This document shows, piece after piece, positions 1 through 64,000 of a DNA stretch of 64,000 bases. The position numbers and the translations under genes were made by a program. Positions within the stretch are counted from its first letter, which is position 1. Each line of letters starts with the position of its first letter. The DNA is from a virus. The DNA lies in IMG/VR virus record IMGVR_UViG_3300015371_000002, positions 60,251 to 124,250 of that record, one strand, 5' to 3'. The notes under the pieces were generated by a model. The model made no database searches. It saw only the letters and a program-made list of their open reading frames with translations, and was not told the origin of the DNA.

Positions 1-308
1 GAGAACGTCGGGTTGGCGTCCGGGTTGGCAGGCCAGCGCTTGTGCGCCAGATGCTGCCAGTAGCAGAACGCCCGGCCGTCGTTATCAATGCCGAACAGCA
101 GGGTCACCTCCGGGGCGTAGTTGCCCGTCTCGACCACCGGCATATCCGGCCCCTCGACGAGGTATCCGCGATAGAGCGCGTCGCCCTCGATATCGCGGCT
201 GGCAATGATTTTATGCTCGGGCGGCAGATACTGCTCGATCATGCCCTGGACGAACCCGGCGTGACCGGCGACCCGGAGAATTCCCCTACGGTATTCTGTG
301 CTGTCCAT
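1..308 (-). CDS. Small hypothetical protein, C-terminus cut by window edge
   Basis: An open minus-strand frame runs off the left edge; at least 102 residues are visible, starting MDSTEYRRGILRV. The ATG at 308 is preceded by a strong GGGAGG ribosome site five bases away. The protein looks soluble and mildly acidic, with no signal peptide or membrane segment. I do not recognise the family. It is the last visible gene of the minus-strand operon that begins at the portal gene, 13 bases after the small membrane protein at 322-567, so it is probably transcribed with the virion and glycosyltransferase genes. Confidence 0.7.
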   Translation of the reverse strand, partial: MDSTEYRRGILRVAGHAGFVQGMIEQYLPPEHKIIASRDIEGDALYRGYLVEGPDMPVVETGNYAPEVTLLFGIDNDGRAFCYWQHLAHKRWPANPDANPTF

Positions 309-321
309 CGTGACCTCCCTA

Positions 322-567
322 TCACGGGAGGCGACGGTAAGGGGTCATCCCGAGTCCCGCGCAAGTGACCAGATCATAGAGCAGCCAGAGGATGAAAATG
401 ACGACGACGGCGGCTACGATGATCTTGATGACCTGCATCACTAGATCGCTGGCCATGCCAAGCATGTTCAGGAAATACGGCACCAACTTATATAGGACTG
501 CAATGACCGTGACGACGATGACGATGCGTATCAGCAGGTCGATCAACCATGGCAATGACAGGCACAT
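322..567 (-). CDS. Small two-helix membrane protein
   Basis: An 81-residue protein with two hydrophobic helices, roughly residues 5-33 and 41-67, the second ending in FILWLLYDLV. The short loop holds few charges. The start is supported by an AGGAGG site six bases upstream. Family unknown. It lies three bases downstream of the GT9-like gene and is presumably co-transcribed with it. It could be a small envelope protein or a holin-like protein, but nothing in the sequence decides between these. Confidence 0.7.
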   Translation of the reverse strand: MCLSLPWLIDLLIRIVIVVTVIAVLYKLVPYFLNMLGMASDLVMQVIKIIVAAVVVIFILWLLYDLVTCAGLGMTPYRRLP

Positions 568-570
568 CGT

Positions 571-1371
571 CTACCTCCTAAGTTTCGTCTCGGCCGCCGC
601 TAAGACTTCATCGACGGTGATGCGATCCATCGCTGCGGCGCAATGTTCACATGGCCGCAGCCGGCCACAGGCTTCCGTGGCACCGCCGGTAAGATTTGCA
701 TGCGCGTCGTAACCGAGAACCGATGGCGGCAACCAGCCGCCAAACAACACAACGGCTGGCGTCCCAACCGCTGCCGCCGCATGGTGCATGCCGCCTTCGG
801 CTCCAACATACAATGCGGCCTTACCGAGGATTACCGCAGCAGAGCGGAATGATGGTGTTTGGATAAGCCAGACATTGTGCAGGCGTGGGACGTCGCCATA
901 AACGAATTGCAACACGCGAATGCCACGTGCGGATAGCTCATTGACGACTTGCTGATAGCGGTCAACGGACCATTGCTTGTTAACCAGATATGGGGCGCGG
1001 ATCGTAACATGACGTTTGACGTGTGGCTCGATGACCACGAACTTCTTTGGAAGCGATAGCCGCTCGGCGGCTGCTTCATCCCCAGCCGTAAAGAAGAACT
1101 CGCCGGGTTGCACGTGGAAATCGTAGTTGAAACGCCAACGGTCGCCTTCTTGCGTGCTATATTGACGACAGCCTTTGTAGAACCGCACCCATTCGACGTC
1201 CGAGCCGTTAAGCGGCGATCCTGGAAATACGACGTTGGGATTGTTGCGGAACACCGGCTCGGAATTCTGGTCCCAGATGAGTCTTAATCCATCACCGAAT
1301 GCGATGCGCTTGCCTCGCATACGCGCGCCCTTAGCGAAGGAACTCGCTATAAGATTGTCCCCGACACCCAA
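571..1371 (-). CDS. Glycosyltransferase family 9-like protein
   Basis: 266 residues. The N-terminus GVGDNLIASSFAK resembles the G-x-G-D nucleotide-sugar loop of heptosyltransferase-like (GT9) enzymes, and the C-terminal half has the family hallmark VGAEGGMHHAAAA (about residues 189-201) followed by GTPAVVLFGG. GT9 enzymes transfer a sugar, classically heptose, from a nucleotide donor. The start is TTG at 1371, directly after an in-frame stop and three bases from the end of the upstream gene, so translation is probably coupled. Acceptor unknown; its neighbours (a GT8-like enzyme and a collagen-like fibre) suggest sugar addition to a virion or surface component. Confidence 0.8.
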   Translation of the reverse strand: MGVGDNLIASSFAKGARMRGKRIAFGDGLRLIWDQNSEPVFRNNPNVVFPGSPLNGSDVEWVRFYKGCRQYSTQEGDRWRFNYDFHVQPGEFFFTAGDEAAAERLSLPKKFVVIEPHVKRHVTIRAPYLVNKQWSVDRYQQVVNELSARGIRVLQFVYGDVPRLHNVWLIQTPSFRSAAVILGKAALYVGAEGGMHHAAAAVGTPAVVLFGGWLPPSVLGYDAHANLTGGATEACGRLRPCEHCAAAMDRITVDEVLAAAETKLRR

Positions 1372-1374
1372 AAG

Positions 1375-2100
1375 TCAGTGGCCCGCCGCCCAGGACGTTA
1401 GCTCAGCCCGCCATTCCTCGGCGAATTCGCAGTCGCGATACCCGTCCATATCCGGGCAGCCCAAGGTGAAATGCGCAATCTTTGGCGACACAAGCGGTTG
1501 CGGAGAGACACCCACAAGATAGTTGTATTCCAACCCCAGCTCGCCGATTTGGTTATCGGCCAGCCAGCAGAAGCGATGCAGGTTTCGTCCTGGCAGTTCG
1601 TTGATCATATCCACCGTGAGCGCTCTATTCGCCGGATGGTCGACGTTCAGGATGAAGCAGGAACTCCACCATTTGCGCTCGTAGGTCCACTGCAGTTGAT
1701 TATCCATCTTGGTCCCCTCGTCCATGGAGGGGGCGTGCTTGACGCAATACAGCGCATACCGCGGGTCAAGCTCATCGAAGATGCGCGTCAGGTTCCCACG
1801 CACCAAAATGTCTCCATCAACGAACATCGCCCAACCTTCTTGGGCGAGCTCCTTGATGAGGAACCGTGCGATGGCGTGCTCAGTGCTGCACGGCGCATTA
1901 GAGATAACATCCCAGAGCCGACCATCCCGCATCTGCATTTCGCGGCGATAGAGGCCTCTGCCACGCAAATCATCCAATACCACGCCGTAGATCGGCAGCT
2001 TCGTCGACATGCGACGCTGTGCCGAGTATCGCGCGACAGCGTAAGCCGCCGCCTCCCTCGGGTCGAAGCCGAGAAAAACCGTGCACCGCCGGTCGAGCAC
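1375..2100 (-). CDS. Glycosyltransferase, GT8-like (DxD type)
   Basis: 241 residues. The core AMFVDGDILV (DGD at about 95-97) is the metal and nucleotide-sugar binding motif of GT-A fold transferases, closest in layout to GT8 or related phage and plasmid enzymes. The preceding STEHAIARFLIKEL region fits the same fold, and a WLADNQIGE stretch near residue 180 resembles the acceptor-side acidic motif. GTG start at 2100 with GGAGG eleven bases upstream. It overlaps no gene but sits two bases after the 55-residue gene. Substrate not predictable from sequence. Confidence 0.8.
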   Translation of the reverse strand: MLDRRCTVFLGFDPREAAAYAVARYSAQRRMSTKLPIYGVVLDDLRGRGLYRREMQMRDGRLWDVISNAPCSTEHAIARFLIKELAQEGWAMFVDGDILVRGNLTRIFDELDPRYALYCVKHAPSMDEGTKMDNQLQWTYERKWWSSCFILNVDHPANRALTVDMINELPGRNLHRFCWLADNQIGELGLEYNYLVGVSPQPLVSPKIAHFTLGCPDMDGYRDCEFAEEWRAELTSWAAGH

Positions 2101-2102
2101 GA

Positions 2103-2270
2103 CTATTCGGCCTCCAGCCGATCAGCGGTGCGCTCCATTCCGCAGGCGCCTTCGAACAACCGCAGCATGTTGGCCGCCGCGGTGATCGCTTCCCCACGGC
2201 CAAGCCCCTTCTCGATCTTGACGTAGGCCTGCAATTGCTTGTGCAGATGCTCGAGGCTCTTATCGGTCAT
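2103..2270 (-). CDS. Small helical protein (55 aa)
   Basis: A 55-residue reading frame starting MTDKSLEHLHKQLQAY and ending RLEAE. The ATG directly follows the TGA of the upstream gene (TGA-ATG), and the stop is two bases before the GTG of the GT8-like gene, so it fills the gap exactly. Mostly helical and charged, no known motif. Coupling within the glycosylation operon is the main support. Confidence 0.6.
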   Translation of the reverse strand: MTDKSLEHLHKQLQAYVKIEKGLGRGEAITAAANMLRLFEGACGMERTADRLEAE

Positions 2271-2921
2271 TCACATCTTCCATTCTTGTAGCGCAACCTC
2301 CACCGAGGGCACGAACCGAAACTCTTTCACGTCGGAAAACCGCGTAGCGTTGGCGACATCGATGCCCATGTTGGACAGCGTCCGGGCGGCGATGGCGAAC
2401 GAGCGGCGCCAACGGCGAAAGTTGGCTTCTCCGGGATTGTTCGCCCCAGACCATTCGTTGCGGCCATACCAGTGCGGGCCTGAGCGGGTATGCACGTCGA
2501 GACCGACGAACGCGATCTGTCGCGCACCGAACTGCACCGCCAAATTTAATGCCTGGAACCCGCTATTACCGCCTGATCCGACAAACCCCGGACGCTCCAA
2601 CAGGATGTCGTCCTTGTGCATGTCGATCTTGATCAGATGAATGTCGGGATACTGCTCGTGCAGCAGTGGGTCATACGCGACCTTGAGGCCAGAGAACTTC
2701 GGCATGCCAATATTGGCGTGCCACCATGGTCGATCGCAGCCATAAATTACGTCCGGCTTGCAGAGCCGCCACGACTCCTTGATCGCTATAACCCTTACGC
2801 GCTGTTTCTGTGCCAGGATGCTGAGATCAACATTCTTGGCGGACGGGCCTGACGCTACGATGACAGCGACGCAGCCGCGCCAATCGGGAAACCACGCAGG
2901 CTTATCGATGCCGTCGAACAT
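2271..2921 (-). CDS. DUF115/MptE-like sugar or pterin transfer-fold protein
   Basis: 216 residues. N-terminal IVASGPSAKNVDL is a glycine-rich nucleotide-binding loop, and the central GSGGNSGFQALNLAVQFGA followed by IAFVGLD (residues 116-142) matches the conserved core of MptE-like DUF115 proteins, which in phages and bacteria commonly accompany glycosyltransferases and flagellin or surface glycosylation genes. The ATG overlaps the stop of the collagen-like gene as TAATG, a translational coupling signal. Exact reaction unknown. Confidence 0.65.
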   Translation of the reverse strand: MFDGIDKPAWFPDWRGCVAVIVASGPSAKNVDLSILAQKQRVRVIAIKESWRLCKPDVIYGCDRPWWHANIGMPKFSGLKVAYDPLLHEQYPDIHLIKIDMHKDDILLERPGFVGSGGNSGFQALNLAVQFGARQIAFVGLDVHTRSGPHWYGRNEWSGANNPGEANFRRWRRSFAIAARTLSNMGIDVANATRFSDVKEFRFVPSVEVALQEWKM

Positions 2922-5578
2922 TAGGTCCGATCGCGACCTGGCACACCTGGCGGCCCTTGTTTACCCTCTGGACCCTTGAGCGATGCCAGCCACTCTTTCT
3001 CGGTGCCACTAAACCCCGCGGCACGCGCAATCTCGTAGGCCGACCGTCCATTCCTCGCGGACTTCACCGCCAAGCGCCATCCGCTGTCAGGACCTACGCC
3101 GGGCGTTGCCGTTGTGGTTTTCTGGGCCAACCAGACAGCGCCATCGCGTGTCACCGCATCCCCGAGAACGTATTCCCCATCGCGCCAAATGCCACGATCG
3201 AGCGGCAACGGGAAATAGAACGACTGCGTGTGCTTCTGGCCGTCGCGCTCCATGATCAGCGTCATCGTGCGCTCGCCGTCATATTCCCAGCGCATATCGT
3301 CGAACCCGAGGCCCGGTGCCCCGTCTTTACCGTCCTTACCGTCCCTGCCGTCGGCGGCGCGCACCAGCCCGATGGACAGCGAGCGATTATCCGTCATGTG
3401 TGCGATAAGATTGCCCTCGGCATCTAGCGAGAATGAATCAACACCGGGCGGCGTTGTTCCGTCATCTCCGCGGACGCGTCCGGCGGTTTCAGTGGTGCCG
3501 TCTCGGCGCACGAATACCAGATCGCCATCGGCATTAACCAGGAAGCCGCGAGGGACAGTTGCCAAAGCTGCATCGACTGAACGCTTAATCTCATCAGCAG
3601 TCGCCATTGCTCGTCCGATGGCATCGCCGATCTCTCCCTTCATTTGTTCGCGGAGCGCGTTGATGCGATCGTCGATTTCTGCGGCAATCTTAGTTACATC
3701 TGCATCGGAACCGTCACGGCCAGCAGGGCCCGGCTCGCCCTTCTCGCCAGGCGGGGCGGGCGGAATAGCGGAGACGGCTTCGGTAACCAGCGAGCGGACG
3801 AATTCCAGATCGACATCCGATCCGTCACGCCCGTCCCTACCGTCAGCTGGCTTAGGAATGGCGTTGACCGCTTCCTCGACCAAGGCGCGAATGACAATTG
3901 GATCGGCGTCCTTTCCGTCGATACCGTCACGCGCTGGCGGCAATGCCGCGACAGCGTCAGTGACGAGCAGGCGGACAAATTCCGGATCCGCGTTCTGTCC
4001 GGGATCGCCCTTTTCACCGACCGGCCCAGGAAGGCCATCGACGCCATCGCGTGGCGGTGGAACGGCGGCGAATGCTTCGGTAACCAACGACCGGACGAAC
4101 TCCGGATCGGTATCGCGGCCGGGTGGCCCAGGCTCTCCCTGCGGCCCCGGTGCGCCATCCATCCCGTCCTTGCCGTCGATCGCTAGTATGCGACCGAGGT
4201 TGATACTGCGCCCGTCGGTCAGGAATACGCGGGCGTGCCCGTCGGTATCTGTCTGCAGGTTGAGAATGCCGATACCGTCCATGCCATCGGCGCCCGGCAG
4301 GCCGTCGGCCCCCTTCTCACCTTGAATTCCTTGGAGGCCTACGCCCGGCTGCCCCGGAACGCCCTGTGGCCCTTCCGGTCCCGCTGGCCCCATCTCTCCC
4401 TGTGGGCCGGGCGGACCAACCACAGCCTCGCCCTGCGGTCCGGCCGGACCCATTTCGCCAGGATCGCCCTTCTCGCCGCGCTCTCCGGTTAGTCCCTTTT
4501 CGCCCTGTGGCCCCGGCAACCCGTCCACGCCATCGCGGCCCGTAAGACCCACGTCGCCCGGGTCACCTTTCTCGCCCTGAATACCTTTCTCGCCTGGAAT
4601 TCCAGGAGCACCGTCAATGCCATCGCGTGGCGGCGACAATGCCGCAATCGCCTCGGTCAGCATTGAACGGATCAGTTCTGGCTCAACGTCCTTGCCATCA
4701 ATGCCATCGCGACCCGCAGGCCCTGGCTCACCGTCCTTCGGTAACGGAATAGCCGAGACAGCCTCGACCACGAGAGAGCGAACAAATTCCGGATCGGCGT
4801 CCTTGCCATCGACCCCAGGCGGGCCCTCAAGACCATCGCGTGGTTTTGGCAATGCCGCGACAACATCGGTGATCAGTGACCGCACCAGCTCCGGCTCGAA
4901 ATCCCTGCCGTCTTTGCCATCGCGACCCGGCGGTCCCGGCTCTCCAACCATCGGCGGCGGAAGGGCTGCCACTGCCTCTTCCACCAACGAGCGAACCAGG
5001 AGTGGATCAGCGTCCTTCCCCGGATCTCCTGGCGGGCCATGGGCGCCGTCCACGCCATCACGCGGGACTGGGATGGCCGAAATCGCTTCGACCACGAGAG
5101 AGCGAACGAATGCGGGATCGGCATCGATGCCATCGGCGCCCGGATCGCCCTTTGGTCCCGGCTCGCCTCGCGGCCCCTTAATGTTCGATAGCGTCTCCTC
5201 GGTCTTGTCCGAATAGGCGAAATACAGTCGCCCCTCTTCGGTCACATAGGTATCGACAATCCCTCGTCCCGGCGGACCCGGTTCGCCGTCGACGCCATCC
5301 CTGGCAGGGGGCGCATCTCTACCATCCGCACCACGAACCTTGCCGACGCGAAGCAGCTCGCCGTCGGAGCGAGTAAAGCAAAGTTCGCCTTCGACATCTT
5401 GCATGGCACCGACGAAACCGACACCATCACGCCCTGGCGGCCCTGTCTCTGGCACAAGCATAGACCGCGCCTCGAGCGCGGCGATGCGCTGCTGCATAGG
5501 GGCCAGTTGCTCGCCGAGATATTGCCGCACGACAGGCGCAATAGCCTGCATGAGCCCAGCTATGGTCGCATGATCCAC
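2921..5578 (-). CDS. Collagen-like tail fibre protein
   Basis: About 885 residues, dominated by Gly-X-Y triplets (GPPGRDG, GEKGDPG) that predict collagen triple helices. Unusually, short collagen stretches alternate with about nine copies of a 17-residue helical module like [17 protein letters not shown], followed by a longer continuous collagen block in the middle. The C-terminus holds a [11 protein letters not shown]...WLAQ carbohydrate-binding-like segment and the phage fibre motif [20 protein letters not shown]. The start chosen is GTG at 5578 (VDHATIAGL) with AAGGGG upstream; GTG at 5650, overlapping the portal gene by 26 bases, is an alternative. Role: trimeric host-contact fibre. It lies directly downstream of the portal. 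Confidence 0.85.
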
Positions 5579-5624
5579 TGGTGACGACCCCTTCGTGTTC
5601 TGCGGCCGGCTGATCCGCTTTCGG

Positions 5625-7067
5625 TCAATCTGCTGCCGACAGAACGGCACCGCCTCCCAGCGCTTTGGTCAGATGCCACGCAGCCATGGCGATGTCGGCC
5701 TCATCGAGGTCGCGCTGCTGTGCGGCTGGGCTTCCCGGCGCGCCCGGTCCGGATGGCGGCGTAAGTGCGGGCTGAAGGGGGGCAGGCGTTGCCGGGGCTG
5801 ATTCTCGCTGCGTCAGAACGTCAATGGGCCAATACTGCTGCTGAAGGAATGGAACATCGCCACCTTTGACCGGACGCATGTCGAACCGTGCGCGCGCTTC
5901 GTTCGGCGAGAAGATCGCCCGCTGCACGCCTTCGCCGATGGTCTTGACCTTGGTGGCGGTGTCCATGCGCAGTAGGCCATCGTCGATGTCGAACTCGGTG
6001 CCGTAAATATGTCCGGTGACCTCGGTTAGACCGAGGCCCTCGTCCAACAGCAATTCGATGTTCTCAAAGCGTGCCTGCAAGCACTGGCTATAATACGACA
6101 GGTTCAGCGCTTCCACGTTGTTATACGTCGGTGCTGCTTGCGTCACGAGAAACGCGGGCACGTGGAATGCGGAGCAGATGGTCTCGGCGGTCCACCTCAG
6201 TTGCTCGATGAGTTGGGCATCGACCGGATTGATACTCATCCGCTCGAACTTCATCCCATCGCCGAGGATCGCCACCCGCCCGACGTTCTCGCCCGCGTAG
6301 TTCGCCTGCCATTTGGCTTTGACGCGATCGGCGGTTTCCTGCGAGATCGGCCCCGGCGCGATCAGCATGCCAGATGGCACCGCCTGATTGCGCGACGTCT
6401 CGATCTGCTGCTTCTGCGCCTCAAGCCCCTGGAGCGCCGACAGGCCACACGCAGTGAGCGGCGAAATACCGATCAGCGGATGGAACACCGCCGACATGCG
6501 GTCGTGGATGATTTCCGACGCGGGAACAACCTGGCTGTCTTCTTCGACGCCGGTCAAGCTGTCCGCGTAGAGTTGGTAATAGACCGCACCATCGGGTGCG
6601 ACCAGCACCTTGGTGCGTGCTGGGTCAAGCACATACATGGCAATGACCACGCCACGACCGTCGCGCTGCTTCAGTATATACGTATTCCCCCACGTAAGGA
6701 GGCTATAGATCCAGCACTCCAGGAATTGAATTCGCGTTTGGTAGCGATTTGGCTTGCGCAGCACCGGGCTGAACGCGGGCGCGGAAGTCTCTTCCCAGAT
6801 GCCGGTGGTCGGATCCTGCTCGACCAGTTTGATACGAATTTTGGATATGTCCTGGGCAATCAGCGAAAGGCACGAATAGACGGCGTGATGGCGCAGGGAG
6901 GTTTCCTGCGTCATGCCCATGTTGCGCTGCCAGGCGCCCATGAACGGTTCCTGGATAGTCGGCCAGAACCACTGGGAGAACGTCGACATCGGCGGCACCA
7001 TCAGGCCGGTGGGCGGTGATGCCTTGGCGATGCCGTTGCGCGTGATGTCGAACCCGAGGATACGCAT
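5625..7067 (-). CDS. Phage portal protein, HK97 family
   Basis: 480 residues. Typical portal features: YSCLSLIAQDISKI near the N-terminus, the conserved LTWGNTYILKQRD and LNLSYYSQCLQARFENIE segments, and an alanine/proline-rich C-terminus. It forms the dodecameric DNA entry channel at one capsid vertex and docks terminase. The ATG at 7067 (MRILGFDITRN) is chosen because it follows the upstream stop by seven bases; in-frame sequence back to 7169 lies inside that gene. It comes after the capsid gene, the reverse of the usual portal-protease-capsid order. Confidence 0.92.
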   Translation of the reverse strand: MRILGFDITRNGIAKASPPTGLMVPPMSTFSQWFWPTIQEPFMGAWQRNMGMTQETSLRHHAVYSCLSLIAQDISKIRIKLVEQDPTTGIWEETSAPAFSPVLRKPNRYQTRIQFLECWIYSLLTWGNTYILKQRDGRGVVIAMYVLDPARTKVLVAPDGAVYYQLYADSLTGVEEDSQVVPASEIIHDRMSAVFHPLIGISPLTACGLSALQGLEAQKQQIETSRNQAVPSGMLIAPGPISQETADRVKAKWQANYAGENVGRVAILGDGMKFERMSINPVDAQLIEQLRWTAETICSAFHVPAFLVTQAAPTYNNVEALNLSYYSQCLQARFENIELLLDEGLGLTEVTGHIYGTEFDIDDGLLRMDTATKVKTIGEGVQRAIFSPNEARARFDMRPVKGGDVPFLQQQYWPIDVLTQRESAPATPAPLQPALTPPSGPGAPGSPAAQQRDLDEADIAMAAWHLTKALGGGAVLSAAD

Positions 7068-7074
7068 CGTCGCG

Positions 7075-7266
7075 TTAGTCCTCACGCGCAGCGAACAGGT
7101 CTGCCATTCGTGCGTCCTCCGGATCTCCGGCTGGGGAAATGAACCAGTTGTCGGGATCGGACATCCCATCAGGAACGTGGAAGGTCGGGCAGGCCAGGAT
7201 GGGTGTGTCCCGCAAGTCCAGCAGCAATTGGGCGTCTACAGGATCAAGCTCCGGTTTATCCGACAC
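7075..7266 (-). CDS. Small hypothetical protein between capsid and portal genes
   Basis: 63 residues starting VSDKPELDPVDAQLLLDL and ending FAARED. GTG start at 7266 lies four bases after the preceding stop, with GAGGAA overlapping that stop as ribosome site. The frame stays open upstream only as a shadow of the neighbouring gene. Acidic, one DNWFISPAGDP segment; no family recognised. Its position suggests a head-assembly accessory role. Confidence 0.6.
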   Translation of the reverse strand: MSDKPELDPVDAQLLLDLRDTPILACPTFHVPDGMSDPDNWFISPAGDPEDARMADLFAARED

Positions 7267-7270
7267 TGGC

Positions 7271-7693
7271 TTATTCCTCGGGCCGCAGATCGCGGCGGGA
7301 ATAGCGGCCGTGGATCGGCGGACGCCCACGTCCCCGACGCGGCGCATCGCCCTCCGGCTCATCACCACTGTCCACAGTCGCCTCGTCAGTCTCAGCCGGC
7401 GCCGCTTCGTCCGGCTCCATGACTTTCTCCAGCAATGACGGCGCGGGTTCCGGCGTTGGTTCGGGTGTGGACTCTGGTGGCGGTTCCGGTGGTGCCGCGA
7501 CCTTCTGCGGCGGCAATGGCGGAGGTGAGCCGATAGCCACAGGTTCGAACTTGCGCGCACGCTTGGCCGCGATCAGCACCTTGGCCAGATTGCGCCCCTT
7601 GTAGTCGTCGGGCACCTCGAATTCCTGGCCCGCCTTATAGACGACGCCCTTGCCGCCCGGCATGCGCAACAATGTAATGGCCTGCAGCCGCAT
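7271..7693 (-). CDS. Proline-rich protein with AT-hook-like tail
   Basis: 140 residues. The N-terminal 50 residues (MRLQAITLLRMPGGKG) look like a small beta domain; residues 55-95 are a proline/glutamate linker; the tail contains RRGRGRPPIHGRYSRRD, which resembles an AT-hook that binds the minor groove of DNA. ATG supported by AGGAG eight bases upstream. Located between capsid and portal genes, it may be a DNA-contacting head accessory. This role is inferred only from the tail motif. Confidence 0.65.
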   Translation of the reverse strand: MRLQAITLLRMPGGKGVVYKAGQEFEVPDDYKGRNLAKVLIAAKRARKFEPVAIGSPPPLPPQKVAAPPEPPPESTPEPTPEPAPSLLEKVMEPDEAAPAETDEATVDSGDEPEGDAPRRGRGRPPIHGRYSRRDLRPEE

Positions 7694-7768
7694 CGGGCAT
7701 GCTCCTGAAAAGAAGGCGGCCGAATTGCTCCGACCGCCAAGTTAGAAGGAGGAAACGTCGCCGCGTAA

Positions 7769-7804
7769 CCGCGTTCCGAAGTGGGGGAGCACCTCAGAAC
7801 GCGG
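7769..7804 (-). terminator. Hairpin downstream of the capsid gene
   Basis: Perfect inverted repeat CCGCGTTC (7769-7776) and GAACGCGG (7797-7804) with a 20-base loop, in the 167-base gap between the capsid stop and the next gene. No clear U-tract follows on the minus strand, so it may be a processing or attenuation hairpin that lets capsid mRNA exceed downstream mRNA rather than a full terminator. Confidence 0.35.
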
Positions 7805-7860
7805 CTGGCCTCGGTAGGACAAAAAGTCCCGATTAGAGTAACAAGATATTCGTTGCGGTA

Positions 7861-10221
7861 TCATACGTATTTGGCGTAGTCAATCCACTGCACGACGCCA
7901 GTGCGACGCTTGCGCCAATTGATCTCACGCTCTGCAAGAACCGCGGTCATATTTTCCTGCCACAGTGAGCGGTAAACAGTAGAGGCAGAGATCGGGCTAT
8001 CGGGCGCGCTATCGAACTGCAGCGAAGCCTGGTTGCTGCTGTCGATCGTCACGTTGCCGTCGTCGGCGAGCAGAATTTCGCCCGGCAAGATGAACGCGAT
8101 CATATAGCCATCCGTCGGCGAACCACCGGACGACGGCACGTTCGTGCTGGTGATGACGCGGAACCCGGCCAACGTGCCGCCACCGGCGGTGATGTCGGGG
8201 AACTCGCGTTGTCCAAGCGTATTCAGCATGAGGCTGAACGCGATCGCCTGGTTGACGTGCATGACCCACGTGCCGCCAGTCATGTCGAGATCCAGCGCTG
8301 CCATCGTGGTCAGCACCGTGCGGATGTTGGCGCGCGCGGCGTCGGCATCCGTGCCTGTTGCGGCAACAGCAGTAACGCCGTTGGTCAGTGACGCAGGCGA
8401 AGGACCGCCTGAACCCGTGCCGACGACCTTCGTGCTGTCGAGCAGGTCGGTGTCGAGCTTCTTGGCAATCGCTGCGACCATGTCCTGACGGATCATCGCT
8501 TCCAAACTTGGATTTGAGAACCGCAGGCTTTCGTTGGTGAATGCTACGAGCGCGGCAACCTTCGCGAAGGTCATCGTGATCGTATCAAACGCCGCGCTGC
8601 TCATGGGTTTAGACGATCCCTCGCCGACCCAATACGCTGTCGAACCGGATGACATCAATGGGACACGAATGTTAAATGGCACACGACGCATACCGCCAGC
8701 GAGCTTGTCGAGAATAGTCGCAGCACGAACCAGATCGATAAATTCACTGGCCATATACTGCAGCTGCACGAGGGGTGACGCCCACGTGGTATCGTAAGTG
8801 TTCGCCGGAGCGACTGCCGCCTTCAGCACCGTTGTGCCCTCGGCCGCAGCAAAGTTCAACACTTGTGCTACTTCCGGCGTGTCCTTCCATGCCTCACGCT
8901 GTGCGATCTGCACCGCCTGCTGCAAGTTGCCCTTCGACATCGCCTGTGCGGCAATGTAGCGAACGAACGCGGTGCCCTTCTCAAGCGGCGGACGCTTGAC
9001 CTGGACAACGGACGAAGTCTGGCGTGGCGCTAGCGACTGACCGGCATTGTAACCGATACGGTCGCCATCGACTGCTACCGCGGCCGAGATGTTCAGCTTC
9101 TCCTGCTCGCGTAGACGGGTCAGGTGCTTGTCAATCGACTTAATCTTGTCGTTCAGTTCGTCGTATTCGGTCTCCTGCTCCTCATCGAGCGTTGAGCCGT
9201 CTTCCGACGCCTTGCTCATCAGCTCGGACATCCGTGCTGCGTGTGCGGTTCGCGTCGATGCGTATGCGGCAATATCTTCCGCAATAGTTTTGGTTGCCAT
9301 TGGTGCCTCCCGGCTTGTCTGGCGGTTAACGGTCGCCGTGACGCCGGCGGGGTTCTGCTCAACACGCGGACTCTGCTTCTGGCCGGTCGCGGCCTGCAGC
9401 GCTTGCGTATCGAGGGATCTGATAAGCTGGATGGTGGCTTCCGATTGGGCTGGCACGGTCACGAGAGACAATTCATGCCAGTTCCATTCTTTAAACCGGA
9501 TGCCACCACCCTTAATCATCTCATATTGGTCTTTGATCGGCGTGAAACCGATGCTGACGCCTTTGACGAGTCCAGCGCGCACTGTCTGCCACGCCTCATC
9601 AACGCGATCCTTAAGTTTCCCGGGTTCCTCAACCTTGGCGATGCGTGCCTGGAACGAGATACCGCGGTCGGTCTTAGTTACGTGGGTAACCGTTCCGACC
9701 GGCTGGCTGTGCTGGTGCATCCATAGCAGCGGGATACTGACCGGCGTCGCGTATTTCGCACCCATGCTTTCCACGACGTCACCGACATGATCGACGGATG
9801 GCGTGGTAGCGATGCCGGAGATCATGCGTTCGCCTTCGTTGAGGCCCTTGACCTCCAGCGTTGTCGGCATCCATTTCATTTCGACCGGCGCGGAATGCAT
9901 CATCGGCGCGTCGGGCATCGATGGCTTGCTATCCATCCACGCCATCATGCAGGTTTCCTCGCTATCGCCGCCTTCGACGCATCTTTCCAAGAACGAAACC
10001 ATATCCTCCCCGCCACCGGGTGTGCAGCACGTCCCTGCCACATCGCGCTTTGGCGCCGGACCGTTCGCTGCGGACCCGTGATGTTCCCGCCAAAGATTCA
10101 GACATACGGCAATCCGTTGCCTGTTCGTAGCGAAATCATTATTGACCGTTGCATCGCCCATGCAGCGTGCCATCCACTGCTCGTTTGTCTCGCCTGATGG
10201 CTTAGGTTTTGGAAGCGGCAT
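7861..10221 (-). CDS. Prohead protease fused to HK97-type major capsid protein
   Basis: 786 residues. Residues 1-45 carry the ETNEQWMARCMGD...QRIAVC motif often found ahead of phage S78 proteases. Residues 120-290 are the prohead protease (MHQH at 168-171, KGVSIGF at 220-225 with the likely catalytic Ser). From about residue 308 (MATKTIAEDIAAYAS) an HK97-fold capsid begins, with a coiled-coil scaffold-like delta region and then the shell domain. The ATG at 10221 (GGAG upstream) is preferred over upstream in-frame codons. Fusion of protease and capsid in one frame is known but uncommon; an internal start is annotated separately. Confidence 0.92.
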   Translation of the reverse strand: MPLPKPKPSGETNEQWMARCMGDATVNNDFATNRQRIAVCLNLWREHHGSAANGPAPKRDVAGTCCTPGGGEDMVSFLERCVEGGDSEETCMMAWMDSKPSMPDAPMMHSAPVEMKWMPTTLEVKGLNEGERMISGIATTPSVDHVGDVVESMGAKYATPVSIPLLWMHQHSQPVGTVTHVTKTDRGISFQARIAKVEEPGKLKDRVDEAWQTVRAGLVKGVSIGFTPIKDQYEMIKGGGIRFKEWNWHELSLVTVPAQSEATIQLIRSLDTQALQAATGQKQSPRVEQNPAGVTATVNRQTSREAPMATKTIAEDIAAYASTRTAHAARMSELMSKASEDGSTLDEEQETEYDELNDKIKSIDKHLTRLREQEKLNISAAVAVDGDRIGYNAGQSLAPRQTSSVVQVKRPPLEKGTAFVRYIAAQAMSKGNLQQAVQIAQREAWKDTPEVAQVLNFAAAEGTTVLKAAVAPANTYDTTWASPLVQLQYMASEFIDLVRAATILDKLAGGMRRVPFNIRVPLMSSGSTAYWVGEGSSKPMSSAAFDTITMTFAKVAALVAFTNESLRFSNPSLEAMIRQDMVAAIAKKLDTDLLDSTKVVGTGSGGPSPASLTNGVTAVAATGTDADAARANIRTVLTTMAALDLDMTGGTWVMHVNQAIAFSLMLNTLGQREFPDITAGGGTLAGFRVITSTNVPSSGGSPTDGYMIAFILPGEILLADDGNVTIDSSNQASLQFDSAPDSPISASTVYRSLWQENMTAVLAEREINWRKRRTGVVQWIDYAKYV
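9298..9311 (-). promoter_or_regulatory. Strong internal ribosome site and ATG for the capsid part
   Basis: On the minus strand GGGAGG sits five bases before an in-frame ATG at 9300, exactly where the capsid domain begins. This is stronger than the site at the start of the whole frame. It predicts a second product, free capsid protein of about 479 residues (7861-9300), made in excess of the protease-capsid fusion. Confidence 0.65.
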
Positions 10222-10286
10222 AGCAGTGGTTCTCCAGGGCTTAGAGGCTTGACGGCTGAGCTTAGGGACTGGCATGCTTAGCGTTA

Positions 10287-11360
10287 ATGAACTCAACGCC
10301 TGACAACCAACGTGTCTGCATAAATTGCGGACGGCCCCACTTCCCCACCAGAAAGGGTAGGTGCAAGGCATGCGATTATTACTGGCACACCTACGGCATA
10401 GAACGACCGGAGGTTATATTTAAGTCTCCAGTAAAAGGGCATTTTGCTGACCGAGATGGTCGCTCATGCCCTAACTGTGGGGTCCTATTTAACCCGATTA
10501 AGTTCTATCGGCGCGAGGGAAAGTTCCTATTTGCGGGGCAGTTGCGCTACTGCACAAGAGAATGTGGAAACGCCTATCGACTACGTCAAGCGAAGGGAAA
10601 ACCAAGCAAACTGCGCGGAAAGCGACTGGTCAAGGAACCCACAAGCGGGTTTGCATGTCGTGGGTGCGGCATTCTATGGACGCCGATCTATTATCGGCGG
10701 GGGAGGCCGATCCGCTTACAGCGAAGGTTAGCAGCAAGAGCGTTATGCTCCGATGCCTGTCGGAAGATCATCCGCATACAATCAGAGCCTCAACGATTAG
10801 CTAGCGTTCCTAGGGGCCCTAAGCACCGTTTCTGGAAGGGCGGAGTTGGTGCCTTATACCGACGCGGACTGGGATGGGCCAAGAAGACCGAGACCGTTCG
10901 TAGAAAACAGAAATACAAGTGCGCAGAGTGCGGCAAGTCTGAGAGCGAACTTGGCAAGGTTCTTGATGTGCATCACAAGGTTCCCTTCCACAACTTCGCC
11001 ACTGCGCGTGATGCCAACGTCTTTTCTAATCTGGTAGGCTTGTGTCGATCGTGTCATGCAAAGGCTGACGCAGCCATTGTGTCACGGCAACTAAGCCTAG
11101 GTCTGGTTCTTGCTGGTCGCGAGTTTCGCCCGGGGAAGGCCCGAGGAGGGCGTTGCGCTTCGGCCAAACTGACCGAAGCCATGGTCATAGAGATGCGCCG
11201 CAGACGGGCTGATGGCGCTACTACAAGCTATCTAGCTAAGCTATTCGGTGTTTCCCCCTCTGTTTCCCAATATGCCTGCTCAGGCAAAACGTGGAAGCAT
11301 GTCGGCGGACCGCTAACTAGCGGTAGGACCTATGCTAAAGCCGTAAATCCCTCTGGATGA
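10287..11360 (+). CDS. HNH homing endonuclease with zinc ribbons
   Basis: 357 residues. Several CxxC pairs (residues 11/14, 61/64, 124/127) form N-terminal zinc ribbons. Residues 210-260 hold the HNH core: CAECG, then DVHHKVPFHN, then GLCRSCHAK, with paired cysteines and the HH metal-binding pair. The C-terminus (AKLTEAMVIEMRRRRADG...SYLAKLFGVSPSVSQYA) is a helix-turn-helix specificity domain typical of homing endonucleases. It is on the strand opposite the head genes and interrupts the terminase-capsid junction, consistent with insertion as a selfish element. Confidence 0.88.
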   Translation: MNSTPDNQRVCINCGRPHFPTRKGRCKACDYYWHTYGIERPEVIFKSPVKGHFADRDGRSCPNCGVLFNPIKFYRREGKFLFAGQLRYCTRECGNAYRLRQAKGKPSKLRGKRLVKEPTSGFACRGCGILWTPIYYRRGRPIRLQRRLAARALCSDACRKIIRIQSEPQRLASVPRGPKHRFWKGGVGALYRRGLGWAKKTETVRRKQKYKCAECGKSESELGKVLDVHHKVPFHNFATARDANVFSNLVGLCRSCHAKADAAIVSRQLSLGLVLAGREFRPGKARGGRCASAKLTEAMVIEMRRRRADGATTSYLAKLFGVSPSVSQYACSGKTWKHVGGPLTSGRTYAKAVNPSG

Positions 11361-11491
11361 CTTGATATTGCCCGTCGGCTGTTGGGTGGACGCGGCGCTG
11401 GGGAATATTCGGGGGCAGCCTCTAGTGGTCTTGCAGTAGTGCTACAGCAGTGCTATATGCAGTCCGACGAACGAAAGAGGCCCTGGTGCCG

Positions 11492-11632
11492 ATGCGGAAG
11501 CAACAAGTGAGCCTGACGGATCCGCAGGTCGAATGGCTTGAGGCTGAGGCCAAGCGTCTTGGCGTCTCCATCGCCGAGGTGATCCGTCGGATCATCGATA
11601 AGCATCGTGAGCAACGGGAGAACCGTGAGTAA
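11492..11632 (+). CDS. Ribbon-helix-helix (CopG/Arc-like) regulator
   Basis: 46 residues: strand QQVSLTDPQVEWLEA, then helix, turn GVSIAE and helix VIRRIIDKH, the standard RHH DNA-binding fold. ATG at 11492 has AAAGAGG eleven bases upstream; GTG at 11450 would add 14 residues. Upstream there is a direct repeat AGTGCTA (around 11435 and 11448) that could be an operator. It lies between the HNH gene and a structured non-coding stretch. Confidence 0.65.
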   Translation: MRKQQVSLTDPQVEWLEAEAKRLGVSIAEVIRRIIDKHREQRENRE

Positions 11633-12035
11633 TGAGCGAGCCGTGATCCTCGAGAGAACCGCCAGACGGGAGCGATTGACGACGGGCACCGTGCTGATAA
11701 CCTCTCGCCCGTCGCTCGGTCTCCTACCCGAGTGGGAATACTCTTCATCATCCATGCAAACTTCAGCTTGCGGGGACCGCAAGTGGTGCCTCACGCGCGC
11801 CCGCAAGCTGACTTTTCCACAGCCGAATTAGTAAAAGAATCAGCCAGTTCACAAGTGTTCGTATTGCCAGAAGCGCGCGAGACCGGTAAGCAAGACGGGC
11901 ACGGGATGCCCCGTGCGAGTGATAGCGAAACTTCACCCGGTCTCGCGCCTCTGCCCCTGCGAGGTTCCCGAAACCCCCGTGCGCAAATGCGCGGGCCGGG
12001 TATTTTTGCCCTAGCGCGACGCAATACGCAACGGC
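11633..12035. other. Non-coding convergent region with nested inverted repeats
   Basis: No convincing gene in these 403 bases, which separate the plus-strand RHH gene from the end of the minus-strand terminase gene. Two perfect 12-base inverted repeats stand out: 11763-11774 with 11800-11811, and 11875-11886 with 11937-11948. Each encloses a shorter hairpin (CTTGCGG/CCGCAAG at 11768-11784; GCACGGG/CCCGTGC at 11899-11916), and the left arm of the first can pair in two ways. The first is followed by CTTTTCC on the plus strand. Likely a bidirectional terminator region or a structured RNA. Confidence 0.5.
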
Positions 12036-13715
12036 CTAGGCGAACGCAATCTCATAGGTTGCAACACGCGCCGCATCCACACCGAGGCTAAGCACATCCG
12101 CCGCATCGAACAGCGCCATCGCCGCATCGATCTTCTGATCGCCGGCGTTAATCTTGGTCGCGCGGATGGCCGTGGCCGTCGGCTCGATCTTAATGTTCCC
12201 GATGCACCACGACATCATCGAGCTCTGGCTGTGCCACAACGTCCCTTTGGCCAGCCGCCGTTCGCATGTCTTCAGCGCGTTCATGAGCCGATAGCCCTGC
12301 CCAACCGGCCACAGCATCTTGTTCGCCTCGGTAATGCCGATCTCCGCCATCGCATCGACGATGTCGCCAACACCCGCCGGATCCACCGCCACGTGCGCCA
12401 AGATGCCCCTGGCCTTGATGTCGGCAATGATCTGCTTCATCGCCTCCAGGTCGTCCAGCATATCATCGCAAATCGTCAGTTCGCCGGCCCTTTCGAAGTC
12501 GAGCAGGCGCGGCGCGATCTGTTGCCGCCGCTCCAGCACGCTCCGGTGGCACCAAGCGTGGGACCATAGTAGCCACGACTTCGATGCCTTATCCCGGCCA
12601 TCAGCGTCGCGCCCCAGCACAGCAAAGCCGAACAGATCGTCCAGCCCACCGCCGTCCATCCCACACACCACCACCTCGGAGCGGTCCAACACAGCCTCAA
12701 GCGTGAGCGAAGGGTCGGTTTGCCGCTCCCAGAATTCCGCACCCGGCCAGCGGTCGGTCTGCAGCCCAAGGCCGATTTCGATGTTCAGATGCTGCGACGC
12801 CCAGCGCCGCAGTTCATGATCGCCCGCGGCAATCGCCGCCTCGTAGTCCGGGATCAGCCGCTCAATGGCCACCGTCAGCGTGGGGTTAACCATCCGCCAG
12901 TTGGCCGTGTCCCGCCAATCCACATCACGGGGAAACTCGTAGATCAACGGCAGCAGCGGCAATACCTGCTCGCCGTCACGCACCCGACGCGCATTATGCA
13001 GCGCCTCTTTGAACACACCCGACGGCGCACGCTCCGATTGCGTGGTAATCGAGATCAGGAACGCCTCGGGGTTGGCAATTAACCCACCGCGCAACTGCCC
13101 CATCACCCGATCCGCATCATGGGCGCCCGAAATGGCGTGTAGTTCGTCCACCAGCACACCGCACGGTTTGGAGCCGGTGACCACTCTGGGGTCGAATGAC
13201 TTAACCTTCAGGAAGGCCTTGGTCTGCCGATAGATGATGGTCTTGATGTGGTCCCGGATATGAAACTTGCCGGTCAGGATGGGGTCACTCTCGATCATCC
13301 CAACCGCCTGACGGAACGCCAGGTCGGCCACCTCCAGTGTCGGGGCGATCAGTAGGAATTCCGCCCGCGGTCGGCGGTTCATCAGCACCGCACAAATCAT
13401 AATCGCGGCTGCCGAAGTCGTCTTCCCGGACTTCTTGGCAATCATGCAGAAGAATTCGCGGATATGCCGCTCGTTGGTATCCGGGTCGTAGGAGCCGAAC
13501 ACCGCGCGAACCAGGTCCTTCTGCCACTGCCCAGCGACATCGCGGAATGGCGGTTGGTCGATGACATCGGGAAGCCGCAGCTTGGAGAAGATGCCGAGGG
13601 CTGCGTCTGCCTCGTCCTCGTTCAACGGCAGATCGGGAAGCAGCGACTGCCCCGCCTTAATGCGCGATTGCCAATCCGGCCGTGCGGTTGACCATGTGGG
13701 GAGGGACTGGTCCAT
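12036..13715 (-). CDS. terL: Terminase large subunit
   Basis: 559 residues. ATPase domain with Walker A AKKSGKTT (93-100), Walker B GVLVDELH (DE at 190-191) and a TTQ coupling segment; the C-terminal nuclease half has acidic motifs around VVVCGMDGGGLDD and the later AVDPAGVGDIVDAM. Terminase_1 family, the motor that cuts and packages phage DNA. ATG at 13715 directly follows the stop of the HNH gene (TAA-ATG) with no clear ribosome site, suggesting coupling with, or disruption by, the inserted nuclease gene. Confidence 0.93.
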   Translation of the reverse strand: MDQSLPTWSTARPDWQSRIKAGQSLLPDLPLNEDEADAALGIFSKLRLPDVIDQPPFRDVAGQWQKDLVRAVFGSYDPDTNERHIREFFCMIAKKSGKTTSAAAIMICAVLMNRRPRAEFLLIAPTLEVADLAFRQAVGMIESDPILTGKFHIRDHIKTIIYRQTKAFLKVKSFDPRVVTGSKPCGVLVDELHAISGAHDADRVMGQLRGGLIANPEAFLISITTQSERAPSGVFKEALHNARRVRDGEQVLPLLPLIYEFPRDVDWRDTANWRMVNPTLTVAIERLIPDYEAAIAAGDHELRRWASQHLNIEIGLGLQTDRWPGAEFWERQTDPSLTLEAVLDRSEVVVCGMDGGGLDDLFGFAVLGRDADGRDKASKSWLLWSHAWCHRSVLERRQQIAPRLLDFERAGELTICDDMLDDLEAMKQIIADIKARGILAHVAVDPAGVGDIVDAMAEIGITEANKMLWPVGQGYRLMNALKTCERRLAKGTLWHSQSSMMSWCIGNIKIEPTATAIRATKINAGDQKIDAAMALFDAADVLSLGVDAARVATYEIAFA

Positions 13716-14282
13716 TTAGTCAGTCAGGTGACGCCAAGTCTCGCGCAATCGTATCAAACGGACGTTCGCCTCGCTGACCGCAAACCTTGCCGCAATTACC
13801 TTGTGAGGCCCCTCTGAGGCTAGGATTTCCCTCACTTGCTTCTCCGTCAGCTTCGCCCAAGGCATCTGTTCGCCACAGTAATAGGTTCCGTGCATCTTTT
13901 TGTCTTCTTGGTTTTCCTTAGGAAGCGCCCAACGGAGATGAGCGGCAGAAACGCAACCCGTATGGCCGCGACCACAGGAATGTGCCACCTCGTGTAATTC
14001 AGTAGGACGGGGTCCGCTCGCAAGCCCGCATATCAGCTGGCAGGCTGATTTCCCGCCGATGTTGGCATAACCATTGCCAAACCTAGCAAACGGCCATTCT
14101 AAGCAGCCGTCGCCGTCATGAAGCAATGCGACGTGGTTGATAAAGTCTTCGGGCTCTCCCGGCGCGGCCCGCTTCTGATACAGCGGATCGCCGTGCCTTT
14201 GCCACCTCCTGTAGTGCTTCCCGCACCACGTCCTCTTGAACGGCCCACGGTTGGAACAGCCATCAATAGAGCACTCAGCCAT
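13716..14282 (-). CDS. HNH homing-type endonuclease between terminase genes
   Basis: 188 residues. N-terminal zinc knuckle (CSIDGCSNRG...CGKHYRRWQRHGDP), then an HNH_3-type core HEVAHSCGRGHTGCVSAAHLRW followed by ENQEDKKMHGT, and a C-terminal helix-turn-helix KLTEKQVREILAS...IAARFAVSEANV. This layout is standard for phage homing nucleases that spread between related genomes. It is in the same direction as the terminase genes and is wedged between small and large subunits. Confidence 0.88.
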   Translation of the reverse strand: MAECSIDGCSNRGPFKRTWCGKHYRRWQRHGDPLYQKRAAPGEPEDFINHVALLHDGDGCLEWPFARFGNGYANIGGKSACQLICGLASGPRPTELHEVAHSCGRGHTGCVSAAHLRWALPKENQEDKKMHGTYYCGEQMPWAKLTEKQVREILASEGPHKVIAARFAVSEANVRLIRLRETWRHLTD

Positions 14283-14309
14283 CTAACTCGTCTACCAGAC
14301 AGACCCGAG

Positions 14310-14657
14310 TCAGTTATAGGGGTCGGCATCCTTTTTGGTCTTTCCCGAATTCCGATTAAGGAGAGAAAACCACTCTGTCCCTTGGTCGTTGGTCCGCGCC
14401 TCTTCTTCGGCCGCCTGCTTCTTGCCAGCCATGACGGTATCGGCCTTCGGATGCACGAACGGTGCCGCCGCCGCTGCCATGCGATCCCGACGGACCGGAT
14501 CCACGACCGGGTCGTTCATCACATGCAGCATGTATTCGAGCGGCGTCATGTTCTGGCGCACCTGCTCGCTTTGCATCCCCTCAGCGGTCAGTTCTCGCAC
14601 CTTGCTGAGTGATCCAGGCGGACGTCCGCCGCCGTGTTTGAAGCCGCCTCGTGGCAT
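14310..14657 (-). CDS. terS: Terminase small subunit-like protein
   Basis: 115 residues starting MPRGGFKHGGGRPPGSLSK. The central TPLEYMLHVMNDPVVDPVRR followed by MAAAAAPFVHPK is a segment recurrent in small terminase subunits of alphaproteobacterial phages; the basic N-terminus could bind DNA. Position immediately before the large subunit (interrupted by the HNH gene) supports the call. ATG at 14657 with AAGG upstream; an in-frame extension to 14798 is non-typical sequence and is rejected. Confidence 0.75.
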   Translation of the reverse strand: MPRGGFKHGGGRPPGSLSKVRELTAEGMQSEQVRQNMTPLEYMLHVMNDPVVDPVRRDRMAAAAAPFVHPKADTVMAGKKQAAEEEARTNDQGTEWFSLLNRNSGKTKKDADPYN

Positions 14658-14917
14658 GAGATTAACCTTAAAACGTTGACAGTTAGTGGTGGGCCGCCGT
14701 GATAAATCGACCCAGGGGATAAAAAGGTCCGGGCGACCACCCTGGCGGTTACCCCCCTCGGCGACCGATTCTTTCAACACTCCCCCCCGGGGGGGCATCG
14801 ATGCTGGGACCGGGTGACGTATCCCCCCTACCGCTGCAGATAGCAGACTGATGGCGCGCGCGATGGTGACGCACGATGCAACGTTGCGTTGCTGCGACCA
14901 TCAGGTAGGCTTGCGGG
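14658..14917. other. Divergent intergenic region
   Basis: 260 bases between the terminase operon (minus) and a small plus-strand gene. Contains a perfect palindromic CCCCCC/GGGGGG run near 14784-14796 and no convincing gene. It probably carries the late promoter for the packaging genes, but no sigma70-like boxes are clear. Confidence 0.3.
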
Positions 14918-15076
14918 ATGCGGTGGATATGCGTCGTTAGTATGGTCTGGGCTGGGGCCAGCCTTGTTGTGATGCTTGGGATGCTGGTGGCCGTGCCGTT
15001 CATCCACGCACGCCAGAAAACGCGCCGGGCACCAGACCAAGCCAGTATCAGCGAGGCGCCGCGTAAGCCCGCCTAG
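14918..15076 (+). CDS. Small single-helix membrane protein (52 aa)
   Basis: Starts MRWICVVSMVWAG; residues 4-30 are a hydrophobic helix (SLVVMLGMLVAVPF), followed by a basic tail HARQKTRRAPDQ. AGG lies nine bases before the ATG. No family recognised, and short length limits confidence. It lies just upstream of the first of the repeated plus-strand promoters. Confidence 0.4.
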   Translation: MRWICVVSMVWAGASLVVMLGMLVAVPFIHARQKTRRAPDQASISEAPRKPA

Positions 15077-15079
15077 GCG

Positions 15080-16173
15080 TCAGCAATCAGCATCTACGCC
15101 ACTTGTGCCCTGGCGTGGTGCGCTTAGATATGCGGTGAGCTGGTAACCCTGCCGGTATTCTTTCCAATAATCCTTCAGATACCTGTTGACAGATACCCTG
15201 GGTATACCCATATTAGGAGTGAACCAAAGGACAAGCCCTCGAACAAGAGCCCACCAGACCAGAGGTTCCAGGAACAACAAGACTAGCGGCCGCCACCGAC
15301 ACCAAGGCAACCAACTAAGGAGCGACACGGATCGCTCGCCTACCAGAGAATAGAGACAGGTTCGGCTTGAACTTGACTTCGTTCTAAGTGGCGCCATCGC
15401 GTGCCACGTTCCCGTTGCTAGCCTATCGGGCAATGAAGCCTGCCCAGTCTCCTGCCTCTGGACGACGTGGCCAGTCACGAAGCACAGGAGTCACCGAATA
15501 GTGCCATGGGCAAAGGCATCGAACGATGCATGGGTGTCATGGGCGAAGTCGGAAACTGGGAATACTCCACATACAGGGGACAGCCTCGCATAGGGCTTAG
15601 GGTTGCAATTCGGTTGCGAAGCGTATGCTTGAGGCTTGTTCCCTTGCTGGTCCTGCCCATGCGTGGGGCGCCCGAGTGTGGTCAACGGCCACGCTGGTTT
15701 CGCCAGTTACACGGTAGGCAAGATGCTTTTGACGGTAGCAGTCCATTTGCACGGCGGACTACACCAGCATTCCAACCGCTGGCCCATCGTGCGCTAACGT
15801 TCGGCGGGTATGGGGTTATGGACAACCCTCCGTAGCGCGACACTTGGCTTCCCGTCACTTGCGACGGTTGCTCAGTATACGCGACGGCACTCCGCGAAGG
15901 ACGCGAGTAAAGCTACCCGTTACAGTGTGACCCGCGTTTGTGGCAATGGGCTGGCCTAGGCGCTTATAGGCGCTGCAAACGTAGCAAGATTGACGCTAGC
16001 GGTCACGCTGCAACGAATAGCAAGGAAAGCAGGCTTGGCGCACCCCGAAGCGTGAGAACTATCGGAGTCTCCTAAGTGACAGGATGCAAGGCGCTTATCT
16101 CTCACAGTCTGCTGCCATGCCGTCAGGCGGTTTCGGCCGCCTTGCGCAATGGCAATAGAGGGTTAACTCGGAA
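15080..16173. other. 1.1-kb stretch without a confident gene
   Basis: Two unconvincing frames exist (minus 15080-15478; plus 15467-15835), both with odd composition and no recognisable domain. The plus-strand promoter-operator at 15186 would transcribe this stretch as a long leader for 16174 onward. Just before 16174 is a GGCGG/CCGCC hairpin (around 16124-16140). I see no tRNA. It may hold structured or antisense RNA. Confidence 0.3.
15186..15214 (+). promoter_or_regulatory. Promoter-operator copy 1 (TTGACA-17-CATATT)
   Basis: -35 TTGACA (15186-15191), 17-base spacer, -10 CATATT (15209-15214). The spacer contains the palindrome ATACCC-T-GGGTAT, so a dimeric regulator bound there would block RNA polymerase. 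Three further copies lie downstream at 16915, 17975 and 20698. Confidence 0.6.
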
Positions 16174-16434
16174 ATGACGTATCAGGAAGCCAAGGCACGG
16201 CAAGCAGCGCTTGAGGCTAACGTAAAGCTGGCCGGCGCTGCATTGCGGCAATTCCCCGCAAACGGGCCGATGGGTCTAACGCCAGACTCGGTAAAAGCGT
16301 CGCCAGAGTTTCGGACGGCGAAGGCTTGCTTCGATCGGGCTTTCTCGCAATTAGCCGCGTTTAATGCGGCTTTCGTGAAAACGTATCGCAAGGAAGCGGC
16401 CGCAGAACGGAAAGCTCGGAGAAATGGGAGATAG
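16174..16434 (+). CDS. Hypothetical helical protein (86 aa)
   Basis: Starts MTYQEAKARQAALEAN and ends in a very basic tail (KEAAAERKARRNGR). Predominantly helical. GAGGG precedes the ATG by about eleven bases. No family recognised. First gene of the plus-strand run of small genes. Confidence 0.65.
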   Translation: MTYQEAKARQAALEANVKLAGAALRQFPANGPMGLTPDSVKASPEFRTAKACFDRAFSQLAAFNAAFVKTYRKEAAAERKARRNGR

Positions 16435-16438
16435 GCGA

Positions 16439-16708
16439 ATGTTATGCGACCTTGGCAACCCCATGCCTAAGGGGACGCTGGTTACCGTCAAGACAAACAA
16501 CGGTGGCAAGATTACTGCCCCATTGGCGATGGCTTATCGTCCCTCTTATCGCGCCGTGATTGACGTTAATGGTGACGACGTTGTCATTCCAGCCACGCGC
16601 ATAACGTCAATTCAGAAGGAATTGCCACATCCATGCAAGCGATGCGGTATGATCGTTCCCGATGCTCGCGGCATCGTCCATTGCTGGCACCGCGAGTGCC
16701 CAGAGTAA
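16439..16708 (+). CDS. Small protein with C-terminal zinc-finger-like motif
   Basis: 89 residues. Residues 9-55 form a beta-rich segment (GTLVTVKTNNGGKI); the tail HPCKRCGMIVPDARGIVHCWHRECP carries cysteines and histidines spaced CxxC...CxHxxC that could bind zinc. ATG at 16439 is favoured by GGAG eight bases upstream; the ATG at 16424 has none at a usable distance. Function unknown. Confidence 0.6.
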   Translation: MLCDLGNPMPKGTLVTVKTNNGGKITAPLAMAYRPSYRAVIDVNGDDVVIPATRITSIQKELPHPCKRCGMIVPDARGIVHCWHRECPE

Positions 16709-16718
16709 GGAGTCAGTC

Positions 16719-16904
16719 ATGACACGCCATGAATCCGCATATGTTTGGGAGATCGAACGTCTGCCGCACGAATTGCCGCAGGAAATGCCGCGCGACGAAC
16801 CAATGCTGCAGATTGTCCCCCATGAACGCGAGATCGATCACACACCAGCCGCAGTGATTATCCGGCCACCGATCGATCAACACGGAAATTTTCGTCCGTG
16901 GTAG
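16719..16904 (+). CDS. Hypothetical acidic protein (61 aa)
   Basis: Starts MTRHESAYVWEIERL, with a repeated ELPQEMPRDEP segment and a C-terminal PPIDQHGNFRPW. AAGGAG six bases before the ATG fixes the start. No known family. The next repeated promoter begins ten bases after its stop. Confidence 0.6.
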   Translation: MTRHESAYVWEIERLPHELPQEMPRDEPMLQIVPHEREIDHTPAAVIIRPPIDQHGNFRPW

Positions 16905-16914
16905 GGATTACCGC

Positions 16915-16943
16915 TTGACGATACCCCACGGTATCCTTATGTA
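16915..16943 (+). promoter_or_regulatory. Promoter-operator copy 2 (TTGACG-17-TATGTA)
   Basis: Identical to copy 3 over about 38 bases (from GGATTACCGC through TTATGT). The spacer contains ATACC-CCAC-GGTAT. It drives the 56-residue gene at 16960 and probably 17164. Confidence 0.65.
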
Positions 16944-16959
16944 GGGGGCAACGAAGCGG

Positions 16960-17130
16960 ATGGATACACAGATGACTACCTACCGCGTCACAGCCCAGAG
17001 CTACACCAGCAGCCAGCGGATTGCGAAGCTAATCACCAGTGACACTGAGCAGTCCGCACTACGGCAAGCTAACAAGGAGCTCGATGGCGATTGGTATGTT
17101 CTGGATATCAAGCCGGTATCTAAGGCATAG
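16960..17130 (+). CDS. Small hypothetical protein (56 aa)
   Basis: Reads MDTQMTTYRVTAQSY to the end DIKPVSKA. Two in-frame ATGs (16960, 16972) are possible; the first has AGGGGG twelve bases upstream. Pattern of alternating polar and hydrophobic residues suggests a small alpha-beta fold. It lies just downstream of promoter copy 2. No family recognised. Confidence 0.55.
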   Translation: MDTQMTTYRVTAQSYTSSQRIAKLITSDTEQSALRQANKELDGDWYVLDIKPVSKA

Positions 17131-17163
17131 GCGCCCAAACAAGCAAACCCAAAGGCAACGACA

Positions 17164-17460
17164 ATGACAAAGCATCGCACCCGAAAGTCACGAATTGAGA
17201 TTATGGTTGTTACACTGCCGGCATACTGGGCATGCGCAATAGTCAATGGCGATTGCAGCAGTATGGATGATACGGAAGTTTCCGACATGGAGCGTGAGCT
17301 TGAAGCGCTATCTGCTGAGGGCTGGTCAATTATTGACGTTGCTCGCGATAAGAGCGGGGAGCCCGACGAGTCGCGCTTTACATCGTCCTTCCGTCTGTAT
17401 GGCGGCAATTGCGCTGGTGGCGACGTATTGGATTACGTGGCTATTCGCGACAAGCGCTAA
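17164..17460 (+). CDS. Conserved phage protein, DUF6926-like
   Basis: 98 residues. The segment IEIMVVTLPAYWACAIVNGD followed by RELEALSAEGWSIIDVARD and the C-terminal LYGGNCAGGDVLDYVAI matches a small family seen in phages and plasmids (ITLPAYWA...INGD). Function unknown. A truncated relative appears at 30297-30422 on the other strand. The leader GCAAACCCAAAGG precedes the ATG. Confidence 0.6.
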   Translation: MTKHRTRKSRIEIMVVTLPAYWACAIVNGDCSSMDDTEVSDMERELEALSAEGWSIIDVARDKSGEPDESRFTSSFRLYGGNCAGGDVLDYVAIRDKR

Positions 17461-17470
17461 GGCGGACACA

Positions 17471-17509
17471 TAGCAGCGTTACGGCGCTGCTATAGCCTGC
17501 CTTCGCAGG
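17471..17509 (+). other. Tandem hairpins after the DUF6926-like gene
   Basis: TAGCAGCG (17471-17478) pairs perfectly with CGCTGCTA (17485-17492), and CCTGC (17496-17500) with GCAGG (17505-17509) around a CTTC tetraloop. No U-run follows, so this is more likely an mRNA stability or processing element than a terminator. Confidence 0.4.
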
Positions 17510-17540
17510 AAACATAACAAGAGCAACCCAAGAGGTTACA

Positions 17541-17924
17541 ATGAGAACTAAGCACACAGAGCCGCTGTCCAACTGGTGGACCGGAACGGAATCGGCGTGG
17601 GAGCGGTTGCCCTATGACGAACGCAAGGAATTAGCATTTGCGGCAACGGGTTGTGAAGTTGCATGGCCACGTTGGCCCGCGCCAGTTCACTGCTTGCATA
17701 CAGACTGCCGCATCCGGCGCGGCGAAATTCTGCCGATCGTGAAGCTTAACGGCACCATGCGGTATGAAGCCCAAACCGGCTGGTGGCGCTTTATCGAGGA
17801 CCGCAATCAACTGGCGCGGATATACCGCCACTACCGCCGGGAAGCACGCAAGGTCGGCGAGTATGATCTATGGAAGCTTGGCGCTGTTGGTGTGGCTTTG
17901 TTAGGCGTTTCGCTTTCCAAGTAA
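17541..17924 (+). CDS. Hypothetical protein with C-terminal membrane helix
   Basis: 127 residues. Trp-rich N-terminus (LSNWWTGTESAWERLPYDE), a CLHTDCRIRRGEI segment, and a C-terminal hydrophobic helix LGAVGVALLGVSL. AAGAGG five bases before the ATG. Could be tail-anchored. Family unknown. Confidence 0.6.
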   Translation: MRTKHTEPLSNWWTGTESAWERLPYDERKELAFAATGCEVAWPRWPAPVHCLHTDCRIRRGEILPIVKLNGTMRYEAQTGWWRFIEDRNQLARIYRHYRREARKVGEYDLWKLGAVGVALLGVSLSK

Positions 17925-17974
17925 CGGGAGTAGCAACCGCCGGCCGAAACGCGATTAAATAGTCGGATTACCGC

Positions 17975-18003
17975 TTGACGATACCCCACGGTATCCTTAT
18001 GTT
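17975..18003 (+). promoter_or_regulatory. Promoter-operator copy 3 (TTGACG-17-TATGTT)
   Basis: Same boxes and ATACC-CCAC-GGTAT palindrome as copy 2, with a 35-base leader to the ATG at 18038. The leader contains GCAAACCCAAAAGGAG, a second recurrent leader sequence. Confidence 0.7.
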
Positions 18004-18037
18004 GTGGGTAACGCAGCAAACCCAAAAGGAGACAACA

Positions 18038-18397
18038 ATGGAACACTGGGAAACGGTCTGGCAATTCAATACCGCACGCTACACGGTGGCGCTGTCTGTC
18101 AGCGACGAAGAGTCAGATCCTGCGGACAGTTTCAGTTTTGAGGATGATGTCGAATATGCTCGTGAAGGCGGTTGGCATTGGTTCTGCGCACGGGTGCAAG
18201 TCATCTTCCGCGACGAGAACAACCCGAAGAACTGGGCGGTGCGGCGTGACTTGGTGTTAGGCGAGGACTTCATCGGCGGATGTAGCTATGAAGACTTAAA
18301 GTCCTTCAGGTCTGACGGCTATTTCCGCGACATGGTGGCGGAAGCCATTAGCGAGGCGCGCGGCAAGCTGTCTCGGTTGTGCAGTAAGGCAGCATAG
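18038..18397 (+). CDS. Conserved phage protein of unknown function
   Basis: 119 residues, beginning MEHWETVWQFNTARYTVAL, with an FEDDVEYAREGGWHWFCARV segment, a GEDFIGGCSYEDLKSF segment and the ending YFRDMVAEAISEARGKL. This arrangement is familiar from many tailed phages of Proteobacteria, where it is always uncharacterised. AAAAGGAG precedes the ATG; promoter copy 3 drives it. Confidence 0.7.
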   Translation: MEHWETVWQFNTARYTVALSVSDEESDPADSFSFEDDVEYAREGGWHWFCARVQVIFRDENNPKNWAVRRDLVLGEDFIGGCSYEDLKSFRSDGYFRDMVAEAISEARGKLSRLCSKAA

Positions 18398-18406
18398 GAG
18401 AGGACA

Positions 18407-18649
18407 ATGCACGCGCTTTCAGTAATCCGCTATCCTTCGGGGCGCTACGGCTTCGTCGGCAGGGTGCCCGCTGTTCTGGCTTATGAGGGCAGCGAAGAAG
18501 ACATGGAAACCGCTGCCCACTACGGGCCGGGAATTGCACGAAGGATTGCGAGCAGGAACGGCCGCGAATTCCGCGCGCTCTCATGGGCCACTCGCGAGGA
18601 TGCGCTTGCTGCCGCTGCTGCCCACGGCTTCGACGTCCATAACGGCTGA
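18407..18649 (+). CDS. Conserved small phage protein (80 aa)
   Basis: Begins MHALSVIRYPSGRYGFVGRVP and ends ALAAAAAHGFDVHNG. The GRYGFVG...P pattern recurs in small phage proteins that lie next to the 18038-type gene. Ribosome site AGGAGAGG. Ten bases after the upstream stop, so same operon. Unknown function. Confidence 0.65.
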   Translation: MHALSVIRYPSGRYGFVGRVPAVLAYEGSEEDMETAAHYGPGIARRIASRNGREFRALSWATREDALAAAAAHGFDVHNG

Positions 18650-18757
18650 CCATGCTGTAAGGTGCACCTGTGCGGTGTCACCTTGCACAATGGCCAGAGT
18701 GACCATTGACGCGCCATACAGAGGGCGCGACGGCACATAAACGGAAGGCAAACCCAG

Positions 18758-19339
18758 ATGTCAGCGACCAACAAGTGCCCATGTTGTGGGCGCGCCATGC
18801 CGCGCCAGCGGACAGCGACAAAACCTAAGCTAATGACGGGCGAACAGTTCTTTGAAGCTCGCATGGTAGCCTGTCGCGCGATTGCGGCAGACCTAGGCGA
18901 AAATTGGCATCTAGTCGAGGGTGCAAGCTACTGGGCCACGATTCCCGCCAGGCTGCGATCGTTCAAAACCGCACGCGGCACAAAGATTAGGTGCAACCGT
19001 GAGGTAAGGTTGCCAGCGGGCCGGTATTGGCCGGCGGGCTGTCTGCCTGACGGTTTAGTCGTGGCTCCGCCGTATGCCAGAGACAAGACTCCGCCAGAGG
19101 TGGTGCGGCGCATGGCGGCGACACGCGAGCTTGGCAGGCTGGAACGTGAATATTCCCACGATCGCAGCCGTGCATTGCACGTCAACGTTCGTTGGCATGA
19201 CTCAAACTTGAGTCGCTACTACACGCCAGAGGATAGGGCAGCAGATATACAACGGGCTTGGGACGTTCGCCGCGAGCTTTCACAGGCTAGACGCGACAGG
19301 GCTCTGGTCGCTGATGATACCCTGCCTATGGCAGCATGA
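18758..19339 (+). CDS. Zinc-ribbon protein of unknown function
   Basis: 193 residues. N-terminal CPCCGRAMP zinc knuckle, a helical centre and a basic C-terminal half (YTPEDRAADIQRAWDVRREL). The ATG is preceded by GCAAACCCAG and, further up, GGAAGG. The 108-base gap before it holds short inverted repeats (CGCGCC/GGCGCG near 18709-18728). Family unknown. Confidence 0.6.
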   Translation: MSATNKCPCCGRAMPRQRTATKPKLMTGEQFFEARMVACRAIAADLGENWHLVEGASYWATIPARLRSFKTARGTKIRCNREVRLPAGRYWPAGCLPDGLVVAPPYARDKTPPEVVRRMAATRELGRLEREYSHDRSRALHVNVRWHDSNLSRYYTPEDRAADIQRAWDVRRELSQARRDRALVADDTLPMAA

Positions 19340-19401
19340 CATGACGGCGTGCTGCGCTCACGTGGCAGGCTACCCCTCTCCAATCGAAGGAGATTAGTAA
19401 G

Positions 19402-19647
19402 ATGGACAAGAAAAGAACAAAGACGGCATATGGCGAATATCGTCCAGATTTGGGTCGCTTCATACTGCGCCCAGTGAAGCGCATTCCATTTATGGCGCCA
19501 ATTCCTTGCGCGGTGTTCCCTTCGATACAAGAAGCCGAGCAGGCTGCCGACGCCCATGGTTATCGAGTTATCTGGGACAAGTCACCCACTCCAATCGAAG
19601 GGGGCCAATTCCGGGCTCCCTGTCCAATCGAAGGGGATCGAAAATGA
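19402..19647 (+). CDS. Hypothetical protein ending in translated repeat (81 aa)
   Basis: Begins MDKKRTKTAYGEYRPDLGRF; residues 40-58 (VFPSIQEAEQAADAHGYRVI) look like a small alpha-beta domain. Its last 20 residues are encoded by two consecutive start-associated repeats (SPTPIEGG...CPIEGDRK). Start defined by the repeat at 19380. Stop overlaps the next ATG (ATGA). Function unknown. Confidence 0.6.
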   Translation: MDKKRTKTAYGEYRPDLGRFILRPVKRIPFMAPIPCAVFPSIQEAEQAADAHGYRVIWDKSPTPIEGGQFRAPCPIEGDRK

Positions 19648-19853
19648 ATCTCAGTGAGAGAACCGCGTTGATCAATCGCATTGCTAGCCTGCCCGGACCC
19701 GTCACGCTTGACGGAAAGCCGGCGCTGATTTGCGGACTGACCAGCGACTTCCTAACCGTGGTCACTATGACCTTACCGCGAGTGTCTTGTCAGTTCTCGT
19801 GGGAAGCGGTGGCGCGATTGCTCGACAAGGGCGGAGCTTTCCGTTCCTTCTGA
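19644..19853 (+). CDS. Hypothetical protein (69 aa)
   Basis: Begins MNLSERTALINRIASLPG, with a predicted beta-rich middle (VTLDGKPALICGL). Overlaps the previous gene by four bases and starts 20 bases after the repeat at 19624. No family recognised. Confidence 0.6.
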   Translation: MNLSERTALINRIASLPGPVTLDGKPALICGLTSDFLTVVTMTLPRVSCQFSWEAVARLLDKGGAFRSF

Positions 19854-19910
19854 CCAGTCTCGATCCTGTCCTCGCTTCGGTAGCATAACTCCAATCGAAG
19901 GAGCTTTGAA

Positions 19911-20069
19911 ATGAAGACCTATACACTTAGCGTCCTTGTCTCAGTCGACCTAGCGTTTTCCAACGACGAAGCGGCGAAAGAATGGGCGGAAGAGCACACT
20001 GTTTTCGATATGCTCGACAAAGGCGCTGGCGTTGGTGAAGTCGTCATTACTCCAATCGAAGGGGATTAA
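19911..20069 (+). CDS. Small protein (52 aa) with TPIEGD tail
   Basis: Reads MKTYTLSVLVSVDLAF, then an acidic helix DEAAKEWAEEH, ending VVITPIEGD. The last residues are encoded by the next start-associated repeat. Starts after the repeat at 19891. The form resembles other small phage proteins of beta-alpha type, function unknown. Confidence 0.6.
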   Translation: MKTYTLSVLVSVDLAFSNDEAAKEWAEEHTVFDMLDKGAGVGEVVITPIEGD

Positions 20070-20070
20070 A

Positions 20071-20271
20071 ATGCTCACTCTCAGAGAGGCCGACATACTC
20101 CGCGCCTACTGGCGCCAAACCTACGCCGTAGTGCGCGTCCGTCGGGATGGCACAGTTGAGGCGAAGCAGTGCCCATCATCGCCGTGGGCCATCCTGGAAA
20201 CGCCGGAACAAGCGCGCCTTAGCGCCGCCGAGCTCTTGGCCATTCCGGGCAATCGAAGGGGATCGAAATGA
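20071..20271 (+). CDS. Hypothetical protein (66 aa)
   Basis: Begins MLTLREADILRAYWRQTYAV. Starts one base after the previous stop, 19 bases after the repeat at 20052. The tail NRRGSK is the next repeat read in another frame. Stop overlaps the next start (ATGA). Confidence 0.6.
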   Translation: MLTLREADILRAYWRQTYAVVRVRRDGTVEAKQCPSSPWAILETPEQARLSAAELLAIPGNRRGSK

Positions 20272-20432
20272 CAATGCATGATCTAGGGGACGTGTTTCAA
20301 CACGCGTTTCACCACGAACGATCCCCGCGAGCGAGCGCGGCGGAGGTCGCGACATTCTGCGGCATGGTGGCCGCTGCGCTGCTGGTGACGTGGTTCACCA
20401 CGGGCCACGCGTTGCTTATGGCGATGCGGTAG
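20268..20432 (+). CDS. Small membrane protein (54 aa)
   Basis: Begins MTMHDLGDVFQHAFHHE, followed by a hydrophobic helix (VATFCGMVAAALLVTWF) and a short tail. Overlaps the upstream gene by four bases and uses a diverged repeat (GCAATCGAAGGGG) as ribosome site. Unknown function. Confidence 0.55.
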   Translation: MTMHDLGDVFQHAFHHERSPRASAAEVATFCGMVAAALLVTWFTTGHALLMAMR

Positions 20433-20458
20433 ACCCATTCCAATCGAAGGGGGCCAAA

Positions 20459-20701
20459 ATGGCCATGAAACGTCAGCGCCTATGGACCGTATGGGGACAA
20501 GATCCCCTGCGCCCAGGCAATCGCATGTTCAAGACCGAAGCTGAAGCATTGGCCTATGCGGCCGTGCTGGCGCCGATATCTAGCGGATGGGCGATGGTTC
20601 AGGATCATTGGACGCGCGAGATCAGGACCGTGCGGGCGATATACCCCACTCCAATCGAAGGGGAGCGAAAATACCCTGTCCAATCGAAGAATACCGATTG
20701 A
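20459..20701 (+). CDS. Hypothetical protein (80 aa) with translated-repeat tail
   Basis: Begins MAMKRQRLWTVWGQDPLRPG. Middle portion FKTEAEALAYAAVLAP resembles a short helical domain. Residues from TPIEGERK onward are encoded by two orphan repeats (20651, 20680) that lead into promoter copy 4, so its 3' end may have been extended by repeat insertion. Confidence 0.55.
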   Translation: MAMKRQRLWTVWGQDPLRPGNRMFKTEAEALAYAAVLAPISSGWAMVQDHWTREIRTVRAIYPTPIEGERKYPVQSKNTD

Positions 20702-20726
20702 CAGATACCCTGCGGTATACTATATT
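20698..20726 (+). promoter_or_regulatory. Promoter-operator copy 4 (TTGACA-17-TATATT)
   Basis: Best match to the sigma70 consensus of the four. Spacer holds ATACC-CTGC-GGTAT. The leader to the ATG at 20764 contains GCAAATCCAGAGG. Confidence 0.7.
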
Positions 20727-20763
20727 GCAGGCAACAACAATTCAGCAAATCCAGAGGCAACCA

Positions 20764-21330
20764 ATGACCGAATATAGCAATCCACGCTTACGCGCCGTGA
20801 TCGACAATTGGCCCATCGGCAGCAAGCGTTGCACCGCAACGTTTATGATCGAGCGCAACGGCAAGGGAGAGCGCGGAGTTCGCACAACGGTTGGTGCACC
20901 CAAGAAGCTGACCTATGCCCGCAAGGCGCGCATTGTCGACGGTGACGATGGGCGAACGTATATCGCCGAGCTGTCGGCATACGGTTTCGTCTCAATTATG
21001 CGCGGCGACATGAAGTTTCAGCATGAAGCGGTGTTCGATACCGACCCGCGGTTTCGGGCGATCATGTCGCTATTCTCGGAGGGCCGACAGATGACCTGCT
21101 TTCCCGTTCGTGAGCCATCACTCGCAGCGTTAACCGACGCGCCAGTGTCTTTCCGCTACGGATCGAACAAGCGGCGCATCCTAGTCGATGCGTTGACGGC
21201 TCGGGCCATCCTGGCCGTTGTCGCTGCTATCAGCGATGAGAACCGCGAGAAGCTAGAGCGTATGATTAAGTCACCATCCGGACTTGCGAAAGTTGCCGAC
21301 TTTGCCATGAGCAAGTGTTCGATAGCTTGA
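20764..21330 (+). CDS. Hypothetical protein (188 aa) under promoter copy 4
   Basis: Begins MTEYSNPRLRAVIDNWPIGS. Beta-rich first half with a basic patch (KKLTYARKARIVDGDDGRTY), helical C-terminus (ENREKLERMIKSPSG). AGAGG before the ATG. Largest gene in this part of the array and the only one with its own promoter copy in the repeat zone. Family unknown. Confidence 0.65.
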   Translation: MTEYSNPRLRAVIDNWPIGSKRCTATFMIERNGKGERGVRTTVGAPKKLTYARKARIVDGDDGRTYIAELSAYGFVSIMRGDMKFQHEAVFDTDPRFRAIMSLFSEGRQMTCFPVREPSLAALTDAPVSFRYGSNKRRILVDALTARAILAVVAAISDENREKLERMIKSPSGLAKVADFAMSKCSIA

Positions 21331-21362
21331 CTCTCGCATGTCCAATCGAAGGGGATCATTCA

Positions 21363-21608
21363 ATGGAACACGTCACGCGATATGTCGGCACCTATGTGAA
21401 CAGCAACGGCGAGCGAACCTTAATGTCGGCAGCACAAGGACGCCATACCTACGCTTCGGCTGAAGAAGCGCAGGCCTGGATCGACGCTGTTACCACGAAC
21501 AACAGCGCCGATACGCTGAGGCAGGTCTGGGGCGATAACCCGCAATTCGAGGTTCGCCCCTGCCCCTGCTACCCGGGGCACTTTGACCCGCAAACTGTAT
21601 GGTTCTGA
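21363..21608 (+). CDS. Hypothetical protein (81 aa)
   Basis: Begins MEHVTRYVGTYVNSNGERT; the centre ASAEEAQAWIDAVT resembles the small alpha-beta proteins in this run. Starts 21 bases after the repeat at 21342. Ends CYPGHFDPQTVWF. No known family. Confidence 0.6.
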   Translation: MEHVTRYVGTYVNSNGERTLMSAAQGRHTYASAEEAQAWIDAVTTNNSADTLRQVWGDNPQFEVRPCPCYPGHFDPQTVWF

Positions 21609-21673
21609 CGGCGCGGGCGCCCCATTCATAGCGGGGCGCCTCTCCAATCGAAGGAGCGAAATAGGAGGAAATC

Positions 21674-22136
21674 ATAGGCTTAGATATGTATTTGGAAAAG
21701 CGCCCATTACGTGAAGAACTGGGACAACATGGGACCGGAAGAGCGGCATCAGGTAACGGTGCTAAAAGGTGGCAAGCCGACGACCATTAAGCCGGAACGC
21801 GTCAGTTACGTGATCGAGCAGGTTGCATACTGGCGTAAGGCAAACGCTATTCATCAGTGGTTCGTCGAACACGTGCAGAATGGCGAAGATGACTGCAAGC
21901 CATATGTATGCGACTCTGACAAGCTGAAGGAACTATTGAGCGCAGTGGATGCGGTGCTGAAATGCCGCAAGAAGGCCAAGGAACTATTACCCACACAGGA
22001 AGGGTTTTTCTTCGGCAGCATCGAGTATGACGAATACTATCGGCAATACCTGAAGGACACCAAGCGGATGCTTGAGGAGATCCTTGCCGAACCCGATGCA
22101 GACATCAGTGAGTATGTTTATCAGTCTAGTTGGTAA
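21674..22136 (+). pseudogene. GLDMYL-type phage protein with lost start and frameshift
   Basis: Reading from ATA at 21674 gives GLDMYLEKR, then a one-base shift near CCC at 21703-21705 restores YVKNWDNMGPEERH and the rest of the family (YWRKANAIHQWFVEHVQ, DDCKPYV, LLPTQEGFFFG, DEYYRQYLKDTKRM, ending YQSSW). The family normally begins MGLDMYL..YVKNWD, so here the start codon is ATA and one base is extra. AGGAGG stands five bases before the ATA. A shortened product could start at GTG 21711 (141 aa). Either a decaying gene or a sequencing error. Confidence 0.7.
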
Positions 22137-22162
22137 CGCCGCTCCAATCGAAGGAGGCCAAA

Positions 22163-22351
22163 ATGATCGTCCGTAGTCCAGACCCGCGTTTGGTTCGTAA
22201 GGCGCACAAGGCGCTGATGTGGTCGCGCGATTATCAGAGCGGCGAGGCCACGCGACCAGATCCGCTGGCATTCACGCCGGAGATGGAGCGCGCCACGCAG
22301 CAGTGGATTGCGCACATGCTGCGTCTTGGCATTGGGAAGGAAACGCGATGA
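22163..22351 (+). CDS. Hypothetical protein (62 aa)
   Basis: Begins MIVRSPDPRLVRKAHKALMW and contains a WIAHMLRLGIGKE helix. Starts 19 bases after the repeat at 22144 (AAGGAGGCCAAAATG). Overlaps the next gene by four bases. Unknown family. Confidence 0.6.
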   Translation: MIVRSPDPRLVRKAHKALMWSRDYQSGEATRPDPLAFTPEMERATQQWIAHMLRLGIGKETR

Positions 22352-22788
22352 AAACCGATGACGATGATGCGGCCATGCCAAAGAGCATGTTCGCCTTGCC
22401 CACGCACTTGCGGGACCTGCTGGACCGTTACGCGAAGGAGCGCGGGATCAAGAAGCCCGAAGCTGTGCGCCATATCCTGGCACTGTTCTTCGCCAGCCAA
22501 GAGGACGGACACCTGTCCAGCCAGGACGCGTTGGCGCGCATGGCGGAGGTGGCCGGGCAACAGGCTGGCAACCGCAACGCCCGCGAGCATGGCCGTGAGG
22601 CATGGTCAGGCGAGGATTTCCGCATAGCCGGCGAGGCAGCGGGGCGGATGGCGGCACGGTTGGCAGAAATCTGGGCCCCACTCCAATCGAAGGGGGCCGA
22701 ACCAGATGCTCTTACCTCGACCGATGTTGCCGTGGAGATTAGTGACGGTTTGGCTACCCCGAGGGTGGCCCGGCGGAAACGCGCGTGA
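22348..22788 (+). CDS. Ribbon-helix-helix-like regulator with extended tail
   Basis: 146 residues. Residues 10-50 (MPKSMFALPTHLRDLLDRYA...KKPEAVRHILALFFAS) fit an RHH or similar short DNA-binding domain. From about residue 115 a start-associated repeat (22683) is read in frame as PLQSKGAE, so the last 30 residues may be a later extension. GGAAGG before the ATG; coupled by ATGA to the previous gene. Confidence 0.6.
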   Translation: MKTDDDDAAMPKSMFALPTHLRDLLDRYAKERGIKKPEAVRHILALFFASQEDGHLSSQDALARMAEVAGQQAGNRNAREHGREAWSGEDFRIAGEAAGRMAARLAEIWAPLQSKGAEPDALTSTDVAVEISDGLATPRVARRKRA

Positions 22789-22828
22789 TCGCAACCCCAC
22801 TCCAATCGAAGGGGGCATGGAGGAAAGC

Positions 22829-23404
22829 ATGACTACCGAGCGGCGGGCGCAGCAGCACGAGCAAGTCCTAAGGCATTGCCTGCGAGCGCTAGCTGGCGAT
22901 TTGCTGCGTGCCATTGCGGGCGGTAGCGCCAGTAAGATTGTCGAACGCATTGGCGAGGCCAATGAGGCGATAGAGAATTGGTTTGATGGACGGCAGTGCA
23001 TGCCATTCGGCCAACGCACGGTCGAAGCTATGCTTTGGTTAGAGGAAGATCGCGACGGCTATGATGATCACAGAAAAGTCGAGCACGACATGATCATTGC
23101 CGCACTGCGAACGGTATCGGCTCGCATGCTACCTATGCCGCATATTCGTAATGATTGGTTTAAGTATGAAGACATCAACGCTCTAGCTGAGCTGCGCAAG
23201 AAGCGGCGAGAGCAGATGGAAAGAAAGTGGGCAAAATGGCGGGCGCGCTCGCCAGAGCACAAACAACCGGCAAATGATGTCTTACCGAAAGCCAACAAGG
23301 CGAAAGTCAACAAGACTGAACGACGGATCGCAATCCGAAAGCAAGCGCGGCAGGCTCAGAGAAGTCGTATGGGCATCGCCGCCACTCCAATCGAAGGAGA
23401 CTAA
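22829..23404 (+). CDS. Hypothetical basic helical protein (191 aa)
   Basis: Begins MTTERRAQQHEQVLRH. Helical N-terminal half, then a strongly basic tail (KKRREQMERKWAKWRAR, RRIAIRKQARQAQRSR) and a repeat-derived TPIEGD end. The ATG at 22829 has GGAGG five bases upstream; ATG 22817 is too close to the repeat's own GGGGG. Nucleic-acid binding is plausible from charge only. Confidence 0.6.
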   Translation: MTTERRAQQHEQVLRHCLRALAGDLLRAIAGGSASKIVERIGEANEAIENWFDGRQCMPFGQRTVEAMLWLEEDRDGYDDHRKVEHDMIIAALRTVSARMLPMPHIRNDWFKYEDINALAELRKKRREQMERKWAKWRARSPEHKQPANDVLPKANKAKVNKTERRIAIRKQARQAQRSRMGIAATPIEGD

Positions 23405-23406
23405 AT

Positions 23407-23511
23407 TTGGCATGTCCTGACATGGGCTGGCCGGCTGTCATTGGCGGGCTGGGGGCTCTCTGGGCAGTCGTGGCCCTGATGCTGGGGCTGGCCTGGTTGT
23501 TGCACGAATGA
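23407..23511 (+). CDS. Tiny single-helix membrane protein (34 aa)
   Basis: TTG start two bases after the previous stop, 20 bases from the repeat at 23387. Sequence LACPDMGWPAVIGGLGALW continues as one hydrophobic helix ending WLLHE. The repeat positions the start, which is the main evidence that it is translated. Confidence 0.5.
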   Translation: MACPDMGWPAVIGGLGALWAVVALMLGLAWLLHE

Positions 23512-23536
23512 CCCACTCCAATCGAAGGTGACTGAA

Positions 23537-24085
23537 ATGCGCCTCGTGCACTACGCGTCGGAGCCGTTTGGCGAGTTGGAGGAATTCGGTGAACCACCCG
23601 AGAAAGACTGGCGCACCTATTTCTACAAACCGCATGGTTTGTGGGTATCCGACGAAGATGCCGAGGGTGGCTGGCGTGAGTGGTGCATCGACAACCGGTT
23701 CAATCTGGAGTGCCTCACCCACGTGCATGATGTGGTATTGGCGCCCGATGCCAAGGTGTTGGTCATCAGCAACCCTCGTCGGCTCGACCAGTTCACCGCC
23801 GATTTTCGCCTACCGTCCTATTACGACAAGAAGCTTGCGGACGATATGCGGAGCTTCGTTGCAAGTTACGGCCTCGGATGGCGCGAGGTGGCGAAGATCT
23901 ACGACGGCCTGATTATTACGCCATACCTCTGGGAGCGGCGGCTCGATCCGACGTGCATGTGGTATTACGGATGGGATTGCGCCGGCGGTTGCTTATGGCA
24001 CACGCGCGCTATCCAGTCGGTCACGCTGCGTGAGGTCGTGCCAATCCCTGAGACCACTCCAATCGAAGGGGAGTCAAATGGTTGA
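23537..24085 (+). CDS. Conserved phage protein (KPHGLWVSD/WYYGWDCA type)
   Basis: 182 residues. Motifs FYKPHGLWVSDED, GWREWCIDNRF, THVHDVVLAPDAKVL, YDGLIITPYLWERRLD and WYYGWDCAGGCLWHTRAI recur, in this order, in an uncharacterised family common to many tailed phages. Starts after the repeat at 23518; the repeat at 24059 encodes its TTPIEGE tail. Function unknown. Confidence 0.75.
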   Translation: MRLVHYASEPFGELEEFGEPPEKDWRTYFYKPHGLWVSDEDAEGGWREWCIDNRFNLECLTHVHDVVLAPDAKVLVISNPRRLDQFTADFRLPSYYDKKLADDMRSFVASYGLGWREVAKIYDGLIITPYLWERRLDPTCMWYYGWDCAGGCLWHTRAIQSVTLREVVPIPETTPIEGESNG

Positions 24086-24281
24086 GCCTGACAGCATCGA
24101 GGTGGACGGCGTCTACCGCACCATGGAGGCGTTCTGGACGGTGACCGAGATCGTCGATGGTAAGGTGGACCTGCGCCGTGATGACGGAAAGCTGGCGCGG
24201 TTTGGCTTGGCGCACTTCGCACAGATCGTGGAACGTAGGGTTACTCCAATCGAAGGGGGCCAAAACAATGGACCACGGTGA
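24078..24281 (+). CDS. Hypothetical protein (67 aa)
   Basis: Begins MVEPDSIEVDGVYRTMEAFW, a beta-rich SH3-like pattern (VTEIVDGKVDLRRDDGKLARF). Overlaps the previous gene by eight bases. Its end (VTPIEGGQNNGPR) is repeat-encoded. Confidence 0.6.
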   Translation: MVEPDSIEVDGVYRTMEAFWTVTEIVDGKVDLRRDDGKLARFGLAHFAQIVERRVTPIEGGQNNGPR

Positions 24282-24534
24282 TGGCAATATGCAGCGCTGG
24301 AAGCGTGGCGCGACGAGAGAAGAATTACGCATGTCTCTCGTGGGTTTAATGGAGAGCATTAACCATGATGCCAAGGAGGGCATCGAAATCTGCGTTCGGC
24401 TAAGCACCAAGGAAGGCTGCGAAGGTCCGGGCACCCTAGGCACCGACTATTTCATCAAGATTATGCAGGCGGTTACGTGGATTGATGATCTCGTGGGGGA
24501 TTTGGAGCTTGCCGAAGAAAGGCTGATCCCATGA
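24268..24534 (+). CDS. Hypothetical helical protein (88 aa)
   Basis: Begins MDHGDGNMQRWKRGATREEL; acidic helical C-terminus (WIDDLVGDLELAEERL). Starts 22 bases after the repeat at 24246 and overlaps its neighbours on both sides. Unknown family. Confidence 0.6.
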   Translation: MDHGDGNMQRWKRGATREELRMSLVGLMESINHDAKEGIEICVRLSTKEGCEGPGTLGTDYFIKIMQAVTWIDDLVGDLELAEERLIP

Positions 24535-24698
24535 GCCCGGCGGTTCTGGTGCTGCTCTTCACGTTCGCCAGCGGCGCGGGTGCCGTAGCGACGGTCGACA
24601 TGCCGTCTATGCAGATATGCAAGGCTGCTGCGAACGAAGCCATTGTCGCGCATGAACGCGATACGTCAGCGCGGTGCATATCACGCGTCGCAAAATAA
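24531..24698 (+). CDS. Small protein with N-terminal signal-like helix (55 aa)
   Basis: Begins MSPAVLVLLFTFASGAGAVAT, a typical signal peptide with AGA-VA cleavage-like end, then a mature part with two cysteines (MQICKAAANEA...RCISRVAK) that could form a disulfide in the periplasm. Coupled by ATGA to the previous gene. Confidence 0.55.
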   Translation: MSPAVLVLLFTFASGAGAVATVDMPSMQICKAAANEAIVAHERDTSARCISRVAK

Positions 24699-24743
24699 TC
24701 TACTTGCGTTCCTCGAGGGGTGTCCAATCGAAGGGGGCCAAAA

Positions 24744-25055
24744 ATGGCGGGACTAACCAGCTATGCACGGGACAAGCTGCTGGCAGAATTGCAATCGGGC
24801 ACGATGACATCCGGCGCTGTCTCGATCGACGTCGGTCATTTGCCCGCAGGTTACGTCAGGTTCGATAGCTGGCCCAAGGCGCCCGCGCCCGTCCATGGCT
24901 TGCTGACCGATCCGGAGACCGGCCAGTCGTGGCGGATCAGCTTGAATCAGGTTACCAAGCAGTGGGAAATTGTGGACGATCCCAGTCCAAGGATCAGCAA
25001 GGCAGCCCTGGAGGCGAAGATCGCCGATGCAGCATTGCGAGCGGCCAAGGAATGA
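24744..25055 (+). CDS. Hypothetical protein (103 aa)
   Basis: Begins MAGLTSYARDKLLAELQSG; includes DVGHLPAGYVRFDSWPKAP and a C-terminal helix KAALEAKIADAALRAAKE. Starts 20 bases after the last repeat copy (24724). Stop overlaps the next start (ATGA). Confidence 0.6.
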   Translation: MAGLTSYARDKLLAELQSGTMTSGAVSIDVGHLPAGYVRFDSWPKAPAPVHGLLTDPETGQSWRISLNQVTKQWEIVDDPSPRISKAALEAKIADAALRAAKE

Positions 25056-25327
25056 CGTGGGGGCCGTATCATAGGGTCTGGCATAGACCGATAAAACGCA
25101 AGCGGCGGTGGAGGTGCCTGCACTGCCAGCTTCTGCACCGACGCAACAACCTCGACCGGGTGCCGATTTACGCCATTGACCGGTTTCTTGGCCGAGTAGT
25201 GCGAGAACACGACAAGCTATGGAGCGCGCTGAAGGTCGGATGGTGCCCATGCAAGGCTACGGTCGAAATGCTGCCGTCGAATACCCCGCATCTGCGACGT
25301 ATCAAGCGAGAGCGGTTACGACCGTAG
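25052..25327 (+). CDS. Small basic zinc-ribbon-like protein (91 aa)
   Basis: Begins MTWGPYHRVWHRPIKRKRRW; CLHCQLLH and a later WCPCKA provide four cysteines in CxxC and CxC spacing. Very basic. Last gene of the plus-strand run, coupled to the previous gene. Function unknown. Confidence 0.55.
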   Translation: MTWGPYHRVWHRPIKRKRRWRCLHCQLLHRRNNLDRVPIYAIDRFLGRVVREHDKLWSALKVGWCPCKATVEMLPSNTPHLRRIKRERLRP

Positions 25328-25442
25328 GGCAAAAGAAATGGCGGGGACCTAAAGCCACCCGCCCAGTTTTGCAAACCCAAAAGCAACAGACACAATGGAA
25401 GGTTTGTTGCTCAGATGCCGATATAGCCGAAAGTGGCGGGCA

Positions 25443-25616
25443 TTACAATAGCTTCGGTGGTCGCGCGGGATCGTGGCCATTCCATTCTGGCACATCAACA
25501 GCTTCTCCAGGCGGCTGGATCGCCATAATGACGATAATCAGGACCACGGCGAGCGCCAGAACTGCGATCAGTGTCCAAATGATAAAGCGGAAGAACCTTA
25601 CGGGCTGGCGGGGCAA
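25443..25616 (-). CDS. Small membrane protein (57 aa)
   Basis: TTG start at 25616 just after the upstream stop. Begins LPRQPVRFFRFIIWTLIAVL, one long hydrophobic helix (to about residue 34), then a proline-rich exposed tail ending RPPKLL. Start uncertain because no ATG is available in frame. Confidence 0.5.
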   Translation of the reverse strand: MPRQPVRFFRFIIWTLIAVLALAVVLIIVIMAIQPPGEAVDVPEWNGHDPARPPKLL

Positions 25617-25622
25617 CGCATG

Positions 25623-25892
25623 TCAGCGCAGGGACGTGATCCTGCCAACGGCTGCATCACTCCCAGGTTTTACCCGCTCGGCCCGTTCGACCGTGCCACC
25701 CAGAACACGCCGCTGGTTCTTCGTCGTGCGGCCCTGGACGAGATCTTCACAGACCTGATCCACCCGCCGCTGCACCGCCTTTTCCGACACATCGACAGAG
25801 TCCGGCTTCGGCTCATCGGCCTTGGTGAGGTAGGTGTCGGTGTAATATTCGATGATGTATTCGGTAGGCCCAACGTATTGCGGATTTGGCAT
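25623..25892 (-). CDS. Hypothetical protein (89 aa)
   Basis: Begins MPNPQYVGPTEYIIEYYTDT with the ATG at 25892 supported by AGGAG six bases upstream; an in-frame extension to 25967 is rejected. Charged helical C-terminal half. No family recognised. Coupled to the downstream membrane protein gene. Confidence 0.6.
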   Translation of the reverse strand: MPNPQYVGPTEYIIEYYTDTYLTKADEPKPDSVDVSEKAVQRRVDQVCEDLVQGRTTKNQRRVLGGTVERAERVKPGSDAAVGRITSLR

Positions 25893-26014
25893 GGGCGGCT
25901 CCTGGTGGCGGCTGAACCGACAATTTGGCGCGCCGGAATTACGCCCCCGACGCAAGGCGATCAGCACGAGGGCCCAGCTTCCCGGAAGGACCGCGCGCCG
26001 ACATTCTATTGGAA

Positions 26015-26269
26015 TTACGCCGGATCGGGGTCGGGCTCCGGCTCATCGTTGGTGTCCTCGGTAATTCGCCCGTCTTTGCCGTCCAGCATGACACGGGCGG
26101 TAGCGCCCGCCGCGTTGGTCGCTGAGCAGGCCCAATTACGCCCGCGGTGCTTCAGATCGGTGACGTTGGTATAACCTGCATCGGCCAGTGCCTGCTCGGC
26201 TCCGGCATCGTCCTGCACGGCGTCGTGAGAGTGGCCGTGCGGGTGCGCTGGATGTGGAGGTGCAGCCAT
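26015..26269 (-). CDS. PepSY-like small protein, paralogue A
   Basis: 84 residues. After a His/Pro-rich start (MAAPPHPAHPHGHSHD), the segment ALADAGYTNVTDLKHRG...W and VMLDGKDGRITED resembles a single PepSY-like domain. The protein at 30655-30903 shares the same pattern (AGYTNVSDLTHRG...GKSGRVSED), so the two arose by duplication. Function unknown; PepSY domains often act outside the cytoplasm. Confidence 0.6.
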   Translation of the reverse strand: MAAPPHPAHPHGHSHDAVQDDAGAEQALADAGYTNVTDLKHRGRNWACSATNAAGATARVMLDGKDGRITEDTNDEPEPDPDPA

Positions 26270-26303
26270 TTGGGTTATCTCCTGTTTTAGAAATTACAGC
26301 GGG

Positions 26304-26405
26304 TCACGGCCAGGCACCGACCAGCAGCCACCACAGGACCAAGGCCGGTGTGGCATACCAGAGGGCCGCCGCGAACACTGCGAGCAACAGAATAAATAGG
26401 GTCAG
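26304..26405 (-). CDS. Small membrane protein, start uncertain
   Basis: An open frame ending LVLWWLLVGAWP that forms nearly one continuous hydrophobic segment (LTLFILLLAVFAAALWY). No ATG or GTG is in frame; TTG at 26387 or CTG at 26405 would be needed, or translation coupled to the overlapping end of the upstream gene. Confidence 0.35.
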   Translation of the reverse strand: MTLFILLLAVFAAALWYATPALVLWWLLVGAWP

Positions 26406-26406
26406 C

Positions 26407-26658
26407 TCACCGCAAGCCTTCGTCCTGATAGCCGCTATCCCATGCGCGCGCCTGTTCGGTGTCCCTGAAATAGGGGTTGTTCGAATCTTTTGCCTGTCGG
26501 CGCACCAGCATGCCTTGGACATAGGCGCGACCGATGCTCTGATTATGTGTCTCTTGGGCAGCGCTGTTCTCTGGCACCAACACCGGGACAGGCTTTGCCG
26601 ACGGCTTGTGGCCCCTAAGCCAGCGTCGCAACTGCTGATGCCATTTGGTCTCGGTCAT
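26407..26658 (-). CDS. Hypothetical protein (83 aa)
   Basis: Begins MTETKWHQQLRRWLRGHKPS, Pro/Val-rich middle, and ends ARAWDSGYQDEGLR. The ATG overlaps the stop of the 31-residue membrane protein (TGATG). No recognised domain. Confidence 0.6.
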   Translation of the reverse strand: MTETKWHQQLRRWLRGHKPSAKPVPVLVPENSAAQETHNQSIGRAYVQGMLVRRQAKDSNNPYFRDTEQARAWDSGYQDEGLR

Positions 26659-26753
26659 CAGCCGAGCACCACGACTTGGTCGTGATAAACCCAGAAAGCG
26701 AGACCGAGCAGCACGACCACGGCGATGACGTAGTAGATCCTACGGGTTTTCAT
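26658..26753 (-). CDS. Tiny membrane protein (31 aa)
   Basis: Begins MKTRRIYYVIAVVVLLGLAF and ends VVVLG: basic N-terminus then one membrane helix. Fills the gap between two genes exactly, with a TGATG overlap. One of many such micro-proteins on this strand. Confidence 0.5.
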   Translation of the reverse strand: MKTRRIYYVIAVVVLLGLAFWVYHDQVVVLG

Positions 26754-26771
26754 GGCTTGCCATGGTTTATC

Positions 26772-27542
<771 letters not shown>

Positions 27543-27545
27543 TCG

Positions 27546-27749
27546 CTATTTCATCCCTGTCAGGGCTGTTGTGCAAACGCTGAACAGCTTCATCACCGCT
27601 TCGATGCGCGTGATGGCCAAATCGTGCATGAACCATAGCATGCCGAGAATGAAGATGAGGTTTATACAGAGGAGCGCAACAAATGACGGCGGTAGTGTGC
27701 CGGTGACCTTGATGGCGACATCACGCACGTCTTCTGAGATTGTCATCAT
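27546..27749 (-). CDS. Small membrane protein, possible holin-type partner
   Basis: 67 residues. Begins MMTISEDVRDVAIKVTGTLP, then a single hydrophobic helix (FVALLCINLIFILGMLWF) and an amphipathic tail HDLAITRIEAVMKLFSVC. GGAG seven bases before the ATG. Immediately upstream of the coiled-coil gene and in the lysis neighbourhood; holin or antiholin is possible but unproven. Confidence 0.6.
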   Translation of the reverse strand: MMTISEDVRDVAIKVTGTLPPSFVALLCINLIFILGMLWFMHDLAITRIEAVMKLFSVCTTALTGMK

Positions 27750-27768
27750 ATCCACGCTCCATTTATAG

Positions 27769-27984
27769 TTAATTGCCGACGTTAGATTCGTCGTCAGGGG
27801 CGCGGATGCAGGTCACGAAACCGACGATATGGTGCTCTACGAACTCCCTATTCTTGCGCAATGCCATGATCTGACACGACACATGATCGAACAGAGTGCT
27901 AGGACTGTAGACAATGACGTGGGGCGGGACATCGGCCGACAGGATTGCTGCGGTGATAACCCACGCGCCCCAAATCGAGGTCAA
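27769..27984 (-). CDS. Hypothetical protein with N-terminal hydrophobic segment (71 aa)
   Basis: TTG start at 27984 overlapping the previous stop (TTGA). First 20 residues (TSIWGAWVITAAILSAD) look like a signal or anchor; the rest is soluble with two cysteines (SCQIM, VTCIRAP). No family recognised. Confidence 0.5.
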   Translation of the reverse strand: MTSIWGAWVITAAILSADVPPHVIVYSPSTLFDHVSCQIMALRKNREFVEHHIVGFVTCIRAPDDESNVGN

Positions 27985-28184
27985 TCCTCGACCGCTTCCC
28001 AGAGATCGCACACATCATCTGCCCTGGGCATTTCGTAGGGTGAGCCCATGCATAGACAGGCGCCGGGTGTGTCGGTCGCGAGGGTCTTTGCTTTCGTATA
28101 CCAATAATTGCAGAGATAGCAGGCGCGGCGTGGTTCTACGCTATCGACAACCTGCGGCGTGCTCTCTTGGGGAGCTGGTATCAT
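27981..28184 (-). CDS. Cysteine-rich small protein (67 aa)
   Basis: Begins MIPAPQESTPQVVDSVEP and contains CYLCNYWYTKAK...GACLCMGSP...VCDLWEAVED. Five cysteines in a pattern seen in small zinc-binding phage proteins. GGAGG nine bases before the ATG. Confidence 0.6.
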   Translation of the reverse strand: MIPAPQESTPQVVDSVEPRRACYLCNYWYTKAKTLATDTPGACLCMGSPYEMPRADDVCDLWEAVED

Positions 28185-28960
28185 GTGGTCGTGGCCTCCA
28201 TTAAACGAATGGTCCAGAAGGACGACGAAAGGTTACCAGTTATATAACTATATGGCATTGTGCAATAGCCATTTGCGCCCCAGTTAGCGCCCCAGCTATT
28301 TCTCACGATAAATCGCTGGGTGTGGTCATCATGACCAACGACGGCCATGCAATGCCCGCCCAGGTTTTCTTCACCGCGAGCTGGCAGCGGAACAACGCCG
28401 GTGTTGGCGACAGCGTCACTCTCGAAGCTCTCGAACACAGAACATCCGAAGACGACCGGGAAACCCTCGGTCAGGCAGGCCTTTATCTGCGTCGTTGATT
28501 TGGTGACGCTCCAATATTGCACCGACTGGCGTAACAGCGCATCGGTGTAGGCATTGGTCGGTGGCTTTACCGCGAACCGCGTAATGACGTAGGGCCATTC
28601 ATGCTCATGTGGCGCGCCGAATTTGGCAATCACCTTAATTCCATCGCGTATGGTGCACCCAGCGTCGATGCTGGTCGTGTGCTCCATGACGCGAGCGTTG
28701 TAATAGATAAACAAACGTGACGGGATGACGTCCGGCAGGTTCTGCCGCTTCCAGTCGAAATGCACGGCATAGGCGACGCCCTGGCCAACACATGACCCCA
28801 ACTGGCCCTGGTCCCAGATCGGCGGGCTTTGTGGCCGTAGGTCGGTCGCGGCCGGTAGGCCCACGCGCATAACCGCATACGGCGCGGCGTAGAGAAAGTC
28901 ATGGTCTGGCCGATCAGGATTCCACCCCATCCCGCCGTGTTTCAGATATTTCCGCCGCAT
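28181..28960 (-). CDS. Papain-like (C1) cysteine peptidase
   Basis: 259 residues. Catalytic layout is intact: QGQLGSCVGQG (oxyanion Gln near 51-53, nucleophile Cys 57), GGHCMAVVGHDD (His 203) and VRNSWGANWG (Asn 221). No signal peptide. ATG at 28960 (MRRKYLKHGG) with GGAGG close upstream. C1 peptidases in phages are unusual; position beside the holin-transglycosylase suggests a role in lysis, entry or processing of virion proteins. Confidence 0.85.
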   Translation of the reverse strand: MRRKYLKHGGMGWNPDRPDHDFLYAAPYAVMRVGLPAATDLRPQSPPIWDQGQLGSCVGQGVAYAVHFDWKRQNLPDVIPSRLFIYYNARVMEHTTSIDAGCTIRDGIKVIAKFGAPHEHEWPYVITRFAVKPPTNAYTDALLRQSVQYWSVTKSTTQIKACLTEGFPVVFGCSVFESFESDAVANTGVVPLPARGEENLGGHCMAVVGHDDHTQRFIVRNSWGANWGANGYCTMPYSYITGNLSSSFWTIRLMEATTT

Positions 28961-28971
28961 GCTGCCTCCGG

Positions 28972-30276
28972 TCAGTTGAACCAACCGTCAGCCGCCGCGA
29001 CAGCAACGGTGTCGTTGTAATAAAGCTTGGTCCGCGTCAGATGATCGCCGGTGCAGCGCAGCCTGTAGGGGTTGGTGTCCTCAGTGCGCGGCGGATACAG
29101 CCCGCCGGCATTGTAGGCGGCCGCGGCCAGGATCGGGTCGTAGAGCGTCTTGGGCCGCTGGCTAGCGAGATACGCGGTGCCCGCGGCGATGGAGACTTCC
29201 GGTTGATTGAGTTCTTGTGCGGTGACCGGACGCCCAAGCATTTCTGTTGCAGTGCCGAGAAGAACTTGCATCAGCCCGACCGACTGGCGCCCGTCCGGCT
29301 CAGAAAGCAGCGCCTTGGCAATGCCGCGCGACTCAACCGCGATGGTGGTGACGATCAGCTCGAGTGGCACGCCACTGGATAATGAGGCGGCTTTGATCTG
29401 CGTGCCAAAGTCCTTCCAGATCCTCCGAACCGTGACCGGCTCGCCAACGGTGCGGGCGGCTGATATTTCACCCTCATCCAATATACCGGTCGGCGTCACT
29501 TGCCAGCGCAATCCGCCGAACGGCCCCTGTTTCCAGGCAACCGTATCCGTGACCACCGTTGGCAGGACGGCAATGGGGGGCGGTGGTGTGGGTGTGGCGA
29601 TCTGCTTGACGATGGACGCCTGAACCGCGGCCGCATCACCAAGCTGCTGGCCCTGATGCGACAGCACCTGCGAGATGCTGTCGTCCTTGCCCTGCGAACG
29701 CGCATTGTCGCCGTAGTAGAACGAGATGATTTGCGAGGCATATCCGGCGATATTGCCCAGAATGGTGCCAATTATCGTATACCAGGCGGCCGCGAGGGCC
29801 GAATTCGTCGGGTTTGGCGATATGACGCCCGCAATCATCAAGATCGCGCCGATTACCACCAATAGCATCGAGCCGATGGCGAGGAAGACGATCGCCATAC
29901 CCCAGCGCATCATCGGCTGGGCGAGGACCGAGGCGATTTGGAAGCTGCGTGCGGAGGCCCGGTCTTTGTTGGCCAGTTCGGCGAATTTGAGGTCGTTGGC
30001 CAACTCGAACTGCTGAAGCTTGATCTCAGCGTCGCGCAGATTGGTCAGGAAGTCCGGATTGCCCGCATTTGCCTGGACGGTGGCCACCACGGCCGGGGGC
30101 GAAAGCGGAGCGTCAGGGGCAATATTCGCCGCTTGGTCTGGAGGCAGGAAAGCCCGAATGGCCGAACTAACGACGGCGGATGCGAGCAGATTGAATGGTG
30201 GTGGGACCAGTAGGCCCGCGAGCAGCGTCGGGGCGGATGATTTGAGGATGGATTCGACAATCGGTGGAAGTGCCAT
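28972..30276 (-). CDS. Holin-like membrane domain fused to lytic transglycosylase
   Basis: 434 residues. Residues 80-205 match the GTA-type 3TM holin layout: helices at about 126-150 and 161-188, then the conserved-looking FYYGDNARSQGKDD. After a Pro-rich linker (226-240), residues 290-430 form a soluble lytic transglycosylase (GH23): VESRGIA with catalytic Glu 315, GLMQV, and AYNAGG. Such enzymes cleave peptidoglycan. Fusing pore former and wall enzyme puts both lysis steps on one chain. ATG at 30276 is preferred, GGGGGAG upstream. Confidence 0.85.
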   Translation of the reverse strand: MALPPIVESILKSSAPTLLAGLLVPPPFNLLASAVVSSAIRAFLPPDQAANIAPDAPLSPPAVVATVQANAGNPDFLTNLRDAEIKLQQFELANDLKFAELANKDRASARSFQIASVLAQPMMRWGMAIVFLAIGSMLLVVIGAILMIAGVISPNPTNSALAAAWYTIIGTILGNIAGYASQIISFYYGDNARSQGKDDSISQVLSHQGQQLGDAAAVQASIVKQIATPTPPPPIAVLPTVVTDTVAWKQGPFGGLRWQVTPTGILDEGEISAARTVGEPVTVRRIWKDFGTQIKAASLSSGVPLELIVTTIAVESRGIAKALLSEPDGRQSVGLMQVLLGTATEMLGRPVTAQELNQPEVSIAAGTAYLASQRPKTLYDPILAAAAYNAGGLYPPRTEDTNPYRLRCTGDHLTRTKLYYNDTVAVAAADGWFN

Positions 30277-30296
30277 AGTGCCGCACTCCCCCATGA

Positions 30297-30422
30297 GGAA
30301 CAGCCAAAGTCTTGACGAATCAGGAATTCTATCGTGGCATTATCGAGCCGGCAGGCTGGACCGGTAACCCAGTAAGCAGGGAGGGTAATTAACTTTATCT
30401 CGCCAAACTTTGGGCCGCGCAC
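30297..30422 (-). pseudogene. Remnant of a DUF6926-like gene
   Basis: Reading from GTG at 30422 gives MRGPKFGEIKLITLPAYWVT followed by LDNATIEFLIRQDFGCSSW, the N-terminal half of the family found intact at 17164-17460. It then runs into the next gene in the wrong frame and loses the C-terminal Cys-Gly segment. Probably truncated by a rearrangement. A short functional peptide cannot be excluded. Confidence 0.45.
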
Positions 30423-30443
30423 TACCCCCGTAGCGGCCCCATT

Positions 30444-30650
30444 TTACCCAAAGCGCTTCTGATCGTTGAGCCACGCATCACGCAGGCTGCGGATTTCGGT
30501 TTCGTTGGTGTGTCCTGTGCAGGACAACCCGCTGTTGCCGGCCTCGATCTTCACCTTCGGATCACCATAGGCGACCAGCTCGGTGCGCCCGCGGCCGCAT
30601 TTGGTGCAAAAGCCATTGTCGAATGTATGGTCCATGATTGTTTCGGGCAT
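30444..30650 (-). CDS. Small zinc-binding-like protein (68 aa)
   Basis: Begins MPETIMDHTFDNGFCTKCGR, with CxxC and a later LSCTGH. Similar short CTKCGR proteins occur in phages of Alphaproteobacteria. GAGGAG upstream of the ATG. Function unknown. Confidence 0.55.
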   Translation of the reverse strand: MPETIMDHTFDNGFCTKCGRGRTELVAYGDPKVKIEAGNSGLSCTGHTNETEIRSLRDAWLNDQKRFG

Positions 30651-30654
30651 CGTC

Positions 30655-30903
30655 CTATGACTCCTCGGAATCCAAGGAGTTCAACTCGTCCTCGGAAACA
30701 CGGCCGCTTTTGCCCAGCACAATGACCTCGCATGAGACACCGGCAGGGTTGATCGCGGTGGCCATCCAGCCGTTACCCCGGTGAGTGAGATCAGAGACAT
30801 TGGTATAACCGGCGTTGTTTAGCGCCAGCAGCGCTTCGTCGTCGGTCTTCACGGCATCAATCGGATGGGATGGCGACGTCGGGAGGCGCATTAGCGTTTC
30901 CAT
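30655..30903 (-). CDS. PepSY-like small protein, paralogue B
   Basis: 82 residues, with ALLALNNAGYTNVSDLTHRG...VIVLGKSGRVSEDE, paralogous to 26015-26269. The N-terminal region differs (METLMRLPTSPSHP). Downstream of it lies the small zinc-binding-like gene. Confidence 0.6.
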   Translation of the reverse strand: METLMRLPTSPSHPIDAVKTDDEALLALNNAGYTNVSDLTHRGNGWMATAINPAGVSCEVIVLGKSGRVSEDELNSLDSEES

Positions 30904-31091
30904 GCAAAAAGCCCGCGACCGCGACGCGGATAAAGGGCCACGCGCGGGGCGGGGGGTAAGTTTGGGGAGGAAACGTCGGTAGTCTCAGGCAGCGGCAACG
31001 CATGATGATGACCGCCCCCTACGAACCTAACCGATACGGCCTGTCCCGCTCTCGACTAGATGCGCATCGTGAGGGGCCGTGCCCCTATAGT

Positions 31092-31229
31092 TCAGCGTCC
31101 CTTGCCGCGCCCTTTGCTGCGTTTAGGCGCGGATTTCTTCGGTGTTTTCGCCGCTGGCTTATCGTCTGTAGCCGGCCGATCCTTCAGCTTAGGCCACGGC
31201 CTGCCGGGCGAGAGCGTGCGCTTAGCCAT
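31092..31229 (-). CDS. Small, strongly basic protein (45 aa)
   Basis: Begins MAKRTLSPGRPWPKLKD and ends SKGRGKGR; nearly half the residues are Lys, Arg or Pro. Could bind nucleic acid. No family recognised. It follows a 15-codon frame (from 31271) that could itself be translated. Confidence 0.45.
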   Translation of the reverse strand: MAKRTLSPGRPWPKLKDRPATDDKPAAKTPKKSAPKRSKGRGKGR

Positions 31230-31268
31230 GGGATTTTCTGCCGCCCTTACGTGGTTTGCACTTCGCCA

Positions 31269-31604
31269 TCAGGGAGCCGGCGGAGGCGCTGGCGTGTTCG
31301 CAGCAACGGCAGCGGCCAGGGCAGCGTCCTTCTGCTGTAGCTCGTCAGCAAGGGCCCGCAGCGCCACTGGATCATCGGCCAGTGCCCGGATCTGGTCGGC
31401 GAGGCCGCCGATTAGCGCAACTGCGCTGTCGACCACGCTGCTGTTGGCATGCACCTGCGCGGTAAGGGCGTCGAGTTCGGCTGACATGATTTGCTCCTGT
31501 TCGTAGATGGGGGCGAAGTTCTGCTGCAACTTCGCTGCAACAGCCGTGGCGATGGCATCGAGGTCGTCCGCCGTCAGGCGCACGGGGATGACTATCTCGG
31601 CCAT
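31269..31604 (-). CDS. Coiled-coil protein (111 aa)
   Basis: Begins MAEIVIPVRLTADDLDAIAT; heptad-like helices run from about residue 10 to 95, including TAQVHANSSVVDSAVALIGG, then APPPAP. Related small proteins occur in phage genomes near lysis or tail genes. An internal ATG (MSAELDALTAQ) is also possible. Function unknown. Confidence 0.65.
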   Translation of the reverse strand: MAEIVIPVRLTADDLDAIATAVAAKLQQNFAPIYEQEQIMSAELDALTAQVHANSSVVDSAVALIGGLADQIRALADDPVALRALADELQQKDAALAAAVAANTPAPPPAP

Positions 31605-31620
31605 GAATATTCCTACTGGT

Positions 31621-31947
31621 TTATTGCGCCATTCGTTTGGCTCGTTCGCGCAGCGTCTTCACTGTGTGGCAACGCGCGCATCTCGCCAAGCCATTGTTTG
31701 CGCTTGTTAACGATCCACCATCACGGCGCTCAACCACATGATCCGCATGCAGGCGAATGCCGGAGCGGGGATATCGTGGATCGTGCTGCGGATCTTCGCA
31801 TTGGTAGTTTGCCCGCTTGAGCACGGCAGCGGACCATTTGCGATGCTCTTTGGTCAGCAGATACGGATCAGTGCCACCCTGCGGTGGTGGCCCGAGCCCA
31901 ATTCTCTGCGTCGGACGCATGGTCAAGCGAGACGGTGTTGGCCGCAT
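31621..31947 (-). CDS. HNH endonuclease
   Basis: 108 residues. YLLTKEHRKWSAAVLKRANY, CEDPQHDPRYPRSG, then ADHVVERRDGG (the HNH His and Asp), and LARCARCHTVKT with CxxC: a compact HNH nuclease as often encoded in phage packaging regions. ATG 31947 or 31920 are both possible starts. Here it is far from terminase. Confidence 0.8.
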   Translation of the reverse strand: MRPTPSRLTMRPTQRIGLGPPPQGGTDPYLLTKEHRKWSAAVLKRANYQCEDPQHDPRYPRSGIRLHADHVVERRDGGSLTSANNGLARCARCHTVKTLRERAKRMAQ

Positions 31948-32026
31948 CGGGATTTTGCGTTTCAGTGTGTTTTGTGTTTATTTTTCTATGGGGTGAGTTT
32001 CACGAAATGTCGCTGGAGAACAATAG

Positions 32027-32407
32027 ATGGCACGACCCTTCGCAATAGACCCAGCCAAATGGCCGAAGATCCTCCAACAACTCGATGCCGGAGAAAGCCC
32101 AGGAGCCCTCGCTGAAGCCCATGGAGTGTCGGTTGCCGCGATTCACGGCATCCGCAAACGCTCCGCCGATGGGGCACCAAAAGCCAACGGGAAGCGGAAG
32201 ACGCGGAAGGCACGTGGGGCGTCGACCAATGGTGCGAAGCGCAAATTGCTGACCCAGGCGGGCAGCAACGAAGTCGTAATGCCGACAATTATGGAGTGGA
32301 TCAGCGCCCTCTATAAGGCACAGCACGATCCTGCCGACCGGCCACGACTGCAGCAGGCTAACGCGGCGATCGTTAAGCTGGCGGCGGACATCCAAGCCGA
32401 ACTTTAG
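32027..32407 (+). CDS. Helix-turn-helix protein with basic linker
   Basis: 126 residues on the plus strand among minus genes. Residues 14-45 (ILQQLDAGESPGALAEAHGVSVAAIHGIRKR) fit a simple HTH; then a Lys/Arg-rich linker and an acidic helical tail. GGAG eight bases before the ATG. Likely a local regulator or DNA-binding adaptor. Confidence 0.65.
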   Translation: MARPFAIDPAKWPKILQQLDAGESPGALAEAHGVSVAAIHGIRKRSADGAPKANGKRKTRKARGASTNGAKRKLLTQAGSNEVVMPTIMEWISALYKAQHDPADRPRLQQANAAIVKLAADIQAEL

Positions 32408-32655
32408 TCGCTCGCTGGCCTCCGCGGGGGCAAGCCGAGGCGCTTACGGACTTTCCACAGCGTGGAAATGCTAACTTCGAGCACCTCGGCCATCCGTCGG
32501 GTGGGCAGACCGGAGTTCCACAGGACCGTGAAGCGTTGGACATTGTCCTTCGCCACGGTCTCCCACGGTCGTCGGTTTCCACCTCGCATGTCGCGAGGAT
32601 AGCCAGCTACACACCGATTCGGATGGGGGTAATTGGGGATTTGCACCTGCGCCAT
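32404..32655 (-). CDS. HTH protein (83 aa)
   Basis: Begins MAQVQIPNYPHPNR; residues 38-75 (RFTVLWNSGLPTRRMAEVLEV followed by STLWKVRKRLG) form a GcrA/homeodomain-like HTH. Convergent with 32027 and overlapping its stop by four bases. Possible regulator. Confidence 0.65.
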   Translation of the reverse strand: MAQVQIPNYPHPNRCVAGYPRDMRGGNRRPWETVAKDNVQRFTVLWNSGLPTRRMAEVLEVSISTLWKVRKRLGLPPRRPASD

Positions 32656-32802
32656 GATCCGGGCGCATTACGGCGCAGACCATATTCCACCATGCGTTGC
32701 AGACGGCAACGTTGTCAATACCAATCGCAGAAATAGTGGTCACTAAGGGGATAATTCCCCAATCCGTTGGGCATGCGGTAGCTGGTGATGTAGCGCTGTC
32801 GT

Positions 32803-32949
32803 TTAATGCCGCTGCACGTAGGCCATTGCGATGGGGGCCTGGGCAGTAACCACGGCGGGCGCCTGCCACTCCTTCAGGGCGGTTGCACCAACGGACAGTC
32901 CTATGGCGAGCAGGATGGCGACGGCATAGTAGATCGGGTCTGCTGACAT
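32803..32949 (-). CDS. Small membrane protein (48 aa)
   Basis: Begins MSADPIYYAVAILLAIGLSV: one membrane helix, then a short tail ending AYVQRH. The leader GCAAACCCAGGAG before the ATG matches the second leader family seen at 17-20 kb. Confidence 0.55.
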   Translation of the reverse strand: MSADPIYYAVAILLAIGLSVGATALKEWQAPAVVTAQAPIAMAYVQRH

Positions 32950-33029
32950 GAATATTGCTCCTGGGTTTGCATTTATTATTCAGTCCGCTTTGTGCGGTTT
33001 CTGGTGGCGGGCGGTGGACTTCTTCATGC

Positions 33030-33134
33030 TCAGTGCCACAGCCAAAATGAACCGAGGATCGCCGCCATGATGACTACGAACGTCAGGATGCCGGCGATAT
33101 CACGGGCGTCCTGGCGGGCGTCCCAGCGGGTCAT
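33030..33134 (-). CDS. Tiny membrane protein (34 aa)
   Basis: Begins MTRWDARQDARDIAGILTFV and ends GSFWLWH; single helix with charged N-terminus. ATGA overlap with the upstream gene supports translation. Confidence 0.5.
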   Translation of the reverse strand: MTRWDARQDARDIAGILTFVVIMAAILGSFWLWH

Positions 33135-33379
33135 TCTGGCGGCTCCGGCTGCTCCATCCATCGCGTCACGGAGCGGACGCGCGCTAACTCCCCATTGCCG
33201 AACGCCACAATGTCGCCGTCGATGAGCACAAGCCAGTCCTCAATCACCCCGCCCCACTCGCCGACATTGACCGCGCCGTTCCAGAGCAGAACTGCCCGAT
33301 CCTTTGGCGCTGTCTCCATCGGCTGCCAATCGCCAGCGAGGGCCACTACGCAATCAGCGACGTGGGAATTATCGGTCAT
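33131..33379 (-). CDS. DUF551-like phage protein
   Basis: 82 residues. DWQPMETAPKDRAVLLWNG...and the ending RSVTRWMEQPEPPE match the DUF551 pattern (WQPIETAPKDG...W.PLPEPP) found in many phages. Overlaps both neighbours. Function unknown in all members. Confidence 0.75.
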   Translation of the reverse strand: MTDNSHVADCVVALAGDWQPMETAPKDRAVLLWNGAVNVGEWGGVIEDWLVLIDGDIVAFGNGELARVRSVTRWMEQPEPPE

Positions 33380-33843
33380 GGCTCAGGCTCCATCCCATCA
33401 ATCATCTCCTGGGCGGTGGCGTAACGCGGCAGGACCGTGGTGCGTGCCTCGTTCATCGCGGCCTCAGTCACCGCGCGCTGTTCTCGGCACCACAGGAAGA
33501 AGCGCTGCGCCATGTGGCAGTAAGGCGCCCCAGGCTTGTCCCGGAAGTGACGAATGTCGCAAATGGGGCATACCGGTTCGTGCGGCTCCTCCACTTGCGC
33601 GGCGAATTCCCGCCACCGCTCGGCGGCGGCCGGCGTGTTGCGGGCGGCCGACATGGCGCAGATCATTGGGGCACCTTCCATTCCCTGAATATTGCGATGG
33701 TTATTCTTATGGACATCGGACCAATGCCCGCGTTTTTCAGCAACAGCATTTGCGTAGGTTCGCGCATCGGCCGCCGAGAAGGTCTGTTCATTGCCATAAA
33801 TCAGACGATCGACCAACGCTGCGAGCACGATCCTGTCGGTCAT
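33376..33843 (-). CDS. Hypothetical protein (155 aa) with CxxC
   Basis: Begins MTDRIVLAALVDRLIYGNEQ; a zinc-like CPICDIRHF...YCHMAQRFFLWC stretch lies at about 90-120. Overlaps neighbours by four bases on both sides. No family recognised. Confidence 0.6.
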   Translation of the reverse strand: MTDRIVLAALVDRLIYGNEQTFSAADARTYANAVAEKRGHWSDVHKNNHRNIQGMEGAPMICAMSAARNTPAAAERWREFAAQVEEPHEPVCPICDIRHFRDKPGAPYCHMAQRFFLWCREQRAVTEAAMNEARTTVLPRYATAQEMIDGMEPEP

Positions 33844-34337
33844 TGGCCCAACTCATGAACCAGAGCGTGCATAGCCCACCATCCAGCGACGTAGGCTTGG
33901 CTTAGATGGACCGGCCAGGCAGCAGGTGCGGCACCAGAGCCGCCACCGAGAAAGGCCATTTCTCCGCTCTGCCACGCCTTGGCGATCTCTGCCTTCAGCC
34001 GATCGGCGACGACGGCGAGCGAGGCAAACGGGTCGGGGCGGACGCTGAACGAGAGGTCGGCCAGACCGACCTTGGCTTCTGTCCGGTTGCGCTGGCGCTT
34101 CGGACCCTGGCGCTTTGGTGCGATCACCCGCTTGACGCCCATCAGGCGGCGCAGATCGGTGAGGCTGTTGTCTGGCCCGTGATAAGCGTCGGATGGCGAG
34201 GCCGGGACGACGAACATCAGCGACTGGCCGTTGAAGACGAAGCGGATTTTTGGGTGCTTGCCCTGCTCCACCGTCCATTCGGTGACGCCGTGGACTTCCA
34301 GCTCCCGCGTTACCGTCTCGACAGCATCATACGGCAT
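33840..34337 (-). CDS. HicA-like N-terminal domain protein
   Basis: 165 residues. Residues 1-70 (RELEVHGVTEWTVEQGKHPK...FVVPASPSDAYHGPDNSLTDLRRLM) have the compact alpha-beta pattern of HicA-type dsRNA-binding folds without an adjacent HicB. A basic linker and helical tail follow. ATG at 34337 is preferred over the overlapping upstream frame. Confidence 0.55.
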   Translation of the reverse strand: MPYDAVETVTRELEVHGVTEWTVEQGKHPKIRFVFNGQSLMFVVPASPSDAYHGPDNSLTDLRRLMGVKRVIAPKRQGPKRQRNRTEAKVGLADLSFSVRPDPFASLAVVADRLKAEIAKAWQSGEMAFLGGGSGAAPAAWPVHLSQAYVAGWWAMHALVHELGQ

Positions 34338-34917
34338 TGCCGTCTCTAGCCTTATCCCGCACCGCCTTGGCCTCGGCGAACTCACGCTGACGGACATATT
34401 CGCGCGCCCACATGATCGCCCCGCGGGCCTCCGTCAGGTGGGTCGTCGTCTTGGCGTTCAGCCCGTCGGTCTTGGCGATCAGCTCCCGCGCGGCAGTGGC
34501 TGCGGCAATCATGTCCTTGTCGATCCGGTCGAGCAGCGCGGCCAAATTTGCCACCATCGTGCTGGGATCAGGCCGGTCCTGCACCCAGCGACCGCCCGGC
34601 ATTTCCGGCAGGAGAGCCACTGGATGGCGAGGAATACGGAACGGCTCGGTCAAGCCATCGAATCGTAGGACGGAGCCGATCCAATCCGATGTCCAGGCGA
34701 TCACGGCGTTGCAGCCGGGCGCGCCGATGCCCTCCTCGAACGAGTAACTGATCCATGGCAGCGCCTCCTGCCATGACAGCACCACGCCACGCGGCTGGTT
34801 GACGTAATTCGGCACCGTCTCGCTTTTGTAGTCGCCCCAGCCCATTTCGCCGATCACCACGGCCTCGACTGGCTGGCCGTCTGCTAGGTCCTCGATCCAT
34901 TTTTTCAGCGTAGGCAT
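34327..34917 (-). CDS. Hypothetical protein (196 aa)
   Basis: Begins MPTLKKWIEDLADGQPVEAV; the first half has WGDYKSETVPNYVNQPRG and an ISYSFEEGIGAPGCNAVIAW stretch, the second is helical with basic ends. AGG five bases before the ATG. Unknown family, possibly an Mg-dependent or regulatory phage protein. Confidence 0.55.
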   Translation of the reverse strand: MPTLKKWIEDLADGQPVEAVVIGEMGWGDYKSETVPNYVNQPRGVVLSWQEALPWISYSFEEGIGAPGCNAVIAWTSDWIGSVLRFDGLTEPFRIPRHPVALLPEMPGGRWVQDRPDPSTMVANLAALLDRIDKDMIAAATAARELIAKTDGLNAKTTTHLTEARGAIMWAREYVRQREFAEAKAVRDKARDGNAV

Positions 34918-34935
34918 AGTCACCTGGTCCCTGGT

Positions 34936-35064
34936 TTATGGCTGTCTCGCTTCGGCACGACGAGCGGCGTTGTCGATGCCTCTCGCCACCTGCCACAGAA
35001 TGAACACAGACAAGCAGCCGGTGAGCGTGCCGACCAGTCCAAGAAGGAAAGCCGCTCTCAGCAC
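34936..35064 (-). CDS. Small membrane protein (42 aa)
   Basis: GTG start one base after the upstream stop. Begins MLRAAFLLGLVGTLTGCLSV; one helix with an LTGC lipobox-like end (possible lipoprotein), then a basic tail. Confidence 0.5.
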   Translation of the reverse strand: MLRAAFLLGLVGTLTGCLSVFILWQVARGIDNAARRAEARQP

Positions 35065-35065
35065 A

Positions 35066-35287
35066 TCATTCGTCCGTATGGGGCTTTGCGATGGCGCGGA
35101 TCGCGCTCTCAACGCCGCCCGGAGTATCTAACGCCAGGACGATCAATCGGGCCACCGCCTCCAATTCCTCGCGGTTGAGGTAACCCTCCCCGGAACTGAC
35201 TGTCGGAAACAGAGCAAGAACGCGCTTGCGTCCTCCATCGACAGCGATGGCCCAGCCGGAGCCATCAGGAACTTTAACGTGCGCCAT
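35066..35287 (-). CDS. Hypothetical protein (73 aa)
   Basis: Begins MAHVKVPDGSGWAIAVDGGR; a beta hairpin followed by a helix (NREELEAVARLIVLALDT). No family recognised. First minus gene downstream of the divergent plus pair at 35409. Confidence 0.55.
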   Translation of the reverse strand: MAHVKVPDGSGWAIAVDGGRKRVLALFPTVSSGEGYLNREELEAVARLIVLALDTPGGVESAIRAIAKPHTDE

Positions 35288-35408
35288 TAATGAATCACCG
35301 CTAGCGACATATTCTGTGTCCTCTGGGTTGCCGAATTGTTGTTGTGGTCATAACCATACCGTGCTATGCCACGGATCGCAATGGCTATTTCGACACATAG
35401 GAAAACAA

Positions 35409-35501
35409 ATGGCTGGCGCGAATAATCCCTGGGTAAATTCCCTAACTACCGCGTCATCCGATGTGCCTACGAACGACATGGCCCCCTTTGGAGGAACGTA
35501 A
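35409..35501 (+). CDS. Small leader-like ORF (30 aa)
   Basis: Begins MAGANNPWVNSLTTASSDV and ends APFGGT. AGGA precedes the ATG and its TAA is immediately followed by the next ATG, whose ribosome site lies inside this frame, so the pair is translationally coupled. Confidence 0.5.
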   Translation: MAGANNPWVNSLTTASSDVPTNDMAPFGGT

Positions 35502-36437
35502 ATGAGACACGCACACTCGCCGCCGACCGCGCGATCATGGGTCGGCAACCATGGCAACAACAACATCACCAACAGCAATAATTGGTCGCCCGCGGGGCTA
35601 ATCGGCCCGGCGGATACCCTAACGATGGCGACGGGAACCATGAACATTAGCGGCACCCAGCTACCGTCAACCGACGAACTGAACGTCTCCGGAGCCTCAA
35701 TCGTCAATGTTGCGAACGGCCACGGCGAGCATTTCCTTGCCTCGGGCAATGCTACCATTAACCTCACGAATTCGAGCGGTATCCTCGTCCGCAATGCCGG
35801 TGGCGATGTCACCATCAACACTCTGGGGCAGAACGAACTGCACGTCCAAACGGTCGGTCGTGCCACCCCTGGCTCGGTGACGATCAATAACAACGGCAGC
35901 CTGCTGGAGGGCGGCCTAGCTGGATTCGGGTCAAAATACACGCTCAACGGCGGTCTGTTCGCCAATGAGTTCTCATGGGCTGGGCTCGATGGCCAGACGG
36001 TCGTCATCAACGCTGATGTGGTCGGCCAGGGCTCGTGGCAAGTCTCATCGTATCATTCCCCGGGCGCTGGGCATCTGGAATTCGTCAAGTCGGTGTCTGA
36101 ACTACAAAACGTGGTGCTTACCAGCAGCGTCGGCTGGGATCACCTGCAGATCGACCAACCGAGCCAGTTCCATGCGGCCATCCAGCTGATTGACAAGGCT
36201 GAGATAGACTTGGTTGGGCTAGCGGCCGACAGCTATCGCTATAATAGCAGCGCAGGCATTCTTGACTTCTACGCGGGCAACACCGTGGTCGACAGCCTAC
36301 GCCTTACTTCGACGCTTGCCGACGGGTTTGGCGTGGCCGCTGGCACATCAACCGGTGGTGCCGGGGTAGAGATCTACTCGCATATCGGGCCGCCGGGTAT
36401 GCATCCGCACGGCGCCGAACTGCCTGTGCACGTCTGA
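35502..36437 (+). CDS. Beta-solenoid-like repetitive protein
   Basis: 311 residues, rich in Asn, Gly, Ser and Thr with short repeating strands (ADTLTMATGTMNISGTQLP, NATINLTNSSGILV, GGDVTINTLG). This is typical of right-handed beta-helix or autotransporter-type surface proteins, e.g. the NWSPAGLIGPADT motif. No signal peptide is evident. GGAGG seven bases upstream. It is an island on the plus strand; could be a virion-surface, adhesin or moron protein. Confidence 0.7.
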   Translation: MRHAHSPPTARSWVGNHGNNNITNSNNWSPAGLIGPADTLTMATGTMNISGTQLPSTDELNVSGASIVNVANGHGEHFLASGNATINLTNSSGILVRNAGGDVTINTLGQNELHVQTVGRATPGSVTINNNGSLLEGGLAGFGSKYTLNGGLFANEFSWAGLDGQTVVINADVVGQGSWQVSSYHSPGAGHLEFVKSVSELQNVVLTSSVGWDHLQIDQPSQFHAAIQLIDKAEIDLVGLAADSYRYNSSAGILDFYAGNTVVDSLRLTSTLADGFGVAAGTSTGGAGVEIYSHIGPPGMHPHGAELPVHV

Positions 36438-36653
36438 GAGATGGCCGGTGGGAGACATCCTACACTGCGGCGCGACGCGGGGGTTTGTCACCCTCCGTGG
36501 CAGGCGACATGGCTAACCTCGCTACCACTGGCTCCCGGCAGCTATCATTCGGGCTGGTGAATGCGCAAACCCGGTCTCCCGACAAACACTAAGCGGGAAA
36601 GGTTGGCCAGCGCGCATAATGGCTAGCTTTTGGCATAGACAACTGGGGGCGCC
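36438..36653. other. Convergent gap
   Basis: 216 bases between converging genes; no gene or clear terminator hairpin seen. Confidence 0.3.
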
Positions 36654-37130
36654 TTAGCGCCTCCTGCATTCCCGCCGCTCTTCGTAATCCTTGGCCCGCG
36701 CGTCTTTGGTTGTCTGCCACTGCATATTCCACGTCGCATCGGCACCACCCGCACAGAGCGGCTTGATATGATCGCGCACATAGCCTGGACAGGCGCCCGA
36801 TTTACGCCCGGTGGACGGACACGGGTGTTCCTTCTGGAACTGGCGTGGCACGTCGCGAGAGCGGGCGTGGCTTGGATGCGGAAGTGCGGAGAAAAGCAGA
36901 TAGCCGACGCCAGCGAGGGCCAGAAGCGATGGCCAGATCCACAGCGCGTGATTTCCCCGCGAACGCCAAACCACAACGACAAGGTATGTGATAACGCCGA
37001 CGATGGCGCCGATCGCGCTGCTGCTTGTGATGAGCATTGCCGCAATTGCGAGAGCGGTGGCGCAGAGGATGGCCGCCAACAGGTCCCGCTCCGGACATTC
37101 ATACCCGAGCAACAATCGGCGGAGCTTCAT
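36654..37130 (-). CDS. Membrane protein with C-terminal HNH domain
   Basis: 158 residues. Three hydrophobic segments at about 18-38, 40-58 and 65-85, then residues 100-155: HPCPSTGRKSGACPGYVRDH followed by IKPLCAGGADATWNMQWQT...KDYEER, the HNH pattern of a family usually preceded by a signal peptide. Here it follows membrane helices, so the nuclease would face one side of the membrane, probably the periplasm. Role in DNA uptake or exclusion is speculation. Confidence 0.7.
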   Translation of the reverse strand: MKLRRLLLGYECPERDLLAAILCATALAIAAMLITSSSAIGAIVGVITYLVVVVWRSRGNHALWIWPSLLALAGVGYLLFSALPHPSHARSRDVPRQFQKEHPCPSTGRKSGACPGYVRDHIKPLCAGGADATWNMQWQTTKDARAKDYEERRECRRR

Positions 37131-37133
37131 CGG

Positions 37134-37898
37134 TCATGCGGCCTGCGGCAAAATCGGCGGCGGATCCTGCATCAATTCATCCACAAGCGGGCCGATGCCC
37201 TCACGACGGTCAGCGTCGCCGTTGAGCCATGATGTCAGCACCGCCCGGTTGGTGAACCACAGGCCCGAGTCTTCATCCCTGGCCACTTCCCGCATTGTCC
37301 GCCCCTTCTCCCGGGCCAGCAGCACGTCGATCACCTCCGGAGGAAGCTGCCGAACCACGAATATCGGACAGGAATTACCCACAGTCTTACGCACAAGGGC
37401 GAACGCATCGTCCGGATCGACACCGTCGGGTGCCATGCCATAGTTCAGCACCACGATCTGGCGGGCGTAGGTGTTGGTGCCCTGCACCGCGCGATAATAC
37501 GCGAGGTCCTTCAGCTGCGGCCCAACCACGTGCACCGCGATCGTCTCCAGCCCGGCGTCGGCAAACAGCTCCGTCATGTCGGGGAGCTTGTCCTGCAGCT
37601 GCAGCACCATTGGATCGTCGCCGCCGCCCGGATCCACAACGGCGTGCTTGGTGCCGCGGATGGTCTCGTCGATAGCCGCTTCCAACGCCCTACGGCGGGC
37701 CGGATCAGAGCCGTCCGGCTTGCCATCGAGACCGGTGGGCCGACGCGCATCGACGAAGCGGGCCAACATCGGCGCACGGTCCAAATCCCACGCCGTTACC
37801 TCGTGCGCACGCCGCTGCATTTCTTCGAACACCGCGTTGGCGATTGTGGAATTGCCGATACGCCCACGCCCGCCGAAGATGATCATGCGTCGCAACAT
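37134..37898 (-). CDS. ParA/TraL-like P-loop protein with altered Walker A
   Basis: 254 residues. N-terminal FGGRGRIGNSTIANAVFEEM aligns with the KGGVGKS/T loop of ParA, MinD and conjugative TraL ATPases, but the key lysine is replaced by Asn. Later motifs AWDLDRAP and VVDPGGGDD (Walker B-like) and IVVLNYG fit the fold. Without the lysine, ATP hydrolysis may be lost. ATG follows the upstream TGA directly. Its presence near a relaxase suggests a transfer or partition origin. Confidence 0.65.
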   Translation of the reverse strand: MLRRMIIFGGRGRIGNSTIANAVFEEMQRRAHEVTAWDLDRAPMLARFVDARRPTGLDGKPDGSDPARRRALEAAIDETIRGTKHAVVDPGGGDDPMVLQLQDKLPDMTELFADAGLETIAVHVVGPQLKDLAYYRAVQGTNTYARQIVVLNYGMAPDGVDPDDAFALVRKTVGNSCPIFVVRQLPPEVIDVLLAREKGRTMREVARDEDSGLWFTNRAVLTSWLNGDADRREGIGPLVDELMQDPPPILPQAA

Positions 37899-38087
37899 TC
37901 AGCCGATCTCCTCGTCGAGAAATTCCGCAGTGAAGTCCCGTTTGAGAGCATCGAACTCGATGCCCTGCTGCACCGTCAGGCTGCCGCAGATCGCGCTCTG
38001 ATAGACTGGATCGTCATCGTCCGTGACAACGAAGACTTTGCAATGCATGTGTCCTGGCGTCTCGCTGCAATAAATGCGGAATTTCAT
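37899..38087 (-). CDS. Small protein (62 aa)
   Basis: Begins MKFRIYCSETPGHMHCKVFV and ends TAEFLDEEIG; likely a small alpha-beta protein with two cysteines. Overlaps its upstream neighbour by four bases. Unknown function. Confidence 0.55.
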   Translation of the reverse strand: MKFRIYCSETPGHMHCKVFVVTDDDDPVYQSAICGSLTVQQGIEFDALKRDFTAEFLDEEIG

Positions 38088-38341
38088 GCCCCATCCCCAC
38101 GGGGGAATGCCAGGCGGTTCAGCATGAAGAGGAACGCTGCGGCGACCATCAGCGCCCAGGTAACAAAGAACAAGACGCTGGGCACCGGCAACTCGAGCTG
38201 GGGAAACACCATCACCAACACTGGTGCGATTATTCCACTGGCGACCAAGGCAAACCATCCTGCAAGCGCCAGTTTTGCTGGCGTATATCGTTCGCGCGCT
38301 ACTCGCCGTAGTTCTGAGAGCGTAAGCCTTGCTTCGGTCAT
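38084..38341 (-). CDS. Two-helix membrane protein (85 aa)
   Basis: Basic N-terminus (MTEARLTLSELRRVARER) then helices LALAGWFALVASGIIAPVLV and VLFFVTWALMVAAAFLFML. No family recognised; one of the small membrane proteins upstream of the ParA-like gene. Confidence 0.6.
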   Translation of the reverse strand: MTEARLTLSELRRVARERYTPAKLALAGWFALVASGIIAPVLVMVFPQLELPVPSVLFFVTWALMVAAAFLFMLNRLAFPRGDGA

Positions 38342-38353
38342 CAGTTTCCTCGC

Positions 38354-38431
38354 CTACTTACACAGCATCTGGGCTACGGGGCACACGATTGGTGCGGCCC
38401 ACCATATCGGAACCACGATCGACCCGCGCAT
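38354..38431 (-). CDS. Very small ORF (25 aa)
   Basis: MRGSIVVPIWWAAPIVCPV then AQMLCK: hydrophobic, two cysteines. GAGGAATAAGG ribosome site overlaps the upstream stop. Too short to be sure. Confidence 0.35.
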   Translation of the reverse strand: MRGSIVVPIWWAAPIVCPVAQMLCK

Positions 38432-38433
38432 CC

Positions 38434-38763
38434 TTATTCCTCGAACCGTTTCGACGAATGCCGCGGCACCGCTGGAGCCTCTGGCCTCAGCGGACGTCCA
38501 ATGCGCCCCTGTCGCTCCTTCGCGATCTGGCGCGCCACTCGGCGATACGCTTCTCTCACCGTCGCAGCATCCGGAGGTTTCCTGTTCGCATCACGCACGC
38601 CACGGGCGGCTATTGCAGCCGCGATCTGCGCCCACTCGGCGTGCTTCCTATGTTCAGTAATCAGCGCAAAGTTCTCGCGTATGTAGCCCGCCAGCTTCAC
38701 CGTTCCAGCGCCCAGATCGCCAACCGCACGGGCGATTTCCTCGGCCAACTTCGGGTCGCTCAT
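38434..38763 (-). CDS. Basic helical protein (109 aa)
   Basis: Begins MSDPKLAEEIARAVGDLGAG; region YIRENFALITEHRKHAEWAQIA followed by PPDAATVREAYRRVARQIA resembles HTH-type accessory proteins of plasmid mobilisation regions, but no family is certain. Strongly basic C-terminus. Overlaps 38760 gene by four bases. Confidence 0.55.
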   Translation of the reverse strand: MSDPKLAEEIARAVGDLGAGTVKLAGYIRENFALITEHRKHAEWAQIAAAIAARGVRDANRKPPDAATVREAYRRVARQIAKERQGRIGRPLRPEAPAVPRHSSKRFEE

Positions 38764-39254
38764 CGCGAACTCCCCCAGGCCCACTGGCGCTGCGTCTGGC
38801 GGCTCGGACGCTTGGGTGTGCAGGCCAAAAAGTAGGCGCCGGCCACCAGCATGAACCACGACAGGTCGCCAATCATCCCGCCCAGCGCGGTGCTGATCCA
38901 GTTCAAATAAGCGGAGAATGCATCGAACGGTAGCATGAGGAGAAAGAATAAGCGGAACCACGCATCCGATATTCTTTCTGGCGGCAACGCATCTCGCCCC
39001 TCTGCCCATTGCTTATCGATACGAATCGCGCGAACGACCCTGATCGGAACCCAAAATAAAGACAACATCAGACCGAACGTGAGTAGAATAAGGTATTGGC
39101 CTTTAGAATAAGCCAGCGCATACCAGAGAAAGTGCATGGCCGCGAAGCCGACCAACAAGAAGCTGCCGATGGCGTAGCACGATGCCACGCGATGCAGTGC
39201 GTCGGCGATCTTCTGGAATACGCGGTCGATTAGGAAGTCGTCGAGGCGGCGCAT
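38760..39254 (-). CDS. Multi-pass membrane protein (164 aa)
   Basis: Four hydrophobic segments: about 26-46, 52-75, 97-118 and 128-148 (DLSWFMLVAGAYFLA). Similar uncharacterised proteins occur in plasmid and phage accessory regions. Coupled to both neighbours by TAATG and ATGA overlaps. Confidence 0.6.
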   Translation of the reverse strand: MRRLDDFLIDRVFQKIADALHRVASCYAIGSFLLVGFAAMHFLWYALAYSKGQYLILLTFGLMLSLFWVPIRVVRAIRIDKQWAEGRDALPPERISDAWFRLFFLLMLPFDAFSAYLNWISTALGGMIGDLSWFMLVAGAYFLACTPKRPSRQTQRQWAWGSSR

Positions 39255-39433
39255 TACAGAAACACCCCTCGCACAAATGCGACGATCACGACTACAAAGG
39301 GAAATGCGATCGCTACGAAAACCGCGGCCGCGGCATACATCTCCAGCCTGGTGACGAACCGGCGGCGGGATGGCGGCAGCGGGCGGCGCGGTAATGGCGC
39401 CCCCTCCTTTCGCTCCTCAAGAAAGCACATCAT
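39254..39433 (-). CDS. Small membrane protein (59 aa)
   Basis: Begins MMCFLEERKEGAPLPRR; one helix near the C-terminus (AAAAVFVAIAFPFVVVIVA). GAGG six bases before the ATG; TAATG overlap with the next gene. Confidence 0.55.
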   Translation of the reverse strand: MMCFLEERKEGAPLPRRPLPPSRRRFVTRLEMYAAAAVFVAIAFPFVVVIVAFVRGVFL

Positions 39434-39446
39434 GTTCGACCTCTGA

Positions 39447-39632
39447 TTACAGAGCCCTGTGAATCGTCGCCGTCGCGTTGGTCGGAAAATTAACCGTCTC
39501 GATGACGAAGATCGCCAGGAGCGCGATGGCCAGCACGGCCAGCACGACGAGGAGCACGCCTTCTGTGAACTCGTATCGACGGTGTTCGCGTGGCTTCTGG
39601 GTAGTTTCTGGAGTCGAGGGTCTGTTGTTCAC
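39447..39632 (-). CDS. Small membrane protein (61 aa)
   Basis: GTG at 39632 overlaps the previous stop (GTGA). Polar N-terminus, then helix GVLLVVLAVLAIALLAIFVI. Unknown function. Confidence 0.55.
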   Translation of the reverse strand: MNNRPSTPETTQKPREHRRYEFTEGVLLVVLAVLAIALLAIFVIETVNFPTNATATIHRAL

Positions 39633-39910
39633 AGGCAAGAGTCCCCATGCAATGTGTGCACCAGCGCCTTACTGGCCTTTATATATTCTTCTTGGGATTT
39701 GAGAGATGCCCTCTGCCACTCTTCGTAGCATCCCATGCCCTTGCAGGCTTTGATTGTGTAGCCGTTCGCAGCAAGGCAGACTGCTGCTGCAACAAACATG
39801 ACAGACAGCATCATACACGGCAGGCCAACCAGAAGTATGAGGTAGCGGACTATCGTAGTGGTAGTCCCTTGGGGACGGACCGCAGTCTTAAGCCTCTCGT
39901 CTCCGGTCAT
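39629..39910 (-). CDS. Membrane protein with periplasmic-type loop (93 aa)
   Basis: Begins MTGDERLKTAVRPQG; one helix at about 22-48 (YLILLVGLPCMMLSVMFVAA), then a KACKGMGCYEEWQRA segment with paired cysteines. Start at 39910 by ATGA overlap. Confidence 0.55.
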   Translation of the reverse strand: MTGDERLKTAVRPQGTTTTIVRYLILLVGLPCMMLSVMFVAAAVCLAANGYTIKACKGMGCYEEWQRASLKSQEEYIKASKALVHTLHGDSCL

Positions 39911-40248
39911 TGGGGGTTTGTCCCCGTTTGTCCACCAGCCACTAGTGGCAAGAAGCTTATTACAACAGAAAATACCGCCGCTGGCACACCGCAAGCGAGC
40001 ACATATCCCCAGAAGCTTAGGCCAAACAAACCGCCCCACAGAAAGCTAAACGTGGCAGGCCAAAGGTAGCCAGCCGCATACATCAATCCGCCAACCGCCG
40101 CCAATGTCAGCGCTGCACATATGCAGGCTGCTGCAAGAGACGCTTCAAAGACTGCATTCGCTCTACGCTGTTCCGACGCCCGCTGTTCTCGATCTTCCTG
40201 CAATGCTTTGCGAAGGGCGGCCTGGACATCATGCTCGGTTAGGGTCAT
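39907..40248 (-). CDS. Two-helix membrane protein (113 aa)
   Basis: N-terminal charged helix (ALRKALQEDREQRASEQRR), then hydrophobic segments at about 37-60 and 68-102. Overlaps both neighbours by four bases. Unknown. Confidence 0.55.
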   Translation of the reverse strand: MTLTEHDVQAALRKALQEDREQRASEQRRANAVFEASLAAACICAALTLAAVGGLMYAAGYLWPATFSFLWGGLFGLSFWGYVLACGVPAAVFSVVISFLPLVAGGQTGTNPQ

Positions 40249-40532
40249 TTGATTGTTCCTGTTTTAATTAACGTCAGTCCTGCGGGCGGCATGCCACGCA
40301 CAAGGTTGGTGCGCACCACCCAGATTTGTCCGGCGCCGTTGCCCCGCCCGTTGGACTTAATCTGCACCGGCTCTACCCACACACGCACGCCGTGGTGGCC
40401 GCGCGAATGCCAGAAGTTGCGGATATCTTCGGCGTTCTGTTCGGCGCCTATCTTCGACGTGCTGTCGCGACACCGGCCATTGCCCGGAGACGCCTTGGGC
40501 ACGACGATATCGATGTCGGGTCGATAGTTCAC
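40245..40532 (-). CDS. Hypothetical protein (95 aa)
   Basis: GTG start at 40532 overlaps the previous stop (GTGA). Begins VNYRPDIDIVVPKASPG; central GRCRDSTSK...NAEDIRNFWHSRGHHGVRV, a mix seen in regulators of small phage genes. No family certain. Confidence 0.55.
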   Translation of the reverse strand: MNYRPDIDIVVPKASPGNGRCRDSTSKIGAEQNAEDIRNFWHSRGHHGVRVWVEPVQIKSNGRGNGAGQIWVVRTNLVRGMPPAGLTLIKTGTIK

Positions 40533-40723
40533 TGGCACGACTCGCAGTCCGGCGCGTCCACGCTGCATACCGCTGCCACCGGCGCCATCGTCACTGCCTC
40601 ATCCTGGCTGTCGAGCAACAGCTTTGTGTTCTCGTCCCCGAGCGGGCAGTATTCCTCGCCGGGCCTAGCGCCACATAACTCGCAGCCAACCGTCTTATTC
40701 TCGCGTGGACATGCGTCGGTCAT
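40529..40723 (-). CDS. Zinc-ribbon-like protein (64 aa)
   Basis: CPRENKTVGCELCGARPGEEY followed by a C-terminal VCSVDAPDCESC: eight cysteines in CxxC-type pairs. Overlaps neighbours on both sides. Confidence 0.55.
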   Translation of the reverse strand: MTDACPRENKTVGCELCGARPGEEYCPLGDENTKLLLDSQDEAVTMAPVAAVCSVDAPDCESCQ

Positions 40724-40923
40724 GGTTCCGACTCCTCATCGGCAAACCGATAAACCGTCCGCAGCCTGGGTCGCATCGACCAATGCCCTCGCCTGTCGCA
40801 GTGGCTGACGTTGCGCGTCTCCTCCTCAGCCACACCTTCGCCGTCGTAACTGCACTGGCGGCAGACGCCTGAGGCAGGAAGTTCATCGCAGCCGTTCGGA
40901 CACCAAGTAGCTGGCTCGGCCAT
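40720..40923 (-). CDS. Zinc-ribbon-like protein (67 aa)
   Basis: Begins MAEPATWCPNGCDELPASGV then CRQCSYDGEG: CxxxC and CxxC pairs. ATG at 40923 overlaps the upstream stop as TGATG. Confidence 0.55.
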   Translation of the reverse strand: MAEPATWCPNGCDELPASGVCRQCSYDGEGVAEEETRNVSHCDRRGHWSMRPRLRTVYRFADEESEP

Positions 40924-41018
40924 CACGGTATCACCGACAGAAAAATCGCCAGCAGGACTATGAAAGCGATGATCCCGCACACGGTCCACCACGCGATCCG
41001 ATCGGTCCGACGTTTCAT
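40923..41018 (-). CDS. Tiny membrane protein (31 aa)
   Basis: Begins MKRRTDRIAWWTVCGIIAFI and ends SVIP; basic N-terminus then one helix. TGATG and ATGA overlaps with both neighbours. Confidence 0.5.
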   Translation of the reverse strand: MKRRTDRIAWWTVCGIIAFIVLLAIFLSVIP

Positions 41019-41275
41019 TTTCTCTGGGTCTGGCCATGTGCTGCCTGCTCCTCGTTGAGGATGTCCGTCAGCAGCTGGATCATCGTCTGCTGCTGTTCGA
41101 TGATTTTATCCAATTGGCCCGCGTAGCCGATCGGCGGGCTGATCACCGAGACCAAAATGGCAACGGCCAGCACGCCAAGGAAGCAGAACACGATTGTCGG
41201 GGTGGGATCGCGCCACCATGGCTTGCTGGTTTCCGCATCATTGTTGTTATCCTCCGCAGAGTCTGGTTTGGACAC
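41015..41275 (-). CDS. Membrane-anchored coiled coil (86 aa)
   Basis: Acidic N-terminus, helix TIVFCFLGVLAVAILVSVI, then coiled coil LDKIIEQQQTMIQLLTDILN. Same topology as the next gene, 41283-41519, suggesting a pair. Confidence 0.6.
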   Translation of the reverse strand: MSKPDSAEDNNNDAETSKPWWRDPTPTIVFCFLGVLAVAILVSVISPPIGYAGQLDKIIEQQQTMIQLLTDILNEEQAAHGQTQRK

Positions 41276-41282
41276 TTCCGGA

Positions 41283-41519
41283 TCACTTCTGCTCCTGAGC
41301 CTTAATCAGGTCCCTCAGCAGAGAGTTGGTCTTCTGCTGCTCCACCAGCATTGAGTTTTGCGTCGCAGCGATTTGCTGGATGGCGACATCGCGGGGGGTT
41401 GGGCCGCTGAAACTGAATGCCGCCACTGACATAATGACAATGAGCGCGATACAAACCATGATCATGTTGTCGCGTGCATTCCAGATTTTCCTGGCCCACG
41501 TCGTTAGTGATCCGCTCAT
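41283..41519 (-). CDS. Membrane-anchored coiled coil (78 aa)
   Basis: Helix MIMVCIALIVIMSVAAFSF near residues 19-37, then coiled coil QIAATQNSMLVEQQKTNSLL. Paired in topology with 41015-41275. Confidence 0.6.
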   Translation of the reverse strand: MSGSLTTWARKIWNARDNMIMVCIALIVIMSVAAFSFSGPTPRDVAIQQIAATQNSMLVEQQKTNSLLRDLIKAQEQK

Positions 41520-41589
41520 CGTCGTTTCCTCCGTTATTCAGCAGTATCCTAGCTCACACAGAATCTTTTTATCTTTGCGGGCTCGGTAT

Positions 41590-41838
41590 TCACCGACGAT
41601 CGCTCCGATGATCGCCAAGGCCCGGCCTCCATTGCGTGTCGCGGTGAGCCTTCCAGCTGCGCTCCGCATGCCGGAGAATATCGTCCCATGCGTTAGGCGG
41701 GATCTTCTCGCCACGCAGCCCAAACCCAGCCAGCACCCGCTCCACCGCGATGTGACGCGGCGACCGAAACAACCCATGCTGCCGCGTGCGCCGACCGGTG
41801 CCCGGAACCGCAAAGATGTGCGCCAAGTCGAGCCTCAT
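41590..41838 (-). CDS. Hypothetical protein (82 aa)
   Basis: Begins MRLDLAHIFAVPGTGRRTRQ; central HIAVERVLAGFGLRGEKIPP. ATGA overlap with the upstream gene sets the start. Another frame is open here at the 3' end, so the C-terminus is less certain. Confidence 0.45.
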   Translation of the reverse strand: MRLDLAHIFAVPGTGRRTRQHGLFRSPRHIAVERVLAGFGLRGEKIPPNAWDDILRHAERSWKAHRDTQWRPGLGDHRSDRR

Positions 41839-42017
41839 TGCTGTTCCCCTCCGCGCTTGCGGAAGTAAATGCCGAACGCCAGCGGGCCGAGCACGCCGCT
41901 GTAGCCCTCCATCCGGGTCGCGCGCTTTAGCTCCAGGCCCCAGTAGTCCGACCACGACGCCACGATCATTACGCGCTTTACCGTCAGGACCACGTCACCA
42001 ATCCCCGCTCGTCTCAT
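41835..42017 (-). CDS. Hypothetical protein (60 aa)
   Basis: Begins MRRAGIGDVVLTVKRVMIVA with start set by ATGA overlap; contains SWSDYWGLELKRATRMEGYS. No family recognised. Confidence 0.55.
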   Translation of the reverse strand: MRRAGIGDVVLTVKRVMIVASWSDYWGLELKRATRMEGYSGVLGPLAFGIYFRKRGGEQQ

Positions 42018-42361
42018 CCGCCGAACAATCGTTGCCACCAACCGCGCTTTGGATTTCGTGCCGCCACATCCCGCACGACGACTGCCGCAAACTCCGGGGT
42101 TATGCGAAACAGCTCTCGGCGCCGCCGCACCCGATATTGCCGCAGCCGGGTATGGACCTCCCGCTCAGCCACCCGACGATCCGCCACATACGCCCAGCAA
42201 TGCACCGAGCAGGGAGCGATCAGTCCCGAGACTGAAGTGATCTGCGCCGCACGACGCTTCGGGTCCTGACGTGTCATGCCGATCTTCACGATCCCGATTT
42301 TCCCCCACGCTGGATGTGTCATCACGTAGAGATAGCCGTCACGGCGCTCACCAATCTTCAT
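42014..42361 (-). CDS. GIY-YIG-like (T5orf172/MUG113) nuclease domain protein
   Basis: 115 residues. GYLYVMTHPAWGKIGIVKIG followed by DPKRRAAQI...HCWAYVADRRVAEREVH gives the Y-V...K-I-G core and the later acidic helix of the GIY-YIG-related T5orf172 domain, common in phages and plasmids. ATG at 42361 or 42367 starts it, overlapping the upstream gene. Confidence 0.75.
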   Translation of the reverse strand: MKIGERRDGYLYVMTHPAWGKIGIVKIGMTRQDPKRRAAQITSVSGLIAPCSVHCWAYVADRRVAEREVHTRLRQYRVRRRRELFRITPEFAAVVVRDVAARNPKRGWWQRLFGG

Positions 42362-42638
42362 CCGCATTCGTCTCGTAGTAGCCGCACGCGCCACATTCCT
42401 CGCTGTAGTAGGCGTTCAGCGAACCACCCTCAGCGGCTTCCCAGTCGCGGCGGAATAGCTGCCACCGACGGCATTCCGGGCATTCTGTGGTGTGACGTTC
42501 GGTCGTCAGCCGATATCCCGGCTCCAGGCATCCACCGTAGGCTTGCGCACCATACGAATAGCGGGAGCCGTCCTCGTGGGACTTCTGGTCCTGCCAGTTT
42601 GCGCATTCCCGCTCCAAACCATCCAGTTCCTTCGCCAT
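42348..42638 (-). CDS. Zinc-ribbon protein (96 aa)
   Basis: Begins MAKELDGLERECANWQDQKS; ECPECRRWQLF and ECGACGYYETN provide two CxxC pairs. First gene of the long minus operon reaching to about 36.6 kb; a promoter lies upstream. Confidence 0.6.
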   Translation of the reverse strand: MAKELDGLERECANWQDQKSHEDGSRYSYGAQAYGGCLEPGYRLTTERHTTECPECRRWQLFRRDWEAAEGGSLNAYYSEECGACGYYETNADEDW

Positions 42639-42664
42639 TACGAGCCCCTCCGATTCGCACCAGC

Positions 42665-42717
42665 ACTACAGCACACACCATAACATGTGTCAACATATAA
42701 TTAGCATTATTTTGTCA
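42665..42717. promoter_or_regulatory. AT-rich divergent promoter region
   Basis: Minus strand: -35 TTGACA (42693-42688), 17 bases, -10 TGTAGT (42670-42665), driving the membrane-protein operon. Plus strand: TATAAT at about 42696-42701, 15 bases before the relaxase GTG/ATG region. Also contains ATAAT-TAGC-ATTAT inverted repeat. Could also hold oriT, since origins of transfer commonly lie beside the relaxase gene; no nick motif is identified. Confidence 0.5.
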
Positions 42718-45512
42718 TGCTAGGACACGGGATGGCACGCGATTTTGCTGGGTCTGGTGGGGGAAGGACAAACGCAAGACGCATCGATCGCTTGCATGGC
42801 AAGAATGTTTCGTGGCATTGCGCGGATGTGGCTATCCCTTATGCAGGCGTGCGCTTTGTTGGCAGGTCGGGGGGCGGGAACGCGGTGCGCTCGGCCGCCT
42901 ACAACATGCGGGAGCGGATTATCGGCGAAAAAGTCGGAGAGAATTTCAACTTCAGCGACCGAAGGCAGGAAGCGCTGCACCACGACATTTTATTGCCCGT
43001 CGGGGCGAACCCCTCGTTCAACAACCCAGAGCGTTTGTGGCGGGCGGTCGAAGCGGCCGAGAAACGCAAGGACGCGCGGGTTGCCAAGGAGGTGCTGATC
43101 GCCCTGCCGACCAACCCGGGGGTGACGAAGAAAGACTGGATCGCGCTAACCGAGAGCTTTGCCCGCGAACAATTCGTGTCCCGTGGCGTCGCGGCGCAGA
43201 TCAACATCCACCACGACAAGGCGCACAACCCGCACGCCCACATCCTGATCACCACCCGCCGGATCGAAGACGACCGGCTGGCGAGCCACAAAGCGCGTGA
43301 CCTGGACCCGATCGTGCGGCGTGGGGTTAAGGGGCGGGCGTTCGTCACCGAGGCGCAGGCGTTCGGCAAGGCTTGGGCGGACCATCAGGATAAATACTTC
43401 CGCCAGCGGGGGCTGCCGATCCGCGTCGACCCGATCGCCATCGTGCCGGGCAGGCACATCGGCCCGGTCCGCCACCGTAAGCCGGGCGACAAGAACGCCA
43501 AGCATAATGCTGCACTGCAGAAAGCCAACGCAGCATTAATCCAAGATCCTGGAAAAATCATAGAGGCACTGACCCGGCAAAAAGCCACCTTCGACCCCCG
43601 CGAGGTGTCCCGGTTACTGCACAAGGCGGGCATGGGCCGCCCCGAGGCGGAGGCAATGAAGGCGCGGGTGCTCGGTCACGCCTCGGTGCTGCCACTCTAC
43701 GATCCACGAACCGGCGAACCGAACGAGCGTTACACGACGCATGCCATCCGTGCTCAAGAGCGCCACGCGATGGCCGTCGCTCGGATGGTGGCCGATAGTC
43801 ATCATCCGGCGATTGCGCTCGAGGCTCCAGCCCGCCTGCGCGAGGACCAACGCAAGGCATTTGACAGCACATTATCTGCAGGCGGGCTGAAGCTCATCGA
43901 GGGCAGAAGTGGGACGGGCAAGTCGGTTGTCTTGGCCTCGGTGAAGGATGCCCATGAGGCCGCCGGCTACCGAGTAGTAGGTATGGCACCGACCAACACC
44001 GTGGCGTCCGACATGCGGGTGCGCGAGGGGTTTGGTGAAGCCCGCACGGCGCATTCGTGGCTGTTCAGGCTGAAGAACGACCGCGACCAGTGGGACCGGA
44101 ACACGACCGTCATCCTGGACGAGGGTGCGATGATCTCGGCGCCGATCATGGGCGAGGTGCTAGAGCAGGTGCATCAGTCCGGGGCCAAGCTGATCATCGC
44201 GGGCGACGACCGCCAACTCCCCTCGATTGAGCGCGGCGGGCTGTTCAGCGAGATGGTCCGCGTCCACGGATCGGCCGAAATCACCGGCGTGGTTCGCCAG
44301 AACGAGGAGTGGCAGCGGCAGGCCTCGATGGACCTCGCCGCCGGACGGTTCCACAGCGCGGTAGAGCGGCTTAATGCCGCCGGGGCGATATCCTGGTCGG
44401 AGGATCGTCCGCACGCCCTGGCGGCGCTTGTGGGCGCCTGGGCGAGGGACACTTTGGCTGAGCCGGGGAAGACGCGGTTCGCCTTCGCCTGGACCAATGA
44501 GGACGTGGACCGGGTAAACGCCGAACTGCGCGCGGTGCGGGTCGGGCGGGGCGAGTTGGGCGACATCGACCATGTGTTCCAGACCCGGCACGGCAAGGCG
44601 ACGTTCGCGGTCGGCGACCGGGTGCAGTTTACCGCGACGGAAAAGCCGCTGGGCATCCAGAACGGTGAGACCGCCACGATCCTCTCTATCCGTTCTGGCA
44701 TGGTCCGATCGGGCCTGATCGAGGCCAAAACCGACCGCGGCGATCTCGTGCGCTGGAACCCCCGAGAGTTCGACGGGTTCCGCCACGGCTATGCCGGGAC
44801 GATTTATCGCGGCCAAGGGCAAACCCTGGACGCCGCCTACGTCCTGCACTCGGTGCATTGGCGTGCGCCAGCGGCTTATGTCGCCCTTACTCGACAACGC
44901 GAGACGATCAAGCTGTTCGTGGCCGAGAGCATCGCGCCCAACGAGCGCGAACTGGCCGAGCAAATGGGAAGGAAGGAAGAGCGCGGGGCGTCACTGCGCT
45001 GGGAAGACAATCGGGAGGACGCACTGAAACGCATGGCCGAGATCAGACTACAGGAAAGGGATGCGGAACGCGCCGCACGGCGCGAACGGACCGCGCAGCC
45101 GGCGGGCAGCAATTTGGAATTCCACGCGCGGCAAGTGGTGCAGAGCTGGGCGGATTACCTAGACGTGCTCGACCTGCAGATCGCCAAGGAGATGGCGACC
45201 ATTCCCAAGGGGGCGCCGCCAGAAGCGTGGGATCATGCGCATGACCGCGCGGCCAACAAGCTGCAATGGGCGCTGGATCGGGCGGAGGAGTGGTATGCTG
45301 AGGTCCGCGCCGACTGGACCCCACAGCAATGGGCCAGGGCGATCGAACGCGGCGTGGCGACCGACCTCGAGGCGATCCAGGCAGTGGTCAGGAACATGGA
45401 TGGCGATGACGTGGCCTACCGCGCGACCCGTGCCGTCATGGACGCGAAGAAGCAGCAGGCGGATCAGGTGGAACAAGTGGTGCAACAACCGGCGCAGCAC
45501 ATGCGGCGCTGA
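42717..45512 (+). CDS. traA: TraA-type relaxase-helicase (MobA/MobL family)
   Basis: 931 residues. Residues 40-260 form the relaxase: candidate nucleophile Tyr 62 (SAAYNM) and the metal-binding HHDKAHNPHAHI (165-176). Residues 375-740 form a UvrD/TraI-like helicase with Walker A EGRSGTGKS (395-403), Walker B VILDEGAM, GDDRQLPS, and a late YVALTRQRE motif; a basic, helical tail follows. Such proteins nick oriT, stay covalently bound and unwind DNA for conjugation. It stands alone: no mating-pair genes are visible, so transfer would need a helper. Confidence 0.9.
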   Translation: MLGHGMARDFAGSGGGRTNARRIDRLHGKNVSWHCADVAIPYAGVRFVGRSGGGNAVRSAAYNMRERIIGEKVGENFNFSDRRQEALHHDILLPVGANPSFNNPERLWRAVEAAEKRKDARVAKEVLIALPTNPGVTKKDWIALTESFAREQFVSRGVAAQINIHHDKAHNPHAHILITTRRIEDDRLASHKARDLDPIVRRGVKGRAFVTEAQAFGKAWADHQDKYFRQRGLPIRVDPIAIVPGRHIGPVRHRKPGDKNAKHNAALQKANAALIQDPGKIIEALTRQKATFDPREVSRLLHKAGMGRPEAEAMKARVLGHASVLPLYDPRTGEPNERYTTHAIRAQERHAMAVARMVADSHHPAIALEAPARLREDQRKAFDSTLSAGGLKLIEGRSGTGKSVVLASVKDAHEAAGYRVVGMAPTNTVASDMRVREGFGEARTAHSWLFRLKNDRDQWDRNTTVILDEGAMISAPIMGEVLEQVHQSGAKLIIAGDDRQLPSIERGGLFSEMVRVHGSAEITGVVRQNEEWQRQASMDLAAGRFHSAVERLNAAGAISWSEDRPHALAALVGAWARDTLAEPGKTRFAFAWTNEDVDRVNAELRAVRVGRGELGDIDHVFQTRHGKATFAVGDRVQFTATEKPLGIQNGETATILSIRSGMVRSGLIEAKTDRGDLVRWNPREFDGFRHGYAGTIYRGQGQTLDAAYVLHSVHWRAPAAYVALTRQRETIKLFVAESIAPNERELAEQMGRKEERGASLRWEDNREDALKRMAEIRLQERDAERAARRERTAQPAGSNLEFHARQVVQSWADYLDVLDLQIAKEMATIPKGAPPEAWDHAHDRAANKLQWALDRAEEWYAEVRADWTPQQWARAIERGVATDLEAIQAVVRNMDGDDVAYRATRAVMDAKKQQADQVEQVVQQPAQHMRR

Positions 45513-45542
45513 GTTGGTGCGACTCGGCGGCAGGAATATTCT

Positions 45543-45791
45543 ATGGCCGCCATGAAAAGACCGACCCAAACCGTTGGCTTGCTTGGACTGAACCATCGCA
45601 ATTGTGGGTGCGGGATCGGTATCAATGGGCGACCGACCGCAGGCCAGGGAGCTATGGACTGGGCTGGCGCCTGGGAAATTCCGTGTCCGGATTGTGCCGA
45701 ACAGGTCGCGACGGCGATGGCTATGAATGTGACGCAACGGCGGCTGGCCGGCGGCGGAAGTTCTCCAAATAAGCGGCGCCGTCTGGCGTAA
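45543..45791 (+). CDS. Possible small cysteine-containing protein (82 aa)
   Basis: Begins MAAMKRPTQTVGLLGLNHRN; CGCGIGI and PCPDCAEQ could bind zinc. AGGA seven bases upstream, similar to the leader before 31604. It overlaps the tail of the convergent 45721 gene by about 70 bases, so confidence is limited. Confidence 0.4.
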   Translation: MAAMKRPTQTVGLLGLNHRNCGCGIGINGRPTAGQGAMDWAGAWEIPCPDCAEQVATAMAMNVTQRRLAGGGSSPNKRRRLA

Positions 45792-46311
45792 GGCGATAGC
45801 CGCGGCGGCCATTCTCTCTCGTCCGAACAACCCAGCCAGTGTCCACCGGCGCTCTCATGGCAAAATGCACGTTTGAGACCGTGCTCCCGCACTTGGTGAC
45901 AAGATTCTGTTGCGAGATGAAATCTCCCTTGAGGTCGAAGACGGTCTGCCGAATGTGGTCGCCAATCGCTACTTGTCGACGTGGCTGACCGAGGGCGCGA
46001 TACCATTCGATATCGGTATTCTCCCGCTTGCTTCCCTGCTGCTTTCTCTTCGCTAGCGCCGGCTGGGCCAACCGATGGCGCCGGTTCCTGGGCCGAGACG
46101 ACAGGGACGGCACCTCTACACCTTCGACGGGGCCGCGCGTCATGGCCATCAATGGTTGCCCGTTGGCGCGCGGCTGAAGGGTTTTCACCGCAATGGCGCG
46201 ACGACGCTCCGGATCGGTGAAATAGACAATGAGAAAGTCGCCCCTCTGCGCTGTAAGGCGGTCAGTCGCGACCTCTACGAGGATGTCACACTCGACAAGT
46301 GGCTGCTTCAC
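45721..46311 (-). CDS. Winged-helix-like protein (196 aa)
   Basis: Residues 120-180 (FDLKGDFISQQNLVTKCGST then VRTRENGRRGYRLTPDGAA) form a plausible winged helix for DNA binding. N-terminal half is basic and variable. Overlaps 46308 gene by four bases; the pair looks like a two-gene regulatory unit. Confidence 0.55.
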   Translation of the reverse strand: MKQPLVECDILVEVATDRLTAQRGDFLIVYFTDPERRRAIAVKTLQPRANGQPLMAMTRGPVEGVEVPSLSSRPRNRRHRLAQPALAKRKQQGSKRENTDIEWYRALGQPRRQVAIGDHIRQTVFDLKGDFISQQNLVTKCGSTVSNVHFAMRAPVDTGWVVRTRENGRRGYRLTPDGAAYLENFRRRPAAVASHS

Positions 46312-46793
46312 CGCACCCTCATGAAGGTTCGGCCATTGTCCTCGGTTACGATCGTCCGGGTTCGGAGATGCCGAGCGAGAATCTTGCGGAAGGCGACGGC
46401 CTTGGCACGATTGGTCAAATCCGGCTCATCCCAGCGCTCCATCAGATCGGCGATGGAGAATTCCGCGCGAGGACGGCGGTCCTGAACAATCCGCTCAAGT
46501 TGCTCGCCGTATTGCGCCAGGACTGTCGGCTGATTGATCCAATATTCCTCGTTCCCCGCCAAGCACAGCTCGACCTTGTTGAGTTCTACGATTTCTCCCC
46601 GGTCAACCAACGCCCGAACCAGTTGGTAACCCTTGCCGATGAACGTGGAATACATGTAGCCGGTTACGCCGTCCTTATAGAGCGACTCCAGCAGTTCCAC
46701 GCAGTCCGAACGCGTGAACCAGCGGCGGCCGAAGGCGGCGGTTATTTCCTTACGCAACAGATCTGCCGTGAAGCCATTCGGCCTGATCGGCAT
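46308..46793 (-). CDS. Hypothetical regulator-like protein (161 aa)
   Basis: Begins MPIRPNGFTADLLRKEITAA; contains two helical units (FTRSDCVELLESLYKDG; FSIADLMERWDE) and an ending TRTIVTEDNGRTFMRVR. Winged-helix-like but not certain. Divergent from the RHH gene at 46868. Confidence 0.55.
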   Translation of the reverse strand: MPIRPNGFTADLLRKEITAAFGRRWFTRSDCVELLESLYKDGVTGYMYSTFIGKGYQLVRALVDRGEIVELNKVELCLAGNEEYWINQPTVLAQYGEQLERIVQDRRPRAEFSIADLMERWDEPDLTNRAKAVAFRKILARHLRTRTIVTEDNGRTFMRVR

Positions 46794-46808
46794 CAGCTCC
46801 CTCCTTTA

Positions 46809-46849
46809 TTTACCGAGCCGAGAGAGGTTAGTATATTGCAGATATGCTA
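46809..46849 (+). promoter_or_regulatory. Promoter with imperfect palindrome for the RHH gene
   Basis: -35 TTTACC (46809-46814), 17 bases, -10 TATATT (46832-46837). Over the -10 lies the imperfect inverted repeat TAGTATAT-TGCAG-ATATGCTA (46829-46849), a likely autoregulatory operator. Confidence 0.55.
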
Positions 46850-46867
46850 GAGCACAAGTCGGACCAG

Positions 46868-47038
46868 ATGCCCAGAAAGTCTCATGCGCTCACCCTCAAG
46901 CTGACCGAGGGGATGGTGACGGAGATTGACGAGTGGCGGCGGCAGCAGCCGGATCTGCCCAACCGTGCGGAGGCCATCCGGCGCCTAATCCTGACCAACC
47001 CAGCCCTGGCTAATGTCCCTGCAAGAAAAGGGCGGTGA
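46868..47038 (+). CDS. Ribbon-helix-helix regulator
   Basis: 56 residues: SHALTLKLTEGMVTEIDEWR then NRAEAIRRLILTNP, a standard RHH. It is a paralogue of the protein at 54986-55162 (THALTLKLSPDMVRQIDDW...SRAESIRRMI). ATG 46844 is an alternative start. Convergent with the operon to its right. Confidence 0.75.
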   Translation: MPRKSHALTLKLTEGMVTEIDEWRRQQPDLPNRAEAIRRLILTNPALANVPARKGR

Positions 47039-47049
47039 CCGCCACCTGC

Positions 47050-47307
47050 TTACTGCTGCCTCGTATCCTGTTCCTCGGTCGGCTCGATCTCCATCCTGAA
47101 CCGCAGACCGCTGAACCTGGACCACGCGATCCAGAACGGCATGTGCCTGGCGAGGAAGGCACGGCACGCGATCTCCATCAGCACCATGCATAGCAGTTTA
47201 TAGCGCCGAGCCAGGCGCAGGTTGTAGATCGCAAGTCCGACATTAGCGGCCATGACGACCATAGCGGCCAGCATTGTCAGCAAAGAAACATCCAGAAGGT
47301 CCATCAC
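47050..47307 (-). CDS. Membrane protein (85 aa)
   Basis: Hydrophobic N-terminal helix (LLTMLAAMVVMAANVGLAI), then a second weaker segment and an acidic tail IEPTEEQDTRQQ. Overlaps the Ref-like gene by four bases. Confidence 0.6.
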   Translation of the reverse strand: MMDLLDVSLLTMLAAMVVMAANVGLAIYNLRLARRYKLLCMVLMEIACRAFLARHMPFWIAWSRFSGLRFRMEIEPTEEQDTRQQ

Positions 47308-47600
47308 GGCATCGGCCCATCGATCTGCGCCAGCTCCTTGGCCAGCGCCACGAGGTCAATGGCGTAGCGTTTCTGGAACGTCTTCCACCCGACGTTATGT
47401 CCCTGGCGATGATGATGCACACAGATGCCGATAACGGCCGTGTGGTCTGGCTTCATCCCGGTGCCGGAATTGGCGGCGGTGCGGACGTGGTGCAATTCGA
47501 TCGGCGTATGCCAGCAGCCCGGCACGCAGCAGCCCATGGAGCGGATGATCTCCAGCCGCATGGCGGGGCTGAGCTTCGCCTTAATGGTCGTGTGTTGCAA
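47304..47600 (-). CDS. Ref/DUF968-like HNH nuclease
   Basis: 98 residues: CCVPGCWHTPIELHHVRTAA followed by KPDHTAVIGICVHHHRQGH, the CxxxC...HH...C-HHH pattern of Ref (RecA-dependent nuclease) and DUF968 phage proteins. Known Ref cuts DNA at RecA-made D-loops. Fits with the recombination genes of this element. Confidence 0.75.
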   Translation of the reverse strand: MQHTTIKAKLSPAMRLEIIRSMGCCVPGCWHTPIELHHVRTAANSGTGMKPDHTAVIGICVHHHRQGHNVGWKTFQKRYAIDLVALAKELAQIDGPMP

Positions 47601-47606
47601 AGGTCG

Positions 47607-47708
47607 TTATCCCCCGTTATTCGGTTGGTCCCGTTCCGTCTGTGAAGACACCCGTGGAGCCATCACACCGCCGCCTGGGGGTCTCGGCGGGACGGGGCAT
47701 ATGTTCAT
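47607..47708 (-). CDS. Small ORF (33 aa)
   Basis: Begins MNICPVPPRPPGGGVMAPR, proline-rich. ATGA overlap with the upstream gene and fills the gap before the Ref-like gene. Weak candidate. Confidence 0.35.
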   Translation of the reverse strand: MNICPVPPRPPGGGVMAPRVSSQTERDQPNNGG

Positions 47709-47893
47709 GCCGCTTCCCGCGACACATGGAAGCCTTCGCGGGCCAGCACGTTCAGCAGCACCATCGCCCAATGCTCAGGTGCGTGCTCGGCCAACATCGT
47801 CCACTCCTCGACCACATTAACGATGATGTCGATCACCAGCGCCTGCTCGACCTCGGTCATCGCTGGATCGATACCGTCGATCATGCTCTTCAT
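47705..47893 (-). CDS. Small helical protein (62 aa)
   Basis: Begins MKSMIDGIDPAMTEVEQALV; amphipathic helices throughout. Coupled to neighbours on both sides by four-base overlaps. Unknown. Confidence 0.55.
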   Translation of the reverse strand: MKSMIDGIDPAMTEVEQALVIDIIVNVVEEWTMLAEHAPEHWAMVLLNVLAREGFHVSREAA

Positions 47894-48327
47894 GCTGGTA
47901 GCACCTCTCTCGCCCCCTGGTCAGGCCGTTGCGCAGCAGACTGGAGCAGCGAGCGTCGCCCGCAGCCACGCGAACAGAATGTGCTCCCGCTTAAGCTCAC
48001 GAACAGATTGCCGCATTGCGGACAGGTCGTGGGGTTCACCACCACCACCGTCTCCCTGGGCAACTTTCCGCTCTTGCCTTTGCGCCGTGGTTTGTCGAGA
48101 GTCACATCGTAGCAATACAATGTCGCGATCATTAGGTGCCAACGCATTTCCGCCGGACTGGCGAGCGTATCGTCTTTATTTGGTAGCGCGCACCACATGC
48201 GCGTAACGGTGTGCATCGGCATCAGCCCTGCGACCCTGTCGTAAATCTCCCCCAAGGTGGTTGGCTTATCTATGTGCTCGGTGAGATACCGGCGAAGTTC
48301 GATGCGCCATGCCGGCGGTTGCGCCAT
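47890..48327 (-). CDS. Protein with C-terminal zinc ribbon (145 aa)
   Basis: Residues 95-125 (TCPQCGNLFVSLSGSTFCSR followed by GCGRR) form a zinc ribbon. N-terminal half helical (RRYLTEHIDKPTTLGEIYDR). Overlaps the ParB-like gene end by about 57 bases. Confidence 0.6.
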   Translation of the reverse strand: MAQPPAWRIELRRYLTEHIDKPTTLGEIYDRVAGLMPMHTVTRMWCALPNKDDTLASPAEMRWHLMIATLYCYDVTLDKPRRKGKSGKLPRETVVVVNPTTCPQCGNLFVSLSGSTFCSRGCGRRSLLQSAAQRPDQGAREVLPA

Positions 48328-49316
48328 TCGTTGGCCCTCTCTTTTTCCTCGATCAGCTTGTCCACCTCAGCCATGACCTCGGCGATGACCGTGGCGGCGT
48401 CCTCCAGCATTTTGCGCTCGCCCTTCAATTCTTGCGCCGTGAACCCGCCGAGATAGAGTTTATCTGGCGATCCTGGATACGCCTTCACCATGCCACGAGG
48501 CCTGGACAGAAACGCCGTTCCCTTGGCCTTCGGTGTGCGGCTGCGCTTGCCGCGGTTCTCCGCCTCGATCTGCGCCATCTCCCGGTCACGCTCTTCAATG
48601 AGCTTCAGTGCTTGCCGCTCACTGGTCTTCTCCTTGAGCTCCTTGATCAGCGACGTTGCGGCGCTGGTGCGCAGATCAGGATAGCGAGCGATCAGTCTCA
48701 CCGCCTCGGTGAAGATGACGTCGTTGTTCAGGCCGAACAGCGGTTGTTTCAGAGCCTTGAACTTGTCGTGGGAGATCTCGGCACCCACGCCAAGACGCTG
48801 CGCGCGCTCGGCGACCTCATTCTCCCTGAGATGGTTGGCGACCGTCTGCGGCCTCAAGCCAAAGCGCACGGCCAGCTCGTTGACCGGGACATCCGGATAC
48901 AGCCGATGGATTTCGGCGATGTGGTTGAGCTTCTCCATCTGATCGGGCGCACGACCTTCGATGTTATTGATCGTGCGCAGCAATAGTTCCACGCGATACG
49001 GATCGGCGTCACGAACAACATAAGCATCTAGCGCGTCGATCTCCGCTTCCTTCGCGCCCTCGATGCGGTGACGACCGGTTATTAGCCGGCTAGGCTTATT
49101 GTCGCCGGCATCCAACACCACGATGGCGGGGAAGTCCGCTCCATCGATCATCGCCAACCCGTAACTCAATGCCCGATCCTTATCGAGCTTCTTATACAGC
49201 CGAGCAGGATTGGCGTCGGCCTCCTTCAGATCAATCGCCGCAAACTTGAGCTGCTTGACGAAGACATGGCCATAGCCGTTAGCCTTCAGGAAATTCTCGG
49301 TCTTCGGGTCCCTCAT
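48270..49316 (-). CDS. ParB-like nuclease-fold protein A
   Basis: 348 residues. ParB/Srx core with ITGRHRIEGAKEAEIDAL at about 79-96, then an HTH (VPVNELAVRFGLRPQTVANH) near 143-162 and a long basic helical tail. ATG at 49316 with AAGGA upstream. Could regulate partition, replication or gene expression. No ParA gene adjoins it. Confidence 0.75.
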   Translation of the reverse strand: MRDPKTENFLKANGYGHVFVKQLKFAAIDLKEADANPARLYKKLDKDRALSYGLAMIDGADFPAIVVLDAGDNKPSRLITGRHRIEGAKEAEIDALDAYVVRDADPYRVELLLRTINNIEGRAPDQMEKLNHIAEIHRLYPDVPVNELAVRFGLRPQTVANHLRENEVAERAQRLGVGAEISHDKFKALKQPLFGLNNDVIFTEAVRLIARYPDLRTSAATSLIKELKEKTSERQALKLIEERDREMAQIEAENRGKRSRTPKAKGTAFLSRPRGMVKAYPGSPDKLYLGGFTAQELKGERKMLEDAATVIAEVMAEVDKLIEEKERANEWRNRRHGASNFAGISPST

Positions 49317-49335
49317 ACACGTTCCTTCCCGCGGG

Positions 49336-49932
49336 TCACGCCCGCATGTGCCCCTTCTGCAGTGCCGTATCGATGTCGGCGTCAAGGAACTTGGCGAGAT
49401 GGTCCATCATGCCCACCAGCTTGCCAAGCTCGATCTTAGAGTTCGGCTTCTGCCCAGTGCGAGTCTCTTCGGTGCGACACCAGAAGTCGACGCTATGGTT
49501 CTGGAACAGGATAACCGCCGCCATGCGCTGTTGTTGCTCGCGCAGCGACGCCCAGATGCGTTTGAATTCGTCGATGGCGCGACACTGCGAATGCGACGCC
49601 TTGCTAAAATCGAGTCGGGGCCCATAGACCAGCGCGTTCACCGGCATGCCGTCACGCGGTGCGCTGAAGCCGATGCGGGCGACGTCGGCGCGGGTGCGCA
49701 GATAGTCGGCGGCGTGAACGTGCTCTTCCTTGATCTCACGGCTAACGCGCTGCAATCGGCGCAGCATGCACATCGTCCAATAGCCACGGATGACACGGGC
49801 GGTGCGCTGGTTGGGACGGATGTCGTCTGGGTCTATCCATTCACCGCTATCAATTTGGTTTTCGCCCCCGTCTTTGCTGCGGCGGCGGACGGCTTGCGGT
49901 GGGTCCTGGTATTCAGTCGCTCGCTGCGCCAT
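49336..49932 (-). CDS. Hypothetical protein (198 aa)
   Basis: Begins MAQRATEYQDPPQAVRRRSK; central region YWTMCMLRRLQRVSREIKEE, then EFKRIWASLREQQQRMAAV, largely helical. ATG at 49932 preferred over upstream codons, which lie inside the previous gene. Unknown family. Confidence 0.55.
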   Translation of the reverse strand: MAQRATEYQDPPQAVRRRSKDGGENQIDSGEWIDPDDIRPNQRTARVIRGYWTMCMLRRLQRVSREIKEEHVHAADYLRTRADVARIGFSAPRDGMPVNALVYGPRLDFSKASHSQCRAIDEFKRIWASLREQQQRMAAVILFQNHSVDFWCRTEETRTGQKPNSKIELGKLVGMMDHLAKFLDADIDTALQKGHMRA

Positions 49933-50129
49933 GGCCACCCGACGCTTGCGGCGTGTTCCAGACACAGGTTGAGGTCGGGGTGCGGTGACGGCTCGAGCGC
50001 CGCTGCTCGGAGCGATGGCGGCAGCGTTGTCGCATCCTGTCCGGGTGACACGACCACGACGTCCCTCTGGCACCCGTCGAACGAGCACTTCCGTTGCTTC
50101 CATTTCGCTTCCTCGTGGGTATTCGTCAT
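49833..50129 (-). CDS. Cysteine/histidine-containing small protein (98 aa)
   Basis: Begins MTNTHEEAKWKQRKCSFDGC; NLCLEHAASVGWPW completes a C-x4-C...C-x2-H set. Strong AGGAGG upstream. It overlaps 49932 gene's start by 100 bases in another frame, so the C-terminus could be shorter in reality. Confidence 0.5.
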   Translation of the reverse strand: MTNTHEEAKWKQRKCSFDGCQRDVVVVSPGQDATTLPPSLRAAALEPSPHPDLNLCLEHAASVGWPWRSERLNTRTHRKPSAAAAKTGAKTKLIAVNG

Positions 50130-50284
50130 TGGGGGGCCTCCTTGGGGTTAGTTGGGTAATTCGGCAGTTTGCCGGTCGGCTCGTAGCTCCAGTAATCGTA
50201 ACGCAACGCTTTGACCGGTGACGTGCGATCGCCTTCGGTCCAGACGTGGTCGCCGCGGCGTTCGTTGTATTGGGGCGGCTTCAT
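50126..50284 (-). CDS. Small protein (52 aa)
   Basis: Begins MKPPQYNERRGDHVWTEGDR and ends KLPNYPTNPKEAPQ. Overlaps neighbours by four bases both sides. Confidence 0.55.
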   Translation of the reverse strand: MKPPQYNERRGDHVWTEGDRTSPVKALRYDYWSYEPTGKLPNYPTNPKEAPQ

Positions 50285-50505
50285 GCCGCCTTCCCTTCCT
50301 GCACCGACGCCTCGAACCACGCGCGGTGCTCTCGGCAGGTCCATGCCTGCTCCTTACAGAACGGCGGGCCATAGCCGAACGATGGATGGACAGTGCAGCC
50401 GGGATGGGCGCACCTGCGTGCATCGTATTCGCGCACCCATGCTTGCTTGGTGGGTTTTTTCTTCTGGTCGTCGGGCTGACCGAACAGATCAGGTATCTCA
50501 ACCAT
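50281..50505 (-). CDS. Zinc-binding-like protein (74 aa)
   Basis: RCAHPGCTVHPSFGYG...FCKEQAWTCREHRAWFE: C-x4-C...C...C-x2-H set. Coupled to the primase-helicase gene (stop/start within the same base run). Confidence 0.6.
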   Translation of the reverse strand: MVEIPDLFGQPDDQKKKPTKQAWVREYDARRCAHPGCTVHPSFGYGPPFCKEQAWTCREHRAWFEASVQEGKAA

Positions 50506-52304
50506 CAGTCAGTCACCCAGCTTGGTGGCGGTGGAATCGGTTCCGCGTCAGATGGGTCGCGATAGCGGTTGGACGCTGACTCGAAATCCATGATCGCCCG
50601 CCGCCCGCGCGCCGACCAGCGCTTGGACTTAGATTTCCAAACGTATAGTCCAACGGCGCCATCTTTTTCGTGGTGCACGGTGATCCCAAGGTCGCTCTTG
50701 TTTGCCCAGTGCTGGCTTCCCGAGATTGAATATCCGACCGGCACCATGTAATCGCCCCGATCCTTTGACGGCGCCGGCTTTGCCGGATGCGCTATGACCC
50801 ACACATTGCAGCCATACCGCTGCGCGAACGAGCGAAACCGTTGCAATGCTTTGCCGATGAAGTCCGTCTCCGGCGTATCGCCACGCTGTTGGTCTATCTC
50901 GTTCCACGGATCTACCATCAGATCGGTAACGCCATAACGAACGACCGTAGCAGCAGCCCGTTCGAGCACCCAGTCCATGGTGGGCGCTTCGTCCTCAGCA
51001 TCGCATACCATCATTGTCACACGCCCGTTAAGCCAATCACCCGCATGAGCGATTTCCGCATCGCTCATTGTGTCCATGCCTGGGACGCTCCAGAACGGCT
51101 TGCCCGAGTAGACCTCCGCACATTCAGCAGCAAAATATTCCCACGGTTGATGTTCTGGGGAGAACACGGCCCAAACACGATCATGGCGTCTAATCGTGTG
51201 GATCATGACGAACCGCGCCCAGCTGGTTTTGCCGTGACCCGCATATCCGGTGACGATGATTAGCCTACCGTCTCCGGGGAATTTGAGAATTTCATCGGTC
51301 GCACGGATGCCTGTCGTTAGCACAGGAGGGGGTGGTCTGTTACGCAAAGCGAGCAGCGGTTGCGGCCCGATTTCGTAAATGCCTTTGATCGGGTAGGGCA
51401 GCGCGCCGGCAATTGTCGCAACAAGCGCGTCAACCCCATCGCGGATTAATGTGTCACAGGCATCCTTGCAACCATCCGGCCACGTCGCAAGAAAGCACCG
51501 GTGCCGTCCGAGCCGCCGCGCCAATTCCTCGCGAAGCGCTAAACCGGGCGCGTCAGTGTCGCCGGCCAACACGATCCGTTTTGCCTTGACCAGCAGGTCC
51601 GCATGCGTGCGTAGGGCGGCGAAGCGTTTATCGTTTGGGTTGGCTGTATCGGAAACTGTGATGCCTGCGCCGTCCTTGAGCGTTACCGCGTTCGTCAGCC
51701 CGCACTCGTGCAGCGCCATGACATCCGGCTCACCCTCGACCCAGATGATTTCCTTCGGTTCATCACCGACAGCATCAACGTTGAACAACGTCGGCAGCGC
51801 GTTTGCTTCCTGCATCTGCGGCTGCTTGTCTGGGTCCGGACGATACTTCCGATTTACGACATCGCCCTTGAGCCGATATGGAAAGACGATGGCTGGCCGC
51901 TTACCAAGACCCTGGAAATTCCTGGTGACGGAATAACAGCCGAAATAGTCCACCGTCCGCGCGCCGATATGCCGATCGGCGAAGAAGCGATACATCCACT
52001 CAGGCTTTTCGCTGTCGTCCTGTGGCGCTGGCTTGCGTGGCGGCGCCTGCGGTTCATCCCATTTGGTATGCCGCTCGCGCTCCTCTCCGCGGACACGCTC
52101 CCCGGCCGTCCACTGACATTTCCCGCGCCAGCACTTCACGACGACGCCTAGCCCGTCGTCATCGATTTTCACCTGCAGGCTCTTTTCCCGCGTGCGCCCG
52201 CCATCGCAGCGTGGGCAGACAACCTCCTCCTGCGCTCCCGGGCGCATCGACCGCAGGTTGCGGATGCCGAAGTTGTCCAGAATTCCCGCGACGCTGTCGG
52301 CCAT
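50505..52304 (-). CDS. Primase-helicase (T7 gp4/Twinkle type)
   Basis: 599 residues. N-terminal zinc ribbon (Cys 30, 33, 58, 63), TOPRIM primase with EGEPDVMAL (190-198) and AGDTDAPG (247-254), and a RecA-like DnaB-class helicase with Walker A GYAGHGKTSW (353-362) and a Walker B-like DLMVDPWNE. Makes primers and unwinds DNA at the fork. ATG at 52304 overlaps the initiator stop (TGATG), so the two are coupled, as in lambda O-P. Confidence 0.9.
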   Translation of the reverse strand: MADSVAGILDNFGIRNLRSMRPGAQEEVVCPRCDGGRTREKSLQVKIDDDGLGVVVKCWRGKCQWTAGERVRGEERERHTKWDEPQAPPRKPAPQDDSEKPEWMYRFFADRHIGARTVDYFGCYSVTRNFQGLGKRPAIVFPYRLKGDVVNRKYRPDPDKQPQMQEANALPTLFNVDAVGDEPKEIIWVEGEPDVMALHECGLTNAVTLKDGAGITVSDTANPNDKRFAALRTHADLLVKAKRIVLAGDTDAPGLALREELARRLGRHRCFLATWPDGCKDACDTLIRDGVDALVATIAGALPYPIKGIYEIGPQPLLALRNRPPPPVLTTGIRATDEILKFPGDGRLIIVTGYAGHGKTSWARFVMIHTIRRHDRVWAVFSPEHQPWEYFAAECAEVYSGKPFWSVPGMDTMSDAEIAHAGDWLNGRVTMMVCDAEDEAPTMDWVLERAAATVVRYGVTDLMVDPWNEIDQQRGDTPETDFIGKALQRFRSFAQRYGCNVWVIAHPAKPAPSKDRGDYMVPVGYSISGSQHWANKSDLGITVHHEKDGAVGLYVWKSKSKRWSARGRRAIMDFESASNRYRDPSDAEPIPPPPSWVTD

Positions 52305-53095
52305 CACGGGCACCACGACGGCACGGGCTGGCGATACGGCGACGCCGGCCGCGCGGGAGGTTTATCTTGCTCGCTGCGTTGGTCACGATAACGGACGTAA
52401 TTCAGACACCAAGTGCGCCAGGAAGCTCCCCAGTCTGCGCTGTCGGTTCCGTTGGCCTGATGGTAGGCCACGAAGCGCGCTATTTCTGCGAGCGGGACGC
52501 CCCGTTCGGTGGCGAAGGCGCTTGCCTTTCCGTCCGCGGACCAGTCCTCCGGGATCGTCGTTCTGCTGCGTGGCTTCGGAGTAGCCTTTTGGCGCTTCGG
52601 TTTCCCGCGCGCGCGATAAGACTCCAAACTATGAATATTAGATTCTGGTTCTTTCCTTGGTTCATTGGATAGATTCCCTCCCTGATTTGGGAGGGGGGGG
52701 GATCCATTTTTGGTAGCCCCCCCTTCCGTATTTGGTATCCCCACCTCTTCCGTTTTTGGTATCCCCTCCCCTTCCATATTCGGTAGGGGGACCCCTTCCG
52801 CATTTGGTAGGGGGGTATCTCCGATTTTGAGACGATACTCAGCGCTGAGGTGGGGCTTGCTGGCATCATCGCCAGGCCGCAGACACCGCTCGGTGAGACC
52901 TGAAGCGCAGAGAGCCGAGAGGGCCTTGCGGACCGTCTTTGGATTGAGATGCGTTCGGCGGCAGATTGTCTGGATAGAGGGGAAGGCGCGTTCGCCCTCT
53001 TTATTGGCATACCAAGCAAGACAGACTAACACCAGCTTGGCGGCACTCGTGGGGCATTCCTGCTCCCACGCCCAAGACTGTGCGCTGAAGCTCAT
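52304..53095 (-). CDS. Replication initiator with internal iterons
   Basis: 263 residues. N-terminal winged helix of the HTH_36 type (CPTSAAKLVLVCLAWYANKE, FPSIQTICRRTHLNPKTVRK). The middle is a series of 8-residue repeats (PLPNAEGV, PLPNMEGE, GIPKTEEV, GIPNTEGG) encoded by 24-bp DNA repeats. The C-terminal third (ERGVPLAEIARFVAYHQANG...WRTWCLNYV) resembles helicase-loading domains. Layout strongly matches phage initiators such as lambda O, with the origin inside the gene and the helicase next. Confidence 0.8.
   Translation of the reverse strand: MSFSAQSWAWEQECPTSAAKLVLVCLAWYANKEGERAFPSIQTICRRTHLNPKTVRKALSALCASGLTERCLRPGDDASKPHLSAEYRLKIGDTPLPNAEGVPLPNMEGEGIPKTEEVGIPNTEGGATKNGSPPLPNQGGNLSNEPRKEPESNIHSLESYRARGKPKRQKATPKPRSRTTIPEDWSADGKASAFATERGVPLAEIARFVAYHQANGTDSADWGASWRTWCLNYVRYRDQRSEQDKPPARPASPYRQPVPSWCP
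52702..52831. repeat. 24-bp iterons, predicted replication origin
   Basis: TTCC units begin at 52724, 52748, 52772 and 52796, exactly 24 bases apart, with consensus TTCCGTATTTGGTA followed by a C- or G-run; partial units begin at 52702 and 52819. An A+T-rich stretch (52621-52680) flanks them. Iterons in an initiator gene followed by an AT-rich region is the classic lambdoid origin arrangement. Confidence 0.85.
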
Positions 53096-53235
53096 GGCGT
53101 GGCATCCACGCCGCGCCATTGCACGACGTTGGCAGCCTGCACCCATAGGAATGCTGCCCAGCGGGCTTCAAGCCGAGAATGATAGCGGCGACCGCGATAG
53201 ACGGTCGGGATAGCCGCTATCCAGTAGCCGCTCAT
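53092..53235 (-). CDS. Small conserved phage protein (YRSRLEARWA type, 47 aa)
   Basis: MSGYWIAAIPTVYRGRRYHS followed by RLEARWAAFLWV; this RxYxSRLEARWA signature recurs in phage and plasmid accessory proteins of unknown role. Overlaps both neighbours by four bases; lies in the replication operon. Confidence 0.65.
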   Translation of the reverse strand: MSGYWIAAIPTVYRGRRYHSRLEARWAAFLWVQAANVVQWRGVDATP

Positions 53236-53591
53236 GCGTCGACTCCGGGTTCGGTTGTGGGAAGGCCGCTGCGCACGGGCGGATCCAGCAGATGAAAGCG
53301 GCTGACCCCGTGGGCGACCGGCTCGGCGCGGACCAGATGCTTCTGCTCCAGCGACTCGATCGCGCGGTAGACATTGGCGCGTTGGCCGCTGCGGCTGATG
53401 TGGTCGGCGATGGCCTGGATGGTCAGCCGGCAGCTATTGCCGTCGGCCCGTCCGACGAGGACCGCATAGACCAGTTGCTGGAAAGTGCTGAGATCTGGCG
53501 TGGCGAGCGCCGCCATGACCCGGCTGGTGCCCGTGGGCGCCTCGCCGATACCACCCCTAGTGCCTGTCGCGAAAGAATCATCAAATATCAC
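53232..53591 (-). CDS. Winged-helix protein, first gene of the replication operon
   Basis: 119 residues. PDLSTFQQLVYAVLVGRADG, then LTIQAIADHISRSGQRANVYR and AIESLEQKHLVRAEP form a MarR-like winged helix. GTG start at 53591 with AAGG upstream. Directly downstream of the dyad operators at 53611-53670, so it is a good candidate for autoregulation. Confidence 0.65.
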   Translation of the reverse strand: MIFDDSFATGTRGGIGEAPTGTSRVMAALATPDLSTFQQLVYAVLVGRADGNSCRLTIQAIADHISRSGQRANVYRAIESLEQKHLVRAEPVAHGVSRFHLLDPPVRSGLPTTEPGVDA

Positions 53592-53610
53592 ACCGACCGC
53601 CTTGATTTTG

Positions 53611-53670
53611 GCGTTCGCGTGTGCGAAAAGGCGCTTGCGAGGGCGACCTGTTTTCGCACCATGCGAACGC
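53611..53670. promoter_or_regulatory. Two dyad operators arranged as a larger inverted repeat
   Basis: TTCGC-GTGT-GCGAA (53614-53627) and TTCGC-ACCAT-GCGAA (53653-53667) are each palindromic. Extended arms (GCGTTCGC...GCGAAAA at 53611-53629 and TTTTCGC...GCGAACGC at 53651-53670) are also near-reverse complements of each other. Likely binding sites controlling the replication operon. Confidence 0.7.
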
Positions 53671-53686
53671 TAGGTTAATCTAACAG

Positions 53687-53718
53687 ACGCCGCCGGGACC
53701 CAACCCCGGCGGCGTTTT
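53687..53718 (+). terminator. Rho-independent terminator, plus orientation
   Basis: ACGCCGCCGGG (53687-53697), seven-base loop, CCCGGCGGCGT (53705-53715), followed by TTTTG. A perfect 11-bp stem. No plus-strand gene precedes it, so it may end a small antisense RNA across the operator region. Confidence 0.75.
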
Positions 53719-53871
53719 GCGTTATACGCCTATCAGCCCCCGTTGCAAGCGAACATCGCCAATTTCCCCATATGGCAACCCATCATTGCGGGGGATAAGT
53801 GGCGTTCGCCTATCAGGCGTTGCATCGTGCGTCAGTATGCAGCAAGTTGCACGCGAAATACCGTCGCAGGA

Positions 53872-54324
53872 CTACCCCGTCTGGTTGCTTAATGGCGCGT
53901 CGTTATCACTGACTAGGTGCGGCCTTTCGCCACGCACAACCGTCTGCTGGATTGACAGCTCCGTAATACGATGGTTAGCCACCTCCAGTTGTTCGCCTAG
54001 GACCTGCAGCGCTTCGTTCAACTGGCTGATCCGCATATGGTCCTGCCGCGTCTGCGCCTGTCGCTCAACGGCGGCATCGGGCCGTGGCGGGAAGAAGGCG
54101 CGGCCATGACCGCCCCGTAGTTGCAGGACGCGCTCCCGCTCGCTGGCCAATTGCTCGCGCAACTGGCGGGCCTGGTCGTGCACTGCGGCGAGTTCGCGGT
54201 CTTTTCCGTCGATCAATAGCCAGGCCTGCTCGAGCTCGGCCCGCAGTCGTTTGGTCAACTCACTGGCGTTGGCGCGCATGTGCGAATCGCATTGCTTCCG
54301 GTTGTGGTTCTGCGACTGTGGCAA
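53872..54324 (-). CDS. Coiled-coil protein, paralogue 1
   Basis: 150 residues. Coiled coil ASELTKRLRAELEQAWLLID...REQLASERERVLQL, a linker, then a second coil ISQLNEALQVLGEQLEVANH. Shares its segment order with 54369-54710, so the two are tandem duplicates. TTG at 54324 or ATG at 54279 are alternative starts. Function unknown. Confidence 0.6.
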   Translation of the reverse strand: MPQSQNHNRKQCDSHMRANASELTKRLRAELEQAWLLIDGKDRELAAVHDQARQLREQLASERERVLQLRGGHGRAFFPPRPDAAVERQAQTRQDHMRISQLNEALQVLGEQLEVANHRITELSIQQTVVRGERPHLVSDNDAPLSNQTG

Positions 54325-54368
54325 ATAGGTAACGGGTGGCCAAGCGGCAAATACCGCTCGGAGGTATG

Positions 54369-54710
54369 TTACCTGGGCGCGTTGGGCGGCGGGCGCCGGA
54401 GGCTGAACAGGCGCTCCTGGATGCGGTGGTGAGCCGCCTCCAATTCTTCATTCATGATTTGTAATTCTTCATTGATGTGGCTGTGTTTTTCGTCTTCCAG
54501 AAGCCGGTGAACCTCAGTGGCGGCTTTGCTTAAGTCGTGCTCGAGGCTATGCCGCTGCTGCATTTCGCTGACCAGCATGCCGCGCAGCCGTCGGTTTTCG
54601 GCATGCTGCGCTGCAATGTCCGACTCCAAAGTTTCGATATATTTCCTCGCAACATTCAGCTCTTCGGTCAGGCTGCGCGTAAGTTCGCTCTGCCGTGTCC
54701 GGACTATCAT
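54369..54710 (-). CDS. Coiled-coil protein, paralogue 2
   Basis: 113 residues. QSELTRSLTEELNVARKYIE...RRLRGMLVSEMQQRHSL and HINEELQIMNEELEAAHHRI correspond to the two coils of paralogue 1. Role unknown. Confidence 0.6.
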   Translation of the reverse strand: MIVRTRQSELTRSLTEELNVARKYIETLESDIAAQHAENRRLRGMLVSEMQQRHSLEHDLSKAATEVHRLLEDEKHSHINEELQIMNEELEAAHHRIQERLFSLRRPPPNAPR

Positions 54711-54833
54711 ATGCCACCCACGCTACTCTGGCGGGAGGTAGGGTATAGTTATTCGCCGTGAATACAAGCGTTGCCGGTTGCAACGCCCAGCGAAGCGGCA
54801 ATCAACGCTTAGCGAGGCGGGTGGGCTAAGCGT

Positions 54834-54974
54834 TTATGGCAAAAGGATTACAAGCCACAGCACCCCTAGACCGGCGACCAGATTAACGCTGGCCAGCCAC
54901 GTCAGGGTGCCTAGCCTACGCTCAATCATGGTTAGCTTGCGCTCGATACTCATGGTTCTCTCAAATAAAAGCAT
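54834..54974 (-). CDS. Small membrane protein (46 aa)
   Basis: Begins MLLFERTMSIERKLTMIERR, then a hydrophobic helix LVAGLGVLWLVILLP. AAGGAG seven bases before the ATG. Forms a two-gene unit with the RHH regulator just upstream. Confidence 0.55.
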   Translation of the reverse strand: MLLFERTMSIERKLTMIERRLGTLTWLASVNLVAGLGVLWLVILLP

Positions 54975-54985
54975 AACGCTGCTCC

Positions 54986-55162
54986 TTATTTTTTCTTCGT
55001 TGCTCCGTGGTGCTCGCAGTCCTGCTCGCTAAGCACCTGATCAATCATGCGGCGTATTGATTCAGCGCGACTCGGTAGATCGGATTGCTGTCGCCGCCAA
55101 TCGTCAATCTGCCGAACCATGTCGGGCGACAGTTTAAGCGTCAGCGCGTGAGTGAGAGGCAT
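54986..55162 (-). CDS. Ribbon-helix-helix regulator
   Basis: 58 residues, paralogue of 46868-47038. Strand THALTLKLSPDMV, helices DDWRRQQ and SRAESIRRMIDQ. Divergent from the ParB-like gene at 55282; the palindrome between them is the likely operator. ATG at 55162. Confidence 0.75.
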   Translation of the reverse strand: MPLTHALTLKLSPDMVRQIDDWRRQQSDLPSRAESIRRMIDQVLSEQDCEHHGATKKK

Positions 55163-55174
55163 TTTCACAATCCC

Positions 55175-55203
55175 TTGACACTTGGGGTGCCCCAATATAT
55201 GTG
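55175..55203 (+). promoter_or_regulatory. Divergent promoter with GGGG-TG-CCCC operator
   Basis: -35 TTGACA (55175-55180), 17 bases, -10 TATGTG (55198-55203). Spacer is TTGGGG-TG-CCCCAA (55182-55195), a near-perfect palindrome. TATATT reads on the minus strand for the RHH gene. Regulator binding would shut both promoters. Confidence 0.7.
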
Positions 55204-55281
55204 ATGCTCGGTCACTCAGAGAAGCCCGATCAACGGAAATGGTTCCAGCGACGGATCCGCGAATGACCAGGAGCGAAAACA

Positions 55282-56247
55282 ATGGTTCAGTTCACTATTG
55301 ATCTGGCCTCAACGTCATCGGCTGCCTTCGGCAACCTCATCGAGCAGTTCGAGAAATGGAAGCAGGACTCTCCGCCTGCACCGTTTGGCCTGACGACGGG
55401 TATCCATACGATTACCCCTGAGCAGGCCGAGGAGCTGCTGAAGCGCAATCGGAAGAACCGTTCAGTTGATATGAGGACGGTTCAAAACTATGCCGTCCAA
55501 CTGATGCGGCAAGAGTGGAAGATTACTGGACAGCCCGTGATCTTTACTGAGCAGGGCAACCTCTTGGACGGGCAGCACCGTTTGTGGGCTTGCTATCTGA
55601 GCGGAGTGCCGATCACCACATATGTGGTAACCGGCATCCCCGATCAGGATAACCTGTTCGCCTACGTCGACAATTGTCGGCCACGCTCGGCCGGCGATGC
55701 TTTGCAGACTGCTGGGTTGAATGGCCTCGCCAAGCACGTGGCGGCAGTCATTCAGGAGTTCGCTCATCGCTATGATGAAGGAGCGCTCGGCGTATCTGGC
55801 CGTGTCTTCGGTATGACGTTGTCCAACCGCGAAGTGCTTGGTTACATGCAGGACCATCCTGACCTGATGGATGTCGCCCGCTATGTAGACAAGATGCACA
55901 AGCAGGCGAAGGCCAAGTTGGGCGCCTCGATCACTACGTTCCTGGCATGGAAGATCGAACAGCTCTATGGCCGGGAGACTGTCGATGAGTTCTTTCACTC
56001 ACTCATCGCAGTTGATTTGCCTAACGACCATCCGGTCACGATGCTGCGCAAGTATATCGAACCGCCGACCCTGACGCCGAAACAGCGGCAGGCAGGCATT
56101 ACCGCGAAGCAACCTCCGGCAAAGACCCGGCTGGCCATGGCCATCGCTGCCTTTAATGCGGTGCAGTCTGGTCAGCGCCTTAAGAAGCTGCAGATCGACC
56201 CGATGAATTCTTACGTCATCAATGAGCCGGTTGCGCAGGCAGCCTAA
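55282..56247 (+). CDS. ParB-like protein B
   Basis: 321 residues. ITPEQAEELLKRNRKNRSVD, NLLDGQHRLWACYLSGVPI (93-111), RPRSAGDAL: a ParB/Srx-fold phage protein family. AGGAG upstream. Likely DNA-binding regulator; no enzyme role assigned. Confidence 0.75.
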   Translation: MVQFTIDLASTSSAAFGNLIEQFEKWKQDSPPAPFGLTTGIHTITPEQAEELLKRNRKNRSVDMRTVQNYAVQLMRQEWKITGQPVIFTEQGNLLDGQHRLWACYLSGVPITTYVVTGIPDQDNLFAYVDNCRPRSAGDALQTAGLNGLAKHVAAVIQEFAHRYDEGALGVSGRVFGMTLSNREVLGYMQDHPDLMDVARYVDKMHKQAKAKLGASITTFLAWKIEQLYGRETVDEFFHSLIAVDLPNDHPVTMLRKYIEPPTLTPKQRQAGITAKQPPAKTRLAMAIAAFNAVQSGQRLKKLQIDPMNSYVINEPVAQAA

Positions 56248-56296
56248 CGGATGGGGGCGGCGGAGACGCCGCCCTTCATTCTCTGGAGCACGTGTC

Positions 56297-57322
56297 ATGA
56301 GATACGAACTACACCCGGCCTGCGCTGCGTTCCCGCCGATGTCTGATAAGGAACTGAGGAAGCTTGCCGAGGACATTAGATTCAATGGTCTGATGGAGCC
56401 CATCACACTGCTTGATGGCAAGGTGCTCGATGGACGCAATCGCATGCTGGCGTGCGAAATGGTGGCCATGGAGCCGGATACCCAGGACTTCAATGAGAAG
56501 TTCCGTGGCTTCGATCCGATCCGGTTCGTGCTGGCGAAGAATGAACGCCGACGGCATCTGCCGGCTAACGAACGCGCGATGATTGCTGAGACGCTGGCCG
56601 CAATAGCTAAGGGCCAGAAAAAGTCAGATAGAGTAATTACTCTATCTGAGGCTCTGACGCAGGAAGAGGCCGCAGAAGAGATGGGCGTAAGCGTGCAGGC
56701 AATCAAAGATGCACGCACAGTTAAGAAGAACGCCGCTCCGAATGTCATCGACATGGTGCGTAAGGGCGATGTCGGTATGCAGGTTGCTGCCCGTGCCGCG
56801 TCAGCCACACCATTGCAAGAACAGGCGAAGTGGAAGTCGCCGAAGGATGTGCGCGCCGCATTCGAAGCACAGCGGCCAACTAACCGGAGACCATCCACGG
56901 ATCAGAAGGCACCAAGGAGAAACACCCGACAAGAGGCATGGGAGCGGAGGATTAATCGCCCTGCATTCCGATCGCTTCCACCGGAAGAAACAGGCAAGCC
57001 GGTGGGCCTAGAGGCGTTAGAACCAGACCCGGATAACCCTACCGTCACCATTGGGTTCTCGCATATTGCCAAACACGGAATGGTGCAAATCCTACCGATC
57101 ACAGAACAGCAGCGCATGGACTTTCGCGCGAAACTCTATGATCTGACGGGCGCAATGAAGGACCTCGCCAACAAGGAGTGTGCGACCGCAGAGGAGTTTG
57201 TGACGCTTCTGACAGAAAAGGAGCGGGCGCCATTCTTACGCCAATGGTCGGACTACATCAGCAAGATCGAGCAAACGATTCAGACATTGAGCGGGCTGAT
57301 TGAACGTGAGAAAGCAGCATAA
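56297..57322 (+). CDS. ParB-like protein C with HTH
   Basis: 341 residues. ParB core KLAEDIRFNGLMEPITLLDG and DGRNRMLACEM (45-55), an HTH (QEEAAEEMGVSVQAIKDAR) near 126-145, and a basic linker before the helical C-terminus. Second of two tandem ParB-like genes. ATG at 56297 with GGAG upstream. Confidence 0.75.
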   Translation: MRYELHPACAAFPPMSDKELRKLAEDIRFNGLMEPITLLDGKVLDGRNRMLACEMVAMEPDTQDFNEKFRGFDPIRFVLAKNERRRHLPANERAMIAETLAAIAKGQKKSDRVITLSEALTQEEAAEEMGVSVQAIKDARTVKKNAAPNVIDMVRKGDVGMQVAARAASATPLQEQAKWKSPKDVRAAFEAQRPTNRRPSTDQKAPRRNTRQEAWERRINRPAFRSLPPEETGKPVGLEALEPDPDNPTVTIGFSHIAKHGMVQILPITEQQRMDFRAKLYDLTGAMKDLANKECATAEEFVTLLTEKERAPFLRQWSDYISKIEQTIQTLSGLIEREKAA

Positions 57323-57335
57323 AGGAGCCAGTGTG

Positions 57336-57500
57336 ATGAACGAAGAGGCATCTGGATTAGCGCACGAGATCGAACATCTGATGCGATCAATTAGACTGAC
57401 AGATCCAAAGAAATTTGTCGAGCTTTGCGATTTGCTCGGGGTTGATCCGGAGGATTTTGACAAGTTCCTTAAGGAGGACGTTGCGCGCCAGGATAATTGA
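57336..57500 (+). CDS. Small acidic protein (54 aa)
   Basis: Begins MNEEASGLAHEIEHLMRSIR; ends DFDKFLKEDVARQDN. AAAGGAG ten bases upstream. Unknown. Confidence 0.6.
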   Translation: MNEEASGLAHEIEHLMRSIRLTDPKKFVELCDLLGVDPEDFDKFLKEDVARQDN

Positions 57501-57503
57501 GCA

Positions 57504-57770
57504 ATGATTGACAAAGAGGCTGCTGAATTGGCGGTTGCTGCTCTGCTTGAAGCACGCCAAGTCGCGCTGGAAAGGGCGGCTCGGTTGCGCGCTGATGCAC
57601 CGGACCCACGCGGTCGAGTTCGCCTTACGCTGATTAGACAGGCTGTTTCGCTGGAGCGAAATGCCAGACTGCTCTCTGGCGTTATTGACACTCTTAAGGC
57701 GTGGGAAGCGCGCGACCAGACGCTCCGGCGGTTCGCTCATTACACTTTAAAGGGAGAAGGAAATGACTGA
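57504..57770 (+). CDS. Helical protein (88 aa)
   Basis: Begins MIDKEAAELAVAALLEARQV; helical throughout with many Arg. Overlaps the next gene by eight bases. No family. Confidence 0.6.
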   Translation: MIDKEAAELAVAALLEARQVALERAARLRADAPDPRGRVRLTLIRQAVSLERNARLLSGVIDTLKAWEARDQTLRRFAHYTLKGEGND

Positions 57771-58227
57771 GGACACCCTGTTCCCGATGTCGCCGCGGCG
57801 TGCGGTGAACAAGACACGCAGCGTGCGGGCCGATGACATACTCCTGACTTTGTTATTAACCGACCTGGAACGTGCCGAGCTTAAATGGAATACGCCTGGG
57901 CCTAGCAATGAAATGGGCGGCTATCAGAGATGCGAAAACGAGGCGATCACTCGGGCGGATGGGCATGCAGAAACCGTCCCTGGCAAATTCTATAAGATCG
58001 ATGTCGATAAAGACTTTTGGTGGATGTTGACTCGCTACATCCAACGTCATGAGGGGGGTGGACCCAACGAGCGACTCCGTAGGGCGTTCCGTAGGTATAT
58101 CGGCGAAGGCGTCGGCTTCTGCAAAGCATGCGACGCCGCCGCAGTGAGGCCAGACGGATTTGGCGCGCCCGTTCCCAAGAAACACTGTCTGGGATGCGGC
58201 AGACCGCTCTGGACGCTGAAGGCTTAG
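57763..58227 (+). CDS. Zinc-ribbon-ended hypothetical protein (154 aa)
   Basis: Begins MTEDTLFPMSPRRAVNKTRS; C-terminus FCKACDAAAV...HCLGCGRPLWTLKA carries two CxxC pairs. Centre FWWMLTRYIQRHEGGG. No family recognised. Confidence 0.6.
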   Translation: MTEDTLFPMSPRRAVNKTRSVRADDILLTLLLTDLERAELKWNTPGPSNEMGGYQRCENEAITRADGHAETVPGKFYKIDVDKDFWWMLTRYIQRHEGGGPNERLRRAFRRYIGEGVGFCKACDAAAVRPDGFGAPVPKKHCLGCGRPLWTLKA

Positions 58228-58233
58228 CTCATC

Positions 58234-58404
58234 ATGACCGTCGTGAGCGCACCCACGACATGCCGCGAATGTCGCGGATGGTTCTGGTGGCGCCCACGTG
58301 ACACGAATGCCACATGGACGTGCTGGGGCTGTTCCCCGCCGGACTACGGCTGGACCTGCGCCACGGTGGAGATAAGGAACGCGCGGCGCGACGTCTCGGC
58401 ATGA
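58234..58404 (+). CDS. Small zinc-ribbon protein (56 aa)
   Basis: TCRECRGWFWWRPR...TWTCWGCSPPDYGWTC: two CxxC pairs, Trp-rich. ATGA overlap with the next gene. Probably a small nucleic-acid or protein-binding zinc ribbon. Confidence 0.6.
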   Translation: MTVVSAPTTCRECRGWFWWRPRDTNATWTCWGCSPPDYGWTCATVEIRNARRDVSA

Positions 58405-58604
58405 GTGACAGCCCTGTCCCACCGAAGCCCCTCATGGGGCCCGCGAAGGCCCGCGATATAGCGCGTGACTTCAAGGCATGGTCCGAACATCTGCACGAAC
58501 TTGGCCTGACCGCCGAGGCCAGCCGGGCAGAACGCGACAGTCAATGGTGGCTCATTTACAGCATAGCTCTGTCGCAGATCCCGCCCGGGCGCGTCGAAAC
58601 ATAA
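58401..58604 (+). CDS. Helical protein (67 aa)
   Basis: Begins MSDSPVPPKPLMGPAKARD; helical WSEHLHELGLTAEASRAERD. Coupled to the previous gene. Confidence 0.55.
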   Translation: MSDSPVPPKPLMGPAKARDIARDFKAWSEHLHELGLTAEASRAERDSQWWLIYSIALSQIPPGRVET

Positions 58605-58860
58605 TCCCACCACCTCCGCCGTTCATTACGTGTCAGTGCGCAACGGAATTGCTCCCTCCTGGAAACAGCGTTGCACGCCGCGTCGAAAGTGTTGACGCAA
58701 TTCGTCGATATATGGATGACTATATACTGTGCTGCCACACAGCATGACGCGTCGATGCGTTACCGTCCCATATGGTCTCTCTCAGGGTCGGTGATCTGCC
58801 TCGCGCGTCCCCTGTTTAATGCTCCGGGCTCGTGGGCCGGAACTTGAGGGAGAACGTCGC
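58605..58860 (+). other. Intergenic region with likely promoter
   Basis: 256 bases. TTGACG near 58693 and AT-rich TATATGG/TATATAC near 58711 and 58724 suggest promoter boxes, but spacings are not ideal. No gene seen. Confidence 0.3.
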
Positions 58861-59721
58861 ATGGCAACGCGTCCTATTCGCCGTAATCAGCGCAAGCCGA
58901 ACCGTCCATCGCCCGACCGCCAAGAGCCAGAAGATGAAGTGCCAGTCACGCCAGAAATCGAAGAAGAGGCTCCGCTCGCACCAGCTTCGCTGACAGCGCT
59001 GCTGTCCACCGCTCCGGTCTATACTCAATTCGACATTTGGTTGGTGGGTGACACGCCGCTGATCTGCCACGCGTGGTCGCTCAAGGCGCGGCTAGAGATG
59101 CTTGCGACCCAGACCAAGGCCGTGCGAGACACCAAAGTTGCGCGTGATCCGCAGGCCGATTTCATCAGCTCGCTATACGAGATGTCGGAAGGCAGTGGAG
59201 AATACGGCTTTCCGCTGACCGGGATTAAGAACTGCATTCTGTCGATGGCGCATAAGGATCGCGGTGTTCCGCGAACCACAGTGCGTGCGTCACTGCAATT
59301 GCGCGGGAACATCGTTCGGGTGCGGCCAGCGTTAGCAGGTGCGATATGCGATATGCCGCTTTGCCGGATCTACGGCGGGAAGCCAGAGATGCGCGAGGAT
59401 ATGGTGCGGGTAGGAGCGGGGCTTCGTAAGAAAGCGACCCTTGCCTATCGTGCCCAATTTTGGCCCTGGGCTATCCGCATCGCGGGGCGGGTCAATACGC
59501 GGATGCTGCCCAGCGAGGCGTTGGTCTTTCTCGCTAGGGAAGGCGGCAGCGCTACTGGCATCGGCGAATGGCGCAACGAGAGGGATGGCATCTTTGGTGC
59601 CTTCCACCCGGCTCGCGTAAACGAGGCAGACGCATGGGGGAAATTTGCCAGTGGCAAGGGGCCGTTGCCACACGTCGAACCCTGGGTTGGGCTGGATTCT
59701 GACGAGAGCGAGGCGGCGTAA
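58861..59721 (+). CDS. Conserved phage protein (CHAWS family)
   Basis: 286 residues. IWLVGDTPLICHAWSLKARL, DFISSLYEMSEGSGEYGFPL, MREDMVRVGAGLRKKATLAY and the C-terminal ATGIGEWRNERDGIFGAFHP form a set recurring in many phages, usually close to recT or other recombination genes. Function unknown; a role with single-strand annealing proteins is suggested by neighbourhood only. GAGGGAG before the ATG. Confidence 0.7.
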   Translation: MATRPIRRNQRKPNRPSPDRQEPEDEVPVTPEIEEEAPLAPASLTALLSTAPVYTQFDIWLVGDTPLICHAWSLKARLEMLATQTKAVRDTKVARDPQADFISSLYEMSEGSGEYGFPLTGIKNCILSMAHKDRGVPRTTVRASLQLRGNIVRVRPALAGAICDMPLCRIYGGKPEMREDMVRVGAGLRKKATLAYRAQFWPWAIRIAGRVNTRMLPSEALVFLAREGGSATGIGEWRNERDGIFGAFHPARVNEADAWGKFASGKGPLPHVEPWVGLDSDESEAA

Positions 59722-60225
59722 ATGGCAGAACAGTGGACGGTTCATCAAAATAGCGCACTGCGCAATGTCAAAAATCGCACTCAGCTTGACCCATCGCGCG
59801 TCGGTCCGGAACTGCAGCGGCACCCGACCAACGAAACGGCGCTGGAGGCAGCAAAATCCAACCGCAATCCGCTCCATCGGCATTTGGAGTGGGATGACGC
59901 TGTCTGTGGCGTCGCGCATCGTCTCGGACAGATCGCCGCGCTGCGATCATGCATCCGTCTATACGATGAGGAAACCGATGAGGTTCATCGCGCCTTCATC
60001 TCGTTGACTGACGATGAAGATCGCCACCGGGCGCGATATTACAGCCGCCAGCAGGTTCTCGACTCGATCGAGATTCAACGGCAGGTGCTACGAAAATGGA
60101 TCACCCGCTTCGAAGCGATTCAATCGGATCTGTCCGAAATGGAAGACCTGTGCCAAGCGGCGAAGGACTTTGGCCAACGACTAAGGGATCGGCTGCAATC
60201 GTTTGAAGCACGCCCATCGGAATGA
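59722..60225 (+). CDS. Conserved phage protein (HLEWDDA type)
   Basis: 167 residues. NPLHRHLEWDDAVCGVAHRL is a signature of an uncharacterised family that follows CHAWS-type genes. Remainder is helical. Starts directly after the previous stop. Confidence 0.65.
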   Translation: MAEQWTVHQNSALRNVKNRTQLDPSRVGPELQRHPTNETALEAAKSNRNPLHRHLEWDDAVCGVAHRLGQIAALRSCIRLYDEETDEVHRAFISLTDDEDRHRARYYSRQQVLDSIEIQRQVLRKWITRFEAIQSDLSEMEDLCQAAKDFGQRLRDRLQSFEARPSE

Positions 60226-60249
60226 TGGCAAGAAAAACCAACAAGATTT

Positions 60250-61135
60250 TTGGCGGGGGGCGGCTCTGCTCTCCCTGGCTTGGCGGGGCGCGACCCGTCT
60301 CGGCCGGCTTGTCCGGGAATGGCGCGTCAGAGGCTGGGCACGGCTCAGCACTGCTGTGCCAGGCAGGCACGGCGCGGCTCGGCGGGTCCCTGCAAAACAT
60401 GGCCTCTCTCAGCGTGGCGGGGCAGGTCTCGGCAGGCATGGCGCGGCATGGATTGCGTGGCTTGGCCCTGCAGTGCCCGGAATTGCTCGTCTTTGCACGG
60501 CCGACATGGCTAGGCTGGGCCGAGCATGGCTGGGCTGGCCCCGGCGTGGCTCGTCTCGGTGTGCAAGGCAGGCACGGCTCGGCGGTGCGGGACCCGTCTC
60601 GGCAATGCCAGGCAGGGCCGGGCTCGTCATACCAAGGCAGGCGCGGCGCGGCCAGGCTAGGATGGCGGTGCTCAGCATTGCTCGGCATGGCCCGGCATGG
60701 CTTGGCAGGCAGGCTCGGCAAGTCTCAGCGTGCCTCGGCCTGGCATGGCGCACGGCATTGCTCAGCTGGTCTTGGCAGGCATGTCAGGTATCGGCAAGTC
60801 CGGGCAAGGCACGTCACAGCGTGGCTTGGCAGGCAGAGCGCGGCTCGGCGCAACGTAGCTTGGCCCGCCATGGCAGGTCTCTGGCATGGCGTGGCGGGTC
60901 GAGGCAGGCACGGCGGGTCCAGGCAAATTCTGGCCAGGCTGAGCTCGGCCCGGCGGTGCACGACGTGGCAAGGCCGGAAAGGTTCGGCACGGCATGGAGT
61001 GGCTTGTCTGGGCACGTCATTACTGGGCGTCGCTGGGCATGACTTGGCAGGCACGGCTAGGCCTGTCACGGCAAGACTCAGCAAGGCCAGGCATGGCGAA
61101 GCGTGTCCCGGCTCGGGGCGGTTGGCAGCAATAGT
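60250..61135 (+). repeat. Degenerate GGCNN pentanucleotide tract (~0.9 kb)
   Basis: About 880 bases in which GGC recurs mostly every 5 bases (units GGCAT, GGCTT, GGCAG, GGCAC, GGCTC), the plus strand being G-rich. Frames on both strands stay open for 100-330 codons because stops are rare in such sequence; their products are only HG-AR-W repeats. It lies in a convergent gap between the 59722 and 61161 genes. Confidence 0.85.
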
Positions 61136-61160
61136 TGCCAGCCGCCTCTGCTGTCATAAT

Positions 61161-61442
61161 TCAGTCCAGGTGATACACCCGACTGGCATCGTCCGCCGCG
61201 CGGTCCTTCATTAGCTCGATGCGCAGTTTGTCGCGATCGAACGGTGGCGCGTATTGGGCGATGGCGTCGATCAGTGGGTCTGGATTGTAGCGGAACTCGT
61301 TGGGCGAACTGCCGAGTGACAGCACCGGCCCTGCATCACCGTGCCTTTCCAATTCGACGACGCAGAAGAAAGTGCGCAGTGGCGGATCCCAGCCGATGAC
61401 CATGTAGTCGCCGCCATCAGGCTCGAGGTGGCATTTGCTCAT
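61161..61442 (-). CDS. Hypothetical protein (93 aa)
   Basis: Begins MSKCHLEPDGGDYMVIGWDP; ends ADDASRVYHLD. ATGA overlap with the RuvC-like gene. Unknown family. Confidence 0.6.
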   Translation of the reverse strand: MSKCHLEPDGGDYMVIGWDPPLRTFFCVVELERHGDAGPVLSLGSSPNEFRYNPDPLIDAIAQYAPPFDRDKLRIELMKDRAADDASRVYHLD

Positions 61443-61978
61443 GCTAAATCCCATCGGAACAACGGCTGCTTCGCCGACGGAATGCCGAGGATCTTCTGCC
61501 GGTAATCGTGCCAACAGATGATGGCATCCGCAGCGTTATGGTCGGTTACGTCAAGTTTCAGTTCCTGGCGGCAGAACTGCACCACGGCGGTCTTCGTCTC
61601 ACCCTTAACCCAACGGCAGCGGCCCATGACGTTGGTGCGGATGGTATCAACGTGAGCGCCATGGAACGCCACGTCATGACGGAAGCATGCTTCCCTGACG
61701 AAGCCGACGATGGCGTAGATCTGCATCATGGTGTCGACATTGGTGTTCGGCACGTTGGGCGGCAACGGGTTCTCGATCACCACGTCCGCAGGGTTCCACG
61801 CATCCATCGTGTCGTTGACCTTATCGACGAAAGCAGCGTAACGCGCGCCGACGCCGCCGATCTTCGGTAAGGTCCAGTGGCCGAATTCCGGCTGTTTCCG
61901 CCTGAGCGGTGCATAGGCCCAGCCGATGACGGTAGCGGACAGATCCAGCGCCAGCACACCGCCATCGGGCATGGTCAT
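61439..61978 (-). CDS. RuvC-like Holliday junction resolvase
   Basis: 179 residues. RNase H fold with acidic motifs LALDLSATVIGWA (first Asp), VVIENPLPP (Glu), and DHNAADAIICWHD (last Asp pair). Resolves branched DNA in phage recombination or packaging. ATG at 61978. Confidence 0.85.
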   Translation of the reverse strand: MTMPDGGVLALDLSATVIGWAYAPLRRKQPEFGHWTLPKIGGVGARYAAFVDKVNDTMDAWNPADVVIENPLPPNVPNTNVDTMMQIYAIVGFVREACFRHDVAFHGAHVDTIRTNVMGRCRWVKGETKTAVVQFCRQELKLDVTDHNAADAIICWHDYRQKILGIPSAKQPLFRWDLA

Positions 61979-61979
61979 C

Positions 61980-62600
61980 TCATGCCGCCGTCTGCGGCTG
62001 CTTACGCGGCCGTCCCCGTGGCCGCTTCAGCGGCACCACATTTTCCTTTGGCGCCGCCAGAGCCTTCATCGCCTTGGGCATCCTCCCTCTGGCCTTGGGC
62101 TGTGCCTTGTTGGCCTGCGCCACGGTGCCGCGTGCGCCGGCGATATGCTCCTGCGCTCGCACGCCGATCTGCCACCACTTCACCCAGCCCTGGCTTTCCT
62201 CGGATCCCTCCTCGTATTGGTTGGCATCCTCGCCTAGCCCGCCACGGCCAGCGAGAAAGCCTTCATCGTTGGCCTTGGCGACCCGGCCCATTTTGCGGAT
62301 CGACTCGGGGAATTCCTCAGTAGCATTGAAGACGTTCAGCTGCGGTCCCAGAACCAGCCCGTTGGCGGCCGACGCCCGAGCGAAATTGGCAATGAAGGCT
62401 TCTGCTTTGGCCGCCCCGCGTCGCCGGAGCCGGATCGATAGCTTGATCTCTTCGACCGGCACGCCGATGTCGCGCCAGCGCTTGTCGATCGCCGCTCGCA
62501 GCGCGTTCTCGACCTTACACTTGCGGTCCTGTTCCTCGTATTCGAGCTGGTAGTCTGCTGCATCCTGCATAGTCCAAATCGGACCGTTGGTTCCTGACAT
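61980..62600 (-). CDS. Rmf/CrpP-like protein with AT-hook tail
   Basis: 206 residues. Centre GFLAGRGGLGEDANQYEEGS...WVKWWQIG resembles the Rmf/CrpP fold (G-x-x-A-G-x... W..GW). C-terminal RPRGRPRKQ is an AT-hook-like motif. Helical N-terminus. May bind DNA or ribosomes. No clear function. Confidence 0.6.
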   Translation of the reverse strand: MSGTNGPIWTMQDAADYQLEYEEQDRKCKVENALRAAIDKRWRDIGVPVEEIKLSIRLRRRGAAKAEAFIANFARASAANGLVLGPQLNVFNATEEFPESIRKMGRVAKANDEGFLAGRGGLGEDANQYEEGSEESQGWVKWWQIGVRAQEHIAGARGTVAQANKAQPKARGRMPKAMKALAAPKENVVPLKRPRGRPRKQPQTAA

Positions 62601-62912
62601 CTATTCGTCATCCTGTCTCAGCTTGTCTCGTAGGCGTGTTTCAAACAGCGCCCGGAGCTGTTTCTCCGTTAGCGCCACGTTGAGGATTTTCGCAGCTCGT
62701 CCGATTCGCTCGAACCATTCCGGTGGAATGCCGTCCCGCCGATGCCACGCCCGGGCGGTGCTGGCGGGCACACCGATTTCCCTGGCCAGCGCTGCCCGCC
62801 GGGGGAACAGATCAATCGCCTCTCTGTATGAATTCAATGACTTCGCCACCTTCTCTGCCCAGGTTCCCGTTCCGTTGCAATGTGCAACCCCCCTCGTTAG
62901 CGGGTCAACCAA
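62601..62912 (-). CDS. Cro/carph-type HTH repressor
   Basis: SYREAIDLFPRRAALAREIG, VPASTARAWHRRDGIPPEWF and IGRAAKILNVALT match the Carph/isopro HTH repressor pattern. The chosen TTG at 62912 is uncertain; a GTG at 62849 would leave only the HTH. Divergent from the Gp157 promoter, so it probably represses it. Confidence 0.7.
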   Translation of the reverse strand: MVDPLTRGVAHCNGTGTWAEKVAKSLNSYREAIDLFPRRAALAREIGVPASTARAWHRRDGIPPEWFERIGRAAKILNVALTEKQLRALFETRLRDKLRQDDE

Positions 62913-62920
62913 TTACCGTA

Positions 62921-62949
62921 TTGACACGACCGGGGGCGCCACATAAATG
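62921..62949 (+). promoter_or_regulatory. Promoter for the Gp157-recT operon
   Basis: TTGACA (62921-62926), 17-base spacer, TAAATG (62944-62949). A second TTGACA is present in reverse just downstream (TGTCAA near 62952), flanking a GGCGCC centre, a likely operator for the divergent HTH repressor. Confidence 0.6.
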
Positions 62950-62983
62950 TTGTCAAACATATAACCATTCGGTGGGCGAGTTC

Positions 62984-63481
62984 ATGAGCGCTGCGACTGG
63001 CACCCGGAGATTTTCGCTACCCCAGATTGAGAACTTCATTATGGAGGCCCGTAGGCTGCGGTCGGAGTTCGCCGCGGAGGAAGACGAGACGCTCATCCAC
63101 GACACGCTGGAGGGGCAGACCAACCTCTATGAGGCGATCGACCAGATCGGCGAGGACCATCTCCGCGACAAGCTGCTAATCGAAGCAGCAGAGGCGCGGA
63201 TTAAGCGGCTGAAGCGGCGGGCCGATCGCCGCCAGGAATGGCTGGGCCGGAAGCTGGCCGACCTGGGCCTGAGCACATCACAGGAACGCCCGCTTTTCAC
63301 CCTCGGCCTGGAATGGAAGTCGCACGTGGTGGTGACCGACGAAAACGCCCTCGCCCCCCGATACGTCAGACACGCACCGGATAAGATCGTCATTGGCAAG
63401 GACCTGCGCGCTGGCACGTTCGTCGGCGAAGGCGCCGAACTGTCCAACCCGCAACCATCTGCCCGAATCTACAGGAAGTAG
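62984..63481 (+). CDS. Siphovirus Gp157-like protein
   Basis: 165 residues. FSLPQIENFIMEARRLRSEF, EDETLIHDTLEGQTNLYEAI and the C-terminal RLKRRADRRQEWLGRKL, VVVTDE...HAPDKIVIGKDLRAG match the Gp157 family, which accompanies phage recombination genes. Function not settled. Seven bases before recT. Confidence 0.8.
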   Translation: MSAATGTRRFSLPQIENFIMEARRLRSEFAAEEDETLIHDTLEGQTNLYEAIDQIGEDHLRDKLLIEAAEARIKRLKRRADRRQEWLGRKLADLGLSTSQERPLFTLGLEWKSHVVVTDENALAPRYVRHAPDKIVIGKDLRAGTFVGEGAELSNPQPSARIYRK

Positions 63482-63487
63482 AACGAA

Positions 63488-64000
63488 ATGAGCGCAGCAG
63501 CAGCAGCAGAGACTCAGCTCGCGACGATCTCCCAGAAGGACGAAGACCTGCTGATCGAGGCCATGCAGAACAGCCTCTACCCTGGGGCCAAGCGAGAAAG
63601 CGTCGCGCTGGTCCTGAGTTACTGTCGGGTCAACAAGCTCGATCCGATGACCAAGCCGGTGCACATCGTGCGGATGAAGGTAAAGACCGGCTATGACCCA
63701 GTAAAGCGCCAGAACATAGAAGAATGGCGCGATGTGCTGATGCCGGGCATCGGCGATTATCGCATCAAGGCGGCCCGTAGCGGTGAATATGGCGGTAAGA
63801 CGGAACCAGAATTTGGCCCCGTTATCAGAGAGAAGCTGGGCGGCACGGAGGTGTCATATCCACAGTGGTGTAGGATCACGGTGCATCGCATCGTGCAGGG
63901 GCAACCGAGGGCCTTCGCCGCCAAGGAATATTGGCTCGAGAACTACGCCAATGACGGCCACTCGGATAAGCCGAACTATATGTGGAAAAAGCGGGCATTC
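63488..64000 (+). CDS. recT: RecT-type single-strand annealing protein, C-terminus cut by edge
   Basis: 171 residues visible. LYPGAKRESVALVLSYCRVN, LDPMTKPVHIVRMK and ADGHSDKPNYMWKKR fit the RecT/Bet annealing fold (core helix plus beta sheet). Promotes annealing of single strands in phage recombination. AACGAA precedes the ATG. The frame runs off the right edge. Confidence 0.88.
   Translation, partial: MSAAAAAETQLATISQKDEDLLIEAMQNSLYPGAKRESVALVLSYCRVNKLDPMTKPVHIVRMKVKTGYDPVKRQNIEEWRDVLMPGIGDYRIKAARSGEYGGKTEPEFGPVIREKLGGTEVSYPQWCRITVHRIVQGQPRAFAAKEYWLENYANDGHSDKPNYMWKKRAF

What the first reader, a model, noticed from the sequence alone, without database searches (positions are those of the whole stretch)
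52621..52831. Iterons inside the initiator gene predict the replication origin
Four exact 24-bp spaced TTCCG...TTTGGTA units plus two partial units lie inside the initiator gene, encoding eight-residue repeats in its protein, and are flanked by an AT-rich segment. This is the lambda O/ori arrangement in a non-lambdoid genome.
Basis: partly seen in the sequence, partly recalled or inferred. Interest (0 to 1): 0.85.

Follow-up and report, generated by a model that had tools for sequence, protein, structure and literature searches.

The report
Phage replication origin inside initiator gene
A 124-kb phage carries its probable DNA-replication start site inside the gene for the protein that starts replication, an arrangement known from phage lambda and SPP1; comparing about 145 related genes suggests that the protein's DNA-reading helix predicts the sequence of these sites, so many phage origins could be located from sequence alone.

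Summary
Six units, not four plus two partial, share the core CCRAAWNNGG on the minus strand (52681-52807; spacings 24, 24, 24, 22, 23 bp), inside a 263-aa winged-helix initiator gene (HTH_36; PHROG 1032). Unit 5 lies in another codon frame, in the window and in an 85%-identical relative that has lost exactly one 24-bp unit, so selection acts on the DNA. The adjoining AT-rich stretch (about 52615-52679) is the least stable 50-bp segment of the whole 124-kb record. The overlapping next gene encodes a primase-helicase. Lambda O run as a control shows the same layout.

Across 73 non-redundant relatives, 64 have such repeats mid-gene (control ORFs 10/130), most often 22 bp apart. Repeat sequence follows the winged helix, not the C-domain. 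Three helix classes defined on one set predicted the repeat core in 33 of 36 new genes (0/20000 permutations). This supports binding of the initiator to these repeats; binding and origin activity themselves are untested.

Kind: an O/ori-like origin, known from lambda, Stx phages and SPP1; a new member, not a lambda O homologue by sequence. The helix-to-iteron code appears new, judging from the papers I could search.

The parts
52304..53095 (-). Initiator gene, 263 aa: winged-helix N-domain (residues 1-90), disordered linker (about 91-175), C-domain (178-243) weakly like DnaT. An earlier ATG at 53146 is possible.
   Evidence: HTH_36 PF13730 7.3e-12; phrog_1032 replication initiation protein 1.3e-30; AlphaFold2 with 63 relatives, pLDDT above 90 in most of both domains and about 50 in the linker
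52798..52807 (-). Iteron 1 core CCAAATGCGG
52774..52783 (-). Iteron 2 core CCGAATATGG (24 bp on)
52750..52759 (-). Iteron 3 core CCAAAAACGG (24 bp on); in the alignment with relative L002 this is the 24-bp unit that is absent there
52726..52735 (-). Iteron 4 core CCAAATACGG (24 bp on)
52704..52713 (-). Iteron 5 core CCAAAAATGG (22 bp on), in a different codon frame from the others
52681..52690 (-). Iteron 6 core CCAAATCAGG (23 bp on), within the dyad CCCTCCC-AAATCA-GGGAGGG
   Evidence: dyad
52615..52679 (.). AT-rich probable DNA-unwinding element, directly 3' of the iterons in the sense of the gene
   Evidence: least stable 50-bp window of the 124-kb record at 52626-52675
50505..52316 (-). Primase-helicase gene (603 aa), overlapping the end of the initiator gene: TOPRIM plus RecA/DnaB-like ATPase
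   Evidence: phrog_239 1.6e-74; Toprim_4 1.7e-7; AAA_25 4.5e-7; order kept in L002

Best explanation
This is a theta-type replication origin embedded in its own initiator gene. The N-terminal winged helix of the initiator binds the six CCRAAWNNGG iterons, probably as dimers (inferred), and forms an O-some-like complex. The complex melts the adjoining AT-rich element at 52615-52679 (inferred). The DnaT-like C-domain then holds single strand and/or recruits the helicase, most likely the phage's own primase-helicase encoded by the overlapping next gene (inferred). The origin is tolerated in the gene because the iterons encode a disordered linker between two folded domains (predicted). Transcription through the gene may also activate the origin, as in lambda (inferred). 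Shown by sequence: repeats under DNA-level constraint, extreme duplex weakness beside them, initiator family, gene order, and matching of helix class to iteron core.
For: Family: PF13730 and phrog_1032. DNA-level repeats: 0/2000 synonymous shuffles; unit 5 out of frame in the window and L002; L002 lacks exactly one 24-bp unit. Family-wide: 64/73 relatives with repeat pairs vs 10/130 control ORFs, 111/121 pairs at 0.3-0.6 of gene length, modal spacing 22 bp, 47/73 genes with a spacing not a multiple of three. AT-rich element: weakest 50 bp of the record; in relatives the weakest 40 bp falls at the iteron end in 34/62 genes vs 9.8 expected. Lambda O control: repeats at 0.39-0.44 of the gene and weakest 40 bp starting 3 bp after iteron 4. 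Initiator-iteron match: repeat similarity follows the winged helix (Mantel 0/1000), not the C-domain (359/1000); helix class predicts core in 33/36 new genes, 0/20000 permutations; same-class pairs at 20-30% non-helix identity share the core 45/45, different-class pairs 0/411. Helicase gene: phrog_239 1.6e-74.
Against: No binding or origin assay. No GC-skew turning point at the site: the cumulative minimum is at record position 75038, the iterons are near 113000, and the skew is shallow and noisy. The dyad is clear only in units 1, 2 and 6. The helix-iteron match is partly shared ancestry, since the iterons lie next to the winged-helix codons: most QY members form one clade. The KT class was tested on new members fetched with Bcep176-like queries, not with the window protein itself.
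Confidence: 0.86

Rival explanations
1. The repeats are operators: the initiator binds them to repress or tune its own transcription, and the origin lies elsewhere.
For: Winged-helix proteins with operator arrays are common and the PDB fold matches are mostly transcription regulators. No skew signature at the site.
Against: Mid-gene position, about 290 bp inside the coding region, is unusual for an operator. The record's weakest duplex lies directly beside the array. The same layout is the proven origin in lambda and SPP1 (PMC7466680, PMC6316719).
Confidence: 0.07
2. The repeats are a protein feature: an eight-residue linker repeat kept for spacing or flexibility, with DNA similarity as a by-product.
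For: Four units are exactly eight codons and encode similar octapeptides.
Against: Units 5 and 6 break the octapeptide, and unit 5 is out of frame while keeping the DNA core. Synonymous shuffles never reach the DNA repeat (0/2000). The modal spacing in relatives is 22 bp.
Confidence: 0.02
3. A minisatellite made by replication slippage, with no function.
For: Exact loss of one 24-bp unit in L002.
Against: Same position and similar spacing with different sequences in dozens of relatives, and sequences predictable from the helix class.
Confidence: 0.02

Closest known systems
Phage lambda and Stx-phage O protein with ori within gene O (PMC7466680)
   Same: Iterons in mid-gene at roughly 20-24 bp spacing, AT-rich tract directly 3' of them, extra units added or lost in different phages, helicase-recruiting gene next
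   Different: No sequence relation found to lambda O (PF04492 not matched; hhalign probability 1.4%); the next gene is a primase-helicase, not a P-type loader; other iteron sequence
Bacillus phage SPP1 gp38 with oriL within gene 38 (PMC6316719)
   Same: Non-lambdoid phage, direct repeats and AT-rich element inside the origin-binding protein's gene
   Different: SPP1 has a second origin, a separate loader (gp39) and DnaB-type helicase (gp40); sequence not compared (record not held)
HTH_36 / phrog_1032 'replication initiation protein' family (Klebsiella ST13-OXA48phi12.5, Burkholderia Bcep176, Pseudomonas and Salmonella phages)
   Same: Same domain order, mid-gene repeats; Bcep176 shares helix class and core; Salmonella S107 and SI8 also have a primase/helicase next
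   Different: 25-34% protein identity; repeat sequence differs between helix classes
Pseudomonas phage MD8 O-like gp56 (PMC8508860)
   Same: Authors report repeats within the O-like gene
   Different: Followed by a P-like protein, no primase-helicase

Membership tests
HTH_36 phage replication initiators (phrog_1032) | Winged-helix N-domain matching PF13730 above its cut-off | tested here: met
   45.4 bits, cut-off 25
HTH_36 phage replication initiators (phrog_1032) | Full-length match to the PHROG | tested here: met
   1.3e-30, residues 18-249 of the 280-aa ORF against 1-251 of 281
HTH_36 phage replication initiators (phrog_1032) | DnaT-like C-domain | tested here: inconclusive
   PF17948 14.5 bits, cut-off 25; profile against DnaT structures E about 0.04
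Lambda O (Phage_rep_O, PF04492) | Sequence match to PF04492 | tested here: not met
   lambda O matches at 5.7e-36, this protein not at E<=1; hhalign 1.4%
O/ori-like origin (functional kind) | Array of direct repeats within the initiator gene | tested here: met
   six CCRAAWNNGG cores
O/ori-like origin (functional kind) | AT-rich unwinding element beside the repeats | tested here: met
   weakest 50 bp of the record
O/ori-like origin (functional kind) | Each repeat an imperfect inverted repeat | tested here: inconclusive
   strong in units 1, 2, 6; weak in 3-5
O/ori-like origin (functional kind) | Initiator binds the repeats and replication starts there | not testable with these tools
   only indirect: helix-class and core co-variation
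Lambda O-P system | P-type helicase loader gene directly downstream | tested here: not met
   next gene is a primase-helicase, phrog_239

The most novel reading that the evidence does not exclude
In this widespread initiator family a few residues of the recognition helix dictate the iteron that the same gene carries: VQY with GGGTGCA, VQR with GGGTGACA, VQK with GGGGTGAAC/CCCCGAAC, [ND]xKTV (this window) with CCRAAWNNGG. Protein and origin, one DNA segment, would co-evolve under this code, so origins could be read from protein sequence.
Probability: 0.65. Interest if true: 0.65.

Novelty: new member of a known kind. Interest (0 to 1): 0.52.

Why it matters
It places the likely origin of an uncultured 124-kb phage to within about 200 bp. 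More broadly, the helix-to-iteron match gives a testable rule for finding origins in a large family of phage genomes annotated only as 'helix-turn-helix protein', and a way to ask how an initiator and its binding sites change together when both are encoded by the same stretch of DNA.

Tried and rejected
GC skew of the whole record: shallow, no turning point at the site. Single-sequence AlphaFold2 model: pLDDT 51, not used. Scan of genome contigs with the protein: no relative. SPP1 record for a direct comparison: not held. Promoter scan: no sigma-70-like site found, uninformative for this host. Foldseek: winged-helix matches only, no E<=0.001. One KT alignment was too divergent to scan with, so a narrower one was used. 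First pattern for the KT class (CCRAAAN2-3GG) missed some window units; CCRAAWNNGG replaced it after seeing them, and the KT count in the new genes stayed 10/11. The QK rule was read off the new genes themselves and is post hoc. The NCBIfam library named none of the eight genes tried. By the coverage statistic alone the window is not extreme against synonymous shuffles (8/200), because its octapeptide repeat is kept by the shuffle; the consensus-copy test is the sharper one.

Full report
Setting. The window is the last 64,000 bases of a 124,250-bp virus record. No phage record matches 42-64 kb of it at the DNA level. It has portal, terminase and a fused protease/major-head gene. The region in question is a minus-strand run: winged-helix initiator (53095-52304), then a primase-helicase (52316-50505) whose start overlaps the initiator's end.

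The repeats. All six units, including the two called partial, share CCRAAWNNGG on the coding strand: 52798-52807, 52774-52783, 52750-52759, 52726-52735, 52704-52713, 52681-52690. The 14-bp form has 6 matches in 64 kb against 0.45 expected, five of them here. In the other 60 kb of the record there is one further isolated match. The 10-bp core alone is not rare (15 in the window against 10 expected); it is the cluster of six that is unusual.

DNA or protein? Units 1-4 encode octapeptides, so a protein repeat had to be excluded. Permuting synonymous codons within the gene, which keeps the protein, never gives four exact copies (0/2000). Unit 5 keeps the core although it is read in another frame. 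The only close relative found, L002 (85% identity), keeps unit 5 out of frame, keeps unit 6, and has one 24-bp unit fewer.

AT-rich element. By nearest-neighbour energies the 50 bp at 52626-52675 are the least stable of the entire record; the stretch also ranks first at 30, 60 and 70 bp and second at 40, 80 and 100 bp. It begins where the iterons end. Lambda O, put through the same scripts, shows repeats at 0.39-0.44 of the gene and its weakest 40 bp starting 3 bp after iteron 4.

Protein. PF13730 (7.3e-12) and phrog_1032 (1.3e-30) make it a phage replication initiator. A model from 63 relatives has two confident domains, 1-90 and 178-243, and a disordered linker; the iterons encode part of that linker, so the origin costs little protein structure. 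A profile of the family finds the DnaD N-domain (4e-5) and, weakly, DnaT (0.04) in the PDB. It is not a lambda O homologue by sequence.

Family-wide test. Seventy-three non-redundant relatives from phage records and IMG/VR were scored for 16-bp direct repeats 17-28 bp apart. Sixty-four have at least one pair against 10 of 130 neighbouring ORFs (2.12 against 0.22 pairs per kb); 111 of 121 pairs lie at 0.3-0.6 of the gene; 22 bp is the commonest spacing and 47 genes have a spacing that is not a multiple of three. Against synonymous shuffles, 35 of 73 are individually significant at 2/200 or better. The weakest 40 bp of the gene lies at the iteron end in 34 of 62 genes, 9.8 expected.

Does the protein read these repeats? 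Between relatives, repeat similarity follows winged-helix similarity (rho 0.22, helix 0.26; Mantel 0/1000) and not C-domain similarity (0.02; 359/1000) (first version). Reading the list, I proposed three rules: xxRxVQY with GGGTGCA, VQR with GGGTGACA, and [ND]xKTV (the window's class) with a CC-AAA-GG core (note). New loci were then fetched by protein sequence only and thinned to 72 genes whose winged helices are at most about 80% identical to the first set or each other. Result: 16/16, 7/9 and 10/11 carry at least two copies of the predicted core and none carries two copies of another class's core; 33/36 in all, 0/20000 label permutations. With the rest of the winged helix only 20-30% identical, same-class pairs share the core in 45/45 cases and different-class pairs in 0/411. 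That comparison counts only genes that have one of the three cores. VQR with GGGTGACA appears in several parts of the tree, while VQY is largely one clade, so shared descent explains part but probably not all of it; many forks of that tree are unresolved. A fourth rule, VQK with a GAAC core (6/6), was read off these same genes and is post hoc.

How it works. By analogy with lambda and SPP1: initiator binds iterons, AT-rich DNA melts, helicase is loaded. Here the likely helicase is the fused primase-helicase next door, so no P-type loader may be needed. Binding, melting and loading are inferred, not shown.

Known or new. Origins inside initiator genes are established for lambda and Stx phages (PMC7466680) and for SPP1, which is not lambdoid (PMC6316719); repeats in an O-like gene were also reported for phage MD8 (PMC8508860). 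This locus is therefore a new member of a known kind. The helix-class-to-iteron rule was not met in the papers I could search, which exclude most subscription journals.

Noticed in passing
53232-53591 (-): Short 119-aa winged-helix protein just upstream of the initiator, weakly like phrog_270 replication initiation proteins (1.6e-4); perhaps a regulator or a detached DNA-binding domain.
   Followed up: partly
48270-49385 (-), 55282-56247 (+), 56222-57322 (+): Three genes with ParB-like PHROG matches (weak for the middle one, 0.0023) flank the origin region, which would fit plasmid-like maintenance of a prophage.
   Followed up: no
7861-10371 (-): One 836-aa ORF matches both head-maturation protease and major head protein families, a fused protease-capsid gene.
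   Followed up: no
53181-53221: Inverted repeat with 17-nt arms (82% complementary) upstream of the initiator gene, between it and the small winged-helix gene.
   Followed up: no
L216 and L239: Sister initiators (support 98/94) with VQK-type and IQT-type helices carry different iteron cores (GAAC type and GGGTGCA), a candidate recent switch of specificity.
   Followed up: partly
L073: Exception to the VQR rule: helix GERTVQRHL but iterons of CCCCCGCC type, similar to its sister L077 (VQQ, CCCCCGCA).
   Followed up: no

What the first reader, a model, noticed from the sequence alone, without database searches (positions are those of the whole stretch)
60250..61135. 0.9-kb degenerate GGCNN pentanucleotide tract
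The strict 5-base rhythm with drifting sequence is neither coding nor a normal tandem repeat. It separates convergent operons. It could block replication forks, form R-loops or G-rich structures, terminate transcription, or act as a recombination or packaging site. Open frames on both strands here are artefacts of the lack of stops.
Basis: seen in the sequence. Interest (0 to 1): 0.8.

Follow-up and report, generated by a model that had tools for sequence, protein, structure and literature searches.

The report
Phage VIPR guide-RNA array
The odd five-base rhythm is a guide-RNA array of the newly described VIPR system, with which phages steer a CRISPR-related protein to the DNA of competing phages; this is a new member of that system, not a structural or recombination element.

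Summary
The tract is real: 177 units at 60252-61124 (158 of 5 nt, 16 of 4 nt), model score 276 against at most 4.8 in 200 shuffles. It is a vrRNA (guide-RNA) array of a VIPR system, described in a 2026 preprint (PMC13142463): vipr 58819-59721, a probable accessory gene 59722-60225, the array, then a strong hairpin at 61115-61148. The vipr family profile matches the solved SUSP1 Vipr protein (E 1.3e-34), and the predicted fold matches CRISPR RAMP proteins (Csm3, Z 11). Of 113 loci with such tracts, 93 carry a Vipr homologue. Of 16 Vipr relatives found by protein alone, 15 have a tract just downstream. Four natural guide-target pairs in relatives obey the 1-nt-skip code, and the matches start at the short 4-nt units (GGCA, or GGCT in a sister clade); three also stop there. 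These units therefore look like guide delimiters, a detail absent from the preprint's main text. No target was found for this phage's own guides, and nothing here shows transcription. VIPR membership is near certain. That it silences competing phages is inferred from the preprint.

The parts
58819..59721 (+). vipr gene (RAMP-fold protein, phrog_4652); conserved domain about residues 65-268, N-terminal ~60 residues predicted disordered
   Evidence: profile A1 hits PDB 36pp SUSP1 Vipr E 1.3e-34; AF2 pLDDT 81; Foldseek and VIA-align top rows all CRISPR RAMPs
59722..60225 (+). probable vipr-accessory (vap) gene, phrog_15946
   Evidence: directly after vipr; same family precedes tracts in 31 loci; AF2 pLDDT 92.5, no clear fold match
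60252..61124 (+). vrRNA (guide) array: 177 GGC-NN type units in about 13 blocks
60362..60365 (+). first GGCA delimiter; others start at 60431, 60567, 60636, 60704, 60708, 60774, 60828, 60903, 61046 (plus GAAA at 60977)
   Evidence: parse; role inferred from the four guide-target pairs in relatives
61115..61148 (+). 15-bp hairpin with AAUA loop ending the array (tail or terminator), before the stop of the convergent gene at 61161
   Evidence: strand folding of 61095-61165, z -5.3; hairpins also follow relatives' arrays

Best explanation
The tract is the guide-RNA array of a phage VIPR system. The transcript carries blocks of about 10-15 pentamers. The GGC-type triplets are held by Vipr subunits and the two variable bases of each unit pair with target DNA, skipping one target base between pairs. 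Each block between two 4-nt units (GGCA here) is one guide. The Vipr-RNA complex then binds and represses competing phages or prophages. Shown here: gene content, fold, array architecture, and the decoding rule plus block boundaries in relatives. Inferred: that this array is transcribed, processed and used against competitors.
For: Vipr homology and RAMP fold. Tract-Vipr association in both directions: 93/113 tract loci carry Vipr, 15/16 Vipr relatives found by protein carry a tract. The GG[C]-NN architecture matches GGY/NN of PMC13142463. Natural guide-target pairs with a 1-nt skip: an L159 (Mycobacterium szulgai) guide matches the vipr gene of Cheoctovirus phages (L006, L007, L008) and of L094 at 20/20 positions; L202 to L200 at 21/22 with the skipped base at the codon wobble; L179 to L197 and L152 to L016 at 17/18. 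About 0.003 exact matches of 20 are expected by chance in that search (my arithmetic). At 0 or 1 mismatch the counts are 15 for skip 1, none for skip 0 or 2, and 1 for reversed guides. In all four pairs the match starts right after a 4-nt unit; in three it ends at the last unit before the next. The window's own NN bases fit antisense codon positions 1-2 best of seven models (r 0.68).
Against: No target found for any window guide: five were scanned in IMG/VR with exact patterns (extensions checked) and all blocks against 6.5 Mb of local sequence, both strands. No transcript data. The scaffold triplet is looser than in SUSP1-type vrRNAs, so some units may have decayed. One Vipr relative (L205, partial gene) has no array. 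The sense/antisense composition test rests on 158 dinucleotides.
Confidence: 0.94

Rival explanations
1. Protein-coding repeat: the + frame 60222-61214 encodes a low-complexity Gly/Ala/Arg protein.
For: 330-codon open frame starting at the vap stop.
Against: Pentamer structure allows few stops by itself; 4-nt units shift the frame; arrays of relatives have stops in all six frames in L195-L198 and L201; no family match.
Confidence: 0.02
2. Structural DNA/RNA element (G-quadruplex, R-loop, replication-fork block, recombination or packaging site).
For: G-rich strand; GG every 5 nt could form two-tetrad quadruplexes (inference only, not computed).
Against: Does not explain the conserved third base C, the Vipr gene next door, the regularly spaced 4-nt delimiters, or the gapped matches to other phage genes.
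Confidence: 0.02
3. A decayed VIPR array: guides no longer functional because the GGC scaffold has eroded.
For: Only 99 of 177 units are exact GGC; no targets found.
Against: Relatives with about 50-62% identical Vipr show looser or similar triplets yet keep delimiters, block lengths and the final hairpin; vipr and vap frames are intact.
Confidence: 0.12

Closest known systems
VIPR (Viral Interference Programmable Repeat), PMC13142463
   Same: phage-encoded Vipr RAMP protein, small accessory gene, RNA of alternating GGY and NN, 9-16 repeats per guide, 1-nt-skip code, structured 3' end
   Different: guides run together without a structured tail per guide, delimited by a single-base slip (GGCA or GGCT); scaffold triplet looser; the preprint's 'staggered arrays' (its fig. 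S18, not readable here) may be this architecture; type I-VII not assignable here
CRISPR class 1 RAMP proteins (Csm3/Cas7)
   Same: fold of the Vipr protein
   Different: no CRISPR repeats at the locus; 5-nt period and gapped pairing
TRAP-bound (G/U)AG-NN RNA repeats
   Same: triplets spaced by two free bases
   Different: recalled from general knowledge, a lead not a test; triplet and length differ

Membership tests
VIPR | Vipr protein with RAMP fold | tested here: met
VIPR | RNA of alternating GGY/NN tandem repeats next to vipr | tested here: met
   triplet looser than GGY (80/78/93%)
VIPR | vap gene in the locus | tested here: inconclusive
   phrog_15946 gene adjacent and recurrent, but not matched to a named vap
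VIPR | 9-16 repeats per guide | tested here: met
   blocks median 12 units in the window
VIPR | 1-nt-skip target recognition | tested here: inconclusive
   met for four guide-target pairs in relatives; no target found for the window's own guides
VIPR | structured 3' tail on the vrRNA | tested here: inconclusive
   one hairpin at the array end, no tail per guide
VIPR | transcribed and bound by Vipr | not testable with these tools
   needs RNA data
CRISPR-Cas | identical repeats with spacers | tested here: not met
   no direct-repeat array at the locus; no PADLOC model matches vipr or vap

The most novel reading that the evidence does not exclude
This clade is a distinct VIPR variant in which guides are packed head to tail and separated only by a one-base slip (A or T, fixed per clade), with a relaxed scaffold triplet, and in which guides mostly match the antisense strand of target genes.
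Probability: 0.35. Interest if true: 0.6.

Novelty: new member of a known kind. Interest (0 to 1): 0.5.

Why it matters
It shows that a strange tract called noncoding by eye is a readable RNA-guided targeting array. It also supplies independent, sequence-only support for the VIPR gapped code in mycobacterial and soil phages, plus a rule for where one guide ends and the next begins, which makes natural targets searchable.

Tried and rejected
Search for relatives through the RuvC-like neighbour: none confirmed. Exact-pattern scans of IMG/VR for five window guides: zero hits for two; for the other three only 8-unit hits that do not extend convincingly. One of these guides matches the conserved TASGP motif of phage ribonucleotide reductases over 8 units but fails beyond, so I do not claim it as a target. 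Host lineage: Vipr is rare in 289 genomes of the Sphingomonas class (3 hits); no plasmid match. Rfam on the window and eight related loci: no hammerhead or other match except one tRNA in L159. Fold of the accessory protein: only weak MarR-like rows. Twenty exact 'skip 3' matches most likely come from array copies left unmasked, since skip 3 is the array's own spacing (inference, not checked row by row).

Full report
The observation. The tract is there and is far from chance. A unit parser finds 177 units from 60252 to 61124, of which 158 are 5 nt and 16 are 4 nt. The score is 276 against a maximum of 4.8 in 200 dinucleotide shuffles, and no other 900-nt tile of the window exceeds 1.6. The triplet is 80% G, 78% G, 93% C; 99 units are exactly GGC.

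What led to the answer. blastn found similar tracts in Cheoctovirus mycobacteriophages. Across these, the 4-nt unit is almost always GGCA (213 of 245). The G-rich strand is usually the coding strand of the gene just upstream, often with a gap of a few bases. Two protein families dominate the upstream genes: A (phrog_4652) and B (phrog_15946). In the window they are the two genes directly before the tract.

Family A is Vipr. A profile of 37 members hits PDB 36pp, the SUSP1 Vipr protein, at 1.3e-34; the window protein alone is only a weak hit (E 0.022). The AF2 model matches Csm3 and other CRISPR RAMPs (Foldseek best E 5.8e-5; VIA-align Z 11.0, 154 residues, rmsd 3.8). The preprint PMC13142463 describes VIPR: Vipr plus vrRNAs of alternating GGY and NN that recognise DNA with a 1-nt skip. 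Vipr homologues are present in 93 of 113 tract loci, including the Cheoctovirus phages. Conversely, of 16 Vipr relatives found by protein only, 15 have a tract shortly downstream; L205 does not. Several of these 16 are near-identical copies (L206-L210), so the count of independent cases is smaller.

Architecture. In the window and relatives the arrays fall into blocks of about 10-15 pentamers ending in a 4-nt unit. The extra base is mostly A in the window (11 of 16) and in L195-L198 (30 of 36), and T in L199-L203 (48 of 50). Other clades use longer constant separators (GGCACCGCA, GGCGTTCAG, GGCTACCTCAG, GGCGAGGAACGC). Arrays end in hairpins; the window's is 61115-61148, z -5.3.

Decoding. I searched blocks from all arrays against a pool of 4.7 million positions (both strands) with skips of 0-3 and reversed guides. 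At 0 or 1 mismatch: 15 hits for skip 1, none for skip 0 or 2, 1 for reversed. Some of the 15 are the same target in overlapping or related loci. Four pairs stand out. An L159 guide matches the vipr gene of Cheoctovirus phages (L006, L007, L008) and of L094 at 20/20; its best match in its own locus is 14/20. An L202 guide matches L200 at 21/22, with the skipped base at the wobble position, in a gene that lies just after the array in related phages. L179 to vipr in L197 and L152 to an AAA_24 ATPase gene in L016 are 17/18; these two, at 9 units, are weaker evidence. All four matches begin right after a 4-nt unit; three end at the next one, and the L159 match ends inside its block. My search windows never crossed a 4-nt unit, so the test of the boundary is that the flanking units do not match. 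My pool is made largely of VIPR neighbourhoods, so the prevalence of VIPR-gene targets here is biased.

The window's own guides. No target was found. Their NN composition fits the reverse complement of codon positions 1-2 better than the six other models tried (r 0.68, 158 units), whereas the bulk of other arrays fit the sense strand best. This suggests guides that match the antisense strand of genes, but it is indirect.

Verdict. New member of VIPR. The one-base delimiter and loose triplet may be a variant, or may already be in the preprint's supplement, which I could not read.

Noticed in passing
L159:3632-3681 and L006:3234-3263: A guide in a Mycobacterium szulgai locus matches the vipr gene of Cheoctovirus mycobacteriophages at 20 of 20 positions: one VIPR aimed at another.
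   Followed up: yes
L124, L098, L017, L040 arrays: Other tract clades have clade-specific constant separators (GGAACG, TACCTCAG, GTTCAG, ACCGCA) between blocks of GGCNN units.
   Followed up: partly
window 52703-52814: Short 24/48-bp tandem repeat with runs of C and TTCGGTA.
   Followed up: no
window 27465-27514: Perfect GCCGTT hexamer repeated 8.3 times inside an open frame.
   Followed up: no
window 56222-57322: ParB-like gene upstream of vipr (phrog_21315, phrog_4715); ParB-like genes also appear next to other tracts (L057, L138).
   Followed up: partly
window 63488-64000: RecT-like single-strand annealing protein, about 54% identical to Klebsiella prophage proteins, near a RuvC-like resolvase at 61439-61978.
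   Followed up: no
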